Shown here in pieces: positions 1 through 64,000 of a DNA stretch of 64,000 nucleotides (within the stretch, counting starts at the first letter, position 1; every line of letters starts with the position of its first letter). Source of the stretch: Taibaiella chishuiensis (GTDB taxonomy: Bacteria; Bacteroidota; Bacteroidia; Chitinophagales; Chitinophagaceae). The stretch is taken from assembly GCF_003014535.1 (NCBI RefSeq), contig NZ_PYGD01000012.1, forward strand, positions 62,001 through 126,000, given 5' to 3'. The translations under genes were made by a program, and so were the position numbers. Below the pieces are notes generated by a model, which was not told the DNA's origin, searched no databases, and saw only the letters and a program-made list of their open reading frames with translations.

Positions 1-2
1 AA

Positions 3-1133
3 AACCTGGATGTGCCCTTCCTGCAGCAATTCTACCTGTTCTCTCAAAATGTGGGGATAAACTTCAGGCTTACCTTCCCGAAGTTTATCCTGCCCATCAG
101 CCAGAGCAAGTTCAGCCAGAGCTCGCTGCCGCGTACCGTACTGGATGCGGGCGTCAATACCCTCGACCGGCGCGACTATTTCCGGCTGAGTAATATTGCG
201 GCGAGTTATGGTTATATCTGGCGCGAAACGGACATCAAGACCTGGACCGTAAAACCTGTATTTGTCAATACCCTGCAGCTTTCCGGTATCTCGCCTTCTT
301 TCCAGGCCCGTATGGACAGTATACCGGCCATCCGCAACAGTTACCAGGAAACCTTTATCGAGGGGGAAAGCGTGGAGTTCGTGATCAATACGGAGAACCG
401 GAAACGGTGGAAATACGCCTATCTCCGCATTGCAGGCGAAGAGGCCGGGGGCCTGATGAGCGGTATCAAAGGGCTGGCCGACCTGGTCAATGCGCCCCTG
501 AAATTCAGTCATGCCCGTTATGTGCGCTTCGACTTCGATTTGCGGCAATACCTGTTGCAGCGCAACTCCTCGCTGGCTTTCCGGTTCTATGGCGGCGTGG
601 GTATACCTTATGGCGGTTCTACCATCCTGCCTTACCTGAAACAGTATTTCGTAGGCGGCGCTTACAGCATCAGGGGCTGGCGGCCCAGGGTACTGGGCCC
701 GGGCAGCTATTACGATTCCCTGCGGCAAAACTCTACCGACAACCTCTTTATCGACCAGGCGGGCGATATCAAGCTAGAGCTGAACGGCGAATACCGTTTT
801 GCCATGATCAAATTGTTCTCCGGTAGCGTAAGTCTTAACGGCGCCCTGTTTGCCGATGCCGGTAATATCTGGCTGGCGCGGAAAGACAATACCCTGCCGG
901 GCGCCAATTTCGAATTTAAAAACCTGTACCAGGACCTGGCAATCAGTACGGGCGCGGGTTTGCGGCTCGATCTCGGCGGCTTTCTCGTATTGCGTTTCGA
1001 CTGGGCCTTCCCGGTTAAGAAGCCTTATGTAAAAAGCAATGCCGGCTGGGTGATCAAAGATATCGACCTGGGCGACCCCGACTGGCGCAGGCAAAACCTC
1101 AACTTCAATATCGCCATCGGTTATCCTTTCTGA
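3..1133 (+). CDS. Omp85 (BamA/TamA-type) outer-membrane barrel protein, 3' part only
   Basis: The reading frame is open from the first bases of the window, so the start and any POTRA domains lie upstream; about 376 residues are visible. They form the C-terminal barrel of an Omp85-superfamily protein. The sequence GGAYSIRGWRP near residue 220 matches the conserved (V/I/L)RG(F/W/Y) tip of loop 6 that folds back into the barrel. The protein ends in IGYPF, the terminal aromatic expected of a BAM-inserted barrel. Omp85 proteins insert or translocate proteins at the outer membrane. A second member lies at 56655-58454. The last 13 bases overlap the convergent gene on the other strand. Whether this is BamA, TamA or a lineage-specific member cannot be told without the N terminus. 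Confidence 0.88.
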   Translation, partial: NLDVPFLQQFYLFSQNVGINFRLTFPKFILPISQSKFSQSSLPRTVLDAGVNTLDRRDYFRLSNIAASYGYIWRETDIKTWTVKPVFVNTLQLSGISPSFQARMDSIPAIRNSYQETFIEGESVEFVINTENRKRWKYAYLRIAGEEAGGLMSGIKGLADLVNAPLKFSHARYVRFDFDLRQYLLQRNSSLAFRFYGGVGIPYGGSTILPYLKQYFVGGAYSIRGWRPRVLGPGSYYDSLRQNSTDNLFIDQAGDIKLELNGEYRFAMIKLFSGSVSLNGALFADAGNIWLARKDNTLPGANFEFKNLYQDLAISTGAGLRLDLGGFLVLRFDWAFPVKKPYVKSNAGWVIKDIDLGDPDWRRQNLNFNIAIGYPF

Positions 1134-2311
1134 CGCGCCTTGCTCGCTACCTGTTGCAATTGTTTTTTCAACCAGGCCGAAACCCCGGCTGCATCACCCG
1201 TCTTAAACCGCTGGTCCAGGAACTGCAATACCGCTGCAGGACTGTCGCCCGTTTGCAGCCATTCCTGTAACCCGCGTAACCCATACCGGTCATAGACCGC
1301 AGCGGCAATAATACCGCCAAGTCCGTATACACTGCTGGTGGTTCCGGTTACCTGTTTTTCATTAAAGAGCAGATCGTAAAGATCTTGCTCCGGGTGTGCG
1401 TTGCTATAGGCCAATAAGGCCTGTGCATGCCTGCTAAGCGGCAGGTTAAGGCTGCCGGCGAGGAAGGTACAGGCGCCTTCTTTAGCCAGGTAACCGCCCT
1501 GGTCGCCGGCCAGTTTATCAATATAAAGATGAACAAGCTCATGCGGGTACCACTCCGTATTCAGGGCCGAATACAGGATGTGGGCATCGGCATCGGCCTG
1601 CCCGCCGCTTTCCGCCACGTACATATTGGGTACATAGTCGTAGCCCTTTACCCCAAACATTTCCACGCTGCCTGTACAGGAGTAATACGTGGCCTGTACC
1701 ACCGGCAACTGCAGTAGGGCGGCGTAGTGCCTGTTCATACTGTCGAGGCGCTGTGCTTCCTGTGGGTTATAGGTTCTGCCCGGCGATACGATAAACCGGA
1801 TCGTGCCTGCAGTATAACGTTTCCAGCTGCGGGTATGGTAGTCGGTGATCCTGCTTAGCCGGAAGCCTTGCTGCTGGCGCGTTACCAGGATATTATAGAT
1901 AAATTTCAACGAAGAAAAGCCGCCTGCTTCCTGTCCCATAAAGGCCACTTTGGCCAGGCAGGTATCTGTGCCGGCGGGGATCAGTTCCAGCAGGGTGGGG
2001 CGGAAGTGCAGGCTGTCCTGCAGGCGGGGGCTGAGCTCGGCCTCGTACAGGTCGCGGTAGGGAAAGCGGTAGCGGGCAAAGTCGGCAGCCAGCCACCAGG
2101 CGTTGGCCGAGGGCGATTGGTTTTTGGTGGCGAAAAAAGCGTCGATAGCGTGCAGGATTGCTGTACGGTCTGCGGTATCGAGCATAGCGGTGCGCGGGTT
2201 ATAGGCTACCGGCGGGTTGCAGTATAGATGCTGTTGGGCACGGGCGGTAAGGCCCGCTGCGACGAGCACGGTAAACATCGTAAACAGGATCCGGGGCAGG
2301 GTAGGCTTCAT
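1121..2311 (-). CDS. Secreted protein with HExxH zinc-peptidase motif
   Basis: This 396-residue protein starts with a clear signal peptide (basic MKPTLPR, a hydrophobic stretch, cleavage near ARA-QQ). Around residue 256 it carries WYPHELVHLYID, which fits the HExxH zinc-binding motif of gluzincin-like metallopeptidases; a third ligand is not obvious by eye. An earlier acidic and tyrosine-rich region is unassigned. It is probably periplasmic or surface exposed. It converges on the Omp85 gene with a 13-base overlap of coding ends. I do not recognise the family, so peptidase activity is an inference from the motif and export signal only. Confidence 0.82.
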   Translation of the reverse strand: MKPTLPRILFTMFTVLVAAGLTARAQQHLYCNPPVAYNPRTAMLDTADRTAILHAIDAFFATKNQSPSANAWWLAADFARYRFPYRDLYEAELSPRLQDSLHFRPTLLELIPAGTDTCLAKVAFMGQEAGGFSSLKFIYNILVTRQQQGFRLSRITDYHTRSWKRYTAGTIRFIVSPGRTYNPQEAQRLDSMNRHYAALLQLPVVQATYYSCTGSVEMFGVKGYDYVPNMYVAESGGQADADAHILYSALNTEWYPHELVHLYIDKLAGDQGGYLAKEGACTFLAGSLNLPLSRHAQALLAYSNAHPEQDLYDLLFNEKQVTGTTSSVYGLGGIIAAAVYDRYGLRGLQEWLQTGDSPAAVLQFLDQRFKTGDAAGVSAWLKKQLQQVASKARQKG

Positions 2312-2345
2312 CTTACGAAGCTATCCCGTTTTTAGCATAAAAAAG

Positions 2346-2378
2346 AAAAGCTTTACTACCGGGGATAGTAAAGCTTTT
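2346..2378 (-). terminator. Intrinsic terminator downstream of the 2402-2947 gene
   Basis: A perfect 13-bp inverted repeat (2346-2358 and 2366-2378) with a 7-base loop. Read on the minus strand it is followed by a run of Ts, so it should end transcription of the minus-strand gene that stops at 2402, just before the start of the HExxH gene. Confidence 0.8.
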
Positions 2379-2401
2379 GTAAAAGGGTTGCGTAGCCCGC
2401 A

Positions 2402-2947
2402 TTAACCTTGTTGGGTCAGTACCAGTTTGGCTTCGCTATTGATCACCTCCAGGGCTACTTCTACGGGGATATTATTTTCGTTCGATAAAATGAAATCGAT
2501 CATACGCTGGTGCAGTTCCCGGGCGGGGCTTTCGGCATTAAGCTGGCTGGCGATCTGGTTCACCATAGCCAGTTCCTGTTCTTTAACGCCCTGTACGGTT
2601 TTCCATACCTGGGCCGATACATAGATCTGTTGGGAGAGGTTGTGCTCGAACTCGCCGTTAACCGTTGCTACAATGGCCGATTGCAGGTCTCTTACCGTCA
2701 TACCGGTTTCGTACAGGCGCGGGATCAGCACCCGGGGGTGGATACGTTCCATATACAGGGCCAGGCGTTCGTAAGCCTGTAAACGCAGGCGCAGCGTGGT
2801 ATCCATATTTTCTTTAAAGATCGAAAGGCGTTTACGCTGGGTTTCGTTAACGAGAAACTTGTTGACAATGATTGCAGCGGCGATTAAAACCACAATCGCG
2901 GGGATCGTATATTTAAGGATCTCCAGAATAGTTTGTACTACGGTCAT
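2402..2947 (-). CDS. Membrane-anchored protein of the DUF7935 type
   Basis: A 181-residue protein with one N-terminal membrane segment (roughly residues 8-32, ending IIVNKFLV), followed by a soluble, charged, probably helical part. The stretch LRLQAYERLALYMERIHP and the later EFEHNLSQQIYVS resemble a widespread Bacteroidota family that I recall as DUF7935; function unknown. A Bacteroidota -7 element (TATATTTG, 2968-2975 on the minus strand) lies 21 bases upstream of the start and a strong terminator follows, so it is probably monocistronic. The soluble part should face the cytoplasm or periplasm depending on topology, which I cannot decide. Confidence 0.82.
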   Translation of the reverse strand: MTVVQTILEILKYTIPAIVVLIAAAIIVNKFLVNETQRKRLSIFKENMDTTLRLRLQAYERLALYMERIHPRVLIPRLYETGMTVRDLQSAIVATVNGEFEHNLSQQIYVSAQVWKTVQGVKEQELAMVNQIASQLNAESPARELHQRMIDFILSNENNIPVEVALEVINSEAKLVLTQQG

Positions 2948-3012
2948 TCTTTTTTAAGGTTAGGCAGCAAATATAATGATTTGCTTATGGTTTCGGGCCG
3001 CTAAAAAACGGC

Positions 3013-3936
3013 TTATCCCGGCAGGCTCAGCAAGCGGAACTGGCGCGGGGTAATACCTTCGGCTTTCTTAAACTGGCGGTGGAAATAATTGAGGTCCATA
3101 AAGCCCAGCTGGTAACATACATCGCTGATGCTGAACTCCTGGCAGGAGAGTAATTGTTTGGCCCTGCGGATGCGTTCGTGCAGGATAAACTCGAGCGGGC
3201 TGATGCCGAACTCCTTGCGGAATACCCGGTGAAAGGTGGCGCGGCTCATACAGGCCAGCCTGCTCAGTTGCTCTACATTGATCTTGTCGGTAATATGCTC
3301 CTTGATATAGCCCACCACGAAGGCCAGGGAATGACCATTGCCGGGTTGCGCGGTTCGTTGGGCCTTTTGCAGGTTCTGCGTTTGTACAATGCGTACCACC
3401 AGTTCCTGCAGGGCCAGGTCGGCCAGTATGTCTTTATGTTCGCCCGCGGCCGAACAGATCTGGATCAGTTTATTGAGATGCCCCGAAAGGGCAGCGTCGT
3501 TGGGGAAATGGTAGTCCTGGTAGTTCAGTTGCCAGTAACCTGCCTGTTCGGGTTTGGGATAATGTTCGTTGAGGAAGTCGAGGGTCTGGTTGATCTTCAT
3601 CTGCTCTATGGCCAGTGCGATACACTGTGTTGGGCTTTCGTCGCGGGCTTCGGGAAAGTCGATATTCATCGTCGTGCGTGCCGGTACAATCACCGTTTCG
3701 CCGGGCAGGTAATCGAAGCCGGGACGGTCGTACAGGTGCATCACCTTTTTGCCCCGCAGCATACTCGTTACCACGAAGTCGTTGAACGACAGCGGCACGT
3801 TGTCGGAGGGGGTATAGGTCTCGAAAATGTTCAGTTCGCAATTGCTCAGCGTAAATGCTTTCCGGTTTTCAACAAGCGTGTTCAGCTTTTGCTTCGGCGT
3901 AAGGCCTACTGGCTGTGGCAGATATTTCATAGCCAT
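3013..3936 (-). CDS. AraC-family transcriptional regulator
   Basis: 307 residues. The C-terminal third (about 205-300) is a double helix-turn-helix of the AraC/XylS type, with [20 protein letters not shown] and the typical closing [20 protein letters not shown] region. The N-terminal two thirds match the AraC_N type of sensor domain often found in regulators beside aldehyde dehydrogenases. It is divergent from the aldehyde dehydrogenase gene, with a 16-bp direct repeat of 21-bp period in the shared gap. I infer that it controls the dehydrogenase in response to an aldehyde, alcohol or related compound. A start two codons later (MKYLPQ) is equally possible. Confidence 0.9.
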
Positions 3937-4019
3937 TTTATGCTGTTTTTTGGGAAATGGAGCACAAAATTGTGGACAACTAAGTTAGGTAAAAAAACGG
4001 TACAAAATACAGGGCAGGG

Positions 4020-4056
4020 AATGAGCGGATCGTGCTATAAAATGAGCGGATCGTGC
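4020..4056. promoter_or_regulatory. Direct repeat, probable AraC-type operator
   Basis: The 16-mer AATGAGCGGATCGTGC occurs at 4020-4035 and again, unchanged, at 4041-4056. The period is 21 bp, two turns of the helix. AraC-family dimers characteristically bind direct repeats with this spacing (as at araI1-araI2). The repeats lie between the divergent AraC-family gene and the aldehyde dehydrogenase, ending 53 bases before the dehydrogenase start. Binding is inferred, not shown. Confidence 0.6.
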
Positions 4057-4109
4057 GCCGTGTAAAAAAAAGTAATGACTTACTTCGTGATACAAAAAAC
4101 GAATGTACT

Positions 4110-5615
4110 ATGTCAGCAATTGCAAAAAGGCCTGAATTCAAGGCCCGTTATGAAAATTATATCGGCGGCAAATTTGTACCTCCCGTAAAAGGGGAATATT
4201 TCGATAATGTTTCGCCTATCGACGGCAAGGTATTTACCCAGGCTGCCCGTTCCGGCAAAGAAGACGTAGAACTGGCGCTGGATGCCGCCCACGCCGCCTT
4301 CCCGGCCTGGAGCAAGACATCGCCTGCTCACCGCAGCAGCCTGCTGCTGAAGATTGCCCAGGTGATCGAGGATAACCTGGAATACCTGGCCATCGTCGAA
4401 ACTATCGATAATGGTAAAGCCATAAGAGAAACACGCGCTGCCGACCTGCCGCTGGTAGTTGATCACTTCCGTTATTTTGCCGGCGTGATCCGTGCCGAAG
4501 AAGGTACCATATCCGAACATGACGAGCATACCGTAAGCATCGTGCTGCATGAGCCGCTGGGTGTGGTCGGACAGATCATTCCCTGGAACTTCCCGTTGCT
4601 GATGGCGACCTGGAAGATAGCACCGGCGCTGGCTGCAGGCTGCTGCACCGTGGTAAAACCGGCCGAGCAAACCCCAACTTCGATTATGGTATTGCTCGAG
4701 CTTATCGGCGATATCCTGCCGCCGGGCGTGTTGAATGTAGTAACCGGCTTTGGTCTCGAAACGGGTAAACCGCTGGCTACCTCGCCACGCATTGCCAAGG
4801 TCTCGTTTACCGGCGAAACCACTACCGGCAGGCTCATCCTGCAATACGCGTCTGAAAACATTATTCCCGCTACGATGGAACTGGGGGGCAAGTCGCCCAA
4901 TATCTTCTTCCCTTCGGTAGCCGATGCCGACGACGAATTTTTCGACAAGGCGGTAGAGGGCGCGGTGCTGTTTGCCCTCAACCAGGGTGAGGTGTGTACC
5001 TGTCCTTCGCGTATCCTGGTGCACGAAAGCATTTATGATCAATTTATAAGCAAGGTAGTCGAAAGGACCAAGGCTATTAAAGTGGGCAGCCCGCTCGATG
5101 GTTCGGTAATGATGGGCGCACAGGCATCCAACGACCAGTACGAAAAGATTATCTCCTACCTGCAGATCGGTAAGGAAGAAGGCGCCGAAGTGCTTACCGG
5201 CGGCGAAGCTAACAAACTGCCCGGCGACCTGGACGGCGGCTATTATATCCAACCTACTATTTTCAAAGGGCACAACAAAATGCGCATCTTCCAGGAAGAG
5301 ATCTTCGGACCGGTAGTTTGCGTAACCACTTTTAAAACAACTGAAGAGGCCATCGAAATCGCTAACGATACCCTGTACGGTCTTGGCGCCGGTGTATGGA
5401 CCCGCGATGCCCACGAACTGTACCAGGTGCCCCGCGCCATCAAGGCGGGCCGTGTATGGGTCAACAACTACCATGCCTACCCGGCGCATGCTCCATTTGG
5501 CGGGTATAAAAAATCGGGTTTCGGCAGGGAAAATCATAAGATGATGCTGGAACATTACCGCCAGACCAAAAACATGCTGGTGTCGTACAACAAGCAGAAA
5601 TTGGGTTTCTTTTAG
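4110..5615 (+). CDS. NAD-dependent aldehyde dehydrogenase (ExaC/AldB type)
   Basis: 501 residues from the ATG at 4110, the usual length for this family. An in-frame GTG at 4053 is rejected because it lies inside the operator-like repeat and would add non-conserved residues. The fold and catalytic residues are intact: PWNFPL, a KPAEQTP cofactor motif, SFTGETTTG, the general-base motif MELGGKSP and the nucleophile in [10 protein letters not shown]. The overall sequence is of the acetaldehyde/chloroacetaldehyde dehydrogenase group that oxidises short aldehydes to acids in the cytoplasm. The upstream AraC regulator and downstream DUF779 gene are the usual companions. A terminator-like hairpin follows and may lower expression of the DUF779 gene. 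Confidence 0.95.
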
Positions 5616-5624
5616 CAACAGTAC

Positions 5625-5655
5625 AAAAGGGAGGAATGATTTATTCCTCCCTTTT
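5625..5655 (+). terminator. Terminator-like hairpin between aldehyde dehydrogenase and DUF779 gene
   Basis: A perfect 13-bp inverted repeat (5625-5637 and 5643-5655) with a 5-base loop, the right arm ending in TTTT. It lies 10 bases after the dehydrogenase stop. Partial termination here would give less DUF779 transcript than dehydrogenase transcript. Confidence 0.75.
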
Positions 5656-5697
5656 AAACATCTTTAAGGCTTTTGCCGTTTTATAAAAAACACGTTT

Positions 5698-6075
5698 ATG
5701 ACCAGCAGGGTATTGGTAACACCGGAAGCGGCTGCTGTTATAGAGCAGCTGAAGGAAAAACACGGACCGCTTTTATTTCACCAGAGCGGCGGCTGCTGCG
5801 ATGGCTCTTCGCCCATGTGTTTCGAACAGGGCGATTTCAGGGTCGGCAGCAACGATGTGTGCCTGGGGGCGATCTGCGATAGCCCGTTCTGGATGAGCCA
5901 GGACCAGTTTGCCTATTGGCAGCATACCCAGCTCACCGTGGATGTGACGCCAGGCAGGGGCGCCAGCTTTTCGCTCGAAATACCGCTGGGCCTTCGTTTC
6001 CTGATCCGTTCCCGCATCTTTACCGATGCAGAGCTCAACGATCTCGTACCCCTCGTATACCTCGATGAAGACTAG
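5698..6075 (+). CDS. DUF779 family protein
   Basis: 125 residues of the DUF779 family, recognised by the central HQSGGCCDGSSPMC motif and the DVTPGRGASFSLE region. The Cys/His-rich centre suggests metal binding, but no function is established. The family is strongly associated with aldehyde dehydrogenase genes, and here it follows one directly in the same orientation, separated only by a terminator-like hairpin. I infer an accessory role in the same aldehyde pathway. There is no signal peptide or membrane segment, so it is cytoplasmic. Confidence 0.9.
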   Translation: MTSRVLVTPEAAAVIEQLKEKHGPLLFHQSGGCCDGSSPMCFEQGDFRVGSNDVCLGAICDSPFWMSQDQFAYWQHTQLTVDVTPGRGASFSLEIPLGLRFLIRSRIFTDAELNDLVPLVYLDED

Positions 6076-6109
6076 GGCGCCCGGGGCTACACACCGGGAA
6101 ATTATAACA

Positions 6110-6138
6110 TTTGTAAATGGCCTAAGTCGCTATCTTTG
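6110..6138 (+). promoter_or_regulatory. Candidate promoter for the TamB-like gene
   Basis: TTTG at 6110-6113 and TATCTTTG at 6131-6138 fit the Bacteroidota -33/-7 pattern, although the 17-base spacing is slightly short. Transcription would begin near 6145, which limits where the TamB start codon can be. Confidence 0.5.
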
Positions 6139-6158
6139 CAGCTAAATTTCATTCCTGG

Positions 6159-9100
6159 CTGAAGCGATTTCTTAAAATATTACGGACCTCCCTGTTGATC
6201 CTGTTCAGTATTATCCTGGTGTTGATAGTGCTGATCAATCTCACGCCCGTACAGAACTTTCTTGCACAAAAAGCCATAGGGTACCTGGAGGAAAAACTGC
6301 ATACCAAAGTAGTCCTGAAACACGTACGCATCGACCTGCTCAATGCCGTAGCGCTGGAAGGACTTTTTATCGCCGATAAACAAAATGATACGCTGCTCTA
6401 CGCCGGCGAAGCCAAATTGAAGATCACGGACTGGTTCTTCCTCAAAAAGGAACCGGTGATCAGTTATATCGGGCTTAAGGATGCTTACGTGAACCTCTAC
6501 CGGAAGCGGGATTCCGATACCTGGAACTACCAGTTTATTATCGATGCCTTTGCCAGTAAGGAACCTGCCAAAAAGAAGAAGGAAGGCGGCAAGCTGGAAA
6601 TGGACCTGCGCAGGGTGGACCTGCAGCAAATCCGTTTTCATATGGTGGACCAATGGGCGGGCAGCGATATGATCGGCGAACTGGGCTCCTTTAGCGTCAA
6701 TGCACGGGATATTGATTTCAGTAAAAAGACCATCGATATCCGGTCGATAGAAGGCGACAAAGTTACCTTCGGCCTGCGCGACTATAAAGGCGGGCGCCCG
6801 CCACGTCCCAAATCCACCGCTGCACCGGTGATCGATACCACACCATTTAACCCCGGCCTGTGGAAAGTGGCCTTGCAAAAGCTGAAACTGACCAACAGCC
6901 GTTTCTTTCTCGAAGACCCCGATACCAAACCTATAGCCGGCTACTTCGACGAAACCCATATGGATATTACAGGCATCGGTATCGAAGCCCGTAACATCGC
7001 TATAAAGGGCGATACGCTCAAAGGCAGGCTGGAGGCGCTTAGCGCTCATGAACGCTGCGGCTTCGTGATCAAAAAACTGGCTGCCGATGTGACCGTTTCG
7101 CCCAATATCTCGGAATGTAAAAACCTGGTACTGCAAACCGCCAACAGCTCGCTGAACGACTACTATGCCATGAAGTACGAGCGCTTCCCCGACTTCGAAG
7201 ATTACCTGACCAATGTGGTAATGGTGGCCGAGCTGAAAAACTCGGAAGTAGGCATGCAGGACATCGTTTACTTCGCGCCCGACCTGAAACGTTTCGAACA
7301 CATATCGGTAAAGATAAGCGGCAACGGTAAGGGTTCTGTAGAAAAACTGAATGTAAAGAACCTGGTGCTCAACGATGGTATCAGCCAGTTGAAAGGCGAC
7401 CTGTATATGAATGGCCTGCCCGATATCGGCAATACCTTTATCGATTTCCGTAAGGGCGAGGTGCATACCAACGGGTTGGCGGCCTTCCTGTATGTGCCCG
7501 AATTGAAACAGGAAAAAAGCATTGATCTCGGCGCCCTGAGCCAGGTATCTTTTACCGGTAGCTTTACCGGCTTTATCAACGACTTTGTAGCGTATGGCGA
7601 TATCCGAAGCAACCTGGGTAATGCCCGCGCGGATATTAACTGGAAATTGCCGAAAGGCGCTGTGCCCCGCTATTCGGGCAACCTGGCTACCGATCATTTC
7701 GATATCGGGCGGCTCTTCCGCCTGGAACCAACGCTGGGCAAGGCAACGGTATCGGCCAAGGTAACCGGCTCGGGCCTGGATGCAAAAACGGCTAACCTCA
7801 AAATAGATGGTACGGTAAACGGTATCGAACTGAACGGGTATAACTACAGCAACCTGAAGATCGACGGCGTTATGGCATCGCGTAAGTTTGAGGGTAAGCT
7901 CAAAGCCGATGATCCGAACGTGCAGCTGAACTTCGATGGCCGCGTCGACTTTGCCGGTGAGGAACCGGAGTTTAACCTGTCGGCCAATATCGCGCATATC
8001 AATGCCAAGGCCCTGGGGTTTACCCAGGACAGTATTATCGCCAATGCCGATATGCGGCTCGACTTCAAGGGCAGCAATATCGACAACTTCATCGGCTCGG
8101 CATATATCTATAACATGGATATACGGCGCGACAGTACACGGCTTAATATCGATTCCCTGCAACTGCTGTCCACCGTAGGGGCCGGGGGGCAAAAGCAATT
8201 GTTATTCTCGACTAACGATATTGCCGCTTCCGTCACCGGCCAGTTCTCCATTATGGACCTGCCGCAGTCGGTGCAGATGTTCCTATCCTATTACCTGCCG
8301 CAATACGTGGCGACGCCTTCCAAGTACAACACCAGGCAGAATCTCGATTTCAGGATCGACCTGGGTAATACCGATGATATCGTGTCCCTGTTTAGCCGGT
8401 CGCTCCATATCGGTAGCAATACTCATGTGTCGGGATCGATGAACATGGCCAACCAGGAGCTGCAGCTTGCGGGTACTATCCCGTATCTTACTTATGGCGA
8501 TATGCGCTTCAGCGATATACAGCTCAACAGCAAGGGCACCTACTCCGGGTTCCGGCTCGAGGCCATAGCCAATGGTATCCGCTTCGGCGATCGCGATATT
8601 GCCTCCACCGTACAATTCGAAACCAATGTTTTCCAGGATTCGGCCCGCTTCCAGTTGTTGACCACTACGCCTACCAGTATCGGTAAGGCCGAACTTAACG
8701 GGACTGCTTACGCCAACCGGGACAGCTTTTATGTAAAAGTGCTGCCTTCCGAATTTTTCCTGAACCAATCGCGTTGGGAAATTCCTGAGGGCAACGAGGT
8801 GGTGTTTGCCAAAAACTATATCGCGATCAGCAACTTTATTTTCCAGTCGGGTTTACAACGCATCGCCATCAACCAGCCCGGGCGTAGCGAAAAGCCGAAC
8901 AATGCGCTGGTAGAGATCCGTAACCTCGACCTCGAGCCCGTTAATAGTCTTACGGGCCTGAGCGGCACTACTTTCGACGGTCGCGTCAATGGCGATATCC
9001 ACGTCAGTTCCATACTGAGCGACCAGCAGATCGGGTTCGACCTGCAAGCAAGCGATATCCGTATCAACGGCGATACCATAGGCACGGCCAGGGCCAAAGG

Positions 9101-10997
9101 ATCTTACGATGCGGCCAAGGCGCTGATCTATATGGACGAAAGCAGCGGCCTGAGCTACAAAGGATCGAAGGCTAGTGTAACCGGCCTGTTGAGCCTCGAT
9201 CCCAACTCCGACGAAAACATCGATGGCCTGATCAACCTGGAGCAGGCGCATATGGCCTGGGCGGCCCCTTTCCTCGACGGTTATGTGCATAACCTTTCGG
9301 GTTATGTAAACGGCAGTATCTCCATTAAAGGCAAGGCTGAAGACCCCTCCACATCCGGCACCCTGCAGCTCGAGAATATCGGTTTTACCCCAGACATTAC
9401 CGGTGTGCACTACACCATTAAGGACGGGAATATCAAAGTAAGCGATACCCACTTCGAAATGGGATCGATAACGGTAGCCGATGATATGGAAAATACCGGA
9501 ACCCTAACCGGTAACATTACCCACGACAAGCTCAGTAAGATGAACTTCCGGCTGACGATGCGCAGCGATAACATCGAAGTGCTGAACCTGCTCGATTACC
9601 AGAATCCCAACTTCCATGGTAATGTAATGGCAGCCGTACAACTGCGCCTGTCCGGCCCGGTCAATAACCTGAACATGAATATTTTTGCGACGCCGCAGAA
9701 GAACTCGCATTTATACATACCCGTAGGCTATGGTAATGACCTGGGAGAATATGGTTATGTGCATTTCAAAGAATACGGGGTAGAACAGAAACCACTCGAA
9801 CATAAAAGTCATAACAAGCTCAACATACGCCTGGATGCGGTAGCCACGCCCGACCTTACGGCGACCATCATTATCGACAAGGCTACCGGCGAACAGATCA
9901 CGGCTAAGGGCAGCGGTAACATTATCCTGGATATACCGGCCGATGGCGATATGCGGATGAACGGCAATTACATTATCGACGAGGGTAAATACAACTTCTC
10001 CTTTAAACAGCTGCAGGGCGTACTGAACTACCAGGAAGAATTTACGATCAACAGCAATAGCGTGATCAAATGGAACGGCGATATCACCAATGCCGATCTC
10101 GATGTAACGGCCTATGCCCAGGTCAAAGCCCGGTTATACGATCTTATCATCAACGAGGTGGACCGTGTAGGCCTGTCGCCGCAGGAGATACGCGATGCCC
10201 AGATCATGCAGAACGTAAACGTGTACCTGACCATGCAGGGTTCGCTGAACGAACCCAAGATGAGCTTTAAACTCGATCTTGCCGAAAACCGCTCGGTAGG
10301 TACCTATGCATACCAGAAGCTGCAGCGTATCAACGGCGACGACAAAGAGCTGTTGAACCAGGTCGCTTCCCTGCTCATCCTTAAACAGTTTGTGCCGCCG
10401 GAAGGGCTCAACAACAGTGCCATATCGAGCGGCACCATCAACAACATGAGCGAGCTGATCTCCTCGGCCGCCTCCTCGCAGATCACCAACTTTGCCAATA
10501 AGGTGCTGGGTATGCAGGATCTTTATGTAGGCGTGCGGTATAAAAACTATACGCTTACCGGTTATGATCCATTAAGTCAGACCAATTTCCTGAACCGCAA
10601 CGAAGCGGGACTTAACCTGCGTAAAAGCTTTTTCAACAACCGCCTGGTAGTAGAGGTGGGCGGTGTATACGACTGGGGCCGGTCCTCGGCGCAAAGCGAC
10701 TTTACCACCAATTTCGCAGGCGACTTCCGGGTACAGTACCTGCTTACCGAAGATGGCCGTATCCGGCTTAACTTTTTCCGTACCAGCAATTACGATGCGA
10801 TCTTCCTGCAGAATATAGGCCGGCAGGGTATGGGCCTCAGTTATCGCAAATCGTTCAATAACCTGGGCGAACTGTTCCGGAGCCAGACCCGCCTGCGCAG
10901 GTTATCCGAGCAACAACAGGAACCCAAACAACTGCTGAAAAAAGCCGAGGCCACGGATTCCGTTGCGCCACCGGTTTCGATGATCCGCAAAGATTGA
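6159..10997 (+). CDS. tamB: TamB-like translocation and assembly module protein
   Basis: About 1612 residues. A single N-terminal membrane anchor (LLILFSIILVLIVLINL) is followed by a very long beta-rich periplasmic region and a C-terminal TamB/DUF490 domain (about residues 1150-1550). It is an AsmA/TamB-type bridge protein spanning the periplasm, implicated in lipid or barrel-protein transport to the outer membrane. The start is uncertain: no ATG or GTG exists between the promoter-like TATCTTTG and the anchor. CTG at 6159 would give MKRFLKIL, the usual basic start of Bacteroidota TamB proteins, while TTG at 6195 would cut off the basic residues that orient the anchor. I chose CTG. No TamA partner is adjacent, but Omp85 genes flank the window. 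Confidence 0.88.
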   Translation: MKRFLKILRTSLLILFSIILVLIVLINLTPVQNFLAQKAIGYLEEKLHTKVVLKHVRIDLLNAVALEGLFIADKQNDTLLYAGEAKLKITDWFFLKKEPVISYIGLKDAYVNLYRKRDSDTWNYQFIIDAFASKEPAKKKKEGGKLEMDLRRVDLQQIRFHMVDQWAGSDMIGELGSFSVNARDIDFSKKTIDIRSIEGDKVTFGLRDYKGGRPPRPKSTAAPVIDTTPFNPGLWKVALQKLKLTNSRFFLEDPDTKPIAGYFDETHMDITGIGIEARNIAIKGDTLKGRLEALSAHERCGFVIKKLAADVTVSPNISECKNLVLQTANSSLNDYYAMKYERFPDFEDYLTNVVMVAELKNSEVGMQDIVYFAPDLKRFEHISVKISGNGKGSVEKLNVKNLVLNDGISQLKGDLYMNGLPDIGNTFIDFRKGEVHTNGLAAFLYVPELKQEKSIDLGALSQVSFTGSFTGFINDFVAYGDIRSNLGNARADINWKLPKGAVPRYSGNLATDHFDIGRLFRLEPTLGKATVSAKVTGSGLDAKTANLKIDGTVNGIELNGYNYSNLKIDGVMASRKFEGKLKADDPNVQLNFDGRVDFAGEEPEFNLSANIAHINAKALGFTQDSIIANADMRLDFKGSNIDNFIGSAYIYNMDIRRDSTRLNIDSLQLLSTVGAGGQKQLLFSTNDIAASVTGQFSIMDLPQSVQMFLSYYLPQYVATPSKYNTRQNLDFRIDLGNTDDIVSLFSRSLHIGSNTHVSGSMNMANQELQLAGTIPYLTYGDMRFSDIQLNSKGTYSGFRLEAIANGIRFGDRDIASTVQFETNVFQDSARFQLLTTTPTSIGKAELNGTAYANRDSFYVKVLPSEFFLNQSRWEIPEGNEVVFAKNYIAISNFIFQSGLQRIAINQPGRSEKPNNALVEIRNLDLEPVNSLTGLSGTTFDGRVNGDIHVSSILSDQQIGFDLQASDIRINGDTIGTARAKGSYDAAKALIYMDESSGLSYKGSKASVTGLLSLDPNSDENIDGLINLEQAHMAWAAPFLDGYVHNLSGYVNGSISIKGKAEDPSTSGTLQLENIGFTPDITGVHYTIKDGNIKVSDTHFEMGSITVADDMENTGTLTGNITHDKLSKMNFRLTMRSDNIEVLNLLDYQNPNFHGNVMAAVQLRLSGPVNNLNMNIFATPQKNSHLYIPVGYGNDLGEYGYVHFKEYGVEQKPLEHKSHNKLNIRLDAVATPDLTATIIIDKATGEQITAKGSGNIILDIPADGDMRMNGNYIIDEGKYNFSFKQLQGVLNYQEEFTINSNSVIKWNGDITNADLDVTAYAQVKARLYDLIINEVDRVGLSPQEIRDAQIMQNVNVYLTMQGSLNEPKMSFKLDLAENRSVGTYAYQKLQRINGDDKELLNQVASLLILKQFVPPEGLNNSAISSGTINNMSELISSAASSQITNFANKVLGMQDLYVGVRYKNYTLTGYDPLSQTNFLNRNEAGLNLRKSFFNNRLVVEVGGVYDWGRSSAQSDFTTNFAGDFRVQYLLTEDGRIRLNFFRTSNYDAIFLQNIGRQGMGLSYRKSFNNLGELFRSQTRLRRLSEQQQEPKQLLKKAEATDSVAPPVSMIRKD

Positions 10998-11106
10998 TCA
11001 TCTATAACATTTCCTGCAATATTTTATAAGCGACGGCGTTTTAGGTAAAAGGTAAATCTTATTGGATTTATTCTATATTTGGTTGTAGTAACCCCTTACC
11101 TGATCC

Positions 11107-13869
11107 ATGCACAAACCCCTTTTACTCTTGTTGCTCCTGGTCCTGCTCTGCAGCCCGGGAGCCATAGCCCAGTACCGTATAGCCGGTACCCTGCGGGATA
11201 CCGTAAATTTATCTCCGGCACAATATACCTCGGTCGCGCTGTTGCGGGCTTCAGATTCCGTATTGCAGGCTTATACACGGGCCGACGAACAGGGACGTTT
11301 TACCCTGCAGACCGATACCGCCGGAGCTTACCTGTTGCTGGTGGTGCATCCATCGTTTCTTACTTACCGCGACCGGGTAACGGTTCAGCAACAGGAGACA
11401 CCGCTCGGGGCTATCGACCTGATGTCGCGCAAGCAATTGCTGCAGGAGGTGGTCATTACAGATTCAAGATCGATTGTGATTAAGGGCGATACGGTCGAGT
11501 ATACGGCCGATAGTTTTAAAACCAGGGTATACGACAATGTAGATGAGTTGCTGAAGAAGTTGCCCGGGCTTGAAGTAGGCCGCGACGGCAAGATCAAGGC
11601 CTATGGCGAAGTAGTGAAAAAAATGCTGGTCGACGGGGAAGAGTTTTTTAGCGACGACCCGGCTATCGTCGCACAAACCCTGCGTGCATCGTCGGTGGAT
11701 AAGGTGCAGGTATTCGATAAAAAGAGCGACCAGGCTGCTTTTACGGGTATCGACGATGGCGAAAGGATAAAGACCATCAACCTGAAACTGAAAGATAATG
11801 CCAAGCGCGGTTATTTTGGAAAAGTAAGTGCAGGCGGGGGGATACCCTCTTATTGGGAGAACCAGGCCATGATCAATGCTTTCAGGGGCAAAAGAAAAAT
11901 AGCGGCCTATGGTCTTATGTCCAATACCAGTACCAACGGATTGGGCTGGGACGACCAGCGTAAATACGGTGGTGGCGGTGAAATGAATTTTGACGAGGAG
12001 TCGGAGAACTTTTATGTTATGGGCGATGGCAGCAGTTACGATGGCGAAGGTTTGCCCCGGAGCTGGACCGGGGGCGCCCATTACAGCAACAAATGGCTCG
12101 GCGATTCGCTCAGTTTCAGCGGTAACTATAAATACGGCAAACAGATTACCGAAGCCGAAAGCCGGTCGGTTACCCGTTATATACTGCCCGATACGCAATA
12201 TACCAACACCGTCAACTCGGCCAACACCACCATAAGCCAGAAACATAATATAAATACGACCACCGAATACCAACTGGATTCTACGGCTTCGCTGAAACTG
12301 ACCCTGAACGGCGGTTATAACAAAAGGCAGACCGGCAGCCGGTACGCCAGCAAAGCAGAAAGCCTGGAAGGCGGACTGATCAACGATAACACCAGGTTAC
12401 AACAATCGGAAAACGAAGAAAAAAGCTTGTTGGCCACCCTGCTGTTCCGGAAGAAGTTCCGGAAAAAGGGGCGAACGTTCTCTGCCAATTTCAAAGGGCA
12501 GTTCAACGAAAATGCCGGTACCGGTTTGTTGCAATCCCGCATCAACCTGTATGCCCTGAATACGGCCGATAGCCTGGATCAGCGTAAAAGCAACAACAAC
12601 CGGGCGCTGACGGGTAACCTGAAGCTTACCTATTCGGAACCTTTATCCAAAATAGCCTCCCTCGAACTCAACTACAGCCTGAGCCTGAATAACAACAATG
12701 CCGACAACCAGACCCGGGATCGCGACCAGGGCACTGATGTGATCAATCCTTACTTCAGCAGCCACTATGTTTTTAATGTTACCGGCAACCAGGGCGGTGC
12801 ATTTTTACGGTTCAATTTTAAAAAAATCAATCTGGCCTTCGGCGGTAATATAGCCGATACGCGTTTCCGGCAAGACGACCTGATGTACGATACCAGTTAT
12901 ACGTATCATTACCTCAACTTCTTCCCGCGTGCTACCTTTACCTTCCGCAAGTCGCAGCAGACCAGCTTACGGTTTAGTTATGCCGGCCGTACCCAGCAGC
13001 CCACCATGGAGCAGCTACAGCCCCTGCGTAATAACACCGACCCGCTCAATATCGCTATCGGCAATCCCGATCTGAAACAGGCCTTTAAGCATGACTTCCA
13101 GCTCAGCTATAATGATTACCGCGTAATGACCGGTACAAGCAAATACCTGAGCGTCGATTTTCTCTTTACGCAAAATGCGATCAGCCAGCAGCAGAATGTT
13201 GATGTAAGCGGCAGGCGTAATTACCGGTATGTAAATGTGGATGGTAATTTTACGGGCTGGATGTATGGCTATTTCGGATTTAAAAAAATAGCCGGCATAC
13301 GGCCGGGCCTGGACATCAACGCCAATTACGACCGTTCGCACAACTTTATCAACGGGCTGGCCAACCGGAACGATAACCAGCAATATGGTCCCGGGTTTTC
13401 GTTATACTACGAAAAGGATACGACGATCACCCTCAGCTATAACTTCAACCCGCGGTATAACCTGAACCAATCGTCGATCCGTAAGGACATCCGTACCGAA
13501 TACTGGACCTTCGAACAACGGTTTGATGCCACGCTTACCTTGCCCCGGGGTATACAGCTGGGTACCAATATCAGCTGGAATGTACGCCAGCGGCTCGATC
13601 CGGCCGAGCGCAACAATAACGTGTTTCTCTGGAATGCCTATATCAGCAAGTCTATGCTGAAAGACCGCTCGCTGGTGGCCAAATGTTATGTAAACGATAT
13701 CCTGGACCGCAATATAGGCTACAACCGTACGACCAATGCCGAGTATATTGCAGAGAATACCTATAACACCCTGCGCAGGTATGTGCTGTTCAGCCTTACC
13801 TGGAACTTTACCAAAACCGGCGGGCAAGCGCCCGATACCGGCGCGGGCATGATCGAAATATCCGAATAA
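11107..13869 (+). CDS. TonB-dependent-receptor-like outer-membrane beta-barrel protein
   Basis: 920 residues. A signal peptide (cleavage near GAIA-QY) is followed by a carboxypeptidase-regulatory-like domain (about 23-110), a plug-like region with VVITDSRSIVIKGDTVEYTA and LLKKLPGLEVGRDGKIKAYG, and a large barrel of the OMP_b-brl_3 type that makes up the rest. This is the Bacteroidota group of receptor-like barrels that usually precedes a GLPGLI-family gene, as it does here with a 10-base gap. A -7 element (TATATTTG, 11074-11081) lies upstream. The ligand is unknown. The pair is probably one operon exporting or importing at the outer membrane. Confidence 0.9.
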   Translation: MHKPLLLLLLLVLLCSPGAIAQYRIAGTLRDTVNLSPAQYTSVALLRASDSVLQAYTRADEQGRFTLQTDTAGAYLLLVVHPSFLTYRDRVTVQQQETPLGAIDLMSRKQLLQEVVITDSRSIVIKGDTVEYTADSFKTRVYDNVDELLKKLPGLEVGRDGKIKAYGEVVKKMLVDGEEFFSDDPAIVAQTLRASSVDKVQVFDKKSDQAAFTGIDDGERIKTINLKLKDNAKRGYFGKVSAGGGIPSYWENQAMINAFRGKRKIAAYGLMSNTSTNGLGWDDQRKYGGGGEMNFDEESENFYVMGDGSSYDGEGLPRSWTGGAHYSNKWLGDSLSFSGNYKYGKQITEAESRSVTRYILPDTQYTNTVNSANTTISQKHNINTTTEYQLDSTASLKLTLNGGYNKRQTGSRYASKAESLEGGLINDNTRLQQSENEEKSLLATLLFRKKFRKKGRTFSANFKGQFNENAGTGLLQSRINLYALNTADSLDQRKSNNNRALTGNLKLTYSEPLSKIASLELNYSLSLNNNNADNQTRDRDQGTDVINPYFSSHYVFNVTGNQGGAFLRFNFKKINLAFGGNIADTRFRQDDLMYDTSYTYHYLNFFPRATFTFRKSQQTSLRFSYAGRTQQPTMEQLQPLRNNTDPLNIAIGNPDLKQAFKHDFQLSYNDYRVMTGTSKYLSVDFLFTQNAISQQQNVDVSGRRNYRYVNVDGNFTGWMYGYFGFKKIAGIRPGLDINANYDRSHNFINGLANRNDNQQYGPGFSLYYEKDTTITLSYNFNPRYNLNQSSIRKDIRTEYWTFEQRFDATLTLPRGIQLGTNISWNVRQRLDPAERNNNVFLWNAYISKSMLKDRSLVAKCYVNDILDRNIGYNRTTNAEYIAENTYNTLRRYVLFSLTWNFTKTGGQAPDTGAGMIEISE

Positions 13870-13879
13870 AACAAACCTT

Positions 13880-14629
13880 ATGCTACGAGCTATCCCATAT
13901 TTACTGATTGCCTTATTGATCCTGGCGCCTGGCCTGGTATCCGCCCAGTTTGCAGGGCGGGGTAAAATAACCTACGAACGCAAAACGAACGTAAAGCAGA
14001 AAACCCAGACCGAAAAGCAGGACGAATTTACCCAATCCCTGCTGTCGAAAATGGCGCCGGTCACGATCTCCGAATTTTCCCTGGCCTTCGACGAAAACCA
14101 GAGCAGGTACCAGTTCGAAAAAGAACGCGAAGTAACCGGGGTGGTGTTCGGTTGGGGGAAGATCGCGCGGGAAAATACCGTTTTTACCGATTTCCGTACC
14201 GGTAAAGTAAGCTCGTTAAAACAGGTATACGAAAACAATTACCTGGTCGAAGACAGCATACGCCGGTTCCGTTGGAAAATAGAAGATGAGGTACGCGTTA
14301 TTGCCGGGTATAATTGCCGCAAAGCCGTTACCCGTATCTGCGACAGCGTGGTGGTCGTCGCTTTTTATTCGGAACAGATCCTGGTAAGCGGCGGGCCCGA
14401 AGGTTTTAACGGGCTGCCCGGCATGATCCTTGGCCTGGCCATACCCCGCCTGTATACAACCTGGTTTGCCTCGGCCGTAACGCTCGAAACCCCGGAGATT
14501 GCCGTATTGCAGCCCGGCCGTAAACAAAAAAAGGCAAGCAACCAGCAATTGCTCGAAGCGCTGCATAAGGGCACCGACGGCTGGGATAAGGATTATACCA
14601 CGGCGCTAAACTGGTGGCTGGCATTGTAA
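13880..14629 (+). CDS. GLPGLI family protein
   Basis: 249 residues with a signal peptide (cleavage near VSA-QF). The family signature appears as FNGLPGMILGL around residue 180, followed by the typical aromatic beta-strand region. GLPGLI proteins are periplasmic or surface Bacteroidota proteins of unknown function that are almost always encoded next to an OMP_b-brl receptor, which is the case here. Regulation is shared with the upstream receptor gene by inference from the short gap. Confidence 0.92.
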   Translation: MLRAIPYLLIALLILAPGLVSAQFAGRGKITYERKTNVKQKTQTEKQDEFTQSLLSKMAPVTISEFSLAFDENQSRYQFEKEREVTGVVFGWGKIARENTVFTDFRTGKVSSLKQVYENNYLVEDSIRRFRWKIEDEVRVIAGYNCRKAVTRICDSVVVVAFYSEQILVSGGPEGFNGLPGMILGLAIPRLYTTWFASAVTLETPEIAVLQPGRKQKKASNQQLLEALHKGTDGWDKDYTTALNWWLAL

Positions 14630-14733
14630 TCCTTTCTTTTTTCAGCAGAGTTTGTTATTTTTAAACCTGCTGATACGGATTGTCCGTTCAGGCCGTTAAT
14701 AACCTTGCCAGCCACCGGCCGGCTTATGCTATG

Positions 14734-15690
14734 ATGAAGTTTATTGTTACTCCTATTTTACTGGCACTGGTAGCCGGGGTACAGGCGCAGGACCTCGAAT
14801 CCCTGGGTACTGCAAAAGATTACAGTTATTTCCAGCTTCGCGGTGCTCCGGTTACCGTAACGACCAGGACCCTGAAACCGCCTAAGGACACGCTTATCGT
14901 ACCCGCAGCTGCACCCGTAGCCACGGGGCCATCCTGGGGGCTCCAGAAAGAAGAACAATGGCAGTTCGATACCTCGGGTGTATTGCTGAAAGCAAGTACC
15001 CGCGAACTGCAACGGAAAAAAGAAGAGCTGCATACGGTACAGTACACTTACAGCAAACCGGGCAAACGCCTGCAGGGCATAGGTAATTACGACAAGGACC
15101 GCCTGACCGACTCTGCAGCACTGCGGTACAATAAAAGTGGCCAGTTGTTGCAGTACATTGCCACCGATGGCAAGAGCAAACCCGCTTTCCGTGTTACGTA
15201 TACCTACGACCGTAAGAAGCAGCTGACGATTATACGCAAGCTGAATGAAGACGATTTTCCCGTGGAGATGATCAAGTATAAATATGCGGCCTCCGGCTTG
15301 CTTACCGAAACCCAGCATTTCGACCGGAACTTCAGGCAGGTAGCGACCAAACGGTACAGTATAAAACGGGATAAAGACGGTATGCTGAATATGTCGTCGG
15401 CCTCGTACAACGACCTTAATGCGCTTATGGATGGCTATACCCAGGTAAAAGATGCCTCCGGCCACGTTACCGAAGAGAGCCAGGTCGATAAAGACCGTCG
15501 TGTTACCGAATACAAGGGATACGAATACAATGAGCAGGGCGATGTGGTTGCGGAAAAGGTAATTGGTGCAGCCCGGGAGGAGCACAGGGTATACCGTTAC
15601 CGCTACGACGACCACAATAACTGGACGAGCAGGGAGGTTTATATTAATGATTTGCTGGAAACTGTGGAGGAGCGCAGCCTGGCTTATTAA
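14734..15690 (+). CDS. Secreted YD-repeat-like protein of unknown function
   Basis: 318 residues from MKFIVTPILL, whose first 20 residues form a signal peptide ending at VQA-QD. A longer in-frame start at 14680 would put 18 polar residues before the signal and is rejected. The mature part contains repeated tyrosine-rich units of about 20 residues, such as YNKSGQLLQYIATDGKSK and YEYNEQGDVVAEK, which resemble YD/RHS-like beta repeats. It has no toxin domain or RHS core motif. I do not know its role. It may be co-transcribed with the GLPGLI gene, 104 bases upstream. Confidence 0.8.
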   Translation: MKFIVTPILLALVAGVQAQDLESLGTAKDYSYFQLRGAPVTVTTRTLKPPKDTLIVPAAAPVATGPSWGLQKEEQWQFDTSGVLLKASTRELQRKKEELHTVQYTYSKPGKRLQGIGNYDKDRLTDSAALRYNKSGQLLQYIATDGKSKPAFRVTYTYDRKKQLTIIRKLNEDDFPVEMIKYKYAASGLLTETQHFDRNFRQVATKRYSIKRDKDGMLNMSSASYNDLNALMDGYTQVKDASGHVTEESQVDKDRRVTEYKGYEYNEQGDVVAEKVIGAAREEHRVYRYRYDDHNNWTSREVYINDLLETVEERSLAY

Positions 15691-15706
15691 TGAGCCAGCG
15701 GTGGTC

Positions 15707-16324
15707 TTATTTGTAATCTGTTACCTGTAACAGCCTGCTTATGCCATCGTATTCCCGCTCATCGTTAGAGGCTACGATTACGAGCCGGCCTGCGGTATGA
15801 TCGCGTAACCATTGCAGGTACATCTCCACCCCGGCCAGGTCCAGGTTGCTGCAGGGCTCATCGAGCAGCAGTACAGGCGTATCGGAAAAGAAAGCCTGGG
15901 CCAGCTTTACCCGCTGTTTCATACCCGATGAAAACTCATGGATAAACTTACCGGCAGCCTGTTGCAGGCCCATCTCGTCGATCATGCTATCGATGCCGTA
16001 TCCTTTGCGGATCGCTTTAAAAGAAAAATGAAATTTGAGGAATTCCTCCAGGGTAAGCTCTTCGACCAGGTCCATGCCAGGTGCACAGTAGCTGATATGG
16101 CGGTATACATGTTCCGGTTTTACCGGTTTGCCGTTAAGGGTATAGTCGATCTTGCCCTTATTGATATCCTGCATGCCGGCTACAGCCCGCAGCAGGGTGG
16201 ACTTGCCCGAACCGTTGGCGCCCAGTATAGCATACTGCATACCCGCTTCAAAGGTATAATCAATCCCTTTGAGGATCCAGTGGCTCTGGTAACGTTTGGA
16301 AACCTGGTTAAGCGAGATCGTCAT
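15707..16324 (-). CDS. ABC transporter ATP-binding protein, no partner permease
   Basis: 205 residues from MTISLNQVSKRY. The ATPase is complete: Walker A GANGSGKS (about residues 34-41), signature SSGMKQR (about 130) and Walker B VLLLDEP. The start overlaps the lpxA stop by 17 bases, so translation is probably coupled. No membrane component is encoded nearby. The gene sits at the end of the lipid A cluster, which could mean a role in envelope export, but the small size and single ATPase domain also fit CcmA-like or other subunits. The substrate is unknown. Confidence 0.9.
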   Translation of the reverse strand: MTISLNQVSKRYQSHWILKGIDYTFEAGMQYAILGANGSGKSTLLRAVAGMQDINKGKIDYTLNGKPVKPEHVYRHISYCAPGMDLVEELTLEEFLKFHFSFKAIRKGYGIDSMIDEMGLQQAAGKFIHEFSSGMKQRVKLAQAFFSDTPVLLLDEPCSNLDLAGVEMYLQWLRDHTAGRLVIVASNDEREYDGISRLLQVTDYK

Positions 16325-17111
16325 TGGTGTTGCGGCGGGTATAACCGCGCATAATACCGCGGCCCGACTCACGGATAAAGGTTAGGATTTCATCTCTTTC
16401 GTCGGAAACCGGGATTTCCGCTTCAATGATCCTGGTGGCTTTGGCTACATTATAACCGCGTACATACAGCAACCGGTAGATGTCGAGTATATGATTGGTC
16501 TTTTCGGTGCTATAGCCCCTGCGTTTCAGCCCTACGGAGTTAACGCCTACATACGACAGCGGTTCGCGGGCGGCCTTTACATAAGGCGGTACATCCTTAC
16601 GTACCATAGAACCGCCGGTAACGAAGGCATGCGAGCCGATGCGTACAAACTGCTGTACGGCTACCAGGCCCGCCAGCACCACGTAGTCGCCGATCACGAT
16701 ATGGCCGGCCAGTGTGGTATCGTTTGAAAAAATACAGTGATTGCCGATAATACAGTCGTGTGCAATATGCGAGTAGGCCATAATCAGGCAATTGTTGCCC
16801 AGGCGTGTCATTTGCTTGTCCGAAGTACCACGGTTAATGGTTACACATTCCCTGATCGTACAGTTGTCCCCGATAATGACCTTGGTATTTTCCCCGTTAA
16901 ATTTCAGATCCTGCGGAATGGCAGAGATTACAGCCCCCGGGAAAATACGGCAGTTTTTACCGATGCGCGCACCTTCCATAATGGTTACATGCGATGCAAT
17001 CCAGGACCCTTCGCCTATTTCCACGTCTTTATGGATTACTGCAAAGGGATCGATCTGTACATTGGGTCCGATTTTGGCTTCCGGGTGTACGTATGTTAAT
17101 GGATGGATCAT
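16308..17111 (-). CDS. lpxA: Acyl-ACP--UDP-N-acetylglucosamine O-acyltransferase
   Basis: 267 residues, matching LpxA (about 260). The N-terminal two thirds are hexapeptide repeats forming a left-handed beta helix, such as IGPNVQIDPFAVI and IGDNCTIRECVTI. The catalytic histidine lies in MAYSHIAHDC around residue 120-125. LpxA transfers a 3-hydroxyacyl chain to UDP-GlcNAc, the first step of lipid A synthesis, in the cytoplasm. It follows lpxC-fabZ by 73 bases in the same orientation, the usual order in Bacteroidota. Confidence 0.97.
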   Translation of the reverse strand: MIHPLTYVHPEAKIGPNVQIDPFAVIHKDVEIGEGSWIASHVTIMEGARIGKNCRIFPGAVISAIPQDLKFNGENTKVIIGDNCTIRECVTINRGTSDKQMTRLGNNCLIMAYSHIAHDCIIGNHCIFSNDTTLAGHIVIGDYVVLAGLVAVQQFVRIGSHAFVTGGSMVRKDVPPYVKAAREPLSYVGVNSVGLKRRGYSTEKTNHILDIYRLLYVRGYNVAKATRIIEAEIPVSDERDEILTFIRESGRGIMRGYTRRNTNDDLA

Positions 17112-17184
17112 TGAAAAATATCAGGGGGTCAAAAAGAACCAGGGTAGTGGCCGATCAACCTGTTTAAGGGTTTTAAACTTCAGT

Positions 17185-18585
17185 TTATTTTTGTTTCGGC
17201 AGGATCTGGGCTACCAGTTCTGCTTCGGTTGCAATTTTGTTACCCACATACGCGGTACCGCGCATCTCGCAAATACCCCTCCTGATCGGGTTTATCAGTT
17301 CCAGTTTCAGGATCAGGGTATCGCCCGGCACTACACGTTGTTTGAAACGCACTTTATCGATCTTGATAAAGTAAGTATCATAGTTTTCCGGGTCGTTATA
17401 ATTATTCAGCGCCAGCAAACCACCTACCTGGGCCATGGCTTCGATTACCAGTACGCCGGGCATTACCGGGTTACCCGGGAAGTGGCCCTGGAAGAAATGT
17501 TCGTTAAAGGTTACACTCTTAACGCCAACTACTTCTTTGTCCGTCATGTCGATGATCTTATCAACGAGCAGGAAGGGGAATTTATGCGGCAATGATTTTA
17601 CGATATGAGTAATATCATAAACAGGAGGCTGGTTAGGATCGTAGCTCGGGATATCGGAAAGGTGTTTGTTCTTTTTAATGTACTGCTTCAGTTTGCGGGC
17701 AAATTCCACGTTAGTGGCATGTCCCGGGCGATTGGCAATAATATGGGCTTTAATGTTGTAGCCGGTAAGGGCCAGGTCGCCCACGATATCGAGCAGCTTG
17801 TGGCGTGCCGGCTCGTTGGGGTAGTGGAGCTGCAGGTTGTTGAGGATGCCTTCGCTCTTTACTTCTACTTTGGGCTGGTTAAATACTTTGGCCAGCTTTT
17901 CCAGCTCGTCGTCGCTTACTACTTTGTCCACCACTACGATGGCATTGTTGAGCTGACCGCCTTTGATCAGGTTATTTTCGAGCAATACTTCCAGTTCATG
18001 CAGGAAGCAGAACGTACGGCTGCTGGAAATTTCGCTTTTAAAGTCGGCCAGGTTTTTCAGTGTGGCATGCTGTGTGCCCAGTACCGGCGAGTTAAAGTCG
18101 ATCATCGTCGTGATCTGGTACTCATTGGCCGGGATGGCCAGCATATCTACATTTTTTACCGGGTCGTAGAAATGGATATTGGTATCTATGGCATAATAGA
18201 TCTTTTTCGCATCCTGCTCCAGTACGCCTACACTTTCGATCGCTTCTATAAACTCCAGGGCGCTGCCGTCCATAATCGGCACTTCGGGGGCATCCAGTTC
18301 CAGCAGTACATTGTCTACGCTCATACCCACCAGGGCAGCCAGTATGTGCTCGGTGGTATAGATGCGGGCTCCGTTATGCTCCAGGGTTGTGCCCCGCGCG
18401 GTATCTACCACATAATCTACGTCTGCTTTTACCACCGGCTGATCCGGCAGATCTACCCGCTTAAAACGGATACCAAAACCGGCATTGGCGGGTTTCATGG
18501 TCAGCGTTACTTCTTTCCCGGTATGCAGTCCTACTCCGCTAATCGTGACCTCGCCTTTGAGCGTTTGTTGGTATTCCTTGTTCAT
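17185..18585 (-). CDS. lpxC-fabZ: Bifunctional LpxC deacetylase / FabZ dehydratase
   Basis: 466 residues from MNKEYQQTLKG; a longer start at 18642 is rejected because it adds non-conserved residues. Residues 1-300 are LpxC, the UDP-3-O-acyl-GlcNAc deacetylase and committed step of lipid A synthesis, with TTEHILAAL and the zinc-binding HKLLDIVGDLAL. Residues 320-466 are FabZ, the 3-hydroxyacyl-ACP dehydratase, with HKFPFLLVDKI and the catalytic HFPGNPVMPGVLVIEAMAQ. The fusion is typical of Bacteroidota and links fatty-acid and lipid A flux. A -7-like TATCTTTG at 18757-18764 suggests it has its own promoter in addition to read-through from lpxD. Confidence 0.97.
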   Translation of the reverse strand: MNKEYQQTLKGEVTISGVGLHTGKEVTLTMKPANAGFGIRFKRVDLPDQPVVKADVDYVVDTARGTTLEHNGARIYTTEHILAALVGMSVDNVLLELDAPEVPIMDGSALEFIEAIESVGVLEQDAKKIYYAIDTNIHFYDPVKNVDMLAIPANEYQITTMIDFNSPVLGTQHATLKNLADFKSEISSSRTFCFLHELEVLLENNLIKGGQLNNAIVVVDKVVSDDELEKLAKVFNQPKVEVKSEGILNNLQLHYPNEPARHKLLDIVGDLALTGYNIKAHIIANRPGHATNVEFARKLKQYIKKNKHLSDIPSYDPNQPPVYDITHIVKSLPHKFPFLLVDKIIDMTDKEVVGVKSVTFNEHFFQGHFPGNPVMPGVLVIEAMAQVGGLLALNNYNDPENYDTYFIKIDKVRFKQRVVPGDTLILKLELINPIRRGICEMRGTAYVGNKIATEAELVAQILPKQK

Positions 18586-18756
18586 TATTGTTTTTTCGGT
18601 TTTCTTATCGTTAATTCTGCCTTTTGTAAGTAGCTCCATCACTATATAAAATAAATCGGGCGATCAGGCCATGCAACAGGTTACATAACCTTAAGCGCCC
18701 CTTTTTTCCAAAAACCTCATTTACAATAAGGTCAAACTAATTTCTAAATGGGTCGG

Positions 18757-18764
18757 CAAAGATA
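18757..18764 (-). promoter_or_regulatory. Candidate -7 element upstream of lpxC-fabZ
   Basis: On the minus strand this reads TATCTTTG, a perfect match to the Bacteroidota TAnnTTTG element, about 170 bases before the lpxC start. No clear TTG -33 box lies at the right distance, so confidence is limited. Confidence 0.4.
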
Positions 18765-18790
18765 AATCAAATGGAAATATTATTATAACA

Positions 18791-19840
18791 TTAACCATCT
18801 TTTGATAAATCACCAATTTTGCGCTCCAATTCCTGTAGTCGGTTTAACAATTCGGGCAAATTTCTGAAAATTGCCTGACTTTTCAATGAACTTTTATATT
18901 CGTAGGCAGGGCTGCCGTTCAGCGCTGTGCCGGGGGTAGTTACCGATTTGGAAAGTCCGCTCTGTGCATTGATCCGGGTACCGTCGGCGATCTGCAGGTG
19001 GCCTACAATACCTACCTGGCCGCCGATCATACAATGACGGCCTATTTTGGTACTGCCCGAAATGCCGGTCTGGGCCGCAATTACGGTACCTTCCCCGATC
19101 TCTACGTTATGCGCCACCTGGATCAGGTTGTCGAGCTTAGCGCCCTTACGGATCAGCGTAGCGCCTATAGTGGCGCGGTCTATGGTAGTATTGGCGCCTA
19201 TCTCTACATGGTCTTCGATCACGACATTGCCCAGTTGCGGTACTTTTTTATAACTGCCGTCAGCCTGCGGCGCAAAGCCAAAACCGTCGGCGCCGATCAC
19301 GGTACCTGCATGCACGATCACCTGCGCGCCTATTTTGCAGTCCTGGTACACCTTTACCCCCGCATGAATTACCGTACTGTTGCCTATAGATACCTGGTTG
19401 CCGATATAAGCGCCCGGGAATATCCGGGCATTATCACCGATCCGGGCGTTTTTACCGATATAGGCAAAGGCACCGATATACACATCTTTGCCGATGGTTG
19501 CCGTTTCATGTATAAAGGAAGGCTGTTCGATACCGGTATGCTGGTTGTTCATTGCCATAAACTCGTTGTACTTGTCCAGCAGGGTGGCGAAGGCGGTATA
19601 AGCGTCGGGCACGCGCAGCAGGGTCGCCGATACCGGTTGTTCCAGCTGCAGGGCATCGTTAACGATAATTACCGACGAGCTGGTGGTATAAAGGTAGTGT
19701 TCGTATTTGGGATTGGCGATAAAACTCAATGTGCCCGGGCGACCTTCTTCTATTTTGGAAATATCGGAAATCGCGGCTTCAGGGTTGCCCTCTATGCGGG
19801 CATTGATAAACAGGGCTATTTGCGCGGCCGTAAACTGCAT
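18791..19840 (-). CDS. lpxD: UDP-3-O-(3-hydroxyacyl)glucosamine N-acyltransferase
   Basis: 349 residues, the normal length of LpxD. An N-terminal uridine-binding domain (about 1-100, including [11 protein letters not shown]) is followed by hexapeptide repeats of a left-handed beta helix, such as [20 protein letters not shown], and a C-terminal helical tail. The catalytic histidine is probably in [10 protein letters not shown] around residue 240. LpxD adds the N-linked acyl chain after LpxC, in the cytoplasm. It leads the run of lpxD, lpxC-fabZ, lpxA and follows the HD-hydrolase gene. Confidence 0.97.
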
Positions 19841-19920
19841 GAATCGGAATATGGTTTAAGCTGCGAAATTATTGGTTATCGGTCATAAATGAAAAATAAA
19901 AAAATGAGCCAGGCCTTGTC

Positions 19921-21129
19921 CTAGCTGATGCGGCAGTAGTAATACTTTTGCACCGGCACAGTAAGGTCAGAACGGATCAGCCCGTTGTCGATATCAGAAA
20001 TATTGACCACTTTGCCCGATTTCATCAGGATATTGATCCGTTCGTCATCTACATTATAGGTACTGTTGCTGGTGGTGCCGGCAAACAGGTAAAAGGGCAG
20101 CTCCTCTTCGCTGATGCGGCCCGAACGCAGGGCTTCGGCTTTACGTTCGTTAAATTCATCGTCCAGGGGCTGTGTGCTCAGCTTTACCTTGTACAACTGG
20201 CGGTTCTGCATCATGGAGCATAACCGGCTCAGTATCGCATCGGGATGGTTGACCCATACTTTGATTGAGGCGGTAATATCCGCATCGTCTAACTGGCAGA
20301 ACAAATCCAGCACCTTAGGCTCGTCGAAGTCGCGCACGCCGATCTGCTCGTACAGGAAAACACGCAGGGCCGGGGTCGAAAACAGTTCAGCGCCCTGTTG
20401 TGCCAGCTGTTTGGCCCGGCGCAGGATATTGATGATCAGTTGCTCGGCGCCCAATACGGTTTTATGCAGGTATACCTGCCAGTACATCAGCCTGCGGGCA
20501 ATAATGAACTTTTCTACCGAATAAATGCCTTTCTCCTCCACCGCCAGCCCGCCATCGGCCACGGTAAGCATTTGCAGGATACGGTCGTAGCTGATTACCC
20601 CTTCTGAAACGCCGGAGTAAAAACTATCCCGGTTCAGGTAGTCCATGCGGTCCATATCCAATTGGCTCGATACCAATTGATGCAGGAAGGTTTTGGGATA
20701 GGTATTGTCGAATATCGAAATGGCGGTGCTCAATCCCCCGTCTTGCTCTTCGTTGAGGCGGAGCATAATGCGTTTGGAAATCTCCTCGTGCGAGATCTCC
20801 TGTACGATGGTGTGCTCCAGGGCATGCGAAAATGGGCCATGGCCGATGTCGTGCAGCAGGATGGCCTGCCGGGCGGCCAGGCATTCTTCCGGGCTGATAT
20901 CGGCGCCCTTACCCTTAAGTTCGTTCAATGCGATATGCATCAGGTGGGCGGCGCCCATCGAATGATGAAAACGCGTATGGACGGCCCCGGGGTATACAAA
21001 ATGGGCCATGCCCATTTGTTTGATACGGCGCAGCCGCTGGAAAAGAGGGTGTTCTATTAATTGCATCATACCCGGTTCGGGAAAACGGATAAAGCCATAT
21101 ACCGGGTCGTTGATTATTTTGCCGTGCAC
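19921..21129 (-). CDS. HD-domain phosphohydrolase (dNTPase/SAMHD1-like)
   Basis: 402 residues with a GTG start. The HD-domain metal ligands are visible: H in GAVHTRFHHSMGAAHL (about 45-60), HD in AILLHDIGHGPFSHALEH (about 90-105) and a later Asp in SQLDMDRMDYL. The family resembles bacterial SAMHD1-like deoxynucleoside triphosphohydrolases, which cleave dNTPs; other phosphohydrolase substrates are possible. It commonly precedes lpxD in Bacteroidota, as here with an 80-base gap. A -7 element (TATTTTTG at 21159-21166, minus strand) lies about 30 bases before the start. Confidence 0.92.
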   Translation of the reverse strand: MHGKIINDPVYGFIRFPEPGMMQLIEHPLFQRLRRIKQMGMAHFVYPGAVHTRFHHSMGAAHLMHIALNELKGKGADISPEECLAARQAILLHDIGHGPFSHALEHTIVQEISHEEISKRIMLRLNEEQDGGLSTAISIFDNTYPKTFLHQLVSSQLDMDRMDYLNRDSFYSGVSEGVISYDRILQMLTVADGGLAVEEKGIYSVEKFIIARRLMYWQVYLHKTVLGAEQLIINILRRAKQLAQQGAELFSTPALRVFLYEQIGVRDFDEPKVLDLFCQLDDADITASIKVWVNHPDAILSRLCSMMQNRQLYKVKLSTQPLDDEFNERKAEALRSGRISEEELPFYLFAGTTSNSTYNVDDERINILMKSGKVVNISDIDNGLIRSDLTVPVQKYYYCRIS

Positions 21130-21223
21130 TGTAGTATCAGAGTTAGAGGAGTGGGTTGCAAAAATAAAAAAAACTAAGCAGGCTTAGAATAATAATATTA
21201 TTTTAGTATAAAATATAATTTTT

Positions 21224-21991
21224 ATGTCAAAAGGTTCTGTTAGGTCCCCGCTTTTCGATTTTTGCTGGTTTAAAGATTTTGAAACTGCTTTAAGAGAGCT
21301 GGCTGGTTTGGCAATGGCCGAACTCTGGGACTACCAGCAAAGCCCTTCCGGCCGTCTGCCCATTCTCTACAATTACCTGCATCACACCTTCAAAAAGGTT
21401 CTGGAGGAGGGCAAGGTCCTGTTTGAAGCCGAATCTGCTGTTTTCGATACCGGTTTGGTAACGGAAAACAAGGAAGAGATTTATGGCTATTTTCAAATAA
21501 ACAGGCACCCTACCTCTACTGTAAAATGGTTTTTTGCAGGCTGGAAGAAAAAATCGGCAAGAGAATTGACCCGGTTTGCGAATCTGCCCGATGTCGCCAA
21601 CTATTTCCGGGATCCTTCCGATCTTATTTTTGATACCAGGATCGAGCTGCGGCCTAATGTCGATCATATTATCGAGGATAACCTGGGCAGGTTCCCGGAT
21701 ACGATTAAAAGTATGCAGCCGCTCCTGGTCGCCAACCTGTTGGAAGGAACGATTAAAAATGCGATAAAAAGGGTGCGGCGTAATTACAAAACGGCAATAC
21801 CCCAGTATTATAACGGTAAGATACAGCTATTGCTACCGCTGTGTATGCAAATGACATCCAAGGCAGACCTGGCTCTGGTGGTTGAAAAACAAAATGATAT
21901 CTACCGGGCATCGACCTGTTTGACCCTCGATATGGCCATAAACAATGCGCGGCTGATTGCTAAACCGGATGACGAATGGTTAAAACCATAA
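21224..21991 (+). CDS. DUF3825-like cytoplasmic protein
   Basis: 255 residues without signal peptide or membrane segment. The central part (IYGYFQINRHPTSTVKWFFA, then YFRDPSDLIFDTRIELRPN) resembles the DUF3825 family as I recall it, a domain of unknown function seen in bacteria and eukaryotes. A run of basic residues (IKNAIKRVRRNYKTAIPQYY, about 190-210) could bind nucleic acid. It is divergent from the HD-hydrolase gene, has an AT-rich upstream region, and is followed within 6 bases by a promoter for a candidate small RNA. Family assignment is moderate; function is unknown. Confidence 0.8.
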   Translation: MSKGSVRSPLFDFCWFKDFETALRELAGLAMAELWDYQQSPSGRLPILYNYLHHTFKKVLEEGKVLFEAESAVFDTGLVTENKEEIYGYFQINRHPTSTVKWFFAGWKKKSARELTRFANLPDVANYFRDPSDLIFDTRIELRPNVDHIIEDNLGRFPDTIKSMQPLLVANLLEGTIKNAIKRVRRNYKTAIPQYYNGKIQLLLPLCMQMTSKADLALVVEKQNDIYRASTCLTLDMAINNARLIAKPDDEWLKP

Positions 21992-21996
21992 TTTTT

Positions 21997-22026
21997 TTGT
22001 CGTTTAAATAAATGGTAGTACATTTG
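21997..22026 (+). promoter_or_regulatory. Bacteroidota promoter just after the DUF3825-like gene
   Basis: TTG at 21997-21999, 19 bases, then TACATTTG at 22019-22026. Both boxes and the spacing match the Bacteroidota consensus exactly. No protein gene begins soon after; the next element is an intrinsic terminator about 125 bases on. Confidence 0.65.
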
Positions 22027-22032
22027 TATAAA

Positions 22033-22160
22033 TTAATTTTTTCAAGTTACTTTTTTTGGCCCTAAAGGCCAGCTTCAAACCACCGGGTATTAAACTACTT
22101 TTCAGGATAACGCTAAGAAAAAACTCAAGTTACGGCCGCCTCTCCAGGGCGGCTTTTTTT
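22033..22160 (+). ncRNA. Candidate small RNA of about 125 bases
   Basis: The interval from the predicted transcription start (near 22033) to a strong intrinsic terminator (ending 22160) holds no convincing reading frame. It begins AT-rich, contains a small hairpin GGCCCTAAAGGCC near 22058, and the 9-mer TCAAGTTAC occurs twice, at 22042-22050 and 22125-22133, the second copy just before the terminator stem. I do not recognise a known RNA family: it lacks SRP, tmRNA or RNase P hallmarks and I see no 6S-like long bulged duplex. It could also be a processed leader or decaying 3' UTR. Confidence 0.45.
22135..22160 (+). terminator. Intrinsic terminator
   Basis: Six-bp GC stem GCCGCC/GGCGGC (22135-22140, 22148-22153) followed by seven Ts. 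It terminates either the candidate small RNA or read-through from the DUF3825-like gene. Confidence 0.85.
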
Positions 22161-22385
22161 ATGCGGAAGGGGAGGGGATTGGGATCAGGTAGAACGCTCC
22201 AGGCATTGGTGAAGGATCGTACCTTTTTACATTTTTTCCGCCGGGAGTGCCCGCAATGCTACAGGATCATACGATGGAATACCGGCGGTTACCCGGGGCT
22301 TTCCCGCTGATCGGAATAAAAAACCGTGTGGCCGGATAAATGATTGCCCGCTATTGAGCCGATTAATAGGGGCTAACAATACCAC

Positions 22386-22416
22386 TTGCATATATAAGGT
22401 ATATTCCGGAACTTTG
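22386..22416 (+). promoter_or_regulatory. Possible purH promoter
   Basis: TTG at 22386-22388 and GAACTTTG at 22409-22416 with 20 bases between. The -7 element deviates from TAnnTTTG at its first base only. It lies about 33 bases upstream of the purH start. The rest of the gap 22161-22385 holds no gene or motif I recognise. Confidence 0.4.
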
Positions 22417-22448
22417 CGCCTCATTTCTAATTGTTTTATTATTAATTC

Positions 22449-23960
22449 ATGTCGCAAAAGCAAATCAAATCCGCGCTTATCTCTGTTTTTTATAAGGATG
22501 GTCTGGAACCAGTATTAAGGCAACTGGAACGCCTGCAGGTGAAAATCTATTCTACCGGGGGCACCCAGAAGTTTATCGAAGACCTGGGCATTGCCTGTAC
22601 ACCTGTAGAAGCAGTAACCACTTATCCTTCCATCCTCGGAGGCCGTGTTAAAACCCTGCATCCTTCCGTATTTGGTGGTATCCTGGGGCGCAGGGAGCTG
22701 GCGCAGGACCTGGAAGAAATGAAACAATACAATATCCCCGAAATCGACCTGGTGATCGTAGATCTCTATCCGTTCGAGGAGACCGTGAAAAACACTTCAG
22801 AAGAGCAGCTGATCATCGAAAAGATCGATATCGGCGGACCGTCTATGATCCGCGCGGCAGCTAAAAACCACAAGGACCTTACGGTAATTGCGGCTAAAGA
22901 AGATTATGCCCCACTGGAAGAATTGCTGCGTACGCAGGAAGGCAGCACCACGCTCGAACAGCGCCGTGCCTTTGCCGCTAAAGCCTTCTACGTGGTTATG
23001 AATTATGATATCGCGATCAATAACTATTTTAACGGTACCATCGTGCCGCCGTTCCACGGCCGCCAGGTATTGCGTTATGGCGAAAATCCGCATCAGGAGG
23101 GCGTATTCTATGGAGATCTTACCGAAATATTCGATAAACTGCATGGTAAAGAGCTTTCCTACAACAACCTGGTGGACGTAGATGCAGCCGCACAACTCAT
23201 CGCCGAGTTCGGTACAAGCGACGAGGCCGTATTTGCCATTATCAAACATACCAATGTATGCGGCGTAGCCCAACGTGCTACCTTAAGCGAAGCTTGGGAT
23301 GCAGCCCTGGCCGGCGATCCGGAAAGCGCTTTCGGCGGTGTGCTGGCAGCCAATAAAACGATAGACGAGGCTGCTGCCAATAAGATCAACGAACTCTTCT
23401 TCGAGATCCTGCTGGCGCCGGGTTATTCCCCCGAAGCCCTGGCTATCCTGCAAACGAAAAAGAACAGGATCCTGCTGGCGCAGAAAGAAGCCCTCCAAAC
23501 CAAAACCGTGTTCAAAAACGTATTGGGCGGTATCCTTACCCAGGACGCCGATGCTGGCAGCTTTGCCGACTGGAAGGAAGAAGGTGCACAACCTGCTACC
23601 GCAACGCAGAAGGCCGACCTCGAGTTTGCCAATATTGTGTGCAAACACCTGAAGTCTAACGCCATCGCCCTGGTAAAAGACGGCCAGCTGCTGGGTAAAG
23701 GCTGTGGCCAGACCAGCCGTGTAGATGCCCTGCGTCATGCGCTGGACAAGGCGAAGCAGTTCGGTTTCGATCTTAACGGTGCTGTATTGGCTTCCGACGC
23801 CTTCTTCCCCTTCGATGATTGCGTGAAAATGGCCCACGAGGCGGGCATTACCGCCGTGATACAGCCCGGTGGCTCTATCCGCGATAAAGATACGGTAGCC
23901 TATTGCCAGGCCAATGGTATGGCCCTGGTGATTACCGGCATGCGCCACTTCCGTCACTAA
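22449..23960 (+). CDS. purH: Bifunctional AICAR transformylase / IMP cyclohydrolase
   Basis: 503 residues, the expected length. Residues 1-125 are the MGS-like IMP cyclohydrolase domain ([49 protein letters not shown]), and the rest is AICAR transformylase ([50 protein letters not shown]). It performs the last two steps of de novo IMP synthesis in the cytoplasm using 10-formyltetrahydrofolate. It stands alone with its own candidate promoter and a strong terminator; purL lies 37 kb away. Confidence 0.98.
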
Positions 23961-23982
23961 ATAAAAAATAGTTACAGGTACG

Positions 23983-24012
23983 AACTGCCCGGCAAACGCC
24001 GGGCAGTTTTTT
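23983..24012 (+). terminator. Intrinsic terminator of purH
   Basis: An 11-bp stem AACTGCCCGGC / GCCGGGCAGTT (23983-23993, 23998-24008) with a 4-base loop and a T run, 22 bases after the purH stop. Confidence 0.9.
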
Positions 24013-24175
24013 ATGCCTATAAGCCGTCTTTATGTGCCCTTTCTCCCGGTTTCCCGGTATTAAGGATTTCTTAAAATCGGCTGGAAATACCGTAAATACT
24101 GGTTTGCCGGTATTTTCCGGGCTATGTAGGCGACCTAATTTTGACGTATAAATTTTTATTGTCAAAAGATAAAAT

Positions 24176-24628
24176 ATGAAAACCCTCAGAAAACTCATCT
24201 ATGTTGCCCTGGTGGCAATCCCCCTGATCACATTAAACAGCTGTAGTAAAAGCAACAGTGTAACACCGGATAACCCGGGTAATAACGATCCCGGTAACAA
24301 TGACCCCGGCAATAGCTTTACCGCGGCCGATTTTACCCTTACGATCGATGAATACTACGAGCCGGGCGACGACTACCCGGGCGAAGATTACCTCCGCATC
24401 GACTATACCATCAAGAATGTATCGTCCAAAAACTTTCCGAAGGGTATGAGCATACGCTGGAAGGTAAAGGCGGCCGATGGCGCTTATTACGAAAGGTTGG
24501 ATGAGAACATCATCTTCAACCAGCCGCTCAATGCCGGTGCTTCCATAAAAACGGCTTCGGTGATTAACCTGGGTACGCCGCATAATAACGCCGATAGATC
24601 GACCCTTACCTATACCCTTACACCTTAG
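24176..24628 (+). CDS. Small lipoprotein of unknown function
   Basis: 150 residues. The signal peptide ends in a lipobox-like LITLNSC, so the mature protein should be lipid-anchored. It is followed by a short flexible linker with a repeated PGNNDPGNNDPGN, then a beta-sandwich-like domain (about 52-150: FTLTIDEYYEPGDDYP, YTIKNVSSKNFPKG) that resembles CARDB/invasin-type folds with conserved aromatic and acidic residues. A TAATTTTG -7 element at 24136-24143 lies 33 bases before the ATG and a terminator follows. The role is unknown. Confidence 0.82.
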   Translation: MKTLRKLIYVALVAIPLITLNSCSKSNSVTPDNPGNNDPGNNDPGNSFTAADFTLTIDEYYEPGDDYPGEDYLRIDYTIKNVSSKNFPKGMSIRWKVKAADGAYYERLDENIIFNQPLNAGASIKTASVINLGTPHNNADRSTLTYTLTP

Positions 24629-24653
24629 TTGCCGGAGGTAACCCTATCACCGG

Positions 24654-24680
24654 AAAGCAGGGCCACGGTCCTGCTTTTTT
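24654..24680 (+). terminator. Intrinsic terminator after the lipoprotein gene
   Basis: An 8-bp stem AAAGCAGG / CCTGCTTT (24654-24661, 24670-24677) followed by Ts to 24680, 26 bases after the stop. Confidence 0.8.
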
Positions 24681-24697
24681 ATGCCTGCCCCTGGCCG

Positions 24698-24769
24698 TAG
24701 TGTCTCGCTACGACCGAAGGCCGCGTACAAATTAAGTACCCCCGCGATCGCTGTCGCTGCGAGACTATA
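24698..24769. repeat. 72-bp imperfect palindrome
   Basis: GTCTCGCTACGAC (24702-24714) pairs with GTCGCTGCGAGAC (24753-24765), 11 of 13 positions, with TA dinucleotides at both outer ends. An inner stem GCGTAC / GTAC brackets the AAATTAA loop. It lies in a gene-free gap between two terminators. No second copy was found in this window; it may be a REP- or MITE-like interspersed repeat. Confidence 0.5.
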
Positions 24770-24818
24770 AAATACAAACACTACAGCACATGTTATTGGG
24801 GAACAATATGACAAAATA

Positions 24819-24858
24819 AAAACGCCGCACCAGGTCTATGCGACCGCTGCGGCGTTTT
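24819..24858 (-). terminator. Intrinsic terminator of the Skp/OmpH-like gene
   Basis: Stem AAAACGCCGC / GCGGCGTTTT (24819-24828, 24849-24858) with an inner GGTC/GACC stem, 20 bases past the stop at 24878 on the minus strand. The flanking T run on that strand supports termination. Confidence 0.85.
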
Positions 24859-24877
24859 GTGATATACCCTGTGGGGT

Positions 24878-25519
24878 TTATTTCTTTGTGGTCGGGGCAA
24901 TACTTGGCGTAGGGTTGCTCTTTTCTTCTTCGTTCATGCCTTTGATCACGTCTTCGGTAATGTCGAGGGCTTTATTGGCCAGCAGTATATTACCGCCTTT
25001 TACGTACGACAGGATAAAGTCGTAACCCTTGTTGGCATTATATTTTACCAGGTAATTATCAAGGCGGTCCTGCAGCTCTTTATTAAATTCTTCCTGTTCT
25101 TTCATCAGCTGTCCGCCTAAAGACTGGCGGCGGCTTTCTACGTTTTGCTGCATACCGGCCAGTTTCTTCTGGGCGGCTTCGCCTTCGGCCTGGGTAAGGG
25201 TACCGGCCTGTGCTTTTTTCTGGAAGGCGGCATATTCACTTTGCAGGTTCTGGGCAAGGCGTTCTACCTCGGCTTCCATACCGGCCTGGCGTTTTTCGAA
25301 ATCGGCTTTTTTGGTTTTAAAGTATTCGTAACGGTCACCGAGCGTATCGAGGTTTACATAGGCTATTTTACCGCTGGGAGCAGTAGCCGGGGCATTGGCA
25401 GCCGGCGTGGCGGCCGGGGCCGTAGTAGACGCTTTATTGTCTTTGCAGGAGGCGAACAGCATAGATGCTGCCAGGCCCGAAACAAACAGGTAATTAAAGA
25501 TGCTGGAAGATGACTTCAT
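24878..25519 (-). CDS. Skp/OmpH-like periplasmic chaperone, predicted lipoprotein
   Basis: 213 residues. The N terminus ends in a lipobox-like SMLFASC (Cys about 24), so it may be lipid-anchored rather than soluble like classical Skp. After an Ala/Thr/Pro linker, IAYVNLDTLGDRYEYFKTKK begins the OmpH domain, followed by a long coiled-coil rich in Lys, Glu and Gln (about 65-160) and a return strand NKGYDFILSYVKGGNILLA. Skp-type proteins hold unfolded outer-membrane proteins. It has its own strong promoter and lies directly downstream of the tonB operon. Confidence 0.9.
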   Translation of the reverse strand: MKSSSSIFNYLFVSGLAASMLFASCKDNKASTTAPAATPAANAPATAPSGKIAYVNLDTLGDRYEYFKTKKADFEKRQAGMEAEVERLAQNLQSEYAAFQKKAQAGTLTQAEGEAAQKKLAGMQQNVESRRQSLGGQLMKEQEEFNKELQDRLDNYLVKYNANKGYDFILSYVKGGNILLANKALDITEDVIKGMNEEEKSNPTPSIAPTTKK

Positions 25520-25547
25520 ATACGATTACGAATTATAAATTAGGTTG

Positions 25548-25577
25548 CAAACATACTATTTCCCGGCTTGGGAGCAA
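25548..25577 (-). promoter_or_regulatory. Bacteroidota promoter of the Skp/OmpH-like gene
   Basis: On the minus strand TTG (25577-25575), 19 bases, TATGTTTG (25555-25548). Exact consensus boxes and spacing. Transcription would begin about 20 bases before the start codon. The -33 box abuts the tonB terminator. Confidence 0.8.
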
Positions 25578-25580
25578 AAT

Positions 25581-25607
25581 AAAACCGCCCCTGGAGGGAG
25601 CGGTTTT
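25581..25607 (-). terminator. Terminator of the exbB-exbD-exbD-tonB operon
   Basis: Stem AAAACCGC / GCGGTTTT (25581-25588, 25600-25607) with one mismatch and three further inner pairs, followed on the minus strand by TTTTATTTTG. It lies 24 bases past the tonB stop. Confidence 0.78.
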
Positions 25608-25630
25608 AAGAAAACGGTAAGATTTAAAAC

Positions 25631-26437
25631 TTATTGCAGTTTGAAGGAAACAGGCAGGGTGTAATACACCTTTACGGGCTGACCGTTCTGTTTACCCGGT
25701 TTCCATTTCGGCATGGCTTTTACCACGCGTACAGCTTCCTGGCCGCAACCGCCGCCAATATCTTTTTTGATTTCGATATTGGTAACGTTACCGCTCTGGT
25801 CGACTACGAATTGCAGTACAACACGACCCTGAATCTCGTTTTCACGGGCAGCTGAAGGGTAGCGGATGTTTTTAGACAGGTAAGCATTGATATCGAACGG
25901 AGGCTCGGGCATCTGCTCTACTGAAGTAAAGATCTTATCTGGTGGCGGACCCGCATCAACGGGGCCTTTACCGGTACCCGGGTTGGTATTCAGACCCGGA
26001 TCGATGGCGTCCGGATCGCCTGAACCAGCCTGGGTTTTAGGTCCGGCTACTTCGTTTTTCTCCATTTTTGGAGGTTCCGGTTTCTCTTCCTCTTTTACTT
26101 CTTCGTTCTTTTTAATAACCGGAGGTGTAAATTTTACGGTTGGTTTAACCGGAGGGGGAGGGGCAACCGGAGGTGGTGGCGGTGGCTTTTTAGGATCCAC
26201 CGGTGGTGGTTCCGCCAGCTTTACGTCGTTGATAACCGGTGGCGCTTCTACGATCTTTTCTTTGGGTTTGATCAGGGTAGAACCGAATACACCGCCTACA
26301 GCCAGGATGGCAATAAGCCCTGCAACGGTAACACGCTTGCGGTACTTTTTACGTAAATCATAACCGCCATAGTTCTTATTCCGACCTTCGAAGAGAATGT
26401 CGAGATAATCGGCGTTTAATATTTTATTAATGTCCAT
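25631..26437 (-). CDS. tonB: TonB energy-transducing protein
   Basis: 268 residues. A short cytoplasmic N terminus typical of Bacteroidota (DILFEGRNKNYGGYDLRKKY) precedes one membrane segment (about 37-55), then a proline-rich periplasmic spacer with PPPPPPVAPPPPVKP and a glutamate/lysine-rich part, and a C-terminal TonB domain (about 175-268: RYPSAARENEIQGRVVLQFVV ends and VYYTLPVSFKLQ). TonB transmits the proton-motive force from ExbB/ExbD to outer-membrane receptors. It is last in the exbB-exbD-exbD-tonB operon and is followed by a terminator. Confidence 0.96.
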   Translation of the reverse strand: MDINKILNADYLDILFEGRNKNYGGYDLRKKYRKRVTVAGLIAILAVGGVFGSTLIKPKEKIVEAPPVINDVKLAEPPPVDPKKPPPPPPVAPPPPVKPTVKFTPPVIKKNEEVKEEEKPEPPKMEKNEVAGPKTQAGSGDPDAIDPGLNTNPGTGKGPVDAGPPPDKIFTSVEQMPEPPFDINAYLSKNIRYPSAARENEIQGRVVLQFVVDQSGNVTNIEIKKDIGGGCGQEAVRVVKAMPKWKPGKQNGQPVKVYYTLPVSFKLQ

Positions 26438-26500
26438 AACGGTTGTTTCTTTATAATGATGCGGAATTGCAAAAATTCCACATATGCTGATTCAAAACTG

Positions 26501-27049
26501 TTAGTTAGCGGCTTCCGTTTTCTGGATAAACTCCCGGTCTACAGGCGTTATATCTACTACTGCATAGATCGGGATGGCATTGATCGTCATTTCATCAAGA
26601 ATGCTGATCAGGTCGCCGGTAGTACTGGTGCTATCAGGTTTGATCAATACGGTGGCCTTATCGGTTGCGCCCAGGATACCCTGGCTGATGAGGTCGCGTA
26701 CTGTTTTTTTCTTGTTGATCAGCACGTCGCGGATGCCGTCTTTATCTTTGAAATAGGTTACTTCGATAACCGGTGGTTTTGTCGGATCGTCGCCGATACC
26801 GTTATAGTAGTAAATGCGGTGATCGCGGCTTAACAAAAGTGTCAACGCGGTGCCATCCTTGATCTTGCTCTTGTCTTCATCTTGCATGTTCTCGTCCTTG
26901 AATGGCATCTGGATCTCCATTGCTTTCGGCTTCGACATGGTCGTTGTAAACATGAAGAACGTGATCAGCAGGAACCCTAAGTCCACCATCGGAGTGAGAT
27001 CAATTCGGGGGGCACCTTTCTTCCCGCCCTTTACCTCTAATTCTGCCAT
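26501..27049 (-). CDS. exbD: ExbD/TolR-type biopolymer transport protein (second copy)
   Basis: 182 residues. A short cytoplasmic start is followed by one membrane segment with the functional aspartate in PMVDLGFLLITFFMF (about residue 22), then a periplasmic domain. ExbD with ExbB forms the proton channel that energises TonB. It lies between another exbD and tonB, with gaps of 87 and 63 bases. Two ExbD genes per operon are common in Bacteroidota and may build mixed channels. Confidence 0.95.
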   Translation of the reverse strand: MAELEVKGGKKGAPRIDLTPMVDLGFLLITFFMFTTTMSKPKAMEIQMPFKDENMQDEDKSKIKDGTALTLLLSRDHRIYYYNGIGDDPTKPPVIEVTYFKDKDGIRDVLINKKKTVRDLISQGILGATDKATVLIKPDSTSTTGDLISILDEMTINAIPIYAVVDITPVDREFIQKTEAAN

Positions 27050-27136
27050 GGCTGTATGGTTTGATTATTTTGTGTTTAAAATTCAGGTTCCGGAACTTCG
27101 GCCCGCCCATGAAAGGACGTGGAAGCCCGGCGCCCA

Positions 27137-27802
27137 TTAACTCTTAGGTTTGCCGCTGTTCTGCTCTTCATACAAAGCGGTACCTGCCGGTACGCCTTTC
27201 ATGTCGGTAATGAAGCTGAAACGGAACACCTTTTGCTTACCCAGGGTGCTGATTACCTTGTTGATCTCGGGGTAACCGGCTGCACCATCGGCTTTGATGG
27301 CGATACGGCCCTTACCTGCATCCACATGGTACCTTGCAGTCTGTACCCAGTAAGCCAGTTCGTTCGAATCGAAGCTCGCTGTGGTATCGGTTGGGATACC
27401 GGGAGCGGTCTTGTCGTACTCAGCCTGCTGGGACGGCGTCATTGCCAGGTAAGATTTCAGCTTGGTAAAGGGTACGCCTACACCGGAACCGTTAATGAAG
27501 TTCTGCATTTCTGTAGCGGAGAGGCCCAGTTGCTTGTCGTCATTAATCTGGTTGATGATGCTCCTTTTGGCGTTCAGGTTGTCTACCGCGAAGAATACAC
27601 GACCCTTTTTATCCAGCGTGATCTGCATAAACCCTTCAGGGATCACCTTGGTGGATGTGGAAGACGGAGTGTCTACCATTACCGGCTCCTGGGGTTTAAA
27701 TTTAGTGGCCAGCATAAAGAAAGTAAGCAACAGGAAGGCTACGTCACACATAGCCGTCATGTCAATATGCGTACTCTTACGAGGCAATTTTATTTTTGGC
27801 AT
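27137..27802 (-). CDS. exbD: ExbD/TolR-type biopolymer transport protein (first copy)
   Basis: 221 residues, longer than its neighbour. The membrane segment carries the aspartate in AMCDVAFLLLTFFML. The periplasmic domain has an insertion of about 40 residues compared with the 182-residue copy (around LSATEMQNFINGSGVGVPF and the following TPSQQAEYDKTAPG). Its stop lies 87 bases before the second exbD and its start 59 bases after exbB. The role is the same as for ExbD in general; what the insertion does is unknown. Confidence 0.95.
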   Translation of the reverse strand: MPKIKLPRKSTHIDMTAMCDVAFLLLTFFMLATKFKPQEPVMVDTPSSTSTKVIPEGFMQITLDKKGRVFFAVDNLNAKRSIINQINDDKQLGLSATEMQNFINGSGVGVPFTKLKSYLAMTPSQQAEYDKTAPGIPTDTTASFDSNELAYWVQTARYHVDAGKGRIAIKADGAAGYPEINKVISTLGKQKVFRFSFITDMKGVPAGTALYEEQNSGKPKS

Positions 27803-27861
27803 CTTCTTGTAATTTTAGTTAAGACGAGGAATTGATTTCTTTCCACAAAAATTCTTTGCGA

Positions 27862-28707
27862 TTATTTGTAGCTAGCCGCAAAGCTCTGTGTTAAAGTAAA
27901 TCCGCTCTCGTCGATGCTGTAGTTTACACCGTCGATCATGGTGGTGTAATAGTTGTAAGCCAGCATCGCAAAGAAAGAAGTACCGATACCTAATGCGGTA
28001 TTGTACAGGGCCTCAGAGATACCTGCAGCCAGGGCGCCGGCATCAGGAGCACCTGCGTCAGACATTGCAGAGAACGCACTGATCATACCCACAACCGTAC
28101 CTAACAGACCCAACAGGGTTGCAGCAGAAGTGATGGTAGAAAGGAATACCAGGTTTTTCTCCAGCATAGGCAGTTCCAGTGCTGTAGCTTCTTCGATCTC
28201 GTTGTGGATGCTGATGATCTTCTGATCAGTAGTCAGCTCGGTGTCGTGGATCATTTCTTTGTAACGCAGCAGACCTGCTTTCATTACATTACCTACGGAA
28301 CCGCTCTGTTTGTCGCACTCAGCCAGGGCTGCGTCTACATTTTTATTAGCCAGGTGGTACTGTACTTTACGAACGAACTCGCCGCCGTTGATTTTACCTT
28401 TAGCTTTAGAAATAGTTACACCCCTTTCAATAACGAAAGATAACATAACCAGGAACATTGCGATCAGGAATGGCACGATGTATCCACCCATGTACATGTT
28501 ACCCAGGAAGTTCTTAGGCTGATGTTTCACGGTCGGATCATTAAAGTTATCCGGATTACCCAATACAAAAATACGGATACACCAACCCACTGCGATACAT
28601 GCAAGTACCACTACTAAATTGATCCAGAAGTTGTTTGAATTCTTTGGTTTGCCTGCGGCACGGGGGTTACTGGATGGTCTTGCGGTGGCTGTTTTTACGT
28701 CTGCCAT
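27862..28707 (-). CDS. exbB: ExbB/TolQ/MotA-type proton channel protein
   Basis: 281 residues. An N-terminal extension with a first membrane segment (about 27-50) is followed by the conserved ExbB core of three further segments, including LPMLEKNLVFLSTITSAATLLGLLGTVVGMI and the C-terminal GLLGTV region characteristic of the family (shown here as two separate motifs TSAATLLGLLGTVVGMI and ALYNTALGIG). It is the inner-membrane proton-conducting subunit for TonB. It is the first gene of the operon and lies under a consensus promoter 66-95 bases upstream. Confidence 0.95.
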   Translation of the reverse strand: MADVKTATARPSSNPRAAGKPKNSNNFWINLVVVLACIAVGWCIRIFVLGNPDNFNDPTVKHQPKNFLGNMYMGGYIVPFLIAMFLVMLSFVIERGVTISKAKGKINGGEFVRKVQYHLANKNVDAALAECDKQSGSVGNVMKAGLLRYKEMIHDTELTTDQKIISIHNEIEEATALELPMLEKNLVFLSTITSAATLLGLLGTVVGMISAFSAMSDAGAPDAGALAAGISEALYNTALGIGTSFFAMLAYNYYTTMIDGVNYSIDESGFTLTQSFAASYK

Positions 28708-28772
28708 AATTCTGTTTTTTTTGTTTACGAATTTGAATGTTTAAAAAAAATGAACTGTCTAAAAAGTCGCGA

Positions 28773-28802
28773 CAAAAATATGTTTTTGAAGAACAAAAAC
28801 AA
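28773..28802 (-). promoter_or_regulatory. Bacteroidota promoter of the exbB-exbD-exbD-tonB operon
   Basis: On the minus strand TTG (28802-28800), 19 bases, TATTTTTG (28780-28773). The boxes and spacing match the consensus exactly, and the -7 element is 66 bases before the exbB start. Confidence 0.75.
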
Positions 28803-29090
28803 GAGCTTGCCCTAAAAATTATCAATTAGTTAATTAACTAACCAAAAGTAAGGTTATTCCATCATAAACCAAAATTACCTTCTTTATGATTACTTTATTT
28901 ATTGTCAGTTATTTATGACAAAAAAATAGCTTTTTTTATGACCTCTTCCGAAGCCATTACCGGCAATAGGACATTAAATAATTAGGTAACCCCTATGCCA
29001 GGTCTGCAGAAATTCTTATATTATGTTTTTTAGCGGGGGTAAATGGACTTTTAGGGCTGGGGCCCCCCTTCTTTCCGCTCTTTAAACAAC
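28803..29090. other. Gene-free AT-rich gap
   Basis: Between the exbB promoter and the end of mutL I see no open frame above about 15 codons, no convincing RNA, and no repeat. A G-rich/C-rich hairpin near 29055-29070 could be the mutL terminator but lacks a T run. Confidence 0.6.
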
Positions 29091-30932
29091 TTATAATAAC
29101 TGGTCCAGGCTGTCTTTCGGAAGCACGGTAAATACCCGTGCGCCATCGGGCGCATACTGGGGTTGCACACAGGCAAACAACTCATCGATCAGCGCCTGTG
29201 CCGCATCGCTCGAAAGCATGGTGGGCTGCGCCATACGCCGGGCCACTGTACGCAGCAGCTTCTCCTGTTGCTGGTCTTTAAGGTGTGCCGATTCGTGCTT
29301 CATCTGTTCCAGTATCTCTTCTACCAGCGCCTGCTCGCGACCGGCGGGTACATCGGGCGGTGCGCCCTGTACGGCATAGGTATTGGCGCCAAAGGGCGAT
29401 ATGTCATAACCCAGCTTGCGCAGGAAGGGCAATAACTCTTCCAGCAGTGCCGCATCGGCAGGACTTACCTGCAGCGTTGCGGGAAACAGTAACTGTTGGG
29501 TTACCGAATGCTCCTGGTTGATGCGCTCCTGCAGTCTCTCGTACTGGATGCGCTCCAGGGCCCTTTTCTGGTGCATCAGCAGGATGCCCGATTTCATGGT
29601 GCTTACCAGGTATTCGCGCCACTGCAGCACAGGTTGCTGGTGACTGTTATGATCCTCGAACGCGATCTTATGTTGTACGGCCTCCTCGGGTACATAGGCC
29701 GGCGCCCGGTAACTGCTGCTGCTACCGGCAGAGGGCAGGTCGGGGAAAAACGTTTCCCGTTGTGCAGCCCAGGCCTGGCGGTCGCCCTGCTTCTCGATCA
29801 GGTGGGCCTTACCGCCTTCTTTAAAGGTGCTGAACAGGTAGCTGTCGCGGGTAATTTCTTTCTGTTGCTCGGTTTGCGGCAGCCGTACCGCATCCAGGTT
29901 CTGGATATCGGCATTCAGCGTAAAGTCGAGCGAAGGTGCAATGTTAAAGCGGGCCAGCGCATGTTTTACTGCCGATTGCAGGTAGGCATATAACATACGG
30001 TCATCGTCAAACTTGACTTCCTGTTTGGTAGGGTGCACGTTTACGTCCACCCGTTGCGGGTCCAGTTCCAGGAAGAGCACGTAAAACGGGAAAGCCTCCT
30101 TGTCGATCAGGCCATCGAAAGCCGTAGCTACGGCATGATTCAGGTAGGCGTTGCGGATAAACCGGTTGTTGATAAAGAAAAACTGGTTGCCGCGGGTACG
30201 GGTTGCCGATTCGGGTTTGCCGATATACCCGTGTATCTTCAGCAGTTCGGTATCTTCATCTACGGGTACCAGGTTCTTTTCCGATTTATTGCCCAGCAGC
30301 TCTACGATCCGGGTCTTCTGGTTGCCGGCCGAAAGGTGGAACTGTTCCGTATTGTTATGAAAGAAACGGAAAGCGATCTGCGGGTAGGCCATCGCTACCC
30401 GCGTAAACTCGTCGATAATATGTTTGTACTCGGAGGTATTGGATTTTAAAAACTTACGGCGTGCCGGTACGTTATAGAACAGGTTCTTGATCGAGAAGCT
30501 GGTGCCCGGCGGGCAGGCCGCAGGCTCCTGTTTCAGTACTTCGGAGGCCTCGATCACCAGGTGGGTGCCCAGTTCTTCTTCATGCCGGCGTGTTTTCAGG
30601 TCTACCTGGGCCACGGCTGCGATCGAAGCCAGGGCTTCGCCGCGGAAACCCATAGTGCGTATGGCAAACAGGTCGTCGATCTGGCGGATCTTGGAGGTAG
30701 CATGGCGCTCGAAACTCATACGGGCATCGGCAGGGCTCATGCCGCTGCCATTATCCACCACCTGGATCAGTTCTTTTCCCGCATCTTTAAGGATCAACTG
30801 TATTTCGGTAGCGCCGGCATCGATTGCATTCTCCAGTAATTCCTTCACTGCAGATGCCGGTCGCTGTACGACCTCTCCTGCGGCTATCTGGTTGGCTAAA
30901 TGGTCGGGAAGCAATTGAATGATATCGGGCAC
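29091..30932 (-). CDS. mutL: DNA mismatch repair protein MutL
   Basis: 613 residues. The GHKL ATPase and second domain are intact (ENAIDAGATEIQL, VDNGSGMS, RHATSKI, GFRGEALASIAAV). The C-terminal dimerisation domain begins near residue 430. Its usual metal-binding motif DQHA(x)2E(x)4E is altered to MHQKRALERIQYE at residues 453-465, and the later CPHGRP motif reads APDGAR. The protein therefore probably lacks nicking endonuclease activity and would act, like the E. coli protein, with another nuclease; no mutH-like gene is visible here. It lies 126 bases downstream of the transporter gene in the same orientation. Confidence 0.96.
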   Translation of the reverse strand: MPDIIQLLPDHLANQIAAGEVVQRPASAVKELLENAIDAGATEIQLILKDAGKELIQVVDNGSGMSPADARMSFERHATSKIRQIDDLFAIRTMGFRGEALASIAAVAQVDLKTRRHEEELGTHLVIEASEVLKQEPAACPPGTSFSIKNLFYNVPARRKFLKSNTSEYKHIIDEFTRVAMAYPQIAFRFFHNNTEQFHLSAGNQKTRIVELLGNKSEKNLVPVDEDTELLKIHGYIGKPESATRTRGNQFFFINNRFIRNAYLNHAVATAFDGLIDKEAFPFYVLFLELDPQRVDVNVHPTKQEVKFDDDRMLYAYLQSAVKHALARFNIAPSLDFTLNADIQNLDAVRLPQTEQQKEITRDSYLFSTFKEGGKAHLIEKQGDRQAWAAQRETFFPDLPSAGSSSSYRAPAYVPEEAVQHKIAFEDHNSHQQPVLQWREYLVSTMKSGILLMHQKRALERIQYERLQERINQEHSVTQQLLFPATLQVSPADAALLEELLPFLRKLGYDISPFGANTYAVQGAPPDVPAGREQALVEEILEQMKHESAHLKDQQQEKLLRTVARRMAQPTMLSSDAAQALIDELFACVQPQYAPDGARVFTVLPKDSLDQLL

Positions 30933-30959
30933 TATACGAAATTTAAAAGGTACGGATTG

Positions 30960-31000
30960 GCGGCCTGCGGGTATACATGAGTTGCCCCGTTGCAGGCCGC
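30960..31000. repeat. 9-bp inverted repeat in the gap between the transporter gene and mutL
   Basis: GCGGCCTGC (30960-30968) and GCAGGCCGC (30992-31000), perfect complements with a 23-base loop. It lies downstream of the transporter gene and upstream of mutL on the minus strand. There is no T run, so it is a weak terminator candidate. Confidence 0.4.
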
Positions 31001-31058
31001 AGCGAAGTTAGGAAAAGGCAGGGAATAATACGGGCCTGCGGGGCGGCGGCCCGGAGCC

Positions 31059-32126
31059 TTACCCGGCGGGGTCCCCGGGGGTAGGGGTAACACCGGTTAT
31101 GGTATCGTCGGTAGCATTGGAGGACGAGAATTCCAGCCGGTAGATCTTCATCAGCAGGATAAAGTAGGCCAGCAGCAGCGGCCCGAAGATCAGGCCCATC
31201 ACACCGAAAAGCTGCAGGCCCACGATTACGCCGAATACGGTGATGAGCGGATGCACGTCGCCGATCTTTTTCATAATGGTAAAGCGTAGTACGTTGTCTA
31301 CGTTCGATACCACGATGGCACAGTATAAAGCCAGGGCTATGCCCATACCCAGGTGCCCGGTAGCCATTACCACGATACAGATCGGTACCCATACGATCAT
31401 GGTACCCACCATGGGCACGATCGAGGCCACGCCTGTAAGGATACCCCATACCAGGGCCTGGTCCACACCGAATATCCAGTAGCCGATTACCGCGATCAGG
31501 CACTGGCACAGCATCAGCACGGGTATGCCCACGGCATTGGACACGACCATGTTGCGGGTTTCGAGCCAGAGCGAATCTTTATTGGAATCCTGCAGCGGCA
31601 GCAGGCGCATAATTCTCTTCTCCATATCGCGGCCGCTCAGGAGCATAAAGTACAGGATAAAAAAGGCGGTAAGGGTATTGACCACTACACTGGCTGTGGC
31701 GTTCAGGAAGGAGGTGCCGATGCTCATTGCCTTCTGGATGGCCTGCTGTATCTGCTGATCGTCGATCTTCAGCTGGGGCACGTATTGTTCCGCCATATTC
31801 AGCAGCTTATTGCCCTGGTCTACCAGTTCGTTGGAGTGGTTGATGGCATAAGTGAGTTTAGGGATTAATAATTCTACCAGGGCCCAGAGGGGCAATACGA
31901 AGAGCACCACGCAGGCAAGGATCAGCACTACGGCCGATACCCATTTTTTCCAGCGTCGTTTTATCGTCAGGTTAAAGTAAAACTGGCGGAGCAAAATATA
32001 TAAGGTGATCGCGCCGAGGAAGCCCGGGATAAAATATTGCAGCTGCCAGATCAGTACGATGCCGATAAAGGTAATGAGCAGGAGCAGGGTAATCTGTTTG
32101 AGTCCGTTCGTTCTTAAAATATCCAT
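31059..32126 (-). CDS. AI-2E/PerM-family transporter
   Basis: 355 residues of the AI-2E family (formerly UPF0118), with about seven to eight membrane segments, a long soluble loop (about 95-155: HSNELVDQGNKLLNMAEQY) and the conserved late region GVIVGLQLFGVMGLIFGPLLLAY. Members are linked to quorum-signal export, Na+/H+ exchange or unknown substrates; the true substrate here is unknown. The short Ser/Thr/Pro C-terminal tail is not conserved. The reading direction is minus, into mutL. Confidence 0.93.
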   Translation of the reverse strand: MDILRTNGLKQITLLLLITFIGIVLIWQLQYFIPGFLGAITLYILLRQFYFNLTIKRRWKKWVSAVVLILACVVLFVLPLWALVELLIPKLTYAINHSNELVDQGNKLLNMAEQYVPQLKIDDQQIQQAIQKAMSIGTSFLNATASVVVNTLTAFFILYFMLLSGRDMEKRIMRLLPLQDSNKDSLWLETRNMVVSNAVGIPVLMLCQCLIAVIGYWIFGVDQALVWGILTGVASIVPMVGTMIVWVPICIVVMATGHLGMGIALALYCAIVVSNVDNVLRFTIMKKIGDVHPLITVFGVIVGLQLFGVMGLIFGPLLLAYFILLMKIYRLEFSSSNATDDTITGVTPTPGDPAG

Positions 32127-32212
32127 AGAATGAGATAAGGCTTGGTCTTTTTTCCGTTAGCGGGTAATAGAACCCAAAAGTATACGTTTTTGTTTAGTGC
32201 AAAATTTATTGG

Positions 32213-32308
32213 GTGATTACTAAACTTTTAGCCGGGTTAATTGTCTTTCTGCTTGGCATCGCACTCCTGTATGGGCTGCTGGGTTTACTTCCTGATGTAT
32301 TTCTTTAA
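32213..32308 (+). CDS. Possible 31-residue membrane microprotein
   Basis: A GTG-started frame encodes VITKLLAGLIVFLLGI followed by ALLYGLLGLLPDVFL and a TAA stop: one basic residue then a single hydrophobic helix. It lies in the otherwise empty gap between the divergent transporter gene and the YtxH operon. The composition is that of a small membrane protein, but a chance AT-rich frame cannot be excluded and no ribosome binding site is clear. Confidence 0.3.
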   Translation: MITKLLAGLIVFLLGIALLYGLLGLLPDVFL

Positions 32309-32353
32309 CGTTCGGGAAAATTAAACGATAAGATTTTATTAAAAGAGCCGGCC

Positions 32354-32387
32354 TTGCCGGTAAATAACATAAAAGATTGTAGTTTTG
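32354..32387 (+). promoter_or_regulatory. Candidate promoter of the YtxH operon
   Basis: TTG at 32354-32356 and TAGTTTTG at 32380-32387, with 23 bases between, slightly long for the consensus. It lies 45 bases before the ytxH-like start. Confidence 0.5.
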
Positions 32388-32431
32388 TTCTATTCACATA
32401 ATTCGTAATCAACATTTAAAATCAATTCATT

Positions 32432-32629
32432 ATGGCAAACAGCGCAGGTAAAACAGTCGCAACATTATTAATCGGAGCAGCAGTAGGTGCAGCCGTAGGT
32501 TATGTATTAGGTACAGATAAAGATAAGCGCCAGGAGCAGGTAGACCGCCTGAAAAACAGTATCGATAAGCTGAAGGCCAAACTGGGCAAGAAAGCTTCCG
32601 ATATCGAAGAAGAGATCTACAGCGCCTAA
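32432..32629 (+). CDS. YtxH-domain protein
   Basis: 65 residues. A glycine/alanine-rich membrane segment with GAAVGAAVGYVLGTDKD (about 14-32) is followed by a charged helix. This is the YtxH-type small membrane protein found in many stress-response operons. It starts an apparent three-gene operon with a holin-like protein and an unknown protein. Function is unknown; a role in envelope or general stress is inferred from the family. Confidence 0.88.
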   Translation: MANSAGKTVATLLIGAAVGAAVGYVLGTDKDKRQEQVDRLKNSIDKLKAKLGKKASDIEEEIYSA

Positions 32630-32656
32630 TCAATTTCATTCCTAAATCTGCGGAAT

Positions 32657-33022
32657 TTGAAAAATCCTATTAGTTCAATAAAAGAAAAAGTAACCCAGTA
32701 TATACAGCTAAGGTTTGAACTGCTCCGTTTGGAAGTGGTAGAGCGCCTGGTAAATGTAATGGGTTACTTTGCCTTTATCATTATCTGCATGTTCCTGTTT
32801 TTTGCGACGGCTTTCTTTTTCTTTTTAGGGATAGCCGAGCTCATTAACCAGATCTTCAACAGTTATGCTTTAGGTTATTTCTGCACTTCGGCGATTGTAC
32901 TGATCATCTCCATTTGTATCGTGCTTTCCAGTAAAAGGATCATCCGTTTTTTTGCGGGTAAGATGGCCTGGCTGCTGACGAAGCAGAAAGAAAGCAAAAA
33001 AGAAGAGGACGATATGGAATAG
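32657..33022 (+). CDS. Phage-holin-like / DUF1469-type membrane protein
   Basis: 121 residues from a TTG start at 32657 (MKNPISSIKEK). The start is supported by a gap of only 27 bases after ytxH and by the conserved amphipathic N terminus YIQLRFELLRLEVVERL. Two membrane segments follow (about 35-60 and 70-95), then a Lys/Glu-rich tail. The family is called holin-X-like or DUF1469, but it is a common chromosomal protein next to YtxH and need not lyse cells. Membrane-associated stress role inferred. Confidence 0.88.
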   Translation: MKNPISSIKEKVTQYIQLRFELLRLEVVERLVNVMGYFAFIIICMFLFFATAFFFFLGIAELINQIFNSYALGYFCTSAIVLIISICIVLSSKRIIRFFAGKMAWLLTKQKESKKEEDDME

Positions 33023-33073
33023 GTTCCGTACCGGTACCCGCTCCGCAACGCTTTTTTAATTAAACAGAGACGA

Positions 33074-33514
33074 ATGGCAAAAAAATATACCAGAAAGCAG
33101 GTGGGTAGTTTGACAGAACTGGATCGTGAACAGGACCGTATCAGGAAGATGACCACCAAAATGGAAAACGAATGGCTGGACTCGATCCTGAATCCGCAAC
33201 AGCTGGCGTTATCCGTGGTTACCGGGCTATTGTCGCGGCGCAGGAACAAGCAGGCGGCCCCCGGCTTTGCACTCTTCTCCGGTAAGAGGAAGAAGAAGGC
33301 TGATGGCACACCGGCTAAAAGCAAGGTGAACCATGTTACCGGTGCGGTAGCCGGCTTTGTCAAAAAGCCCGTTGTGGCCCGCGTGGCCAAACGTGTCGGT
33401 GTATCTTTCCTGCGTTGGCAGGCCTTCAACCTGGCCTGGTTTTTAGGCAAAAAAGCCTGGAAAGCTGTTCAAGAAAAACGCGCGGAGCATAAGCATCCGG
33501 TACTTAATAAATAA
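33074..33514 (+). CDS. Basic protein of unknown function
   Basis: 146 residues, strongly basic, with repeated Arg/Lys clusters (SRRRNKQ, SGKRKKKADG). There are one or two weakly hydrophobic stretches (VARVAKRVGVSFLRWQAF) but no signal peptide. I do not recognise a family. It is the last gene of the YtxH / holin-like operon, 51 bases after the previous stop, and is followed by a strong terminator. It may bind membrane, nucleic acid or a partner protein. Confidence 0.8.
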   Translation: MAKKYTRKQVGSLTELDREQDRIRKMTTKMENEWLDSILNPQQLALSVVTGLLSRRRNKQAAPGFALFSGKRKKKADGTPAKSKVNHVTGAVAGFVKKPVVARVAKRVGVSFLRWQAFNLAWFLGKKAWKAVQEKRAEHKHPVLNK

Positions 33515-33550
33515 TACGGGAACCGTATAATTCATAAACGATCGGTAAAT

Positions 33551-33584
33551 AAAAAGGGAGGGAAATTATTTTCCCTCCCTTTTT
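33551..33584. terminator. Strong bidirectional terminator
   Basis: A perfect 15-bp stem (33551-33565, 33570-33584) with a TTAT loop, flanked by A and T runs on both sides. It lies between the convergent ends of the YtxH operon (33514) and the minus-strand gene (33615) and can serve both. Confidence 0.93.
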
Positions 33585-33614
33585 ATTTTTGTCAATGGGC
33601 TGTATGCAGCTTTT

Positions 33615-34085
33615 TTATTTTACAGAGTGTTTTACATAGTCCCTGATCTTGCGGGTGTAGTCGAAATAGCCGGCTTCCATGCGCAACCAGAAGATGATGA
33701 AGATCACCAGCCCGATACCGATCATAGAGATGGAGGGCCATTGGCTTTCCAGCGGGTTCATCAGGTAGAGGACACTGGCGCCTACTATACAGAACAGGCA
33801 GAAGATCACAATGAGGTATGGGCCGCCGATATCGATCCGGCGGGGCTTGGAGGTCAGGGTAATCCTGGTTCCTGCGCTTCCCGCACCCTGCATTTCTACA
33901 TGGGTTATGGGTAGTGTTTTAACGGCATTGGTGTCTTCTGCATGGGGAATAATCTTCAACATTTTCTCTCGTTCCAAAATTTCAAAATCCAGATGATGCA
34001 CTTGAATATGCTTTCCTATAAGACGCTGTCTTATATCCTCGGCCTGCAGCGGGGAGTTGTAGCGGTAAGTCCGTTTGAAAATCAT
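33615..34085 (-). CDS. Two-helix membrane protein of unknown function
   Basis: 156 residues. A soluble N-terminal domain (about 1-85) with an internal VEMQGAGSAGTRITLTSKP is followed by two membrane segments (about 88-108: YLIVIFCLFCIVGASVLYL, and 117-135: ISMIGIGLVIFIIFW) and a basic end. I do not recognise the family. It is alone between the bidirectional terminator and an AT-rich gap and is divergent from the giant subtilase gene. The N-terminal domain probably faces the cytoplasm. Confidence 0.78.
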   Translation of the reverse strand: MIFKRTYRYNSPLQAEDIRQRLIGKHIQVHHLDFEILEREKMLKIIPHAEDTNAVKTLPITHVEMQGAGSAGTRITLTSKPRRIDIGGPYLIVIFCLFCIVGASVLYLMNPLESQWPSISMIGIGLVIFIIFWLRMEAGYFDYTRKIRDYVKHSVK

Positions 34086-34337
34086 AGGATTGTATTTTTT
34101 TAGCTGTGAGTAATTAGTTACAAATTACGATAAATTCAGAACAATTTAAAATTTTATATTCATATTTGAAAATATTACTATGATATAATTTGTAGATTAT
34201 AAAAAATGCAGCAATCCCTTTTTTATTAAAGACCTGTCTACATTAAATAACGTTGGGAAAAAGAATAGTTAATTATTCATAATGAATTAGTATGTATTTT
34301 TATTAAGTTTCCCGCTAAAAAACAGGGTGAAGCACAT

Positions 34338-37300
34338 ATGAAGCAAATTTTTACAATTGTTCTCCTCTTATGGTCGGGCCTGGCAGCCCGGGCACAATTG
34401 GCCAAAGCCCCGGCACAGCTGGCCCTGGCGAATAGGGATATAGCGTTGCAGGCAGGGCTGGGCGGCCTGGAAGAAAAAGTGCGGTCTATGCCGAAAACGG
34501 AGGCCGGCACCATCCTGTACCTGCAATTCCATATGCCGCCCGACCGCGGCAAATTGCAGGACGCAGGTATTATACTCCAGGATTATGTACAGCACAATAC
34601 CTATACCGCTTTTTGTACACCGCAGGCACAGGTGGCCCGCCTGCAGCAGTTTGCCGTAACGGCCTGGGCGCCTATGCAGGCAGACGATAAACTCAATATG
34701 CTGTTGCGCGACCCGGCAGGGCAGGAGGCGCAGCAGGTACTGCTGGTATCGGTAGTAAAGCCTTCAGGCGCAGCGGCGCTTAATGCCGCCCTGCCCGGCC
34801 TGGGCGGCAGGCTTAGTGTAGAGCAGCCCTGGAGCAAACAGGACCTTTGGCAGGTCGAAATGCCTTATGCCCGTATCCGCGAACTGGCCGCTGCGGGTTT
34901 CGTAAGGTATATCAACCCGAAAATGATACCGCAGCCGATGAATACCGAAGCCGAAGCCTTTACCAATACCGCCGTGGCCCGGCAACCCATTGCCCTTGGC
35001 GGCCACAACCTCCATGGCGAAGGCGTGATCATGGGGGTGGGCGACGATTCCAATCCTACCCATATCGATGTGATCGATCGTTTAAGAGGCTTCAATCCGC
35101 TGGTCTCCAGCGACCATGGTTTTCATACGGCCACTACCGTTGTAGGCGGTGGTCTTAAAGACGAGTATTTTAAAGGCTTTGCGCCCAGGAGCAATGTGAT
35201 CTCCGATTACTTCAGCCAGATCATCTCCAACGCGGCCACCTACCGCAGCGATTTTGATATGGTCGTATCCAATAACTCCTACGGCAATATTCTTAAAAAC
35301 TGCGCCTATGCGGGTACCTACGATGCCTATTCGCAGTTTACCGACCAGCTGATGCGCGATGTGCCCGACATGCTGCATGTATTTGCTTCGGCCAACGATG
35401 GCAATATGACCTGTACGCCTTATCCTACGGGTTATGCAACGGTTACGGGTTCTTTCTCCACGGCGAAAAATGTACTGACCGTAGGCGCTGTAGGCAAGAG
35501 CCGCGAGCTGCTGAGCAGTTATACCTCGCGTGGCCCCGTAAAGGACGGCCGTATGAAACCCGAGATCACGGCAGTAGGCTCCGCTTTATTTTCCGGTATA
35601 CAGAACAACAACTATGGTCCCGGTTACGGTACCAGTATGGCCTGTCCGAATGTAACCGGCGCTGCCGGCCTCTTGTACCAGCGTTACCGCCAGTTGCACG
35701 GCAACCAGAACCCGGCCAATGTGCTGATCAAAACCTTATTGATGAACGGCGCCAGCGACCTGGCTACGCCCGGTCCCGACTATGCCTATGGCTTCGGCCT
35801 GCTCGACCTGGGCCGTTCGCTGACTATGCTCGACAGCAACCGCTATTTTTCCAACACCATCAACACTACCCAGGAGCAGACCTATACCGTAACCGTGCCG
35901 CCCAATACGGCGCAGGCCCGGTTTATGATCTGCTGGAACGACCCTGCAGTAGCGCCTTTGACGGTATCGACCCTGGTTAACGATCTCGATCTTGCTGTGG
36001 TTACCCCTGCAGCTGCTACGGTATTGCCCTGGATACTCGATGCCACCCCCTCGGCGGTAACTGCACCGGCGGTAAGAGGCTTCGACCGGGTGAATAATGT
36101 AGAGCAGGTAACGATCGATAACCCGGCAGCCGGTAATTATACGCTTAAAGTAAAAGGTTTTAATGTGCCCGAGCCCAACCAGCAATATGTAGTGGCTTAC
36201 GATTTTCAGAAAGTGGGCATTACCCTGCAATATCCTTTCGGGGGAGAATCGCTCGTGGCGGGCGATTCCATGATCGTATACTGGGATGCTTCGCCGGGCA
36301 GCAATACCTTTGCTCTTTCGTTCTCTGCCGATAACGGCGCCAGCTGGACGCCGGTAAATGCCAGTATACCGGCCAACCAGCGTTTATATACCTGGTACCC
36401 GCCGGCGGGCCTGGCTTCCGACCAATGCCTGGTGCGGCTTAGCCGCAATGGTACCACGCAGCAGGAACAAAGCAAAGCCTTTATCCTGGCCGGACGTCCG
36501 GCTGCAGTGCTCAACCCTGTGGCCGAGCAATGCCCGGGCAGCGTTAAGCTAAGCTGGGCGCCGGTTACGGGCGTTAGTAATTACCAGGTATACCTGAAGC
36601 AGGGCAGCGAAATGTTGGCGGTAGCTGCCTTAACGGGTAATACGTATACCTTCAAAAACCTGTCGCACGACTCTACCTATTGGGTGGCTGTAGCCCCCCT
36701 GGTCAATGGTAAGCCGGGTATGCGTTCGGTGGCGCTGAGCCGGCAGCCAGCAGATGGTAGCTGTACGGGACTTACCCCTCATGGCGACTTAAGCCTGGAA
36801 GCTATTACAGGGCCGCAAAGCGGCCGCGAGCTTACCAGCACTTCGCTCACCATCGCGGCCAACCGTATGCTGCGGGTTAGAGTAGGTAACTACGACGGAC
36901 AGAACGCCGCGGATTACCGTATCGCCTACCAGCTCGATAACGCCGCCTGGGTAAGCCAGGCCTTTACCGATGTGATCAATGCAGGCGGTACCCGCGTGCT
37001 GGATATTGCCGACCTGGGAGCGCTTGCGGTTACAGGCAACCATACGCTTAAAGTTGCGGTAGTAAACCAGGCGCTGACCGATCCGGTGCCGGGCAACGAT
37101 ACCCAGGTTGTCGTGATCAAACAACTGGCTAATCCTGCGATAGGACTGGGCGGCGGGTATACCGAAGACTTCGAAAATGCAGCCGGTCTCGATATCATGG
37201 GCAAGGGCATGATCGGCATCGACGGCGCCGATCGCTGGGACTTTACACAAACCAAACCTTTCGGCCGTATCCGCAGCTTCGTCAACAGCGATATCTCTAT

Positions 37301-39695
37301 ACAGGGCAACCGTTCGCTGAGTATGGATAACAATAATAATCAGCGTTTCGATATTGCCGGCAGTAGTTTCAATACGGCTACAGGCACCTTTAACCTGGCT
37401 GGTTATAATCCTGCTGGTTGGGAAGTGCGTTGCGAGTTTGACTACATCATGCATGGCGTACCTAAGTTCGATACCGGCAACCAGGCTTGGGTACGGGGCA
37501 GCGATACCGATCCCTGGATACCGCTTTATGCCTACCAGATCGATACCACAAACCTCGGCGTGGTACGCAATTCGGGTTCTTTGTCGCTTACCGATATCCT
37601 GCTCGCAGCGGGGCAAACCTTCTCTTCGTCTACCCAGATCCGCTTCGGGCAGTACGATACCTCGCTGATTGCGGCAACCTATTTCGGTAATGGTTTTACC
37701 ATGGACAATTTCAAACTCTACACGGTTACCGATGATGTAAGCCTGTTGTCTATAGATTCAGTATACCACTATAATTGCGCGCTCAGCAGCACGTTGCCGG
37801 TGCGGGTTTCGGTAGTAAACGGGGTAAATTATACCATACATAATATCGCCGTATCGTATAAGATCGGCAACCTGCCTGCGGTTACCGAAATGATCGATTC
37901 CATTGCCGGTAAGGATACGCTGAGTTATACGTTTATACAAACGGCAGATCTCTCGGCCACGACTACCTTCGATGTATCGGCCTGGGTAAATGTGCCTACT
38001 GATACCTATCATCTCAACGACAGCCTGATGCATGTGCAGGTCATCAACCAGCCGATGATTGCCGCGTTTCCTTATCTCGAAAATTTTGAACAGGACAACG
38101 GGTTCTATTTTACCGAAGGTGTAAAAAGCAGCTGGGCCTATGGTACCCCGGCATCGCCGCGTATCAGTCATGCGGCCAGCGGCAGCAAAGCCTGGAAGAC
38201 CAACCTGCGCGGCAATTACAACAGCGTCGAGCGCTCTTACCTGTACTCTCCCTGCTTCGACATCAGCAGCCTGGCCAACCCGACCCTGAGCTTCCACCTA
38301 GCTACCGACCTGGAAGGCGCTACCGATACGTCTTACTTCGATATCGCCTATGTGGAATACAGTAATAACGGGTATACCTGGAACCGGCTGGGCGCCGCAG
38401 GACAAGGCACCAACTGGTACAACAGTACTTTTGCCGGGGGCTGGGCCAAAGAGGGCGAAACCTATTGGCATGTAGCCACGATAGGCTTACCCAAAACGGG
38501 CAATACCATCTCGTTCCGCTTTGTACTGGTATCCGATCCGGGTAAGGAACTGGAAGGCATTGCGATCGATGATATTCATATCTACGACCTGCAACGCCCG
38601 ATCTTCGACCAGGAGGCATTCCCGGCGGCGATAAGCCAGAATGCCGGACCGGCGCAGGTTCTGGACTTTACCAGTGGTAATGCCATCGGGCTTAACCTGC
38701 GCAACGGCGCTTCTACACTGGGATCGGTTACGGTACAGGCATACAAGCATACCGACTACATCAACGACGACAGCACCCAGTATTTCCTGCCCAAGAACTT
38801 TACGGTGCAAACTGCGAATGCGCCGGGCGACAGCGTTACCCTGCGTTTCTTCGTGCCCGACCAGGCGATGCGTACCGTAAGGGAAGACCAGGTATGCTAC
38901 TCCTGTAGCAGCAGGCCCGTAGAGGTGCAGCAGTTGGGCATTACCAAATACGACGATCCCGACAAGCAAAAAGAAAACAATACCCTGGCCGACAATACAG
39001 GGGGGACTTATTCCTTTATCACCCGCGATAAGATACGTTGGGTGCCTTATGATATCGGCTACTATGCGGAAGTAAAAGTGAAGTCGTTCTCCGAATTCTG
39101 GTTTAATGATGGCGGTCCGAACCACGACCAGGTCCTGTCTTCCAATCTTTTTGATTTTACGGCCTCGCATTACGGCAAGCGTCATGCCCTGTTGCAATGG
39201 AGCTCGCAACTGGACGGGCAGACGGTGAAGTATGACATCGAACGTGCAGATCCTTCCATGAACTTCGAAAAGATAGCCACGGTAAACAGCGTAGCACAGA
39301 ACGGTCATGCTTATAGTTATATCGATACGCCGTCTATCGTTGCGCCGGTGGTTTTCTACCGCCTGCAATACCAGTTGCAGGATGGCAGCCTGTTGTACAG
39401 CCTGGTGCGCAGGCTTGATTTCAGCGAGGTTGGCGGTACGGTAAATATCTACCCTAACCCGGTACGCAATGGCGTGTTGAATATCGAGTGGTTTAAAGGC
39501 AACAGCGAGGCTATAGACTGGCGCCTGAGCAATGTAAGCGGCCAGACGATCAATGTGGGCCGGATCGAGTACGATCTCTACAACGGGCATTATACCCTCG
39601 ACCTGAACCAGTTTGGTTTATCGGCAGGCGTATACCTGCTGAAGCTCAACAGTGGCCGCGAACACTGGGAGTTCAAGGTCGTGTATTATCACTAA
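34338..39695 (+). CDS. Giant secreted S8 (subtilisin) peptidase with T9SS sorting domain
   Basis: 1785 residues. A signal peptide (cleavage near ARA-QL) is followed by a propeptide and a subtilisin domain (about 210-500): Asp in MGVGDDSNPTHID (D236), His in SDHGFHTATTVVGGG (H260) and Ser in GTSMACPNVTG (S433). The Asp and His surroundings deviate from the usual DTG and HGTHVAG but the residues are present. A proprotein-like beta domain, a fibronectin-III-like domain (near 730-800), several beta-sandwich/MAM-like modules and a type A T9SS C-terminal sorting domain (about 1700-1785, with YPNPVRNGVLNIEW and GVYLLKLNSG) follow. It should be exported by T9SS to the surface or medium. It is the only large gene in its region. 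Confidence 0.95.
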   Translation: MKQIFTIVLLLWSGLAARAQLAKAPAQLALANRDIALQAGLGGLEEKVRSMPKTEAGTILYLQFHMPPDRGKLQDAGIILQDYVQHNTYTAFCTPQAQVARLQQFAVTAWAPMQADDKLNMLLRDPAGQEAQQVLLVSVVKPSGAAALNAALPGLGGRLSVEQPWSKQDLWQVEMPYARIRELAAAGFVRYINPKMIPQPMNTEAEAFTNTAVARQPIALGGHNLHGEGVIMGVGDDSNPTHIDVIDRLRGFNPLVSSDHGFHTATTVVGGGLKDEYFKGFAPRSNVISDYFSQIISNAATYRSDFDMVVSNNSYGNILKNCAYAGTYDAYSQFTDQLMRDVPDMLHVFASANDGNMTCTPYPTGYATVTGSFSTAKNVLTVGAVGKSRELLSSYTSRGPVKDGRMKPEITAVGSALFSGIQNNNYGPGYGTSMACPNVTGAAGLLYQRYRQLHGNQNPANVLIKTLLMNGASDLATPGPDYAYGFGLLDLGRSLTMLDSNRYFSNTINTTQEQTYTVTVPPNTAQARFMICWNDPAVAPLTVSTLVNDLDLAVVTPAAATVLPWILDATPSAVTAPAVRGFDRVNNVEQVTIDNPAAGNYTLKVKGFNVPEPNQQYVVAYDFQKVGITLQYPFGGESLVAGDSMIVYWDASPGSNTFALSFSADNGASWTPVNASIPANQRLYTWYPPAGLASDQCLVRLSRNGTTQQEQSKAFILAGRPAAVLNPVAEQCPGSVKLSWAPVTGVSNYQVYLKQGSEMLAVAALTGNTYTFKNLSHDSTYWVAVAPLVNGKPGMRSVALSRQPADGSCTGLTPHGDLSLEAITGPQSGRELTSTSLTIAANRMLRVRVGNYDGQNAADYRIAYQLDNAAWVSQAFTDVINAGGTRVLDIADLGALAVTGNHTLKVAVVNQALTDPVPGNDTQVVVIKQLANPAIGLGGGYTEDFENAAGLDIMGKGMIGIDGADRWDFTQTKPFGRIRSFVNSDISIQGNRSLSMDNNNNQRFDIAGSSFNTATGTFNLAGYNPAGWEVRCEFDYIMHGVPKFDTGNQAWVRGSDTDPWIPLYAYQIDTTNLGVVRNSGSLSLTDILLAAGQTFSSSTQIRFGQYDTSLIAATYFGNGFTMDNFKLYTVTDDVSLLSIDSVYHYNCALSSTLPVRVSVVNGVNYTIHNIAVSYKIGNLPAVTEMIDSIAGKDTLSYTFIQTADLSATTTFDVSAWVNVPTDTYHLNDSLMHVQVINQPMIAAFPYLENFEQDNGFYFTEGVKSSWAYGTPASPRISHAASGSKAWKTNLRGNYNSVERSYLYSPCFDISSLANPTLSFHLATDLEGATDTSYFDIAYVEYSNNGYTWNRLGAAGQGTNWYNSTFAGGWAKEGETYWHVATIGLPKTGNTISFRFVLVSDPGKELEGIAIDDIHIYDLQRPIFDQEAFPAAISQNAGPAQVLDFTSGNAIGLNLRNGASTLGSVTVQAYKHTDYINDDSTQYFLPKNFTVQTANAPGDSVTLRFFVPDQAMRTVREDQVCYSCSSRPVEVQQLGITKYDDPDKQKENNTLADNTGGTYSFITRDKIRWVPYDIGYYAEVKVKSFSEFWFNDGGPNHDQVLSSNLFDFTASHYGKRHALLQWSSQLDGQTVKYDIERADPSMNFEKIATVNSVAQNGHAYSYIDTPSIVAPVVFYRLQYQLQDGSLLYSLVRRLDFSEVGGTVNIYPNPVRNGVLNIEWFKGNSEAIDWRLSNVSGQTINVGRIEYDLYNGHYTLDLNQFGLSAGVYLLKLNSGREHWEFKVVYYH

Positions 39696-39714
39696 TCCTC
39701 TATCTTAACAATGC

Positions 39715-39749
39715 AAACAGCCATGCTTCATAAAAAAGCATGGCTGTTT
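39715..39749. terminator. Bidirectional terminator
   Basis: A perfect 14-bp stem (39715-39728, 39736-39749) with a 7-base loop, 20 bases past the subtilase stop. It also lies 25 bases past the end of the first small secreted paralog on the minus strand. Confidence 0.85.
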
Positions 39750-39773
39750 CGTTATCGGCTCCGGTTGCCGTTA

Positions 39774-40154
39774 CTAAAAAAATATTAGTGTGAGGTTACC
39801 GGCAGCATTATATAAGAAGTTCCAGCAGAACGGTGTGCCGCCATTGCAGGCCGGCGAAGTTCCGGATGTGGCGGAGCAGCCGTTAAACACGCCATTGCCG
39901 ACATAAACGGGGTTCAGATAGCTTGATGTAACGTCGAAGGTAACACTGGAAAAGGTACCCGATGGCGGCGCCGAAGGATTGGCAACATTGGCCGGGCTGG
40001 CAAAGCTGGTATTGCCGGGTGGCGCCGAGAAAGCGCCTCCCTGGGTAATACCGTATATGGTACAGCCGGTCGTGTTTACAATCGTGAGCGAATTGCCTGA
40101 AGCTGCTGTTGCCAGGCCCAGGACCAGCAAGGAACCGAGTATTGTTTTTTTCAT
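39774..40154 (-). CDS. Small secreted protein, tandem paralog A
   Basis: 126 residues with a signal peptide (cleavage near ASG-NS). The mature part of about 105 residues has an N-terminal CTIYGITQGG and a core SPANVANPSAPPSGTF shared with its two neighbours, three to five cysteines, and a C terminus ending LTLIFF. The ending in aromatic residues and the alternating pattern suggest a beta-rich fold. I know no family for it; the start (IVNTTGCTIY) faintly resembles small beta-sandwich proteins. It is the promoter-distal member of the cluster, separated from paralog B by 71 bases. Confidence 0.85.
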   Translation of the reverse strand: MKKTILGSLLVLGLATAASGNSLTIVNTTGCTIYGITQGGAFSAPPGNTSFASPANVANPSAPPSGTFSSVTFDVTSSYLNPVYVGNGVFNGCSATSGTSPACNGGTPFCWNFLYNAAGNLTLIFF

Positions 40155-40225
40155 TGCAGGCTGTTTTTTACGTGCTCCTGTCTCTACAACAAAGTATGGA
40201 TGTTATAAAGAACCGCAGTATTGGG

Positions 40226-40597
40226 TTAAAAGAAAATAAGCACAATGTCGCCGTTGCTGGTGTTTATATTCCAGTTGTAACAATACTGGATGCCGTTGCA
40301 ATCCAGTTGTCCACCAGTGCAGCTGGGCGCCGACGCGTTTACAAATACCGGGTTGAGGAATGCCGGCGTATAATCGAAGGTAACCCCGGTAAAGGTGCCA
40401 GAAGGCGGAGCCGCAGGATTGCTTACATTGGCCGGGCTGGCATAGGTCGTGGTGAGCTGGCCGGGCACGGTGATCATGCCGCCCTGGGTGATCCCGTAAA
40501 TCGTGCAGGCATTGATGTTCATTACGGTTAATTTGTTGGCGTTGGCCATCGAAGCGGCGCCGAGCATAAGGCCGGCGGCTATCATTACTTTTTTCAT
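40226..40597 (-). CDS. Small secreted protein, tandem paralog B
   Basis: 123 residues with a signal peptide (cleavage near ANA-NK). It shares CTIYGITQGG and SPANVSNPAAPPSGTF with A and C, has VTFDYTPAFLNPVFV, and ends GDIVLIFF. Similarity continues at DNA level: the 17-mer CATTGGCCGGGCTGGCA occurs in both A and B on the plus strand. It lies only 17 bases downstream of paralog C, so B and C are probably co-transcribed. Function unknown; secreted to periplasm, surface or medium. Confidence 0.85.
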   Translation of the reverse strand: MKKVMIAAGLMLGAASMANANKLTVMNINACTIYGITQGGMITVPGQLTTTYASPANVSNPAAPPSGTFTGVTFDYTPAFLNPVFVNASAPSCTGGQLDCNGIQYCYNWNINTSNGDIVLIFF

Positions 40598-40614
40598 CAG
40601 GATATTTTTGGGGG

Positions 40615-41004
40615 TTAGAAGAAGAGCATAACAATGTCGTAATTGGGTGCGGCGCCTACGTTCCAGGATACGGTAAAGGCCTGGCTGTTGTTACAGGCCG
40701 GGAATACGCCTGCTGTGGCGCTACTGGCGCTAAGCGGGCCGCCGGTACCCACGTACATGCCTACCGTGGTAGCCGGGAAAAGGTCGATCTTGGCGCCGCT
40801 GAAAGTGCCCGATGGCGGTGCGCCCGGGTTGCTGATATTAGCCGGGCTGGCATAAAATGTATTGCCCGGAGGCACGTTTACAAAACCACCTTGTGTGCTC
40901 AGCGCGTAGGTACAGTTGGTGAGGTTGATGTAGGTGCAGGAGTTGGCGCTGGCAGCGGTTCCTATGCCCAGTAACAGGCTGGCTGCGATAAGGATCTTTT
41001 TCAT
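40615..41004 (-). CDS. Small secreted protein, tandem paralog C
   Basis: 129 residues with a signal peptide (cleavage near ASA-NS). It is the most diverged of the three: CTYALSTQGG replaces CTIYGITQGG, but YASPANISNPGAPPSGTF and the IVMLFF end are retained. It is first in the minus-strand run. A near-consensus GAATTTTG element lies about 30 bases upstream of its start, just after the terminator of the GNAT operon. Function unknown. Confidence 0.85.
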   Translation of the reverse strand: MKKILIAASLLLGIGTAASANSCTYINLTNCTYALSTQGGFVNVPPGNTFYASPANISNPGAPPSGTFSGAKIDLFPATTVGMYVGTGGPLSASSATAGVFPACNNSQAFTVSWNVGAAPNYDIVMLFF

Positions 41005-41042
41005 GTTTTAAATTTTGCAGGTTTGGTTAACCACAAAATTCA

Positions 41043-41077
41043 AATAGCCCAGGGGCATATTATGCTCCCGGGCTATT
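41043..41077 (-). terminator. Terminator of the GNAT operon
   Basis: Outer stem AATAGCCC / GGGCTATT (41043-41050, 41070-41077) with an inner GGGGCAT/ATGCTCC stem. On the minus strand it is followed by TTTGAATTTTG. It lies 62 bases past the GNAT gene stop and just upstream of paralog C. Confidence 0.75.
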
Positions 41078-41138
41078 GGCGGCTGTAGTTATTTATGCGG
41101 GTATTTCCCGGCGGGTGGAACCGGGGCTGTATCTCTTG

Positions 41139-41570
41139 TCAGATGGAGATTTCGAATACTTTCTGTTCTTTCTTTTCGTGGAAACCGAGGCCGAGGTAAA
41201 AGCGATGTGCCCCATCGCGGATTACGTTGCTGCGCACTTTCAGTATATGGATACCCTGTTCGAGGCACCAGGCGTGTACCGCCTGCACCAGGATCCTGCC
41301 GGCGCCCTGTCCGCGGTTATTGCTATCTACTACCAGGCCGCCGATCTCGGTAAAGGCCGCCGACTCTATCCTGCGGGTCTTAAAACCATGTATCCAGCCA
41401 CAGACCTGGTTTGCAGCATCCAGGGCCACAAAGGCACAGTCGTCGTTACTATCCAGTACTGACTGTATATAAGCGGTCGTATCGGCCAGCGTTTGCGGGT
41501 AGCCCAGCTGCTCCGACAGGCGGTTTACGGCTGCGGCGTCTGTAGCCTGCATGTTCCGGGTTTGTATCAT
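41139..41570 (-). CDS. GNAT family N-acetyltransferase
   Basis: 143 residues with the GNAT fold: N-terminal strands, acetyl-CoA-binding VVDSNNRGQGAGRILVQAVHAW (the R/Q-x-x-G-x-G/A loop around residue 75-85) and a C-terminal RFYLGLGFHEKKEQ. It acetylates an unknown amine substrate. It overlaps the upstream NTF2-like gene by 4 bases (ATGA), so the two are translationally coupled, and a terminator follows. It is cytoplasmic. Confidence 0.93.
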   Translation of the reverse strand: MIQTRNMQATDAAAVNRLSEQLGYPQTLADTTAYIQSVLDSNDDCAFVALDAANQVCGWIHGFKTRRIESAAFTEIGGLVVDSNNRGQGAGRILVQAVHAWCLEQGIHILKVRSNVIRDGAHRFYLGLGFHEKKEQKVFEISI

Positions 41571-42028
41571 TTTGCTTTGGCGCTAAATTGTGCTAAACGT
41601 TGTAAGGCCTGTTGCCGTACTTTATTTTTCAGGTAAGGACTCCAACCCAGCAGCAGCCCGGGCAGGCCCAATGCCTGCCGCGACCATTTCCAGAAATCGA
41701 AACGGTCGGTATGCCGGATGATTTTCCCGTCCCGGAATACAAAGCTGGCATCGACCTGGTTCAATACCTTATTGCCGGTTTTACTGAACACATACCGTGC
41801 ATCCCAGTGGGCGCTGCCGGTATCGCCCGCAGCCTGTACCTTGCTGAAGGTAAGGTGTAGCCCCGGGTTCACCAGCATACGCCACATATTGCAGGCATCG
41901 GCGCCTTTCAAAGGACCGAAGGCGGGATCTTCGAACTCGATATCCGGGTGGTAACAGGCGATCATACCCTCGGCATCGGCCCGGGCAAATGCCGTATAGA
42001 ATTGTTCGATCAATGCTTTTTCGTTCAT
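41567..42028 (-). CDS. NTF2/SnoaL-like protein
   Basis: 153 residues with the NTF2-like cone fold signature (FYTAFARADAEGMIACYHPDIEFEDPAFG at residues 10-40; AHWDARYVFSKTG and VDASFVFRDGKIIRHTDRFDFWKW later). Such proteins are small isomerases, dehydratases or binding proteins; the substrate is unknown. It is joined to genes on both sides by 4-base ATGA overlaps in a three-gene operon, which suggests one small metabolic or detoxifying pathway. Cytoplasmic. Confidence 0.9.
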   Translation of the reverse strand: MNEKALIEQFYTAFARADAEGMIACYHPDIEFEDPAFGPLKGADACNMWRMLVNPGLHLTFSKVQAAGDTGSAHWDARYVFSKTGNKVLNQVDASFVFRDGKIIRHTDRFDFWKWSRQALGLPGLLLGWSPYLKNKVRQQALQRLAQFSAKAK

Positions 42029-42300
42029 GGCTCCAATGTTTTTAACTGGTTGGCGATATGGCCCAGGGCATCGCGAAATGCAGGCGGGCTCAGCGGGTTA
42101 TCGAGGAATACGGCGTCTATAGCCGCATCATCATATTGTTGCATAAACCGGATCAGTTCGGCCGATTTATGAATATAGTCTGCTTCGCTCTCGCTGATCT
42201 TGGCCAGCATGCCAAAGCGCAATGCAAGGTCGGGATGGAAACGGCCGGCCTCGCCGAGGATAGCCTTATAGGTTTGTGGGCTGAGTTGCCTGGTATCCAT
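42025..42300 (-). CDS. Small unknown protein in the GNAT operon
   Basis: 91 residues from ATG at 42300 (MDTRQLSPQTYKAIL); a longer start at 42348 is not supported by a gap or conserved residues. The protein is helical and acidic (ESEADYIHKSAELIRFMQQY) without membrane segments. Family unknown. It overlaps the NTF2-like gene by 4 bases. It leads the three-gene operon 42300-41139, so it probably works with the NTF2-like and GNAT proteins. Confidence 0.75.
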   Translation of the reverse strand: MDTRQLSPQTYKAILGEAGRFHPDLALRFGMLAKISESEADYIHKSAELIRFMQQYDDAAIDAVFLDNPLSPPAFRDALGHIANQLKTLEP

Positions 42301-42387
42301 AATATGGTCGGTACGGCATTTGTATACAGGGCGCAGTACCTGCCGCAAAGATAGCCTTTATCGCAGGCTTCTGTTCTTATCACTTTT

Positions 42388-44103
42388 TTAAGGATGCCCT
42401 GTTACCCACAGGTCTTCCGGTTGTAGTTGCAGGTAAGGCGCCAGGGCCTCCGTACGGATCTGTTCGATCAACTGGTCCAGGTAGGCGGTATCTTTAATTT
42501 CTATTTCCGATACGGTAGCCTGTTTTACCCCGGCGGCAACGCTTTGCTCATATGCCGGTACATCTGTAAACAGGGCGTTAAAGTAATGTACTTCCTTATT
42601 TTGCATTTCGTAAGCCGGGCTATGGCTGTCGCTGCAGCCCGAATAGCGCGCAACCGTTGCGCCATTCCTGCTCACATGCAGGCTCCAGCTCATGCTGTAA
42701 GCTGCTCCTGGTGCTAGTTGTAGCCATGGCGTGGCTACGAAGGCGCCCTGCCGTTTGTAGTGTTGCTCCCTGCCTGCAGTCGTTACCGTTATATCCCATT
42801 CGAAGTTCAGGGGAGTAGTAGGGTAGCGGTATTCCCCCGAACCCTCAAACAGTTGAAACTGTTGCCTGTCGCGGTTATCGCGGGTGCTCACGATATGGAT
42901 CGTGTAGGGTAAGGTCTGGCCGTGTTGGCCGGGTAGGGTATTGTAATCCGCTGCCGGCGCCGTTTTGAGCAGGTTCATCCCGATTTTGCGATGGTTATCC
43001 TGTTCGGGATGCCGTTGCCAGATCTTTACATAATCTACCTCCATTTGTCCCAGTACACCGGGATGCAGTACACTATCCAGGCCGGCTTGCCGGTCTTCGC
43101 GGTTCAGCCCTGCCTGTTCATTGACCCGTGCCAGGAGGATCAGCTGGCTGGCCGATTTCGTGTTATAGGGATAACCATAACTGATGTAATAGTTAGCGCC
43201 CGGCTGAGGCTGGCATTCCGCGCCAACGGTCAGCTTGTAGTTGTGCCCGTTATAGACATAACCCTGGTCGCGGATGTATTTCCAGCGCCTGCCTGCCAGG
43301 TTGCCGTCCAGGTAGAAGCGTAATTCGTTATCATCCCATTCGCAGGTATAAGTATGCCAGTCGTCCTGGCGGTGTGCGTTACCGCCAGGCAGGTTGCGCC
43401 ACCAGCCCTGGCCTGGAAATTTATTGCTCCAGGCGGCATCATAGGGCAGGTTATACGGGTTGGGCAGCGGCGGATTGGCCGAGGGGTCGGGGCCCCAGGC
43501 GTGGGTGCTGAAGGTATTGCGCCGCTGGTTGCCGCCGCTAAGCCCGCCACCCCAGGCCTCGGCAATATCGATTTCGTTTACACCGAGGCCATGCCAGGTC
43601 CACAAGGCGCACCAGGCGCCCTTAAACACCGGGAAGCGGAGGCGCGCCTCGAAGCGTCCGTTATTATAGGCATTGTCGGTGCCATCGGGCAGGTTACGGT
43701 ACGTGGCAATCTGCGCTGCGCTTACCTGCTTTTTGAAGGCTACCGGGTTGGGGCAGTCCGTGCAGGACCAGTTGCCGGTTTCGCGGCGTATAACCAGTTT
43801 ACAGGTGCCTTCGCTTACCACTACATTTTTGTCGCGCAGGATATAGGGATTGTCATACCAGGTGCGGGCGCCGTTCCAGTGCTCATGGTCGCCGCCGGCC
43901 ATACCGGGGTAGGAGCCGAAGGTGATCCATTTACTGCGGTCTATCTGGTCACCATCGAAGTCATCGGTAAATACCAGTTGCCAGGATGCGGTATCGCAAA
44001 GATTCGTGCCCGCCGGAAACTGTTGCGGCGGTAGCCAGCCACTTTGCGCATGCAGTGCGGACATCATGCCTGAACAGGCCAAAAGTAACAGCGATCTTCT
44101 CAT
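42388..44103 (-). CDS. Glycoside hydrolase family 16 protein
   Basis: 571 residues from ATG at 44103 (MRRSLLLLACSG), which gives a proper signal peptide; an upstream start at 44352 is rejected because it would bury the signal. Residues 50-370 form a GH16 beta-jelly-roll with the catalytic motif VNEIDIAEAWG (E-x-D-x-x-E near residue 176-181), and FYLDGNLAGRRW. GH16 enzymes cleave beta-1,3/1,4-glucans, agars or related polymers; the precise substrate is unknown. The last 200 residues are a second, beta-rich domain of unknown type. It is secreted. Confidence 0.92.
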   Translation of the reverse strand: MRRSLLLLACSGMMSALHAQSGWLPPQQFPAGTNLCDTASWQLVFTDDFDGDQIDRSKWITFGSYPGMAGGDHEHWNGARTWYDNPYILRDKNVVVSEGTCKLVIRRETGNWSCTDCPNPVAFKKQVSAAQIATYRNLPDGTDNAYNNGRFEARLRFPVFKGAWCALWTWHGLGVNEIDIAEAWGGGLSGGNQRRNTFSTHAWGPDPSANPPLPNPYNLPYDAAWSNKFPGQGWWRNLPGGNAHRQDDWHTYTCEWDDNELRFYLDGNLAGRRWKYIRDQGYVYNGHNYKLTVGAECQPQPGANYYISYGYPYNTKSASQLILLARVNEQAGLNREDRQAGLDSVLHPGVLGQMEVDYVKIWQRHPEQDNHRKIGMNLLKTAPAADYNTLPGQHGQTLPYTIHIVSTRDNRDRQQFQLFEGSGEYRYPTTPLNFEWDITVTTAGREQHYKRQGAFVATPWLQLAPGAAYSMSWSLHVSRNGATVARYSGCSDSHSPAYEMQNKEVHYFNALFTDVPAYEQSVAAGVKQATVSEIEIKDTAYLDQLIEQIRTEALAPYLQLQPEDLWVTGHP

Positions 44104-44216
44104 TGTATTCCCGGGTATTTGCTGAAAATACAAAAATACAGATTGACAAGCCTTTATCCTTATCCATGCTCCCTGCGCTGCTGCTGCCCACGGGCAAAGG
44201 GCCGCTGCTTTCCCCC

Positions 44217-44247
44217 TTGATTTAAGCGGGATAATGTCGTAAATTTG
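44217..44247 (+). promoter_or_regulatory. Promoter of the icmF-like gene
   Basis: TTG at 44217-44219, 20 bases, TAAATTTG at 44240-44247, fitting the Bacteroidota consensus. The leader of about 120 bases holds two small hairpins (CCCGGA/TCCGGG near 44252-44277 and CCGGT/ACCGG near 44333-44345) but no B12 box. Confidence 0.7.
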
Positions 44248-44373
44248 CAAACCCGGAGTGGGTATTCCTCTTCCGGGACAGGTAATTTGTATAAAATATT
44301 TAATTTTTAAATATATTTTTTGTGCCAGGCCGGTCGTATTACCGGTTTGCATTTAAGAAGCCTAAATTTTATT

Positions 44374-47300
44374 ATGTCATACACTCCCACAAACAAAATC
44401 CGTGTGGTAACTGCGGCGTCGCTGTTCGACGGTCATGATGCAGCCATCAATATCATGCGCCGTATTATGCAGGCCAATGGAGCCGAAGTGATTCATCTCG
44501 GGCACGACCGCAGCGTCCAGGACGTAGTGGATTGCGCCATCCAGGAAGATGCCAATGCAATAGCCATGACCTCTTACCAGGGCGGGCACGTGGAGTACCT
44601 GAAATACATGTATGACCTGCTGAAAGAAAAAGGCTGCGGTCATATCCGCATCTTTGCCGGCGGTGGCGGCGTAATCCTCCCTTCCGAGATCGAAGAGCTG
44701 CATGAATATGGCATTACCCGTATCTATTCGCCCGACGACGGCCGTGCTATGGGCCTCGAAGGCATGATCATCGACCTGTTGAAGAAAAGTGATTTCCCAA
44801 CAGGCAACCAACTGAACGGTGAAGCCGGCCACCTGGTCGATAAAGAAGCCAAGTCGATCGCCAGGTTGATCTCGGCTGCAGAAAACTTTTCCGACCTGCC
44901 CGAAACGCAGGCCATGCTCAAGAACGTGGCTGCACAGGCTAAGGAAAGCAAGACCCCCATACTGGGTATTACCGGTACCGGCGGTTCGGGTAAAAGCTCG
45001 CTGGTCGACGAGATCGTAAGGCGTTACCTGCTCGATTTTAAAGATAAGACGATCGGCATCATTTCTGTCGATCCCTCCAAACGTAAGACCGGCGGCGCTT
45101 TGCTGGGCGACCGTATCCGTATGAACGCCATCCGCAACGAGCGGGTGTATATGCGTTCTATGGCCACCAGGCAAAGCAACCTGGCCGTATCCAAATATAT
45201 CCATGACGCGGTAAACATCTTAAAGGCGGCGCATTACGACCTGATCATTCTCGAAACATCGGGTATTGGTCAGAGCGATACGCAGATCACCGACTACTGC
45301 GACCTGAGTATGTACGTAATGACACCGGAATACGGTGCTGCAACCCAGCTGGAGAAGATCGACATGCTGGACTTTGCGGATATCGTAGCCTTGAACAAGT
45401 TTGACAAACGCGGCGCCCTCGATGCCCTGCGTGATGTAAAAAAACAATACCAGCGTAACCATAAGCTGTTTGACCGCGATGCCGAAACCATGCCTGTATT
45501 CGGTTCTATCGCTTCGCAGTTCAACGACCCCGGTACCAATACCCTCTACCGCGCTTTGATGGATGTAGTGGTAGCCAAGACCGGCGCCGACCTGAAATCA
45601 ACCTTCCACCCGAGTGAAGAGCTGAGCGAAAAAATATTTATCATTCCTCCTGCCAGGACCCGCTACCTGAGCGAGATTGCGGAGAATAACCGCGGTTACG
45701 ACAAACGTTCGCAGGAGCAGGCCGATATTGCCCAGAAGCTGTTCGGCATCCGCAAAACCATCGAAACCCTGCAGGCTACACAGATCGAAGATAAAGACCG
45801 CCTGGTTAAAGAACTCGAAGAGCTGTATGTCAAAATAACCCTGGAGATCGATCCGAAAAACCTGCAATTGCTGCAAAACTGGGAGTCGAAGAAAAGGCAT
45901 TACCAGGACGAATACTATGTGTTTAAAGTAAGGGACAAAGAGCTGAAGATTAAAACACACAGCGAGTCGTTGTCGCATTCGCAGATCCCTAAAGTAGCCG
46001 TGCCTAAGTTCGAAGCCTGGGGTGAGATCCTGAAATGGGCCCTTACCGAAAACTTCCCCGGTGAATTTCCTTACGCAGCCGGTATCTATCCATTCAAAAG
46101 AGAGGGCGAAGATCCTACCCGTATGTTTGCGGGCGAGGGCGGACCGGAGCGTACCAACAAGCGGTTCCACTATGTAAGCAAAGGATTGCCTGCCGCCCGT
46201 TTAAGTACGGCATTTGACAGTGTAACCCTATACGGTCAGGATCCTGACCATCGCCCGGATATCTATGGTAAGATCGGTAACTCCGGTGTGAGTGTGCCTT
46301 CGCTCGACGATGCCAAGAAGTTGTACAGCGGCTTTAACCTGGCCGATCCCAAGACTTCGGTATCCATGACCATTAACGGTCCTGCGCCTACGATTACGGC
46401 CTTCTTTATGAATGCCGCCATCGATCAGCAATGCGAGTTATACATCAAAGCCAATGGCCTGGAAGCTGAGGTAGAGGCGAAGATCGAAGCGATCTATGAA
46501 GAGAAAGGCTTGCCCCGACCGGTATACAGCTCATCTGTAGGTATGGGCAAACCGGCAGCCGAGGGTACCGGCGTATTGCCCGAGGGCAACAATGGCCTCG
46601 GCTTAACGCTGCTAGGCGTTACCGGCGACCAGGTATTGCCTGCCGATGTATATGCAAAGATCAAGACCGATACGCTGAAAGCCGTGCGGGGTACGGTTCA
46701 GGCCGATATTCTGAAAGAAGACCAGGCGCAGAATACCTGTATCTTCTCTACCGAATTCTCCCTGCGGGTAATGGGCGACGTGCAGCAATACTTTATCGAT
46801 AAAGGTGTACGTAACTTCTACTCCGTTTCCATTTCGGGTTATCATATCGCTGAAGCCGGCGCCAATCCTATATCACAGCTGGCCTTTACCATTTCCAACG
46901 GCTTTACCTTTGTAGAATATTACCTGAGCCGCGGCATGCATATCGATGATTTTGCACCGAACCTGTCCTTCTTCTTCAGCAACGGTGTGGATCCGGAATA
47001 CAGCGTGATCGGCCGTGTGGCCCGCCGTATCTGGTCTAAAGCCATGAAGCTGAAGTATGGCGGTAACGAACGCAGCCAGATGCTGAAATACCATATCCAG
47101 ACTTCGGGCCGCTCGCTGCATGCCCAGGAAATCGACTTCAACGATATCCGTACTACGCTGCAGGCCCTGTACGCGATATACGATAACTGTAACTCCCTGC
47201 ATACAAATGCTTACGACGAGGCCATTACCACACCTACGGAAGAAAGCGTGCGCCGGGCCATGGCGATCCAGCTCATCATCAATAAAGAGCTGGGACTGGC

Positions 47301-47787
47301 CAAAAACGAAAACCCGCTGCAGGGCTCGTTCATTATCGAAGAACTGACCGACCTGGTGGAAGAAGCGGTATATACGGAGTTCGACCGGATCACGGAACGC
47401 GGCGGTGTATTGGGCGCCATGGAGACCATGTATCAACGCGGTAAGATCCAGGAAGAAAGTCTTTATTACGAAACCCTGAAACATACCGGCGAATTCCCGA
47501 TCATCGGGGTAAATACCTTCCTGAGCTCCAAAGGTTCGCCTACGGTAATTCCTGCCGAGGTTATCCGTTCTACTACCGAGGAGAAAGAGTTCCAGATCGA
47601 GAACGTACACAACCTGTGGACCCGCAGCGGCGATAAAGGACAGGAGATGCTGCACCGCCTGCAACAGAAAGCGGTACACAACGAAAATATTTTCGAAGAA
47701 CTGATGGAAACCGTGAAGTATTGCTCGCTGGGACAGATCACCAGAGCTTTGTTTGAAGTGGGTGGCCAGTACAGGAGGAATATGTAA
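44374..47787 (+). CDS. icmF: IcmF-type fused acyl-CoA mutase (isobutyryl-CoA/methylmalonyl-CoA mutase family)
   Basis: 1137 residues from the ATG at 44374. Order of domains: B12-binding (about 1-140, [13 protein letters not shown] with the cofactor histidine), a MeaB-like GTPase chaperone (about 190-450, Walker [11 protein letters not shown] and [17 protein letters not shown]), a linker, and the TIM-barrel mutase domain (about 560-1137). This fusion is the IcmF arrangement, in which the chaperone GTPase and mutase are one protein; substrate may be isobutyryl-CoA, pivalyl-CoA or a related acyl-CoA. It needs adenosylcobalamin and acts in the cytoplasm. Transcription from its own promoter; strong terminator after. 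Confidence 0.95.
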
Positions 47788-47800
47788 TCCAATAACTTAT

Positions 47801-47841
47801 AACAGAAAGCGGCCGGATCTATGTTCCGGTCGCTTTCTGTT
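47801..47841 (+). terminator. Intrinsic terminator after icmF
   Basis: Stem AACAGAAAGCG / CGCTTTCTGTT extended inward by GCCGGA/TCCGGT, then a T run (ends 47845). It lies 13 bases after the icmF stop and before the next plus-strand gene. Confidence 0.9.
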
Positions 47842-47863
47842 TTTTATCAATCACGAAAAAAAT

Positions 47864-48655
47864 ATGCGAAGTCCTGCTTTCTTCTTTTGCCTGCTTTTCC
47901 TGGTGCCGGTATGTGTGCTAAAGGCACAGCCCTGTACACTTTCAGCCGGCGATAGCCTGGAGGCCGAGCGTTTGCTTCATGTGGAGCGGGACCGGTTTTA
48001 TGAGCCGGAGGGAGATTATTTTTTTAATGCGGAAACCTATGCACATGTGGCGACACTGCTTGATACCCACCGGAAACAAGGCACGTATACCTGGCCCTAC
48101 AGGATGAGATCCAGTCCTCCGGGTAACAGGACCTATGAATACTTACTGGCGCATAAGTATAAGGTATCGTCCAGGGATATCCGGCCGGACTGCATGGAAG
48201 AGCGATGGTTTACCTTGTATGACAGTTTGATGGACGGAGCCATTGTACAGCGTTATGGTGCCGATTTCTATGCCAGAACTTATCTGGAGGCCGTATGCCT
48301 GGAGAGGGGTGGTCAGGGGCTCACTTTACCCTATGTGGTATATCCTGATAGTACGATATCTGCTATCCGTAAAGCACTACCTTTTTGGGATACCCTGACT
48401 TCAAAACGCGATGGGGCAGAATTCGGTAAATCACTTTATATCGCATTTAATGGAGATAACATCAAGGATGTTTTTATCGGCACACAAACAGTTCTTCTAT
48501 TTGAACTGGAAGAGTTTGCTTGGCTGAAAAAAGAAATCATTACAAGGCTTAACTGTTTACATTGGATAGGACCCAAGTTCCGGGGACGAAAGATTAAGGC
48601 CGCTGTTATTTTTAACGACAGGGAAGGGACATTTCAATTTAAGTCGGAGCAGTAG
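47864..48655 (+). CDS. Secreted protein of unknown function
   Basis: 263 residues from ATG at 47864 (MRSPAFFFCLLFL), giving a signal peptide that ends near LKA-QP. The longer frame start at 47753 lies inside icmF and is rejected. The mature part is charged and aromatic, with a WFTLYDSLMDGAIVQRYG region and a late KKEIITRLNCLHWIG. No family is recognised. It follows the icmF terminator by about 20 bases, so it relies on read-through or an unseen promoter. It has lower GC and fewer alanines than its neighbours. Confidence 0.75.
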   Translation: MRSPAFFFCLLFLVPVCVLKAQPCTLSAGDSLEAERLLHVERDRFYEPEGDYFFNAETYAHVATLLDTHRKQGTYTWPYRMRSSPPGNRTYEYLLAHKYKVSSRDIRPDCMEERWFTLYDSLMDGAIVQRYGADFYARTYLEAVCLERGGQGLTLPYVVYPDSTISAIRKALPFWDTLTSKRDGAEFGKSLYIAFNGDNIKDVFIGTQTVLLFELEEFAWLKKEIITRLNCLHWIGPKFRGRKIKAAVIFNDREGTFQFKSEQ

Positions 48656-48732
48656 CTTTTCTCCCTGGATCAATGGAATGGGATCATTGCTCATGTCATT
48701 TAAGCCGTCCTTCATCGTATTAATCTTTCCAG

Positions 48733-49551
48733 CTAATTGCATTCGTAATAACCGCTGCGGGAAATTTTATTAGGACACCATGTTTTCAGGTTCACGATGT
48801 AAACGTCATTTTTATAGGCATTTCTCAGTTTGTAAAGGGCTTCCGTCGCGTCACCCTTGGTGCTGAAGGCGCTAGTTATCAGTCTGTAGCTTCCATTGCG
48901 CAACAGGATCATATTATTGCTGAATCCTTGTTTTTCTATTTTGTTTTTTTCAAACTGCGAATCTTCCAGGATTTTGTCGCCGGAGCATACAACCACCCAT
49001 TCGTCGGTTGTCTGCAGGGTGTTCAGGGTATTGTTCTGCAGCTTGTCTGTGATTTCCTCCTGCACGCCTTTAAAGTCAATGAGTGCATTTTGAATCGCGG
49101 TATCTTTTGCAGCTTCGTTTTTTTCCTGGGTAACTGCCGAAACAGAATACCGCAACCGCTCTATTTCCGAGCTTTGCAATTGCATCTGTTCGATAAGGGC
49201 CGTAGTTTTCTGCCGCAGCTCTTTGTCGCAGGGGTACATATTGCTCCGGATCAGCGAAGTCATTAATAGGTTAGAAGAGCGACCGCTATACTGGTCCAGG
49301 TCATCCCGCAGTTTGGTAACCTGGTTTTGTAAACCTGCATCCAGGTCGGCCAGCTTTACTTTGTCGATCACCTCAACTGTCCCTTTTATACTGGCTTCAA
49401 ATGTTTTGGTAAATCCTTTGTAGTTGTCTATACTGCTTTTATCCCGGTATACCACTTCTCCGTCAGGACACCTGTCACCACCGCATGATGATGTTATGCA
49501 GAGGCATAACAGGAGGAAAACATAGGCGTGGTTTTTGTGAAAATGATTCAT
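48733..49551 (-). CDS. Lipoprotein with coiled coil and SPOR-like domain
   Basis: 272 residues. The signal peptide ends in a lipobox-like ITSSC (Cys about 23). A coiled-coil region follows (about 70-170, AGLQNQVTKLRDDLDQYSGR and EQMQLQSSEIERLR). The C-terminal 90 residues (EWVVVCSGDKILEDSQF ... YRLITSAFSTKGDATEALYKLR) resemble a SPOR domain, which binds denuded peptidoglycan glycans at division sites. The protein probably sits in the periplasm or outer membrane. It is 111 bases downstream of the 85-residue small gene on the same strand, so they may share transcription. Confidence 0.8.
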   Translation of the reverse strand: MNHFHKNHAYVFLLLCLCITSSCGGDRCPDGEVVYRDKSSIDNYKGFTKTFEASIKGTVEVIDKVKLADLDAGLQNQVTKLRDDLDQYSGRSSNLLMTSLIRSNMYPCDKELRQKTTALIEQMQLQSSEIERLRYSVSAVTQEKNEAAKDTAIQNALIDFKGVQEEITDKLQNNTLNTLQTTDEWVVVCSGDKILEDSQFEKNKIEKQGFSNNMILLRNGSYRLITSAFSTKGDATEALYKLRNAYKNDVYIVNLKTWCPNKISRSGYYECN

Positions 49552-49615
49552 GGTGTTTTAATTGAATGGGTTAATCGGAAGTGTATTTAAATATTGTTGT
49601 TTCCTTTTTGTAACA

Positions 49616-49642
49616 ACCGCCCTGGCTCTGGATCAGGGCGGT
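49616..49642 (-). terminator. Hairpin after the 85-residue gene
   Basis: Stem ACCGCCCTG / CAGGGCGGT (49616-49624, 49634-49642), 9 bp, loop of 9. It lies 20 bases past the stop of the small gene. The T run on the minus strand is poor, so it may only partly terminate. Confidence 0.45.
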
Positions 49643-49662
49643 CGTAGTTTGTAGCTGTTGCC

Positions 49663-49920
49663 TTAATTTGTTTCACCGCAGATAGTATCCAGCAGGTCGG
49701 CCAGGATGGTGATGAATTTACCAACGATGGGCACGACTTCTGCCATCTTTACAAACTTGCGGATCTTGCGCCATACTTTACAGATCTGCTCTTTTACATC
49801 GGCTACGCTTTCCGCGGCTGCGATGTTGTTCCTGGCTACAGAAGCGTCGGCTTCCAGGAATGTTTTAAAATCAAAGTTTGCAGCTTCTTTTTCGAGTGCA
49901 CTGAATTCAATGTTTTTCAT
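49663..49920 (-). CDS. Small cationic amphipathic protein of unknown function
   Basis: 85 residues with no signal peptide by eye. The N-terminal half is acidic and helical (ALEKEAANFDFKTFLEADA). It is followed by a basic helix KVWRKIRKFVKM and a hydrophobic helix VVPIVGKFITILADLLDTIC. There are two cysteines, in EQICK and DTICG. The acidic-then-basic layout recalls bacteriocin or leader-core peptides but no GG cleavage site or processing gene is visible. A palindromic site (49978-49998) lies about 60 bases upstream. Confidence 0.6.
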   Translation of the reverse strand: MKNIEFSALEKEAANFDFKTFLEADASVARNNIAAAESVADVKEQICKVWRKIRKFVKMAEVVPIVGKFITILADLLDTICGETN

Positions 49921-50111
49921 GAGGGATGTTTTTTTGTTGTGCCTACTCTGGATCCCGTTTTCGGCTACCCGGGCTTACCGGTACAAAGTTGGTACCCGGT
50001 ACGGGATGCATCACCAGCGTTTCTACGTTATTTTAACACGTGAAAACACGCTTTTTTGTAACCGTTCTTCCCGATTATCCTTAGCTTTACTGCTCTTAAA
50101 ATCTGATCTTA

Positions 50112-52241
50112 ATGAAGCAATTCACCTATTTATGTATGTTTGCTATGACCGGACTAATTACTGCCTGCGGCAATAAGGGCGAAGGGGATAAGAGCGCTGA
50201 AACCGGCGCCAACCCGTTCTTCCAGGCCAGCACCCTGCCTTACCAGGCCCCGCCCTTCGACAAGATAAAAGACAGCGACTTCGAGCCTGCCCTGGAAGAG
50301 GGTATGAAGCAGCAGCTGGCGGAGATACAGAAGATCGCAGGCAACAGCGAAGCGCCTACTTTTGAAAATACCCTGGTAGCTATGGAAAAGAGCGGGCAAC
50401 TACTGTCGCGCGTGAGCATGGTGTTCGGCGTATTGACCAGTGCCAATACCAACGACCTGTTGCAGCAGGTACAGGAAAAAGAAGCGCCCAAACTGGCCGC
50501 ACACCAGGATGCCATTTACCTGGATGCGAAACTGTTTGCCCGGGTCAATACCCTATACCAGAAAAGGAACGAACTGAACCTGGATGCCGAATCGCTGCGC
50601 CTGGTCGAATACTACTACCAGCAATTTGTGCTCGCGGGTGCTAACCTGGCCGATGATGCAAAAACAAAGCTGAAAAAACTGAACGAAGAAGAAGCTACCC
50701 TGAGCACCAAATTCTCCAACCAGTTGCTGGCTGCCGCTAAAAAAGGCGCCCTGGTGGTGAACGATAAAAACCAGCTGGCCGGCATGGCGGCCGGCGAACA
50801 GGATGCTGCCGCCAAAGATGCCAAAGCAGCCGGTATGGAAGGTAAATGGTTATTGCCTTTACAAAATACCACACAACAACCTGCACTGCAGTCGCTGAGC
50901 GACCGGAACACAAGGCAGCAATTATTTGAAGCCTCCTGGAACCGTGCCGAGCACAAGGATGCCAACGATACCCGTGCCCTGATTGCCCGCATTGCCAAGA
51001 TAAGAGCCGAAAAGGCTCAGCTGCTGGGCTTCCCGGACTATGCGACCTGGAAACTGCAGGACCAGATGGCGAAAACGCCGGCTGCCGTAGATGCCTTCTT
51101 CAGCAAACTGATACCTGCTGCTACCGCCAAGGCGCGTAACGAAGCCAAAGACATACAGGCGCTTATCGCCCAACAGAAAGATACCTTCAGCCTGCAGGCC
51201 TGGGATTGGGACCACTATGCAGAACAGGTACGCAAGGCACGTTACGACCTGGACGAAAGCCAGATCAAACCCTACTTCGTGCTGGACAGCGTACTGCGCA
51301 ACGGCGTGTTCTATGCCGCTACACAGCTGTATGGCATTACCTTTAAAGAGCGTACCGATATTCCCGTTTATCATAAGGATGTACGTGTGTTCGAATTGTC
51401 CGATCATGATGGCGCTACCATCGGCCTGTTTTACTGCGACTATTTTAAACGGGATAATAAAAACGGCGGCGCCTGGATGGACAATATGGTAAGGCAATCC
51501 GGCCTGCTCAATACCAAGCCCGTGATCTATAATGTATGCAACTATACCAAGCCTGCCGACGGACAGCCCGCCCTGCTTAGCTTTGACGAGGTAACTACCA
51601 TGTTCCACGAGTTTGGGCATGCCCTGCACGGCTTCTTTGCCAGCCAGCGTTATCCTGCACTTTCCGGTACCAGTGTGGCGCGCGACTTCGTAGAGTTCCC
51701 CTCGCAGTTCAACGAGCACTGGGCGCTTTATCCTTCGGTGTTGAAAAACTATGCGAAGCACTACCAGACCAATGCCCCGATACCAGAGGCGCTGGTTACC
51801 AAAATCAAGAATGCAGCAACCTTTAACCAGGGTTATGCGCTTACCGAAGTACTGGCAGCTGCCGACCTGGATATCCAATGGCATACGCTTAAGGCTGATG
51901 CGCCACAGCAGGACGTAGACCAGTTTGAAACGGAAGCCCTGAAGAAAACCCATCTCGACCTGGGTTATGTGCCGCCGCGGTACCGCTCTTCCTACTTCCT
52001 GCATATCTGGGGCAATGGTTATGCCGCAGGGTATTATGCCTACCTCTGGACCGAAATGCTGGACCATGATGCATATGCCTGGTTTGAAGAACATGGCGGG
52101 CTTACCCGCGAGAACGGGCAGCGCTTCCGGGATATGATCCTGTCGCGGGGCAATACCCAGGACTACGGTACGATGTTTAAAGCCTTCCGCGGACATGACC
52201 CCGACATCAATCCCATGCTGAAAAACCGTGGCCTGAAATAA
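50112..52241 (+). CDS. M3 family peptidyl-dipeptidase (Dcp-like) lipoprotein
   Basis: 709 residues. A signal peptide ends in a lipobox-like GLITAC (Cys about 19), so the enzyme should be membrane-anchored in the periplasm or on the surface. Most of the protein is the M3 thimet-like helical domain; the zinc motif is MFHEFGHALHGFF around residue 500, followed by a third ligand Glu in a downstream helix (SQFNEHWALYP). It cleaves dipeptides from C termini. A short gap (67 bases) separates it from the SUFU-domain gene. Confidence 0.95.
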   Translation: MKQFTYLCMFAMTGLITACGNKGEGDKSAETGANPFFQASTLPYQAPPFDKIKDSDFEPALEEGMKQQLAEIQKIAGNSEAPTFENTLVAMEKSGQLLSRVSMVFGVLTSANTNDLLQQVQEKEAPKLAAHQDAIYLDAKLFARVNTLYQKRNELNLDAESLRLVEYYYQQFVLAGANLADDAKTKLKKLNEEEATLSTKFSNQLLAAAKKGALVVNDKNQLAGMAAGEQDAAAKDAKAAGMEGKWLLPLQNTTQQPALQSLSDRNTRQQLFEASWNRAEHKDANDTRALIARIAKIRAEKAQLLGFPDYATWKLQDQMAKTPAAVDAFFSKLIPAATAKARNEAKDIQALIAQQKDTFSLQAWDWDHYAEQVRKARYDLDESQIKPYFVLDSVLRNGVFYAATQLYGITFKERTDIPVYHKDVRVFELSDHDGATIGLFYCDYFKRDNKNGGAWMDNMVRQSGLLNTKPVIYNVCNYTKPADGQPALLSFDEVTTMFHEFGHALHGFFASQRYPALSGTSVARDFVEFPSQFNEHWALYPSVLKNYAKHYQTNAPIPEALVTKIKNAATFNQGYALTEVLAAADLDIQWHTLKADAPQQDVDQFETEALKKTHLDLGYVPPRYRSSYFLHIWGNGYAAGYYAYLWTEMLDHDAYAWFEEHGGLTRENGQRFRDMILSRGNTQDYGTMFKAFRGHDPDINPMLKNRGLK

Positions 52242-52308
52242 TAAATCATGATCCTACCGTGCGCTCCGGCGTACGGTATTTTTTTACCTGCAAAAAATAG
52301 AAACTGAT

Positions 52309-52980
52309 ATGGCTATACACCCCCTGACCGAAAAGTTCCGCGACCGTCATTTTTATGATGCGCACCCGGAGCTGGTAAGCAACCACCTGGCCCGTTTTTT
52401 TAAAGAAGAACAAACCACCGTTTTTCATGAGATGCTCTCGCCCGACTTTCATCTCGATGTGTACATGATCAATGACCCGGAGCGGGAGTACAATGTCCTC
52501 GTTACTTCCGGGATGAGCCTGCTGGAGATGACTGTGCCCGATGTAGTCGAAGACAAACAGCCTTACCGATTTGCCGAACTGATGATGATCCTGCCGAAGG
52601 ATATTGAATTTGGGGGCACGATAACCGGCGAGGGTGGAAATGACTGGATCATCAACCTGCTGAAAGAAACAGCACGTTTCCCGCATCACTACGATAGCTG
52701 GCTGGCGATAGGGCATACCCTGCAGGCCACTGAAGATATGGAGCCTTATGACCCGGCTACGGAATACCGGGGTGTGGTGATCCTGCCTTCCGTTACCTTC
52801 GAAGAGGATTTTACGACCCTTTCCGCTCCCGACGGTCCTATCAATATCTATAGCGTGTTCCCGCTTTACGGACCGGAGCTCGAGTATAAGATAGCCCATG
52901 GCTACAATGCGCTGCTGGACCGGCTGATCGAGAAAGACGCCCGCGAGATATTCGACTTTAAACGCGAATCGCTGTTGTAG
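52309..52980 (+). CDS. Suppressor-of-fused (SUFU)-domain protein
   Basis: 223 residues, the length of a single bacterial SUFU domain (DUF/SUFU family). Recognisable features are YNVLVTSGMSLLEMTVPD, ELMMILPKD, WIINLLKETARFPHHY and the late VFPLYGPELEYKIAHG. SUFU is a eukaryotic Hedgehog regulator; bacterial members are often immunity or unknown cytoplasmic proteins. It has no signal peptide. It follows the M3 peptidase gene in the same direction and is closed by a strong terminator. Its role is unknown; no toxin gene is adjacent. Confidence 0.9.
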   Translation: MAIHPLTEKFRDRHFYDAHPELVSNHLARFFKEEQTTVFHEMLSPDFHLDVYMINDPEREYNVLVTSGMSLLEMTVPDVVEDKQPYRFAELMMILPKDIEFGGTITGEGGNDWIINLLKETARFPHHYDSWLAIGHTLQATEDMEPYDPATEYRGVVILPSVTFEEDFTTLSAPDGPINIYSVFPLYGPELEYKIAHGYNALLDRLIEKDAREIFDFKRESLL

Positions 52981-53000
52981 ACCAGCAAGGGTATCCCCCA

Positions 53001-53039
53001 AAAAGCAAGCGCCGGCACATATTGCCGGCGCTTGCTTTT
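53001..53039. terminator. Strong bidirectional terminator
   Basis: A perfect 17-bp stem (53001-53017, 53023-53039) with a 5-base loop, 20 bases past the SUFU stop and 15 bases past the end of the minus-strand beta-helix gene (53055). Confidence 0.93.
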
Positions 53040-53054
53040 GCTGCCTGTATAAAG

Positions 53055-55007
53055 CTATTGCAGTACGACCTTGATGGTCCTGGTCGTCTTTTCATCACGG
53101 GTGCGTATGAAATAGACGCCGGCTGCCAGCTCCGGAAAATGGAACTGTTTTTGCTCGCTCCGGCGTAAGGTACCGTAGCTGATCCGGCGGCCGTTAAAGT
53201 CCAGGAAGGTATATTCGAGCGATCCTTCCGATGTGTTTTTTATCGTAAAGGAATGGTCTGACGAGGGGTTGGGGTATACGATCAGCGAAGGAGCCTGTTT
53301 GACCGCATCTTCCGTACCTGTGGTCCTGTTGCCGGTAAATAAACAGCTGTCTACGCCGTCTATCCGTTCTACCTTGCCGTATATCGTATCGCGTACGGCG
53401 GGAGCAGGATTGGTTACGATGTTGTAAAAGGTAAACTGGTTATTGCCCGGTATATTGGGTGAGGCATAAATGGTATTGCCTTGCTGGTGCCGGTATTCCT
53501 GGAAATCGTAGAATACAAATTTATTGTTCTGTAGTACCGCGTTAGAGTCGAAACCGATCTGCGTAAAATCGATATAGCCACCTGTAGTTGAAGCTTTGAT
53601 CACGCAGTTGGTAACACTTGCCGGGGCCTGTGGTGTGGAATAGATATTCCAGAGCCTTTTATAGGCCAGGTCGAACACGCAGTTGTCGAACTGCATATAA
53701 CTGGACAGGGCATTGTCGCGGGTCGAAAATATAACGGAGCTGAGTTCGGTATAATGTTGCCTTGTTTTATAACAACTCGATCCCGTTTTCTTATAGTAGA
53801 TATCGCGGAAATAACAGGAAAGGAATTTTACCCCATCTTCCGGTTTATAGGCCCTGTTGCCTGCATCAAACACGGCGCCGGTTATATTACAATGGTCGAA
53901 GGTAATTTTGCGGTATTGTCCCAGGTCTATGGCAAACGACGAGGTAGGCGCAGCATAGATATCACAATTGGAAAAGACGAAGTTATTGCCGAACAGGGTA
54001 TCGGCCGGAGTAACTACGGCTCCTGCAACGATAACGACACCGGCATTTTTATTGTTGCCAAATTCGCAATTGTTGGCTTTAAAGTCGTAGATACGCCATA
54101 AGCTTTGGGTAATATACTCTTTCTCCGCCTCGATATCGATACCGGCACAAGGCGCGGAGGCGATAATGCCCATACCGGAATTATTGAATGAGGAGTTGTT
54201 GAGGGTAACATCCCTGCCGCCGATTACGGAGATGCCTAAACGGCCGTTGTACTCCGACAGGCAGTTATTCACCACTACATCCCGGTGCGCGGGATTGTCG
54301 GGGTTATTTCGGATAATGATGCCGTCGAGGCCGAATCGGCGCGTGGTCACGTTCTCTATGGTTACCTTACCGGCGCCGTGCAGGAAAATTCCGAAATGTT
54401 CGATCTGGATATTGATGGGAACCAGCGAGCCGCCGATCACGACTTTACCGCCGTACATATTCCCGTCGAGTGTAAGTCCCGAAATCCGGATACGGCCATC
54501 GCCGCCGTTGCTGTTATAAATATAGATACAATTTCCGGGCGTGGCCCAGGTATAGGCGTCGATCCAGTGATCGATCGGGTTGGTAGGAGAACCCGTGATC
54601 GGGTCGAAATAACCGTAACGCAGGTTGTCGGCGTACTGTATCACCGGTGAGCCATTACCCGTAATGGACACATTGGTACAATTCATGATCTTGAGCACAT
54701 CCCTGCCGGTCAGGTAGTAAAAGAGGCCCGGGGTTTGTTTGCCTACCCGGTAAGTTCCCGCCGGTATAATCAGCTGGCAATATCCCTTTCTTGCATTAAT
54801 AAATTCGGAGGCTGCCTCAAATGCATCCTGGTCATTCGTAACGTTGTTGCCCAGGGCTCCGAAGTCGGTCTTGATATTCAATACCATAATCGTACTGGTA
54901 TCGGTATGAGCCGGGTTGTTGGGGTTGAATTGCAAGGGCTGGCCGTACGAAGACATGCATACCACACTAAGTATTGCAAGCAATACTATCCTTTTGACAC
55001 TTTTCAT
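53055..55007 (-). CDS. Secreted parallel beta-helix protein with T9SS sorting domain
   Basis: 650 residues. A signal peptide (cleavage near SYG-QP) is followed by a beta-helix (about 40-540) of the pectate-lyase/polygalacturonase fold, beginning DFGALGNNVTNDQDAF and repeating short strands such as NVSITGNG, GKVTIENVTTRRFGLDGI, and RDVVVNNCLSEYNGRLGIS. The C terminus (about 565-650: LIVYPNPSSDHSFTIKN, AGVYFIRTRDEKT) is a type A T9SS sorting domain. It should be secreted to the surface. Catalytic residues for a particular lyase or hydrolase are not clear, so the substrate is unknown. Confidence 0.9.
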   Translation of the reverse strand: MKSVKRIVLLAILSVVCMSSYGQPLQFNPNNPAHTDTSTIMVLNIKTDFGALGNNVTNDQDAFEAASEFINARKGYCQLIIPAGTYRVGKQTPGLFYYLTGRDVLKIMNCTNVSITGNGSPVIQYADNLRYGYFDPITGSPTNPIDHWIDAYTWATPGNCIYIYNSNGGDGRIRISGLTLDGNMYGGKVVIGGSLVPINIQIEHFGIFLHGAGKVTIENVTTRRFGLDGIIIRNNPDNPAHRDVVVNNCLSEYNGRLGISVIGGRDVTLNNSSFNNSGMGIIASAPCAGIDIEAEKEYITQSLWRIYDFKANNCEFGNNKNAGVVIVAGAVVTPADTLFGNNFVFSNCDIYAAPTSSFAIDLGQYRKITFDHCNITGAVFDAGNRAYKPEDGVKFLSCYFRDIYYKKTGSSCYKTRQHYTELSSVIFSTRDNALSSYMQFDNCVFDLAYKRLWNIYSTPQAPASVTNCVIKASTTGGYIDFTQIGFDSNAVLQNNKFVFYDFQEYRHQQGNTIYASPNIPGNNQFTFYNIVTNPAPAVRDTIYGKVERIDGVDSCLFTGNRTTGTEDAVKQAPSLIVYPNPSSDHSFTIKNTSEGSLEYTFLDFNGRRISYGTLRRSEQKQFHFPELAAGVYFIRTRDEKTTRTIKVVLQ

Positions 55008-55280
55008 AATTGGTTGGTTATTTGGTTCGTGTTTTTATGTTATCATATATATATAGCTTTTGTTCTGTGATGAAAAAGGATATCAATTTTATCTTTTACG
55101 AAAACAAGAATAGGAGCATGTTTGTTTATTGTAAAAAATGTTAATTTGTTATAGGTTGCCACTTTTTTTCATAAAGTAACGTTATAACCAAAGTTAAAAA
55201 AAGAGTTTATATTTTACACGTATTGCGATTAAATTTTCATTATTTATGAAATGATATAGGCTGAGCTTGTATTTTATAGA
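55008..55280. other. AT-rich gene-free gap
   Basis: No frame of note, no RNA, and no repeat was found. It holds the upstream region of the beta-helix gene on the minus strand but I found no consensus promoter. Confidence 0.6.
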
Positions 55281-55320
55281 AAAAAAATAGCTTGTCTTTA
55301 AAAAGACAAGCTATTTTTTT
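55281..55320. terminator. Strong terminator downstream of the desaturase
   Basis: An 18-bp perfect stem (55281-55298, 55303-55320) with a 4-base loop and A/T runs at both ends. It lies 32 bases past the desaturase stop on the minus strand. Confidence 0.92.
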
Positions 55321-55352
55321 GAACCTTTTGGGCCCTGAAATAAAGGATTTTA

Positions 55353-56435
55353 TCAGCCTCTTCCCATATCTTTTAAGAAGTTGACATGGGCTACTACAGC
55401 CTTACGCATAGTAGGATATTCAATGTATTCGAGCTGGTATTCTTTACATACTTTCTTCACGATCTCGCTGATAGCAGGGTAGTGTATGTGAGATATTTTC
55501 GGGAACAGGTGATGTTCGATCTGGAAATTAAGTCCGCCTACAAACCAGTTAATCACTTTGTCCTTGGTTGCAAAGTTGGCCGTGGTCTTGATCTGGTGCG
55601 CTGCAAACTCATCGGGCAATTTCTGCGTATCAAAATTAGCTACGGGAAATTCGGCATCTTCTACAGTATGCGCCAGCTGGAATACAATGCTGAGGATAAA
55701 GCCACCCACCAGGCTAAGGGTAAGGAAGCCGATAAGCCACTGCAGCCAACCCACGGCAATGATCGGGATAATGATAAAGATCGCCGCGTGCCATATTTTT
55801 ACTATCCAGAAACGGATATGGTCGTTTGCGCTCATCTTCTTCAAAGGCACTGCACCGATCTTGCGGGAAAAATACTTGTTGTAGTCGCTGAAAAATACCC
55901 AGAAGATATACATCATCATGTACAGGCCTACAAAATAAATATGCTGGAAGCGGTGCAGTTTATAGTGTTTCTGCGTAGGCGCCATGCGCATCAGTACGCC
56001 AATCTCGATATCGTCGTCCACACCGTCTACATTGGTATAGGTATGGTGGATCATGTTATGTTTCATATTCCACATAAACTGGCTTGCGCCCAGCATGCTG
56101 CTGGAATAAGAGGCAATCCTGTTCATCAGCTTGCTTTCACTAAAACTGCCATGGCCGCCGTCGTGCATCACGTTAAAGCCGATTGAGGCGACGATACAGC
56201 CGAGCAGGGCGCATTCCAGCAATCCCCAATACCAGGCCGGCTGGCCGATAAGCAGGTGGAGGTATAAGGCAAAGAAGCCTGCAACCAGCACGATCGCTTT
56301 ATGCCATAAGGCAAAATTGCCGGTCTGTTTGATATTGTTCTCCGTAAAATATTGTTGAACACGGCTTTTGAGCTCGCTGTGCAGCGAGTTCTTCGTATTG
56401 GGAAATTTGGGTAATACTGGTGTTGTAGCTGCCAT
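55353..56435 (-). CDS. Acyl-CoA/lipid fatty-acid desaturase
   Basis: 360 residues from MAATTPVLPKF at 56435; an upstream start at 56636 is rejected because it would overlap the promoter region of the divergent gene. The three histidine boxes of membrane desaturases are present: HDGGH (about 100), HNMIHH (about 137) and QIEHH (about 300). Four or so membrane segments surround them. The last box with glutamine in front is typical of the front-end / linoleoyl-CoA group. It introduces a double bond in an acyl chain at the membrane using iron and oxygen. No fused cytochrome b5 is present. Confidence 0.95.
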   Translation of the reverse strand: MAATTPVLPKFPNTKNSLHSELKSRVQQYFTENNIKQTGNFALWHKAIVLVAGFFALYLHLLIGQPAWYWGLLECALLGCIVASIGFNVMHDGGHGSFSESKLMNRIASYSSSMLGASQFMWNMKHNMIHHTYTNVDGVDDDIEIGVLMRMAPTQKHYKLHRFQHIYFVGLYMMMYIFWVFFSDYNKYFSRKIGAVPLKKMSANDHIRFWIVKIWHAAIFIIIPIIAVGWLQWLIGFLTLSLVGGFILSIVFQLAHTVEDAEFPVANFDTQKLPDEFAAHQIKTTANFATKDKVINWFVGGLNFQIEHHLFPKISHIHYPAISEIVKKVCKEYQLEYIEYPTMRKAVVAHVNFLKDMGRG

Positions 56436-56654
56436 TAAATTATAAAATGGGGAATAGTAAATGGAATGCAAATTTCGGAAATATTTCCCGTATTGCCGCA
56501 TGAGTTTTGTCATGCAGTTATCATTATAACCTATTGGTAACCCGTAGAAGCCGGCAAAGGGGCCCGATAACCGCCGGGCCTGCAATACAAGAATACTGCC
56601 ACCGTTTAAACAATTACGACTATTTTTGGAGCCCAAGGGTTGCCGGTAACTGGT

Positions 56655-58454
56655 ATGTATCGTATTATATGTAATTTATTTATTTTTATAGGTTGTCTTA
56701 CGGCCCTGGCCAGCCAGGTGCAGGCGCAGGGCAGCCATCTCTACCTCTACCCGGTCGATGTGGAAGGGGGCACGGCATTTGCCTTCAACAAGAAAAATAT
56801 TCCTGCCGACCAGCATTTCAACAGCACGCCCGAAGCCCTGGCTTACCTCCGCAAGCTTATTCCCGATTTGCAGGAAGAAGGATTCCTGGCAGCCTCGGTA
56901 GATTCGCTGGTATTGTCGGACACGGTAGTGCAGGCCTGGTTGTTCCGGGGCGCGCATTACCGCTGGGCACGGCTTTCGTTTGCACAGTTGCCCAAAGCTT
57001 TATTGAACGACGTCGGTTTGCGGGAGCGCGATTGGGAACAGAAAGTAATCAGTCCTACGCGGTTCGCCGCCCTGAGCGAAAAATTGCTTCGCTATTGCGA
57101 GGATAATGGTTACCCCTTTGCCGCTACGGCGCTGGATAATATGACCGCTACCGATAAGGGGCTCGAAGCAGACCTTATCCTGGAAAGAGGCAGCCAGATC
57201 CGGATCGATACCCTCATCATAGACGGTGAAGTGGAGATATCGCGCGATTTTTTGCAAAACTACCTGGGCATACACCAGGGCGACCTCTATAACGAAAGCC
57301 AGTTGCGGCTGATCAGTAAAAAGATAAGTGAGCTGTCCTTCCTCCAGGAAGCGGCGCCCTGGAAAATGGAATTTACCATTGCGGAGAACAAACTGAAACT
57401 TTATCTCCGGGAGCGAAAGGCCAACCAGTTGAACGGCCTTATAGGCCTGCAGCCGAATACCGTGGAGACCGGCAAATTCATGCTTACTGCCGATGTACAG
57501 GTGGGCCTCAAAAATGCGCTGGGTTATGGCGAAACGATTGCACTGACCTACCTGAACATGCAATACAAATCGCCCCGCTTTCATGTAGACCTGGCGGTGC
57601 CTTACCTGTTTGGTACGCCTTTCGGCGTGGAGGGCAGTTTCGACCTGTTTAAAAAAGACACCACTTTTGTACGGGTATCTTTCGAAGGCGGTATACGGTA
57701 CCAGCTGAATGCTACTGATTATGTAAAGCTATCCTACCAATCCTACAGCAACCGGATCGTGAATGCGGACCTGCGATATGTACAGCAAAACAAAAGATTG
57801 CCGGACAACCTGGATATAGCTACCCGGGGCGCGGGCGTGGAGTTCCTGATGGACCGCACCGATTACAAGCTGAACCCGCGCAGGGGCTGGCAGGGCCGGG
57901 TAAGCGCTTCGGGGCTGTTGCGCGAGGTCAAGAAAAATGAAGCGATCATTTCGATAGACGATGGTTCGGGTTTTGATTATGGAAGCCTGTACGATACGCT
58001 GAATAACCAGAAGTACCAGTACCGGTTTGCGGCATCGGCGGCGTATTATATACCGCTGGGCAAAAGCCTGGTATTAAAGGCCGGTTACAATGGCGGCTAC
58101 CTGAGCGGCAGCCGTTTGTTCCTCAATGAACTGTACCAGATCGGGGGCTTTAAATTGCTGCGGGGCTTCGACGAACAAAGCATTTATGCCAACCAGTACC
58201 ATGTCGGCACGGTCGAACTCCGTATCCTGCTCGGGGGCAATTCCTACTTCTACCTCTTCAACGATGATGCCTATGTAACGACCCGGTTTGGCGACATCAG
58301 CCGCGACGATTACCCGGTGAGCCTGGGTACCGGTATTACGCTCGAAAATAAATCGGGCATCTTCAATATCGCCATAGGCGTGGGTAAACACAGTGGCGAA
58401 ACGCTGCAGTTCCGGCAAACGAAGATTCACTTTGGTTATATCGCTTATTTCTAA
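56655..58454 (+). CDS. Omp85-family outer-membrane protein
   Basis: 599 residues from ATG at 56655, 27 bases after a -7 element TATTTTTG (56621-56628). A signal peptide (cleavage near VQA-QG) is followed by one or two POTRA-like segments (about 60-260) and a barrel (about 270-599). The loop-6 motif KLLRGFDEQS and the terminal FGYIAYF with a last Phe are typical of Omp85. It is shorter than BamA, so fewer POTRA domains are present; it may be TamA-like. It is a homologue of the gene cut off at position 1. Confidence 0.9.
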   Translation: MYRIICNLFIFIGCLTALASQVQAQGSHLYLYPVDVEGGTAFAFNKKNIPADQHFNSTPEALAYLRKLIPDLQEEGFLAASVDSLVLSDTVVQAWLFRGAHYRWARLSFAQLPKALLNDVGLRERDWEQKVISPTRFAALSEKLLRYCEDNGYPFAATALDNMTATDKGLEADLILERGSQIRIDTLIIDGEVEISRDFLQNYLGIHQGDLYNESQLRLISKKISELSFLQEAAPWKMEFTIAENKLKLYLRERKANQLNGLIGLQPNTVETGKFMLTADVQVGLKNALGYGETIALTYLNMQYKSPRFHVDLAVPYLFGTPFGVEGSFDLFKKDTTFVRVSFEGGIRYQLNATDYVKLSYQSYSNRIVNADLRYVQQNKRLPDNLDIATRGAGVEFLMDRTDYKLNPRRGWQGRVSASGLLREVKKNEAIISIDDGSGFDYGSLYDTLNNQKYQYRFAASAAYYIPLGKSLVLKAGYNGGYLSGSRLFLNELYQIGGFKLLRGFDEQSIYANQYHVGTVELRILLGGNSYFYLFNDDAYVTTRFGDISRDDYPVSLGTGITLENKSGIFNIAIGVGKHSGETLQFRQTKIHFGYIAYF

Positions 58455-58475
58455 ATACCGGGACCGGCTAAAACG

Positions 58476-58504
58476 ATAAAGCAGCAAGTGTATTGCTGCT
58501 TTAT
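58476..58504. terminator. Bidirectional terminator
   Basis: A 12-bp stem (58476-58487, 58493-58504) with a 5-base loop between the convergent Omp85 and FKBP genes. Confidence 0.78.
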
Positions 58505-58533
58505 ACGGTTACCATGTTTTTGGCGGTTTAAGA

Positions 58534-58968
58534 TCAGGCTATGCCTAACAGTTCCACGTCGAATACCAGCACGCTGTTGGGGCCGATATCGCTACCTACC
58601 TGGCGGGCGCCATAACCCAGGCCCGAAGGAATAAAGAAGCGGTACTTACTGCCCACACCCATCAGCTGCAGACCTTCGGTCCAACCGGCAATTACCTGGT
58701 TTAAGGGGAAAGTAGCGGGTTGGCCGCGCTGTACCGAACTGTCGAATATGCGACCGTCGATCAGGGTGCCATGGTAATGGCAGGTAACCCTGTGGGTAGC
58801 GGCTGGTTTGGGACCATCGCCTTCGGTAAGCACCAGATATTGCAGGCCGCTGGGCAGCGTTACCACACCTTCTTTACCTTTGTTTTGCTCCAGGAACGCT
58901 TCTCCTGCTTTCAGGTTCTGTTCCGCTTTTTCTTTGTTGCGGAGCCCTAAGATATCAGCTATGCTCAT
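58534..58968 (-). CDS. FKBP-type peptidyl-prolyl isomerase
   Basis: 144 residues. A short helical start (NKEKAEQNLKAGEAFLEQNK) is followed by an FKBP domain (about 50-144) with VTCHYHGTLIDGRIFDSS, TEGLQLMGVGSKYRFFIP and GLGYGARQVG. It has no signal peptide, so it is cytoplasmic, although most Bacteroidota FKBPs with this start are periplasmic lipoproteins. It catalyses proline isomerisation in protein folding. It stands alone between two terminators and the mannosyltransferase gene. Confidence 0.95.
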   Translation of the reverse strand: MSIADILGLRNKEKAEQNLKAGEAFLEQNKGKEGVVTLPSGLQYLVLTEGDGPKPAATHRVTCHYHGTLIDGRIFDSSVQRGQPATFPLNQVIAGWTEGLQLMGVGSKYRFFIPSGLGYGARQVGSDIGPNSVLVFDVELLGIA

Positions 58969-59062
58969 GTTGTTGTTGATTTGAAGGCGAAGTTAGGGAA
59001 AAGCAAATAATGTGCCGGGCCGGTTCGTCTATAAAGAAGAACCCAACCCTGTCATTTATCGT

Positions 59063-60331
59063 CTAGTCGACATACAATGGGGTAATAAATTGCTGGAACA
59101 AATGCAGCTGCACGAAGAAGTTAAAGGCGATGACGGGAAAGGCAAGCCAGCTGTATCGCTCCTGCGAGCGCCAGCAGAGAAAGGTCATGATCAGCAGGTC
59201 ATTGATCAACGCTATGGTATACCATGCACTGAAGGTATGGTAGGCGCCAAACAGGATCCAGAATGCATTCAGCAGCAGGAATACATAAAGCAATTGCCGC
59301 CGCGAACATTGCACCTGGCATAGCCGGTACAGGAATACAAAGAAAAAAGGCGTGGCCAGGCTATGCCGGTTGGCTCCCATAATATTGCTGGTCTGGTTGC
59401 CGTATTTCGGGTTCATAAAAAGCAGGTTGACCAGGAGCATGGCCAGGTAGCCGGCCGCCAGGATAAAAGTCTTATCCTCCAGGTCCCGGTTCCTGAGCCA
59501 GCGTATCAATTGCCGGATCAGTAAGGCGAGGGCCAGCAGGTCGATGAGGATGGCCAGGCTGCTGAGCCAGTGATACCGGTCGTCGCCGCCGGCAATATTG
59601 GTAAAGGGTATGCCGGGCCAGCTGAATACATGCCCCCATATGGTAGCCTGTGTTTTAAAGTAAGCGAACCAGATACCGGTTTGCCGGTATTGCCAGACCA
59701 CAAACAGGGATAAGGCGGCCAGTATGGGCGCGATATAACGGTAGCCGGTCCGGAGTATACTTTTCCACCAGTCTTTTTTCGGGTTGCTGAACAGTTCCAT
59801 TGCCAGGAAGGCAGGGATAAGCATAGAGGCCGTAGGGCGTACCAGGGAAACCAGGAACAAGGCGATCCAGCACAATACCGGGCGCTCCTGCCGGACGGCA
59901 TACAGGATAATAGCGCCTAACAAGAAAAACAGGGCCTCGGTATAAGGCAGGAAGAAAAAATAACCCGAAGGCAGGCTCAGCCACAACATGTAGATGATCT
60001 TGTCGGTAACCTGCAGGGCGCGGCTCAGGAAGGCAAATCCTGTAGCAAAGCAACAGATATTGAAAGCGCAGATCCCCCAGATATTAAACCCCGATAATTT
60101 CCAGAGCAGCGGAAAGAGGATAAAGAACCCGGTATTGTGGCTCGTGCCATCGTAACCATTACGGGCAATGCTTTCGTAATACACCACATCCCAGGAGCGC
60201 AGGTTGGCCGTGCCGGGATGGATGCCCAGCAGTGTTGTTTCTGCAAAGAAAAACTGGAGCAGGTAAAACAGGCACCCGTAACCGAGTGCAAAGACGAAGG
60301 CCCGGAAGAAGGGCGAGCCGGTAATTTTCAT
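59063..60331 (-). CDS. PIG-V-like GT-C mannosyltransferase
   Basis: 422 residues with about ten membrane segments. The first lumenal loop carries LRSWDVVYYESIARNGY, the W-D / Y-x-x-I-A-x-x-G-Y pattern of the PIG-V family of GT-C enzymes, which transfer mannose from a lipid carrier. The C-terminal half is hydrophobic with GNQTSNIMGANRHSLATPF. It should act at the outer face of the inner membrane; the acceptor is unknown and may be a glycolipid or glycoprotein. It is minus strand and is followed by the FKBP gene. It has no adjacent glycan cluster. Confidence 0.85.
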   Translation of the reverse strand: MKITGSPFFRAFVFALGYGCLFYLLQFFFAETTLLGIHPGTANLRSWDVVYYESIARNGYDGTSHNTGFFILFPLLWKLSGFNIWGICAFNICCFATGFAFLSRALQVTDKIIYMLWLSLPSGYFFFLPYTEALFFLLGAIILYAVRQERPVLCWIALFLVSLVRPTASMLIPAFLAMELFSNPKKDWWKSILRTGYRYIAPILAALSLFVVWQYRQTGIWFAYFKTQATIWGHVFSWPGIPFTNIAGGDDRYHWLSSLAILIDLLALALLIRQLIRWLRNRDLEDKTFILAAGYLAMLLVNLLFMNPKYGNQTSNIMGANRHSLATPFFFVFLYRLCQVQCSRRQLLYVFLLLNAFWILFGAYHTFSAWYTIALINDLLIMTFLCWRSQERYSWLAFPVIAFNFFVQLHLFQQFITPLYVD

Positions 60332-60420
60332 GAGTGCTGGGGTTTAACGATGGTTGCTTACACAATCCGCTTACAACTACACAACGAGCCGGGGCTAAAA
60401 TAAGGTATACGTTTTAATTA

Positions 60421-60450
60421 AAAAAGGACGGGCAAATACCCGTCCTTTTT
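60421..60450. terminator. Intrinsic terminator of the beta-barrel gene
   Basis: A 12-bp stem AAAAAGGACGGG / CCCGTCCTTTTT (60421-60432, 60439-60450) with a 6-base loop, 20 bases past the stop at 60471 on the minus strand, with A/T on both sides. Confidence 0.9.
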
Positions 60451-60470
60451 ATCGATATATGGTAACGCGA

Positions 60471-61154
60471 TTAATCTTCGCTTTCTTTGCTATCTTCTTC
60501 GATTTCGTGTTTGTCCATACGGCTGCCGTGGTTGATCTGGGGACCATGACCGCGGTGGTGCTTCCTCATGTGACCACAAGAGAAGTTTTTAGATACGCCG
60601 ATATTGAACTGGCTACCCCAGGTCAGGTCGAATGCTGAGCTGGCTTTAGATGCGCCGGACATTTTCATGGTGTTGTACTCGATACCGCCGAAACCGAAGT
60701 TCAGGGCAAAACCGTCGAATACATAAACCGCAACAGCAGGTGTTAATTTAGCGTAGAAACCGTTGGCATTGGTTGTGGTGTTAACGCCGGTATTGCCGAT
60801 AGACATGCCTTTATAACCTGCTTCGAGTTGGGTAAAGAAGGCGAAGATTTTACCTACGGGTAAGGTGTGACGTACAAATACGCCCGCGTTGTAGGTGTTG
60901 GTGAAATTCCACTCTTTCTGGTTTACCTGCCTGGAACGGGCAGTTCCGAAGCCACCAGCCAGACCCAGGGTCCAGTTACGGTTAAACTGGTAACCTATAC
61001 CGGGGTTGATGTTGAAGCTGCGGGTTTTGTTGTCGTTAGCGTCCTTAGTGCTGTGGATACCGAGGTCGCCGAATACCAGTACGCTGTTGGGCTGGGCATG
61101 AGCTGCCATAGCTGCTCCGCCGATCATGAGGGCAGATAAGATGAGTTTTTTCAT
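60471..61154 (-). CDS. Small outer-membrane beta-barrel protein with His-rich tail
   Basis: 227 residues. A signal peptide (cleavage near AHA-QP) is followed by an OmpW/OmpA-like eight-strand barrel (about 22-190) with alternating aromatic residues (NINPGIGYQFNRNWTLGLAG). The barrel appears to end at FNIGVSKNF. It is then extended by a tail of about 36 residues rich in His, Arg, Asp and Glu (CGHMRKHHRGHG, HGSRMDKHEIEEDSKESED). The tail is unusual for a barrel and may bind metal or a polymer. It is minus strand with its own terminator. Confidence 0.88.
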   Translation of the reverse strand: MKKLILSALMIGGAAMAAHAQPNSVLVFGDLGIHSTKDANDNKTRSFNINPGIGYQFNRNWTLGLAGGFGTARSRQVNQKEWNFTNTYNAGVFVRHTLPVGKIFAFFTQLEAGYKGMSIGNTGVNTTTNANGFYAKLTPAVAVYVFDGFALNFGFGGIEYNTMKMSGASKASSAFDLTWGSQFNIGVSKNFSCGHMRKHHRGHGPQINHGSRMDKHEIEEDSKESED

Positions 61155-61288
61155 ACAAATGTTTAGAAATGGGTTAGTTACAAAAAAAAGTCGGGGTAAA
61201 ATATCAGGTAATAGTACTACTTAGATTTGAAATATAAAACTACTGCCGGTATTATTTCGGGTAACCGGCAGCAGTTTATTGCATTGAT

Positions 61289-63487
61289 TTATTTCAGTTC
61301 TTTTTCGATAGCGGTATCGTACAGGTCTTTCCAGTCGTTTACTGTACCCCAGTTTTCACCGGCGATCACGATGCTGTTACCGCTTACGGTACCCAGCTTT
61401 TCGAACGGATGACTGCCCAGTGCAGCTTCGAATGCGGCAACCTGGTCCTGGCTTACGCTTACTACTACACGGCTTTGCGCTTCGCCAAAGAGGAAGGCGT
61501 CTTTACGGATGCCACTATGCAGGTCGATGCTGAAGCCCAGGCCTTGTTGCAGGCTGCTTTCCAGCAGGGTGGTAAACAGGCCGCCCTCCATTACATCGTG
61601 TGCAGATGCGACCAGTTTGGATTTGATCAGCGAGGCAACGGTCTGCTGCAGCGCTGCTTCTTCCTTAAGGTCGAAATGCGGGGCAGGACTGTGTTTTACG
61701 TCATGCAGCTTGAACAGGTATTCGGAACCGTTGATATCGTTGCGGCTCTGGCCGATCAGGTAAATGCTATCGCCTTCCTGTTTGAAGTCGAGGGTCATGG
61801 CATCGGATATGTTATCCAGCACACCCACCATACCGATGGTAGGCGTAGGGTATACCGGGCCGTCTTCCGACTGGTTGTAGAAGCTTACATTACCGCCGGT
61901 AACCGGGGTGTCGAACTGCAGGCAGGCATCGCCCATACCCTGCAGGGCATGTACAAACTGGTAGTATACTTCCGGATTGTAAGGGTTGCCGAAGTTAAGG
62001 CAGTTGGTAATGGCTACCGGCTGACCGCCGCTGCACACGATATTACGGGCTGCTTCGCTCACGGCGATCATACCGCCTACATAAGGGTTCAGGTATACGT
62101 AACGGCTGTTACAGTCTACCGTTACCGCCAGTGCCTTGTCGGTGCCGTGCATGCGTACGATGGCTGCATCGGAAGGGGCATTGGTGCTGGCATTGGCCGT
62201 ACCTACCATCGAATCGTATTGCTCGTATATCCAGCGCTTGGAAGCGATGTTAGGCAGTTGAATAATTTGTTGTGCTACCGCTTTAAGATCTGTTGCCTCG
62301 GCAATGCTGTTCGGGTCGAAGGCATTTACCTGGGCGAAGTAAGCGGGTTCTTTGTATTCGCGTTCGTATACCGGGGCGCCGCCGCCCAGTACCAGGCTCT
62401 CGCCGGGCACATCGGCCTGCAGTTCGCCGTTCAGGTAGTATTTGAGCCTTGGCTCTTTGGTTACCTCGCCGATCTGTTCGCAATGGATATCCCATTTGTC
62501 GAAGATGGCCTGCATTTCGGCTTCTTTACCTTTTTGTACCACGATCAGCATACGCTCCTGGCTTTCGCTCAGCAGCATTTCCCAGGACTTCATGTTTTCC
62601 TGGCGGGTAGGTACTTTGTCGAGGTTGATGTTCATGCCATGCTCGCCTTTGGCGCTCATCTCTGAAGTGGAGCAGCTGATACCTGCAGCACCCATATCCT
62701 GCATACCGATCACCAGGTCTTTGCCTACCAGCTCCATGCAGGCTTCCAGCAGTTTTTTCTCTTCGAATGGATCGCCTACCTGTACGGCAGGTAATTGTTC
62801 AGCGCTTTCTGCGGTAATATCGGCCGAAGCGAAAGAGGCGCCGCCGATACCGTCTTTGCCGGTGGCTGCACCTACGATAAATACGGGGTTGCCCTCGCCA
62901 TAGGAAGTGGCGGAGAAGGTCTGTCCTACTTTTACCACACCCACGCTCATAGCATTTACCAGGGGGTTGGTCTGGTAGCAGTTTTCAAAATATACTTCGC
63001 CGGCTACGGTTGGTACGCCAAAGCAGTTGCCATAATGGCCGATGCCTTTTACGATACCTTTAAGCAGGTGTTGTGTTTTAGCATTTTTCAGGTCGCCGAA
63101 ACGCAGGGAGTTCAGCGCTGCGATTGGACGTGCACCCATGGTGAAGATATCCCTGTGGATACCACCTACACCGGTTGCTGCGCCCTGGAAGGGTTCGATC
63201 GCAGAAGGGTGGTTATGCGATTCGATTTTAAACACTATGGCAAGACCATCGCCGATATCTACAAGACCTGCATTTTCTTCGCCGGCCTTTACCAGCAGGC
63301 GGCTACCGTCGCGGGGCAGCTTTTTCAGGTATTTAATGGAGTTCTTGTAGCTGCAATGCTCACTCCACATAACACTGTACATGGCAGTTTCATTGAAATT
63401 AGGCGTGCGGCCCAGGACTTCCTTAATGGCTTCAAATTCGGCTTCCTGTAGTCCGAGTTGCTTGGCTTGTTCGAGTGTTGCTTCCAT
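61289..63487 (-). CDS. purL: Phosphoribosylformylglycinamidine synthase, large subunit
   Basis: 732 residues, the length of the small-type PurL that works with separate PurS and PurQ. Conserved sites are intact (SEHCSYKNSIKYLKKLP, SHNHPSAIEPFQGAATGVGG, GARPIAALNSLRFG, DMGAAGISCSTSEMSA). It makes formylglycinamidine ribonucleotide in de novo purine synthesis, in the cytoplasm. A -7 element TACTTTTG (63548-63555, minus strand) lies about 60 bases upstream of the start. No purS or purQ is adjacent. Confidence 0.97.
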   Translation of the reverse strand: MEATLEQAKQLGLQEAEFEAIKEVLGRTPNFNETAMYSVMWSEHCSYKNSIKYLKKLPRDGSRLLVKAGEENAGLVDIGDGLAIVFKIESHNHPSAIEPFQGAATGVGGIHRDIFTMGARPIAALNSLRFGDLKNAKTQHLLKGIVKGIGHYGNCFGVPTVAGEVYFENCYQTNPLVNAMSVGVVKVGQTFSATSYGEGNPVFIVGAATGKDGIGGASFASADITAESAEQLPAVQVGDPFEEKKLLEACMELVGKDLVIGMQDMGAAGISCSTSEMSAKGEHGMNINLDKVPTRQENMKSWEMLLSESQERMLIVVQKGKEAEMQAIFDKWDIHCEQIGEVTKEPRLKYYLNGELQADVPGESLVLGGGAPVYEREYKEPAYFAQVNAFDPNSIAEATDLKAVAQQIIQLPNIASKRWIYEQYDSMVGTANASTNAPSDAAIVRMHGTDKALAVTVDCNSRYVYLNPYVGGMIAVSEAARNIVCSGGQPVAITNCLNFGNPYNPEVYYQFVHALQGMGDACLQFDTPVTGGNVSFYNQSEDGPVYPTPTIGMVGVLDNISDAMTLDFKQEGDSIYLIGQSRNDINGSEYLFKLHDVKHSPAPHFDLKEEAALQQTVASLIKSKLVASAHDVMEGGLFTTLLESSLQQGLGFSIDLHSGIRKDAFLFGEAQSRVVVSVSQDQVAAFEAALGSHPFEKLGTVSGNSIVIAGENWGTVNDWKDLYDTAIEKELK

Positions 63488-63728
63488 TGTGGAATATGAC
63501 TGATTACAAATGATAAGTTACGATTCCGTTATCGTTTTTAAGAAATGCAAAAGTAGCATAGAAAAAGAAGAAAGTAAAAAAAGAAACGGCCACCGGGGCC
63601 TATTTTCCGGTAGAAAGCCGCCTTATACCGGTAAGCGCTTCGCCGTTGCGTGTACCTGTCCGCGCCTGGCCGCTTTATACAGGGCCGGTTGCCCTGCTTT
63701 TGTTATCTTTGACGCTTCCGGTCCGTTT

Positions 63729-64000
63729 ATGAAATACAGGTTATTGTTCTGCTTATTGATCGCTGTCTGCTTTGGGGCGCCCGCCGGTGCCCAGTTTAGC
63801 GCAGGCCTGGGCGGGACATTGGGTTACCCTTTTTTCCTCAACAAAGAAGGATATTATAACCGCCCCTATATCGGTGCTCATGCCTGGATCAGTTACGAAC
63901 CGCCGGGCAGCAGGCTTTACCCTTCTTTATTGTTCAGTATTTTTTCCCTGCAACTGCCGGTTACCAATGCCTATATCGACAACCTGAATATTTCGGTAGG
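63729..64000 (+). CDS. Secreted or outer-membrane protein, 5' part only
   Basis: The frame from ATG 63729 runs off the right edge; about 90 residues are visible. A signal peptide (MKYRLLFCLLIAVC, cleavage near GAQ-FS or AGA-QF) is followed by a glycine/aromatic stretch AGLGGTLGYPFFLNK and AWISYEPPGSRLYPSLL. This looks like an outer-membrane barrel beginning, but the family is not recognisable from this fragment. A TATCTTTG element (63704-63711) lies just upstream. It is divergent from purL. Confidence 0.7.
   Translation, partial: MKYRLLFCLLIAVCFGAPAGAQFSAGLGGTLGYPFFLNKEGYYNRPYIGAHAWISYEPPGSRLYPSLLFSIFSLQLPVTNAYIDNLNISV

What the first reader, a model, noticed from the sequence alone, without database searches (positions are those of the whole stretch)
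39774..41004. Tandem array of three small secreted paralogs of no known family
Each has a signal peptide, about 100 mature residues, a C-T-I/Y motif near the start, a shared SPANxxNPxAPPSGTF core, and an end in LIFF or LFF. They arose by duplication and are diverging. They lie between the giant subtilase and a GNAT operon. Terminal aromatics hint at insertion in the outer membrane or at a beta-sandwich fold. Such arrays often encode surface, effector, adhesive or bacteriocin-like proteins.
Basis: partly seen in the sequence, partly recalled or inferred. Interest (0 to 1): 0.6.

Follow-up and report, generated by a model that had tools for sequence, protein, structure and literature searches.

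The report
Charge-poor small secreted bacterial protein family
Three neighbouring genes make small exported proteins that belong to a large, undescribed, strikingly charge-poor protein family of some Chitinophagaceae bacteria, perhaps built like known membrane- or sugar-binding proteins; what they bind, if anything, is unknown.

Summary
Three intact minus-strand genes (41004-40615, 40597-40226, 40154-39774) encode exported paralogues, 47-56% identical in the mature part, between a T9SS subtilase and a GNAT gene. No match over a cut-off was found in Pfam, NCBIfam, PHROGs, PADLOC or PDB sequences.

They are a small part of a larger family: 46 profile matches at 25 places in this genome, and 44 genes confirmed with a mature-domain profile in the stretches fetched. 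It is patchy in its bacterial family (18-20 of 294 genomes). No match lay outside that family in samples of 298 (order) and 395 (phylum) genomes; counts are lower bounds.

Members are poor in charge (mean 5% D/E/K/R against 20% in 29 other exported ORFs here) and carry cysteine pairs that occur together. A related subfamily is under purifying selection in two congeners. Three congeners lack the array at this locus.

AlphaFold2 models (a relative, pLDDT 83.5; gene A, 70) are nine-stranded beta-sheet proteins. Their likenesses, none significant, are mostly to aegerolysins and Cry34Ab1, then thaumatins, actinoporins and fungal lectins. Best reading: secreted binding modules for lipid or glycan. 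The outer-membrane hint and a T9SS link are not supported.

The parts
40615..41004 (-). gene A, 129 aa exported protein; mature part about residues 21-129; first gene of the unit
   Evidence: AlphaFold2 model of the mature part, pLDDT 70, pTM 0.64
40226..40597 (-). gene B, 123 aa exported protein; starts 17 bases after gene A's stop
   Evidence: closest relative gene C (99* in the tree)
39774..40154 (-). gene C, 126 aa exported protein; one charged residue in the 106 residues counted as mature
39715..39749 (.). strong hairpin between the subtilase stop and gene C's stop; possible terminator for one or both
   Evidence: fold of 39705-39765 minus strand: -25.4 kcal/mol, z -5.5, 0 of 200 shuffles as good; the consensus terminator scan did not list it
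41044..41076 (.). hairpin between the GNAT stop and gene A's start; possible terminator of the GNAT unit
   Evidence: fold of 41030-41085 minus strand: -26 kcal/mol, z -4.1, 0 of 200 shuffles as good; not listed by the terminator scan
41005..41034 (-). short leader of gene A with ACCAAAC, a word that recurs before family members
   Evidence: ACCAAAC in 8 of 44 family upstreams against 0 of 116 control upstreams, CCAAAC 11 of 44 against 1 of 116; nominal p 2e-5 and 2e-6, not corrected for the many words tried
34338..39695 (+). neighbour, not part: subtilase with a T9SS sorting domain
   Evidence: TIGR04183 E 1.6e-7, 31.2 bits over cut-off 23; adjacency of clusters to such genes is what chance gives

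Best explanation
The trio is a lineage-specific copy set of a large, undescribed family of small exported proteins of some Chitinophagaceae. SHOWN by sequence: an N-terminal signal-like stretch; a mature domain of about 100-130 residues with very few charged residues; one near-universal cysteine pair and two subfamily-specific pairs that occur together; dozens of paralogues in this genome, in clusters and singly, with no constant partner gene in the loci examined. SUGGESTED by models: a nine-stranded beta-sandwich most like aegerolysins/Cry34Ab1 and, further off, thaumatins, actinoporins and fungal fruit-body lectins. INFERRED mechanism: after Sec export and disulphide formation in the periplasm the domain stays at, or leaves, the cell surface by an unknown route (no T9SS sorting domain was found) and works as a stable binding module for a ligand such as a membrane lipid, LPS or a neutral polysaccharide. 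Each paralogue would have its own target, which would explain why many diverged copies are kept.
For: Family size and clusters. Cysteine pairs in 55 aligned members: main pair 50 both, 3 neither, 2 second only; second pair 15 both, 40 neither; third pair 9 both, 46 neither. Charge: 44 own members mean 5.1% (0.9-10.2%) against 20.2% (sd 6.4) in 29 control exported ORFs of the same loci. Selection: dN/dS 0.07-0.28 in 10 orthologous pairs of the collinear arrays of G001 and G002, a different subfamily from the trio. Fold: the model of the Taibaiella relative (pLDDT 83.5, pTM 0.76) aligns from first to last residue with Cry34Ab1 (Z 6.6, 88 of 101 residues, 3.5 A, 19% id), pleurotolysin A 6.2, RahU 6.1, ostreolysin A 6.0, Nakanori 5.1, FraC 5.0, IP-1A 4.9; the weaker model of gene A gives a similar list (Cry34Ab1 5.6, ostreolysin 5.5, RahU 5.0). 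No constant partner. No T9SS domain.
Against: Every structural Z is under 8, the level below which the tool says a match may be only a common arrangement; Foldseek gave no PDB E under 0.001. The top VIA row in both runs is an unrelated protein, the Vps13 adaptor-binding domain (Z 6.9 and 6.7), and PepT1/PepT2 domains also score. No sequence link to aegerolysins: hhalign probability 0.2% against one bacterial aegerolysin sequence, no PF06355 match in this genome. That aegerolysin is 25% charged. Loops are not more variable than strands in the 17-row alignment (entropy 1.47 against 1.59), so ligand-loop diversification is not seen. No MACPF match in the genome. Family members from other genera are less charge-poor (mean 8.9%, up to 17.7%), and three of the 29 control ORFs are charge-poor too (4-9%). 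No ligand, location or expression data.
Confidence: 0.4

Rival explanations
1. Structural surface or matrix protein: the charge-poor, probably disulphide-locked domains assemble into a coat, fibre or biofilm matrix, and the copies are dosage and variant forms.
For: Charge depletion and 57% N/T/S/G/P/A content are usual in self-assembling extracellular proteins (recalled, not tested); many copies without a constant partner; purifying selection in one subfamily.
Against: Very patchy occurrence (at most 20 of 294 genomes of the family; congener G003 has none) is odd for a structural coat; divergence is high (paralogues outside the trio are 21-33% identical to gene B); no usher match in the genome, so probably not chaperone-usher pilins.
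Confidence: 0.25
2. Antagonistic secreted proteins (toxin or membrane-attack component) aimed at competitors, prey or predators, as several proteins of similar fold are.
For: Fold likeness to Cry34Ab1, IP-1A, TDH, actinoporins and aegerolysins; patchy, expanded, locus-specific gain.
Against: No MACPF match in the genome (the Cry35-type partner was not sought), no recurring immunity-like neighbour, slow evolution between congeners in one subfamily; none of the likenesses is significant, and fold likeness shows no function.
Confidence: 0.2
3. Periplasmic or surface inhibitors or receptor decoys (for example against phages, proteases or bacteriocins).
For: Many diverged exported copies; one thaumatin-like hit is an enzyme inhibitor (TLXI).
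Against: No PADLOC match for the trio; no PHROGs match for the trio and three relatives; no recurring neighbour.
Confidence: 0.1
4. Small outer-membrane beta-barrels.
For: Nine strands and an FF end in the window trio.
Against: C-terminal F in only 28 of 81 members, N in 31; the listed fold likenesses are not outer-membrane barrels apart from two low-ranked usher rows; the conserved cysteine pair would link the first loop with the loop before the penultimate strand (link inferred).
Confidence: 0.03

Closest known systems
Aegerolysins (PF06355: pleurotolysin A, ostreolysin A, RahU) and Cry34Ab1/IP-1A
   Same: Size, beta-sandwich aligned from end to end, best-ranking coherent structural group (about Z 4.6-6.6)
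   Different: No sequence match; signal-like N-terminus (one fungal aegerolysin is reported to lack a signal peptide, PMC9505663, passage seen); conserved cysteine pairs; about 5% charge against 25% in one bacterial aegerolysin; no MACPF match in the genome
Thaumatin-like proteins and MoHrip2
   Same: Secreted beta-sandwich; best Foldseek rows for gene A (E 0.03-0.3)
   Different: Most are about twice as long, TM-scores about 0.3, E not significant; 0 of 55 members matched the Pfam family
NttC of Legionella (6sjt)
   Same: 108-residue exported beta-protein with a disulphide, function unknown; Z 5.5, 83 residues, 3.6 A for the relative's model (passages of PMC7325957 seen)
   Different: Different disulphide (helix to strand 5), T2SS substrate, found by fold only; not in the listed rows for gene A
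DUF6759 (PF20545)
   Same: Weak matches of three family members, E 0.0031, 0.077 and 0.029 (where shown, over the first strands)
   Different: Two were seen with bits (13.6 and 15.0) far below the 27-bit cut-off, the third without bits; profile of 94 positions; could be chance

Membership tests
Aegerolysin (PF06355) | match to the Pfam profile over its cut-off | tested here: not met
   No PF06355 match in the own genome at 0.001, while the search rang in 1 of 148 phylum genomes; none among 55 members at E up to 1
Aegerolysin (PF06355) | aegerolysin beta-sandwich fold | tested here: inconclusive
   Best-ranking coherent group in VIA for two models, Z 5.0-6.6, all under 8; no significant Foldseek match
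Aegerolysin (PF06355) | MACPF partner in the genome (only some aegerolysins have one) | tested here: not met
   No PF01823 match in the own genome at 0.01; the control rang in Bacteroides ihuae
Aegerolysin (PF06355) | Cry35-type (Toxin_10) partner | not tested
   not searched; no recurring neighbour in 21 loci
Aegerolysin (PF06355) | binding to sphingolipid/sterol membranes | not testable with these tools
   needs purified protein
Thaumatin (PF00314) | match to the Pfam profile | tested here: not met
   55 members scanned, none at E up to 1
T9SS cargo | C-terminal sorting domain (TIGR04183) | tested here: not met
   NCBIfam scan of 55 mature members, no match at 0.01; the subtilase next door does match
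Outer-membrane beta-barrel | C-terminal aromatic signature | tested here: not met
   Met by the trio itself, not by the family: terminal F in 28 of 81, N in 31 of 81
Chaperone-usher pilins | usher in the genome | tested here: not met
   No PF00577 match in the own genome; the control rang in E. coli
The new family defined here | N-x-[TS]-x-C near the start; C, then W, before a final hydrophobic strand | tested here: met
   In 55 aligned members N invariant, both Cys and W in 90% or more; the profile was built from these members, so this is by construction

The most novel reading that the evidence does not exclude
A bacterial repertoire system: one genome keeps more than forty diverged, charge-poor, disulphide-locked secreted sandwiches of aegerolysin/lectin-like fold, each a dedicated binder of a different lipid or glycan, gained and lost locus by locus, comparable to lectin or effector repertoires of eukaryotes.
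Probability: 0.25. Interest if true: 0.7.

Novelty: new variant of a known kind. Interest (0 to 1): 0.45.

Why it matters
A family with dozens of copies in one genome and no name in the libraries searched is a sizeable blind spot in the secretomes of these bacteria. Its poverty in charge, its co-occurring cysteine pairs and its possible membrane/sugar-binding fold make its function directly testable with small domains. If they bind lipids or glycans they would also be useful probes.

Tried and rejected
T9SS link: the trio lies beside a T9SS subtilase, and arrays in Taibaiella sp. KBW10 (two) and Edaphocola flava (one) also lie beside T9SS proteins. Tested against the 150 listed sorting domains (a capped list) plus the window's own: 3 of 25 clusters within 2 kb, 2.6 expected; 4 within 5 kb, 5.2 expected; 10 within 10 kb, 9.0 expected. 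Rejected. (In that script the coordinates were copied and the length of contig C17 was my guess.)

Bacteroidota promoter element (TAnnTTTG, recalled): in 3 of 44 upstreams of 200 nt against 6.1% of random windows: no signal; some upstream windows in that call were anchored at a wrong start. Loop diversification: not seen. Sigma-70-type promoter scan: none; terminator scan: one + strand site inside gene B, fewer than in shuffles. Rfam 38000-43000: none. PDB by sequence: the profile of 23 full-length members gave ten rows at E 0.13-4.3, seven of them matched at the signal-peptide end and three antibody chains; the profile of 55 mature domains gave none. Viral fold library: no E under 0.001; best row 0.036, an uncharacterized viral protein. 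Plasmids, gene A only: none. Genome contigs with the trio: none of 30 stretches confirmed.

Papers: (listings and abstract starts; some found none), plus passages of PMC9505663 and PMC7325957. Nothing on this family was seen in these; that is no proof that it is not in print. Matches inside long ORFs in G197 and G115 are probably false; G115's ORF was left out of the tree. Rows with E above 1e-6, and identical or contained sequences, were left out of the tree of 110, which has few columns and 48 open forks of 107. Near-identical members (over 60% identity) were thinned from 81 to 55 for alignment A3.

Full report
OBSERVATION. The window holds three intact genes on the minus strand, A (41004-40615), B (40597-40226) and C (40154-39774). 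B and C are the closer pair (56% of mature residues; 99* in the tree); A is 48% and 47% from them and 53% over 97 columns from a single copy elsewhere in the genome. The trio is one side of a branch with support 78 only. A and B are 17 bases apart, B and C 71 (coordinates). Hairpins lie on both sides of the trio (z -5.5 and -4.1), so it may be its own transcription unit; the consensus terminator scan did not list them.

FAMILY. In Pfam the three match nothing even at E 10 except a lipoprotein-signal model at 0.3 for A. PADLOC gave none for the trio and PHROGs none for the trio and three relatives. In NCBIfam, of 23 full-length members three families were each matched weakly by one member (best 0.015; gene B 0.29), and 0 of 55 mature members matched at 0.01. 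Of 55 mature members scanned in Pfam at E up to 1 the best row was DUF6759 at 0.0031 in one member. A profile of the three finds 25 matches at E up to 10 in the own genome. A profile of 23 members finds 46 at E up to 0.01 (it includes the signal peptide, so some matches are N-terminal only). They fall in 25 places, ten with two to five matches and 15 single. An iterated mature-domain profile confirms 81 ORFs of 570 in 27 stretches (the window plus 26 fetched), 44 of them in the own genome's 21 stretches; not every own place was fetched. Congeners G001 and G002 carry arrays of 14 members each, collinear in their ten reciprocal-best pairs; the third, G003, gave no match.

DISTRIBUTION. The profile of the trio alone hits, at E up to 1e-6, 4 of 294 genomes of the family: this one and three of one other genus. 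With the profile of 55 mature domains: 20 of 294, 12 of 101 genera, at E up to 0.001, of which G197 and G115 lie in long ORFs and are doubtful; 4 of 298 in the order sample and 2 of 395 in the phylum sample at 1e-4, all in the same family. These large searches scored at most 11-15 candidates a genome, so misses are likely.

LOCUS HISTORY. The subtilase is present in all four genomes of the genus (56-58% identity in the other three). In G001 and G002 the interval between it and the GNAT gene holds a 214-217-residue protein of another kind; in the stretch fetched from G003 no GNAT relative was found. No family ORF better than E 0.28 lies in the three stretches of 15-16 kb. So this array was gained here in the lineage of this genome, or lost in the others. 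In the tree the own-genome members outside the window need 8 changes of label against 33.2 in shuffles, while most G001 and G002 members pair with each other; shuffles ask only whether a label is clustered.

SELECTION. Ten reciprocal-best pairs of G001 and G002 have dN/dS 0.07-0.28. They belong to another subfamily than the trio. In the trio dS is saturated for two pairs; for B-C dS is 1.93 and dN 0.37.

CHEMISTRY. Mature domains of 44 own members average 5.1% charged residues, with 57% N/T/S/G/P/A; 29 other exported ORFs of the same loci, chosen by a crude rule, average 20.2% and 40%. Three of these controls are themselves small and charge-poor. Fifteen members from other genera are less extreme (8.9%, 4.1-17.7%). 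Cysteine pairs occur together in 55 members: 50 both/3 neither/2 one; 15 both/40 neither; 9 both/46 neither; relatedness inflates such counts.

FOLD. Gene A: pLDDT 70, pTM 0.64, the other four models at 56-60. Taibaiella relative: pLDDT 83.5, pTM 0.76, four of five models above 80. Foldseek: no significant PDB match. Its top rows are thaumatins for the first and Cry34Ab1, TDH, a thaumatin-like allergen, PepT1 and IP-1A for the second. VIA: the Vps13 adaptor domain first in both, then Cry34Ab1 and aegerolysins, with thaumatins, Nakanori, actinoporins, TDH, lectins and (second model) NttC and PepT2 lower. That two models of different members agree on many proteins of one broad fold class is suggestive only; the two share the same 17 sequences in their alignments, every Z is under 8, and a profile comparison with one aegerolysin sequence gave nothing.

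CONTEXT. No non-family neighbour recurs in more than two of 21 own loci (152 ORFs). No MACPF and no usher match in the genome. Clusters lie next to T9SS cargo no more often than chance. A short leader word, ACCAAAC, recurs (8 of 44 against 0 of 116, uncorrected), which could be shared regulation or shared descent.

VERDICT. A real, undescribed (in the libraries and papers searched), expanded family; most likely secreted binding modules of a known general fold. Shown: signal-like start, family, cysteine co-occurrence, charge poverty, purifying selection in one subfamily, absence from the locus in three congeners. Inferred: disulphides, fold class, ligand binding, surface or medium location.

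Noticed in passing
L073 4291-11159 (G001) and L074 4355-11281 (G002): Tandem arrays of 14 family members each, mostly of the ALFI[NT]NNT type, collinear between two congeners.
   Followed up: partly
L018:8417-8839, L018:10241-10672, L063:3125-3571: Other small exported-type proteins with 4-9% charged residues near family clusters that the family profile does not match; poverty in charge may be wider than this family.
   Followed up: no
own genome, contig C1 about 763-783 kb: Seven T9SS sorting-domain matches within 20 kb; the genome-wide list stopped at 150.
   Followed up: no
39692-41142: The interval between subtilase and GNAT gene is a variable spot: three-gene array here, an unrelated 214-217-residue gene in two congeners, other gene order in the third.
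   Followed up: partly
42391-44352: Protein with a weak kappa-carrageenase match (E 4.8e-5, 22.7 bits against a cut-off of 350), perhaps a glycosidase; no relative in the congeners' stretches.
   Followed up: no
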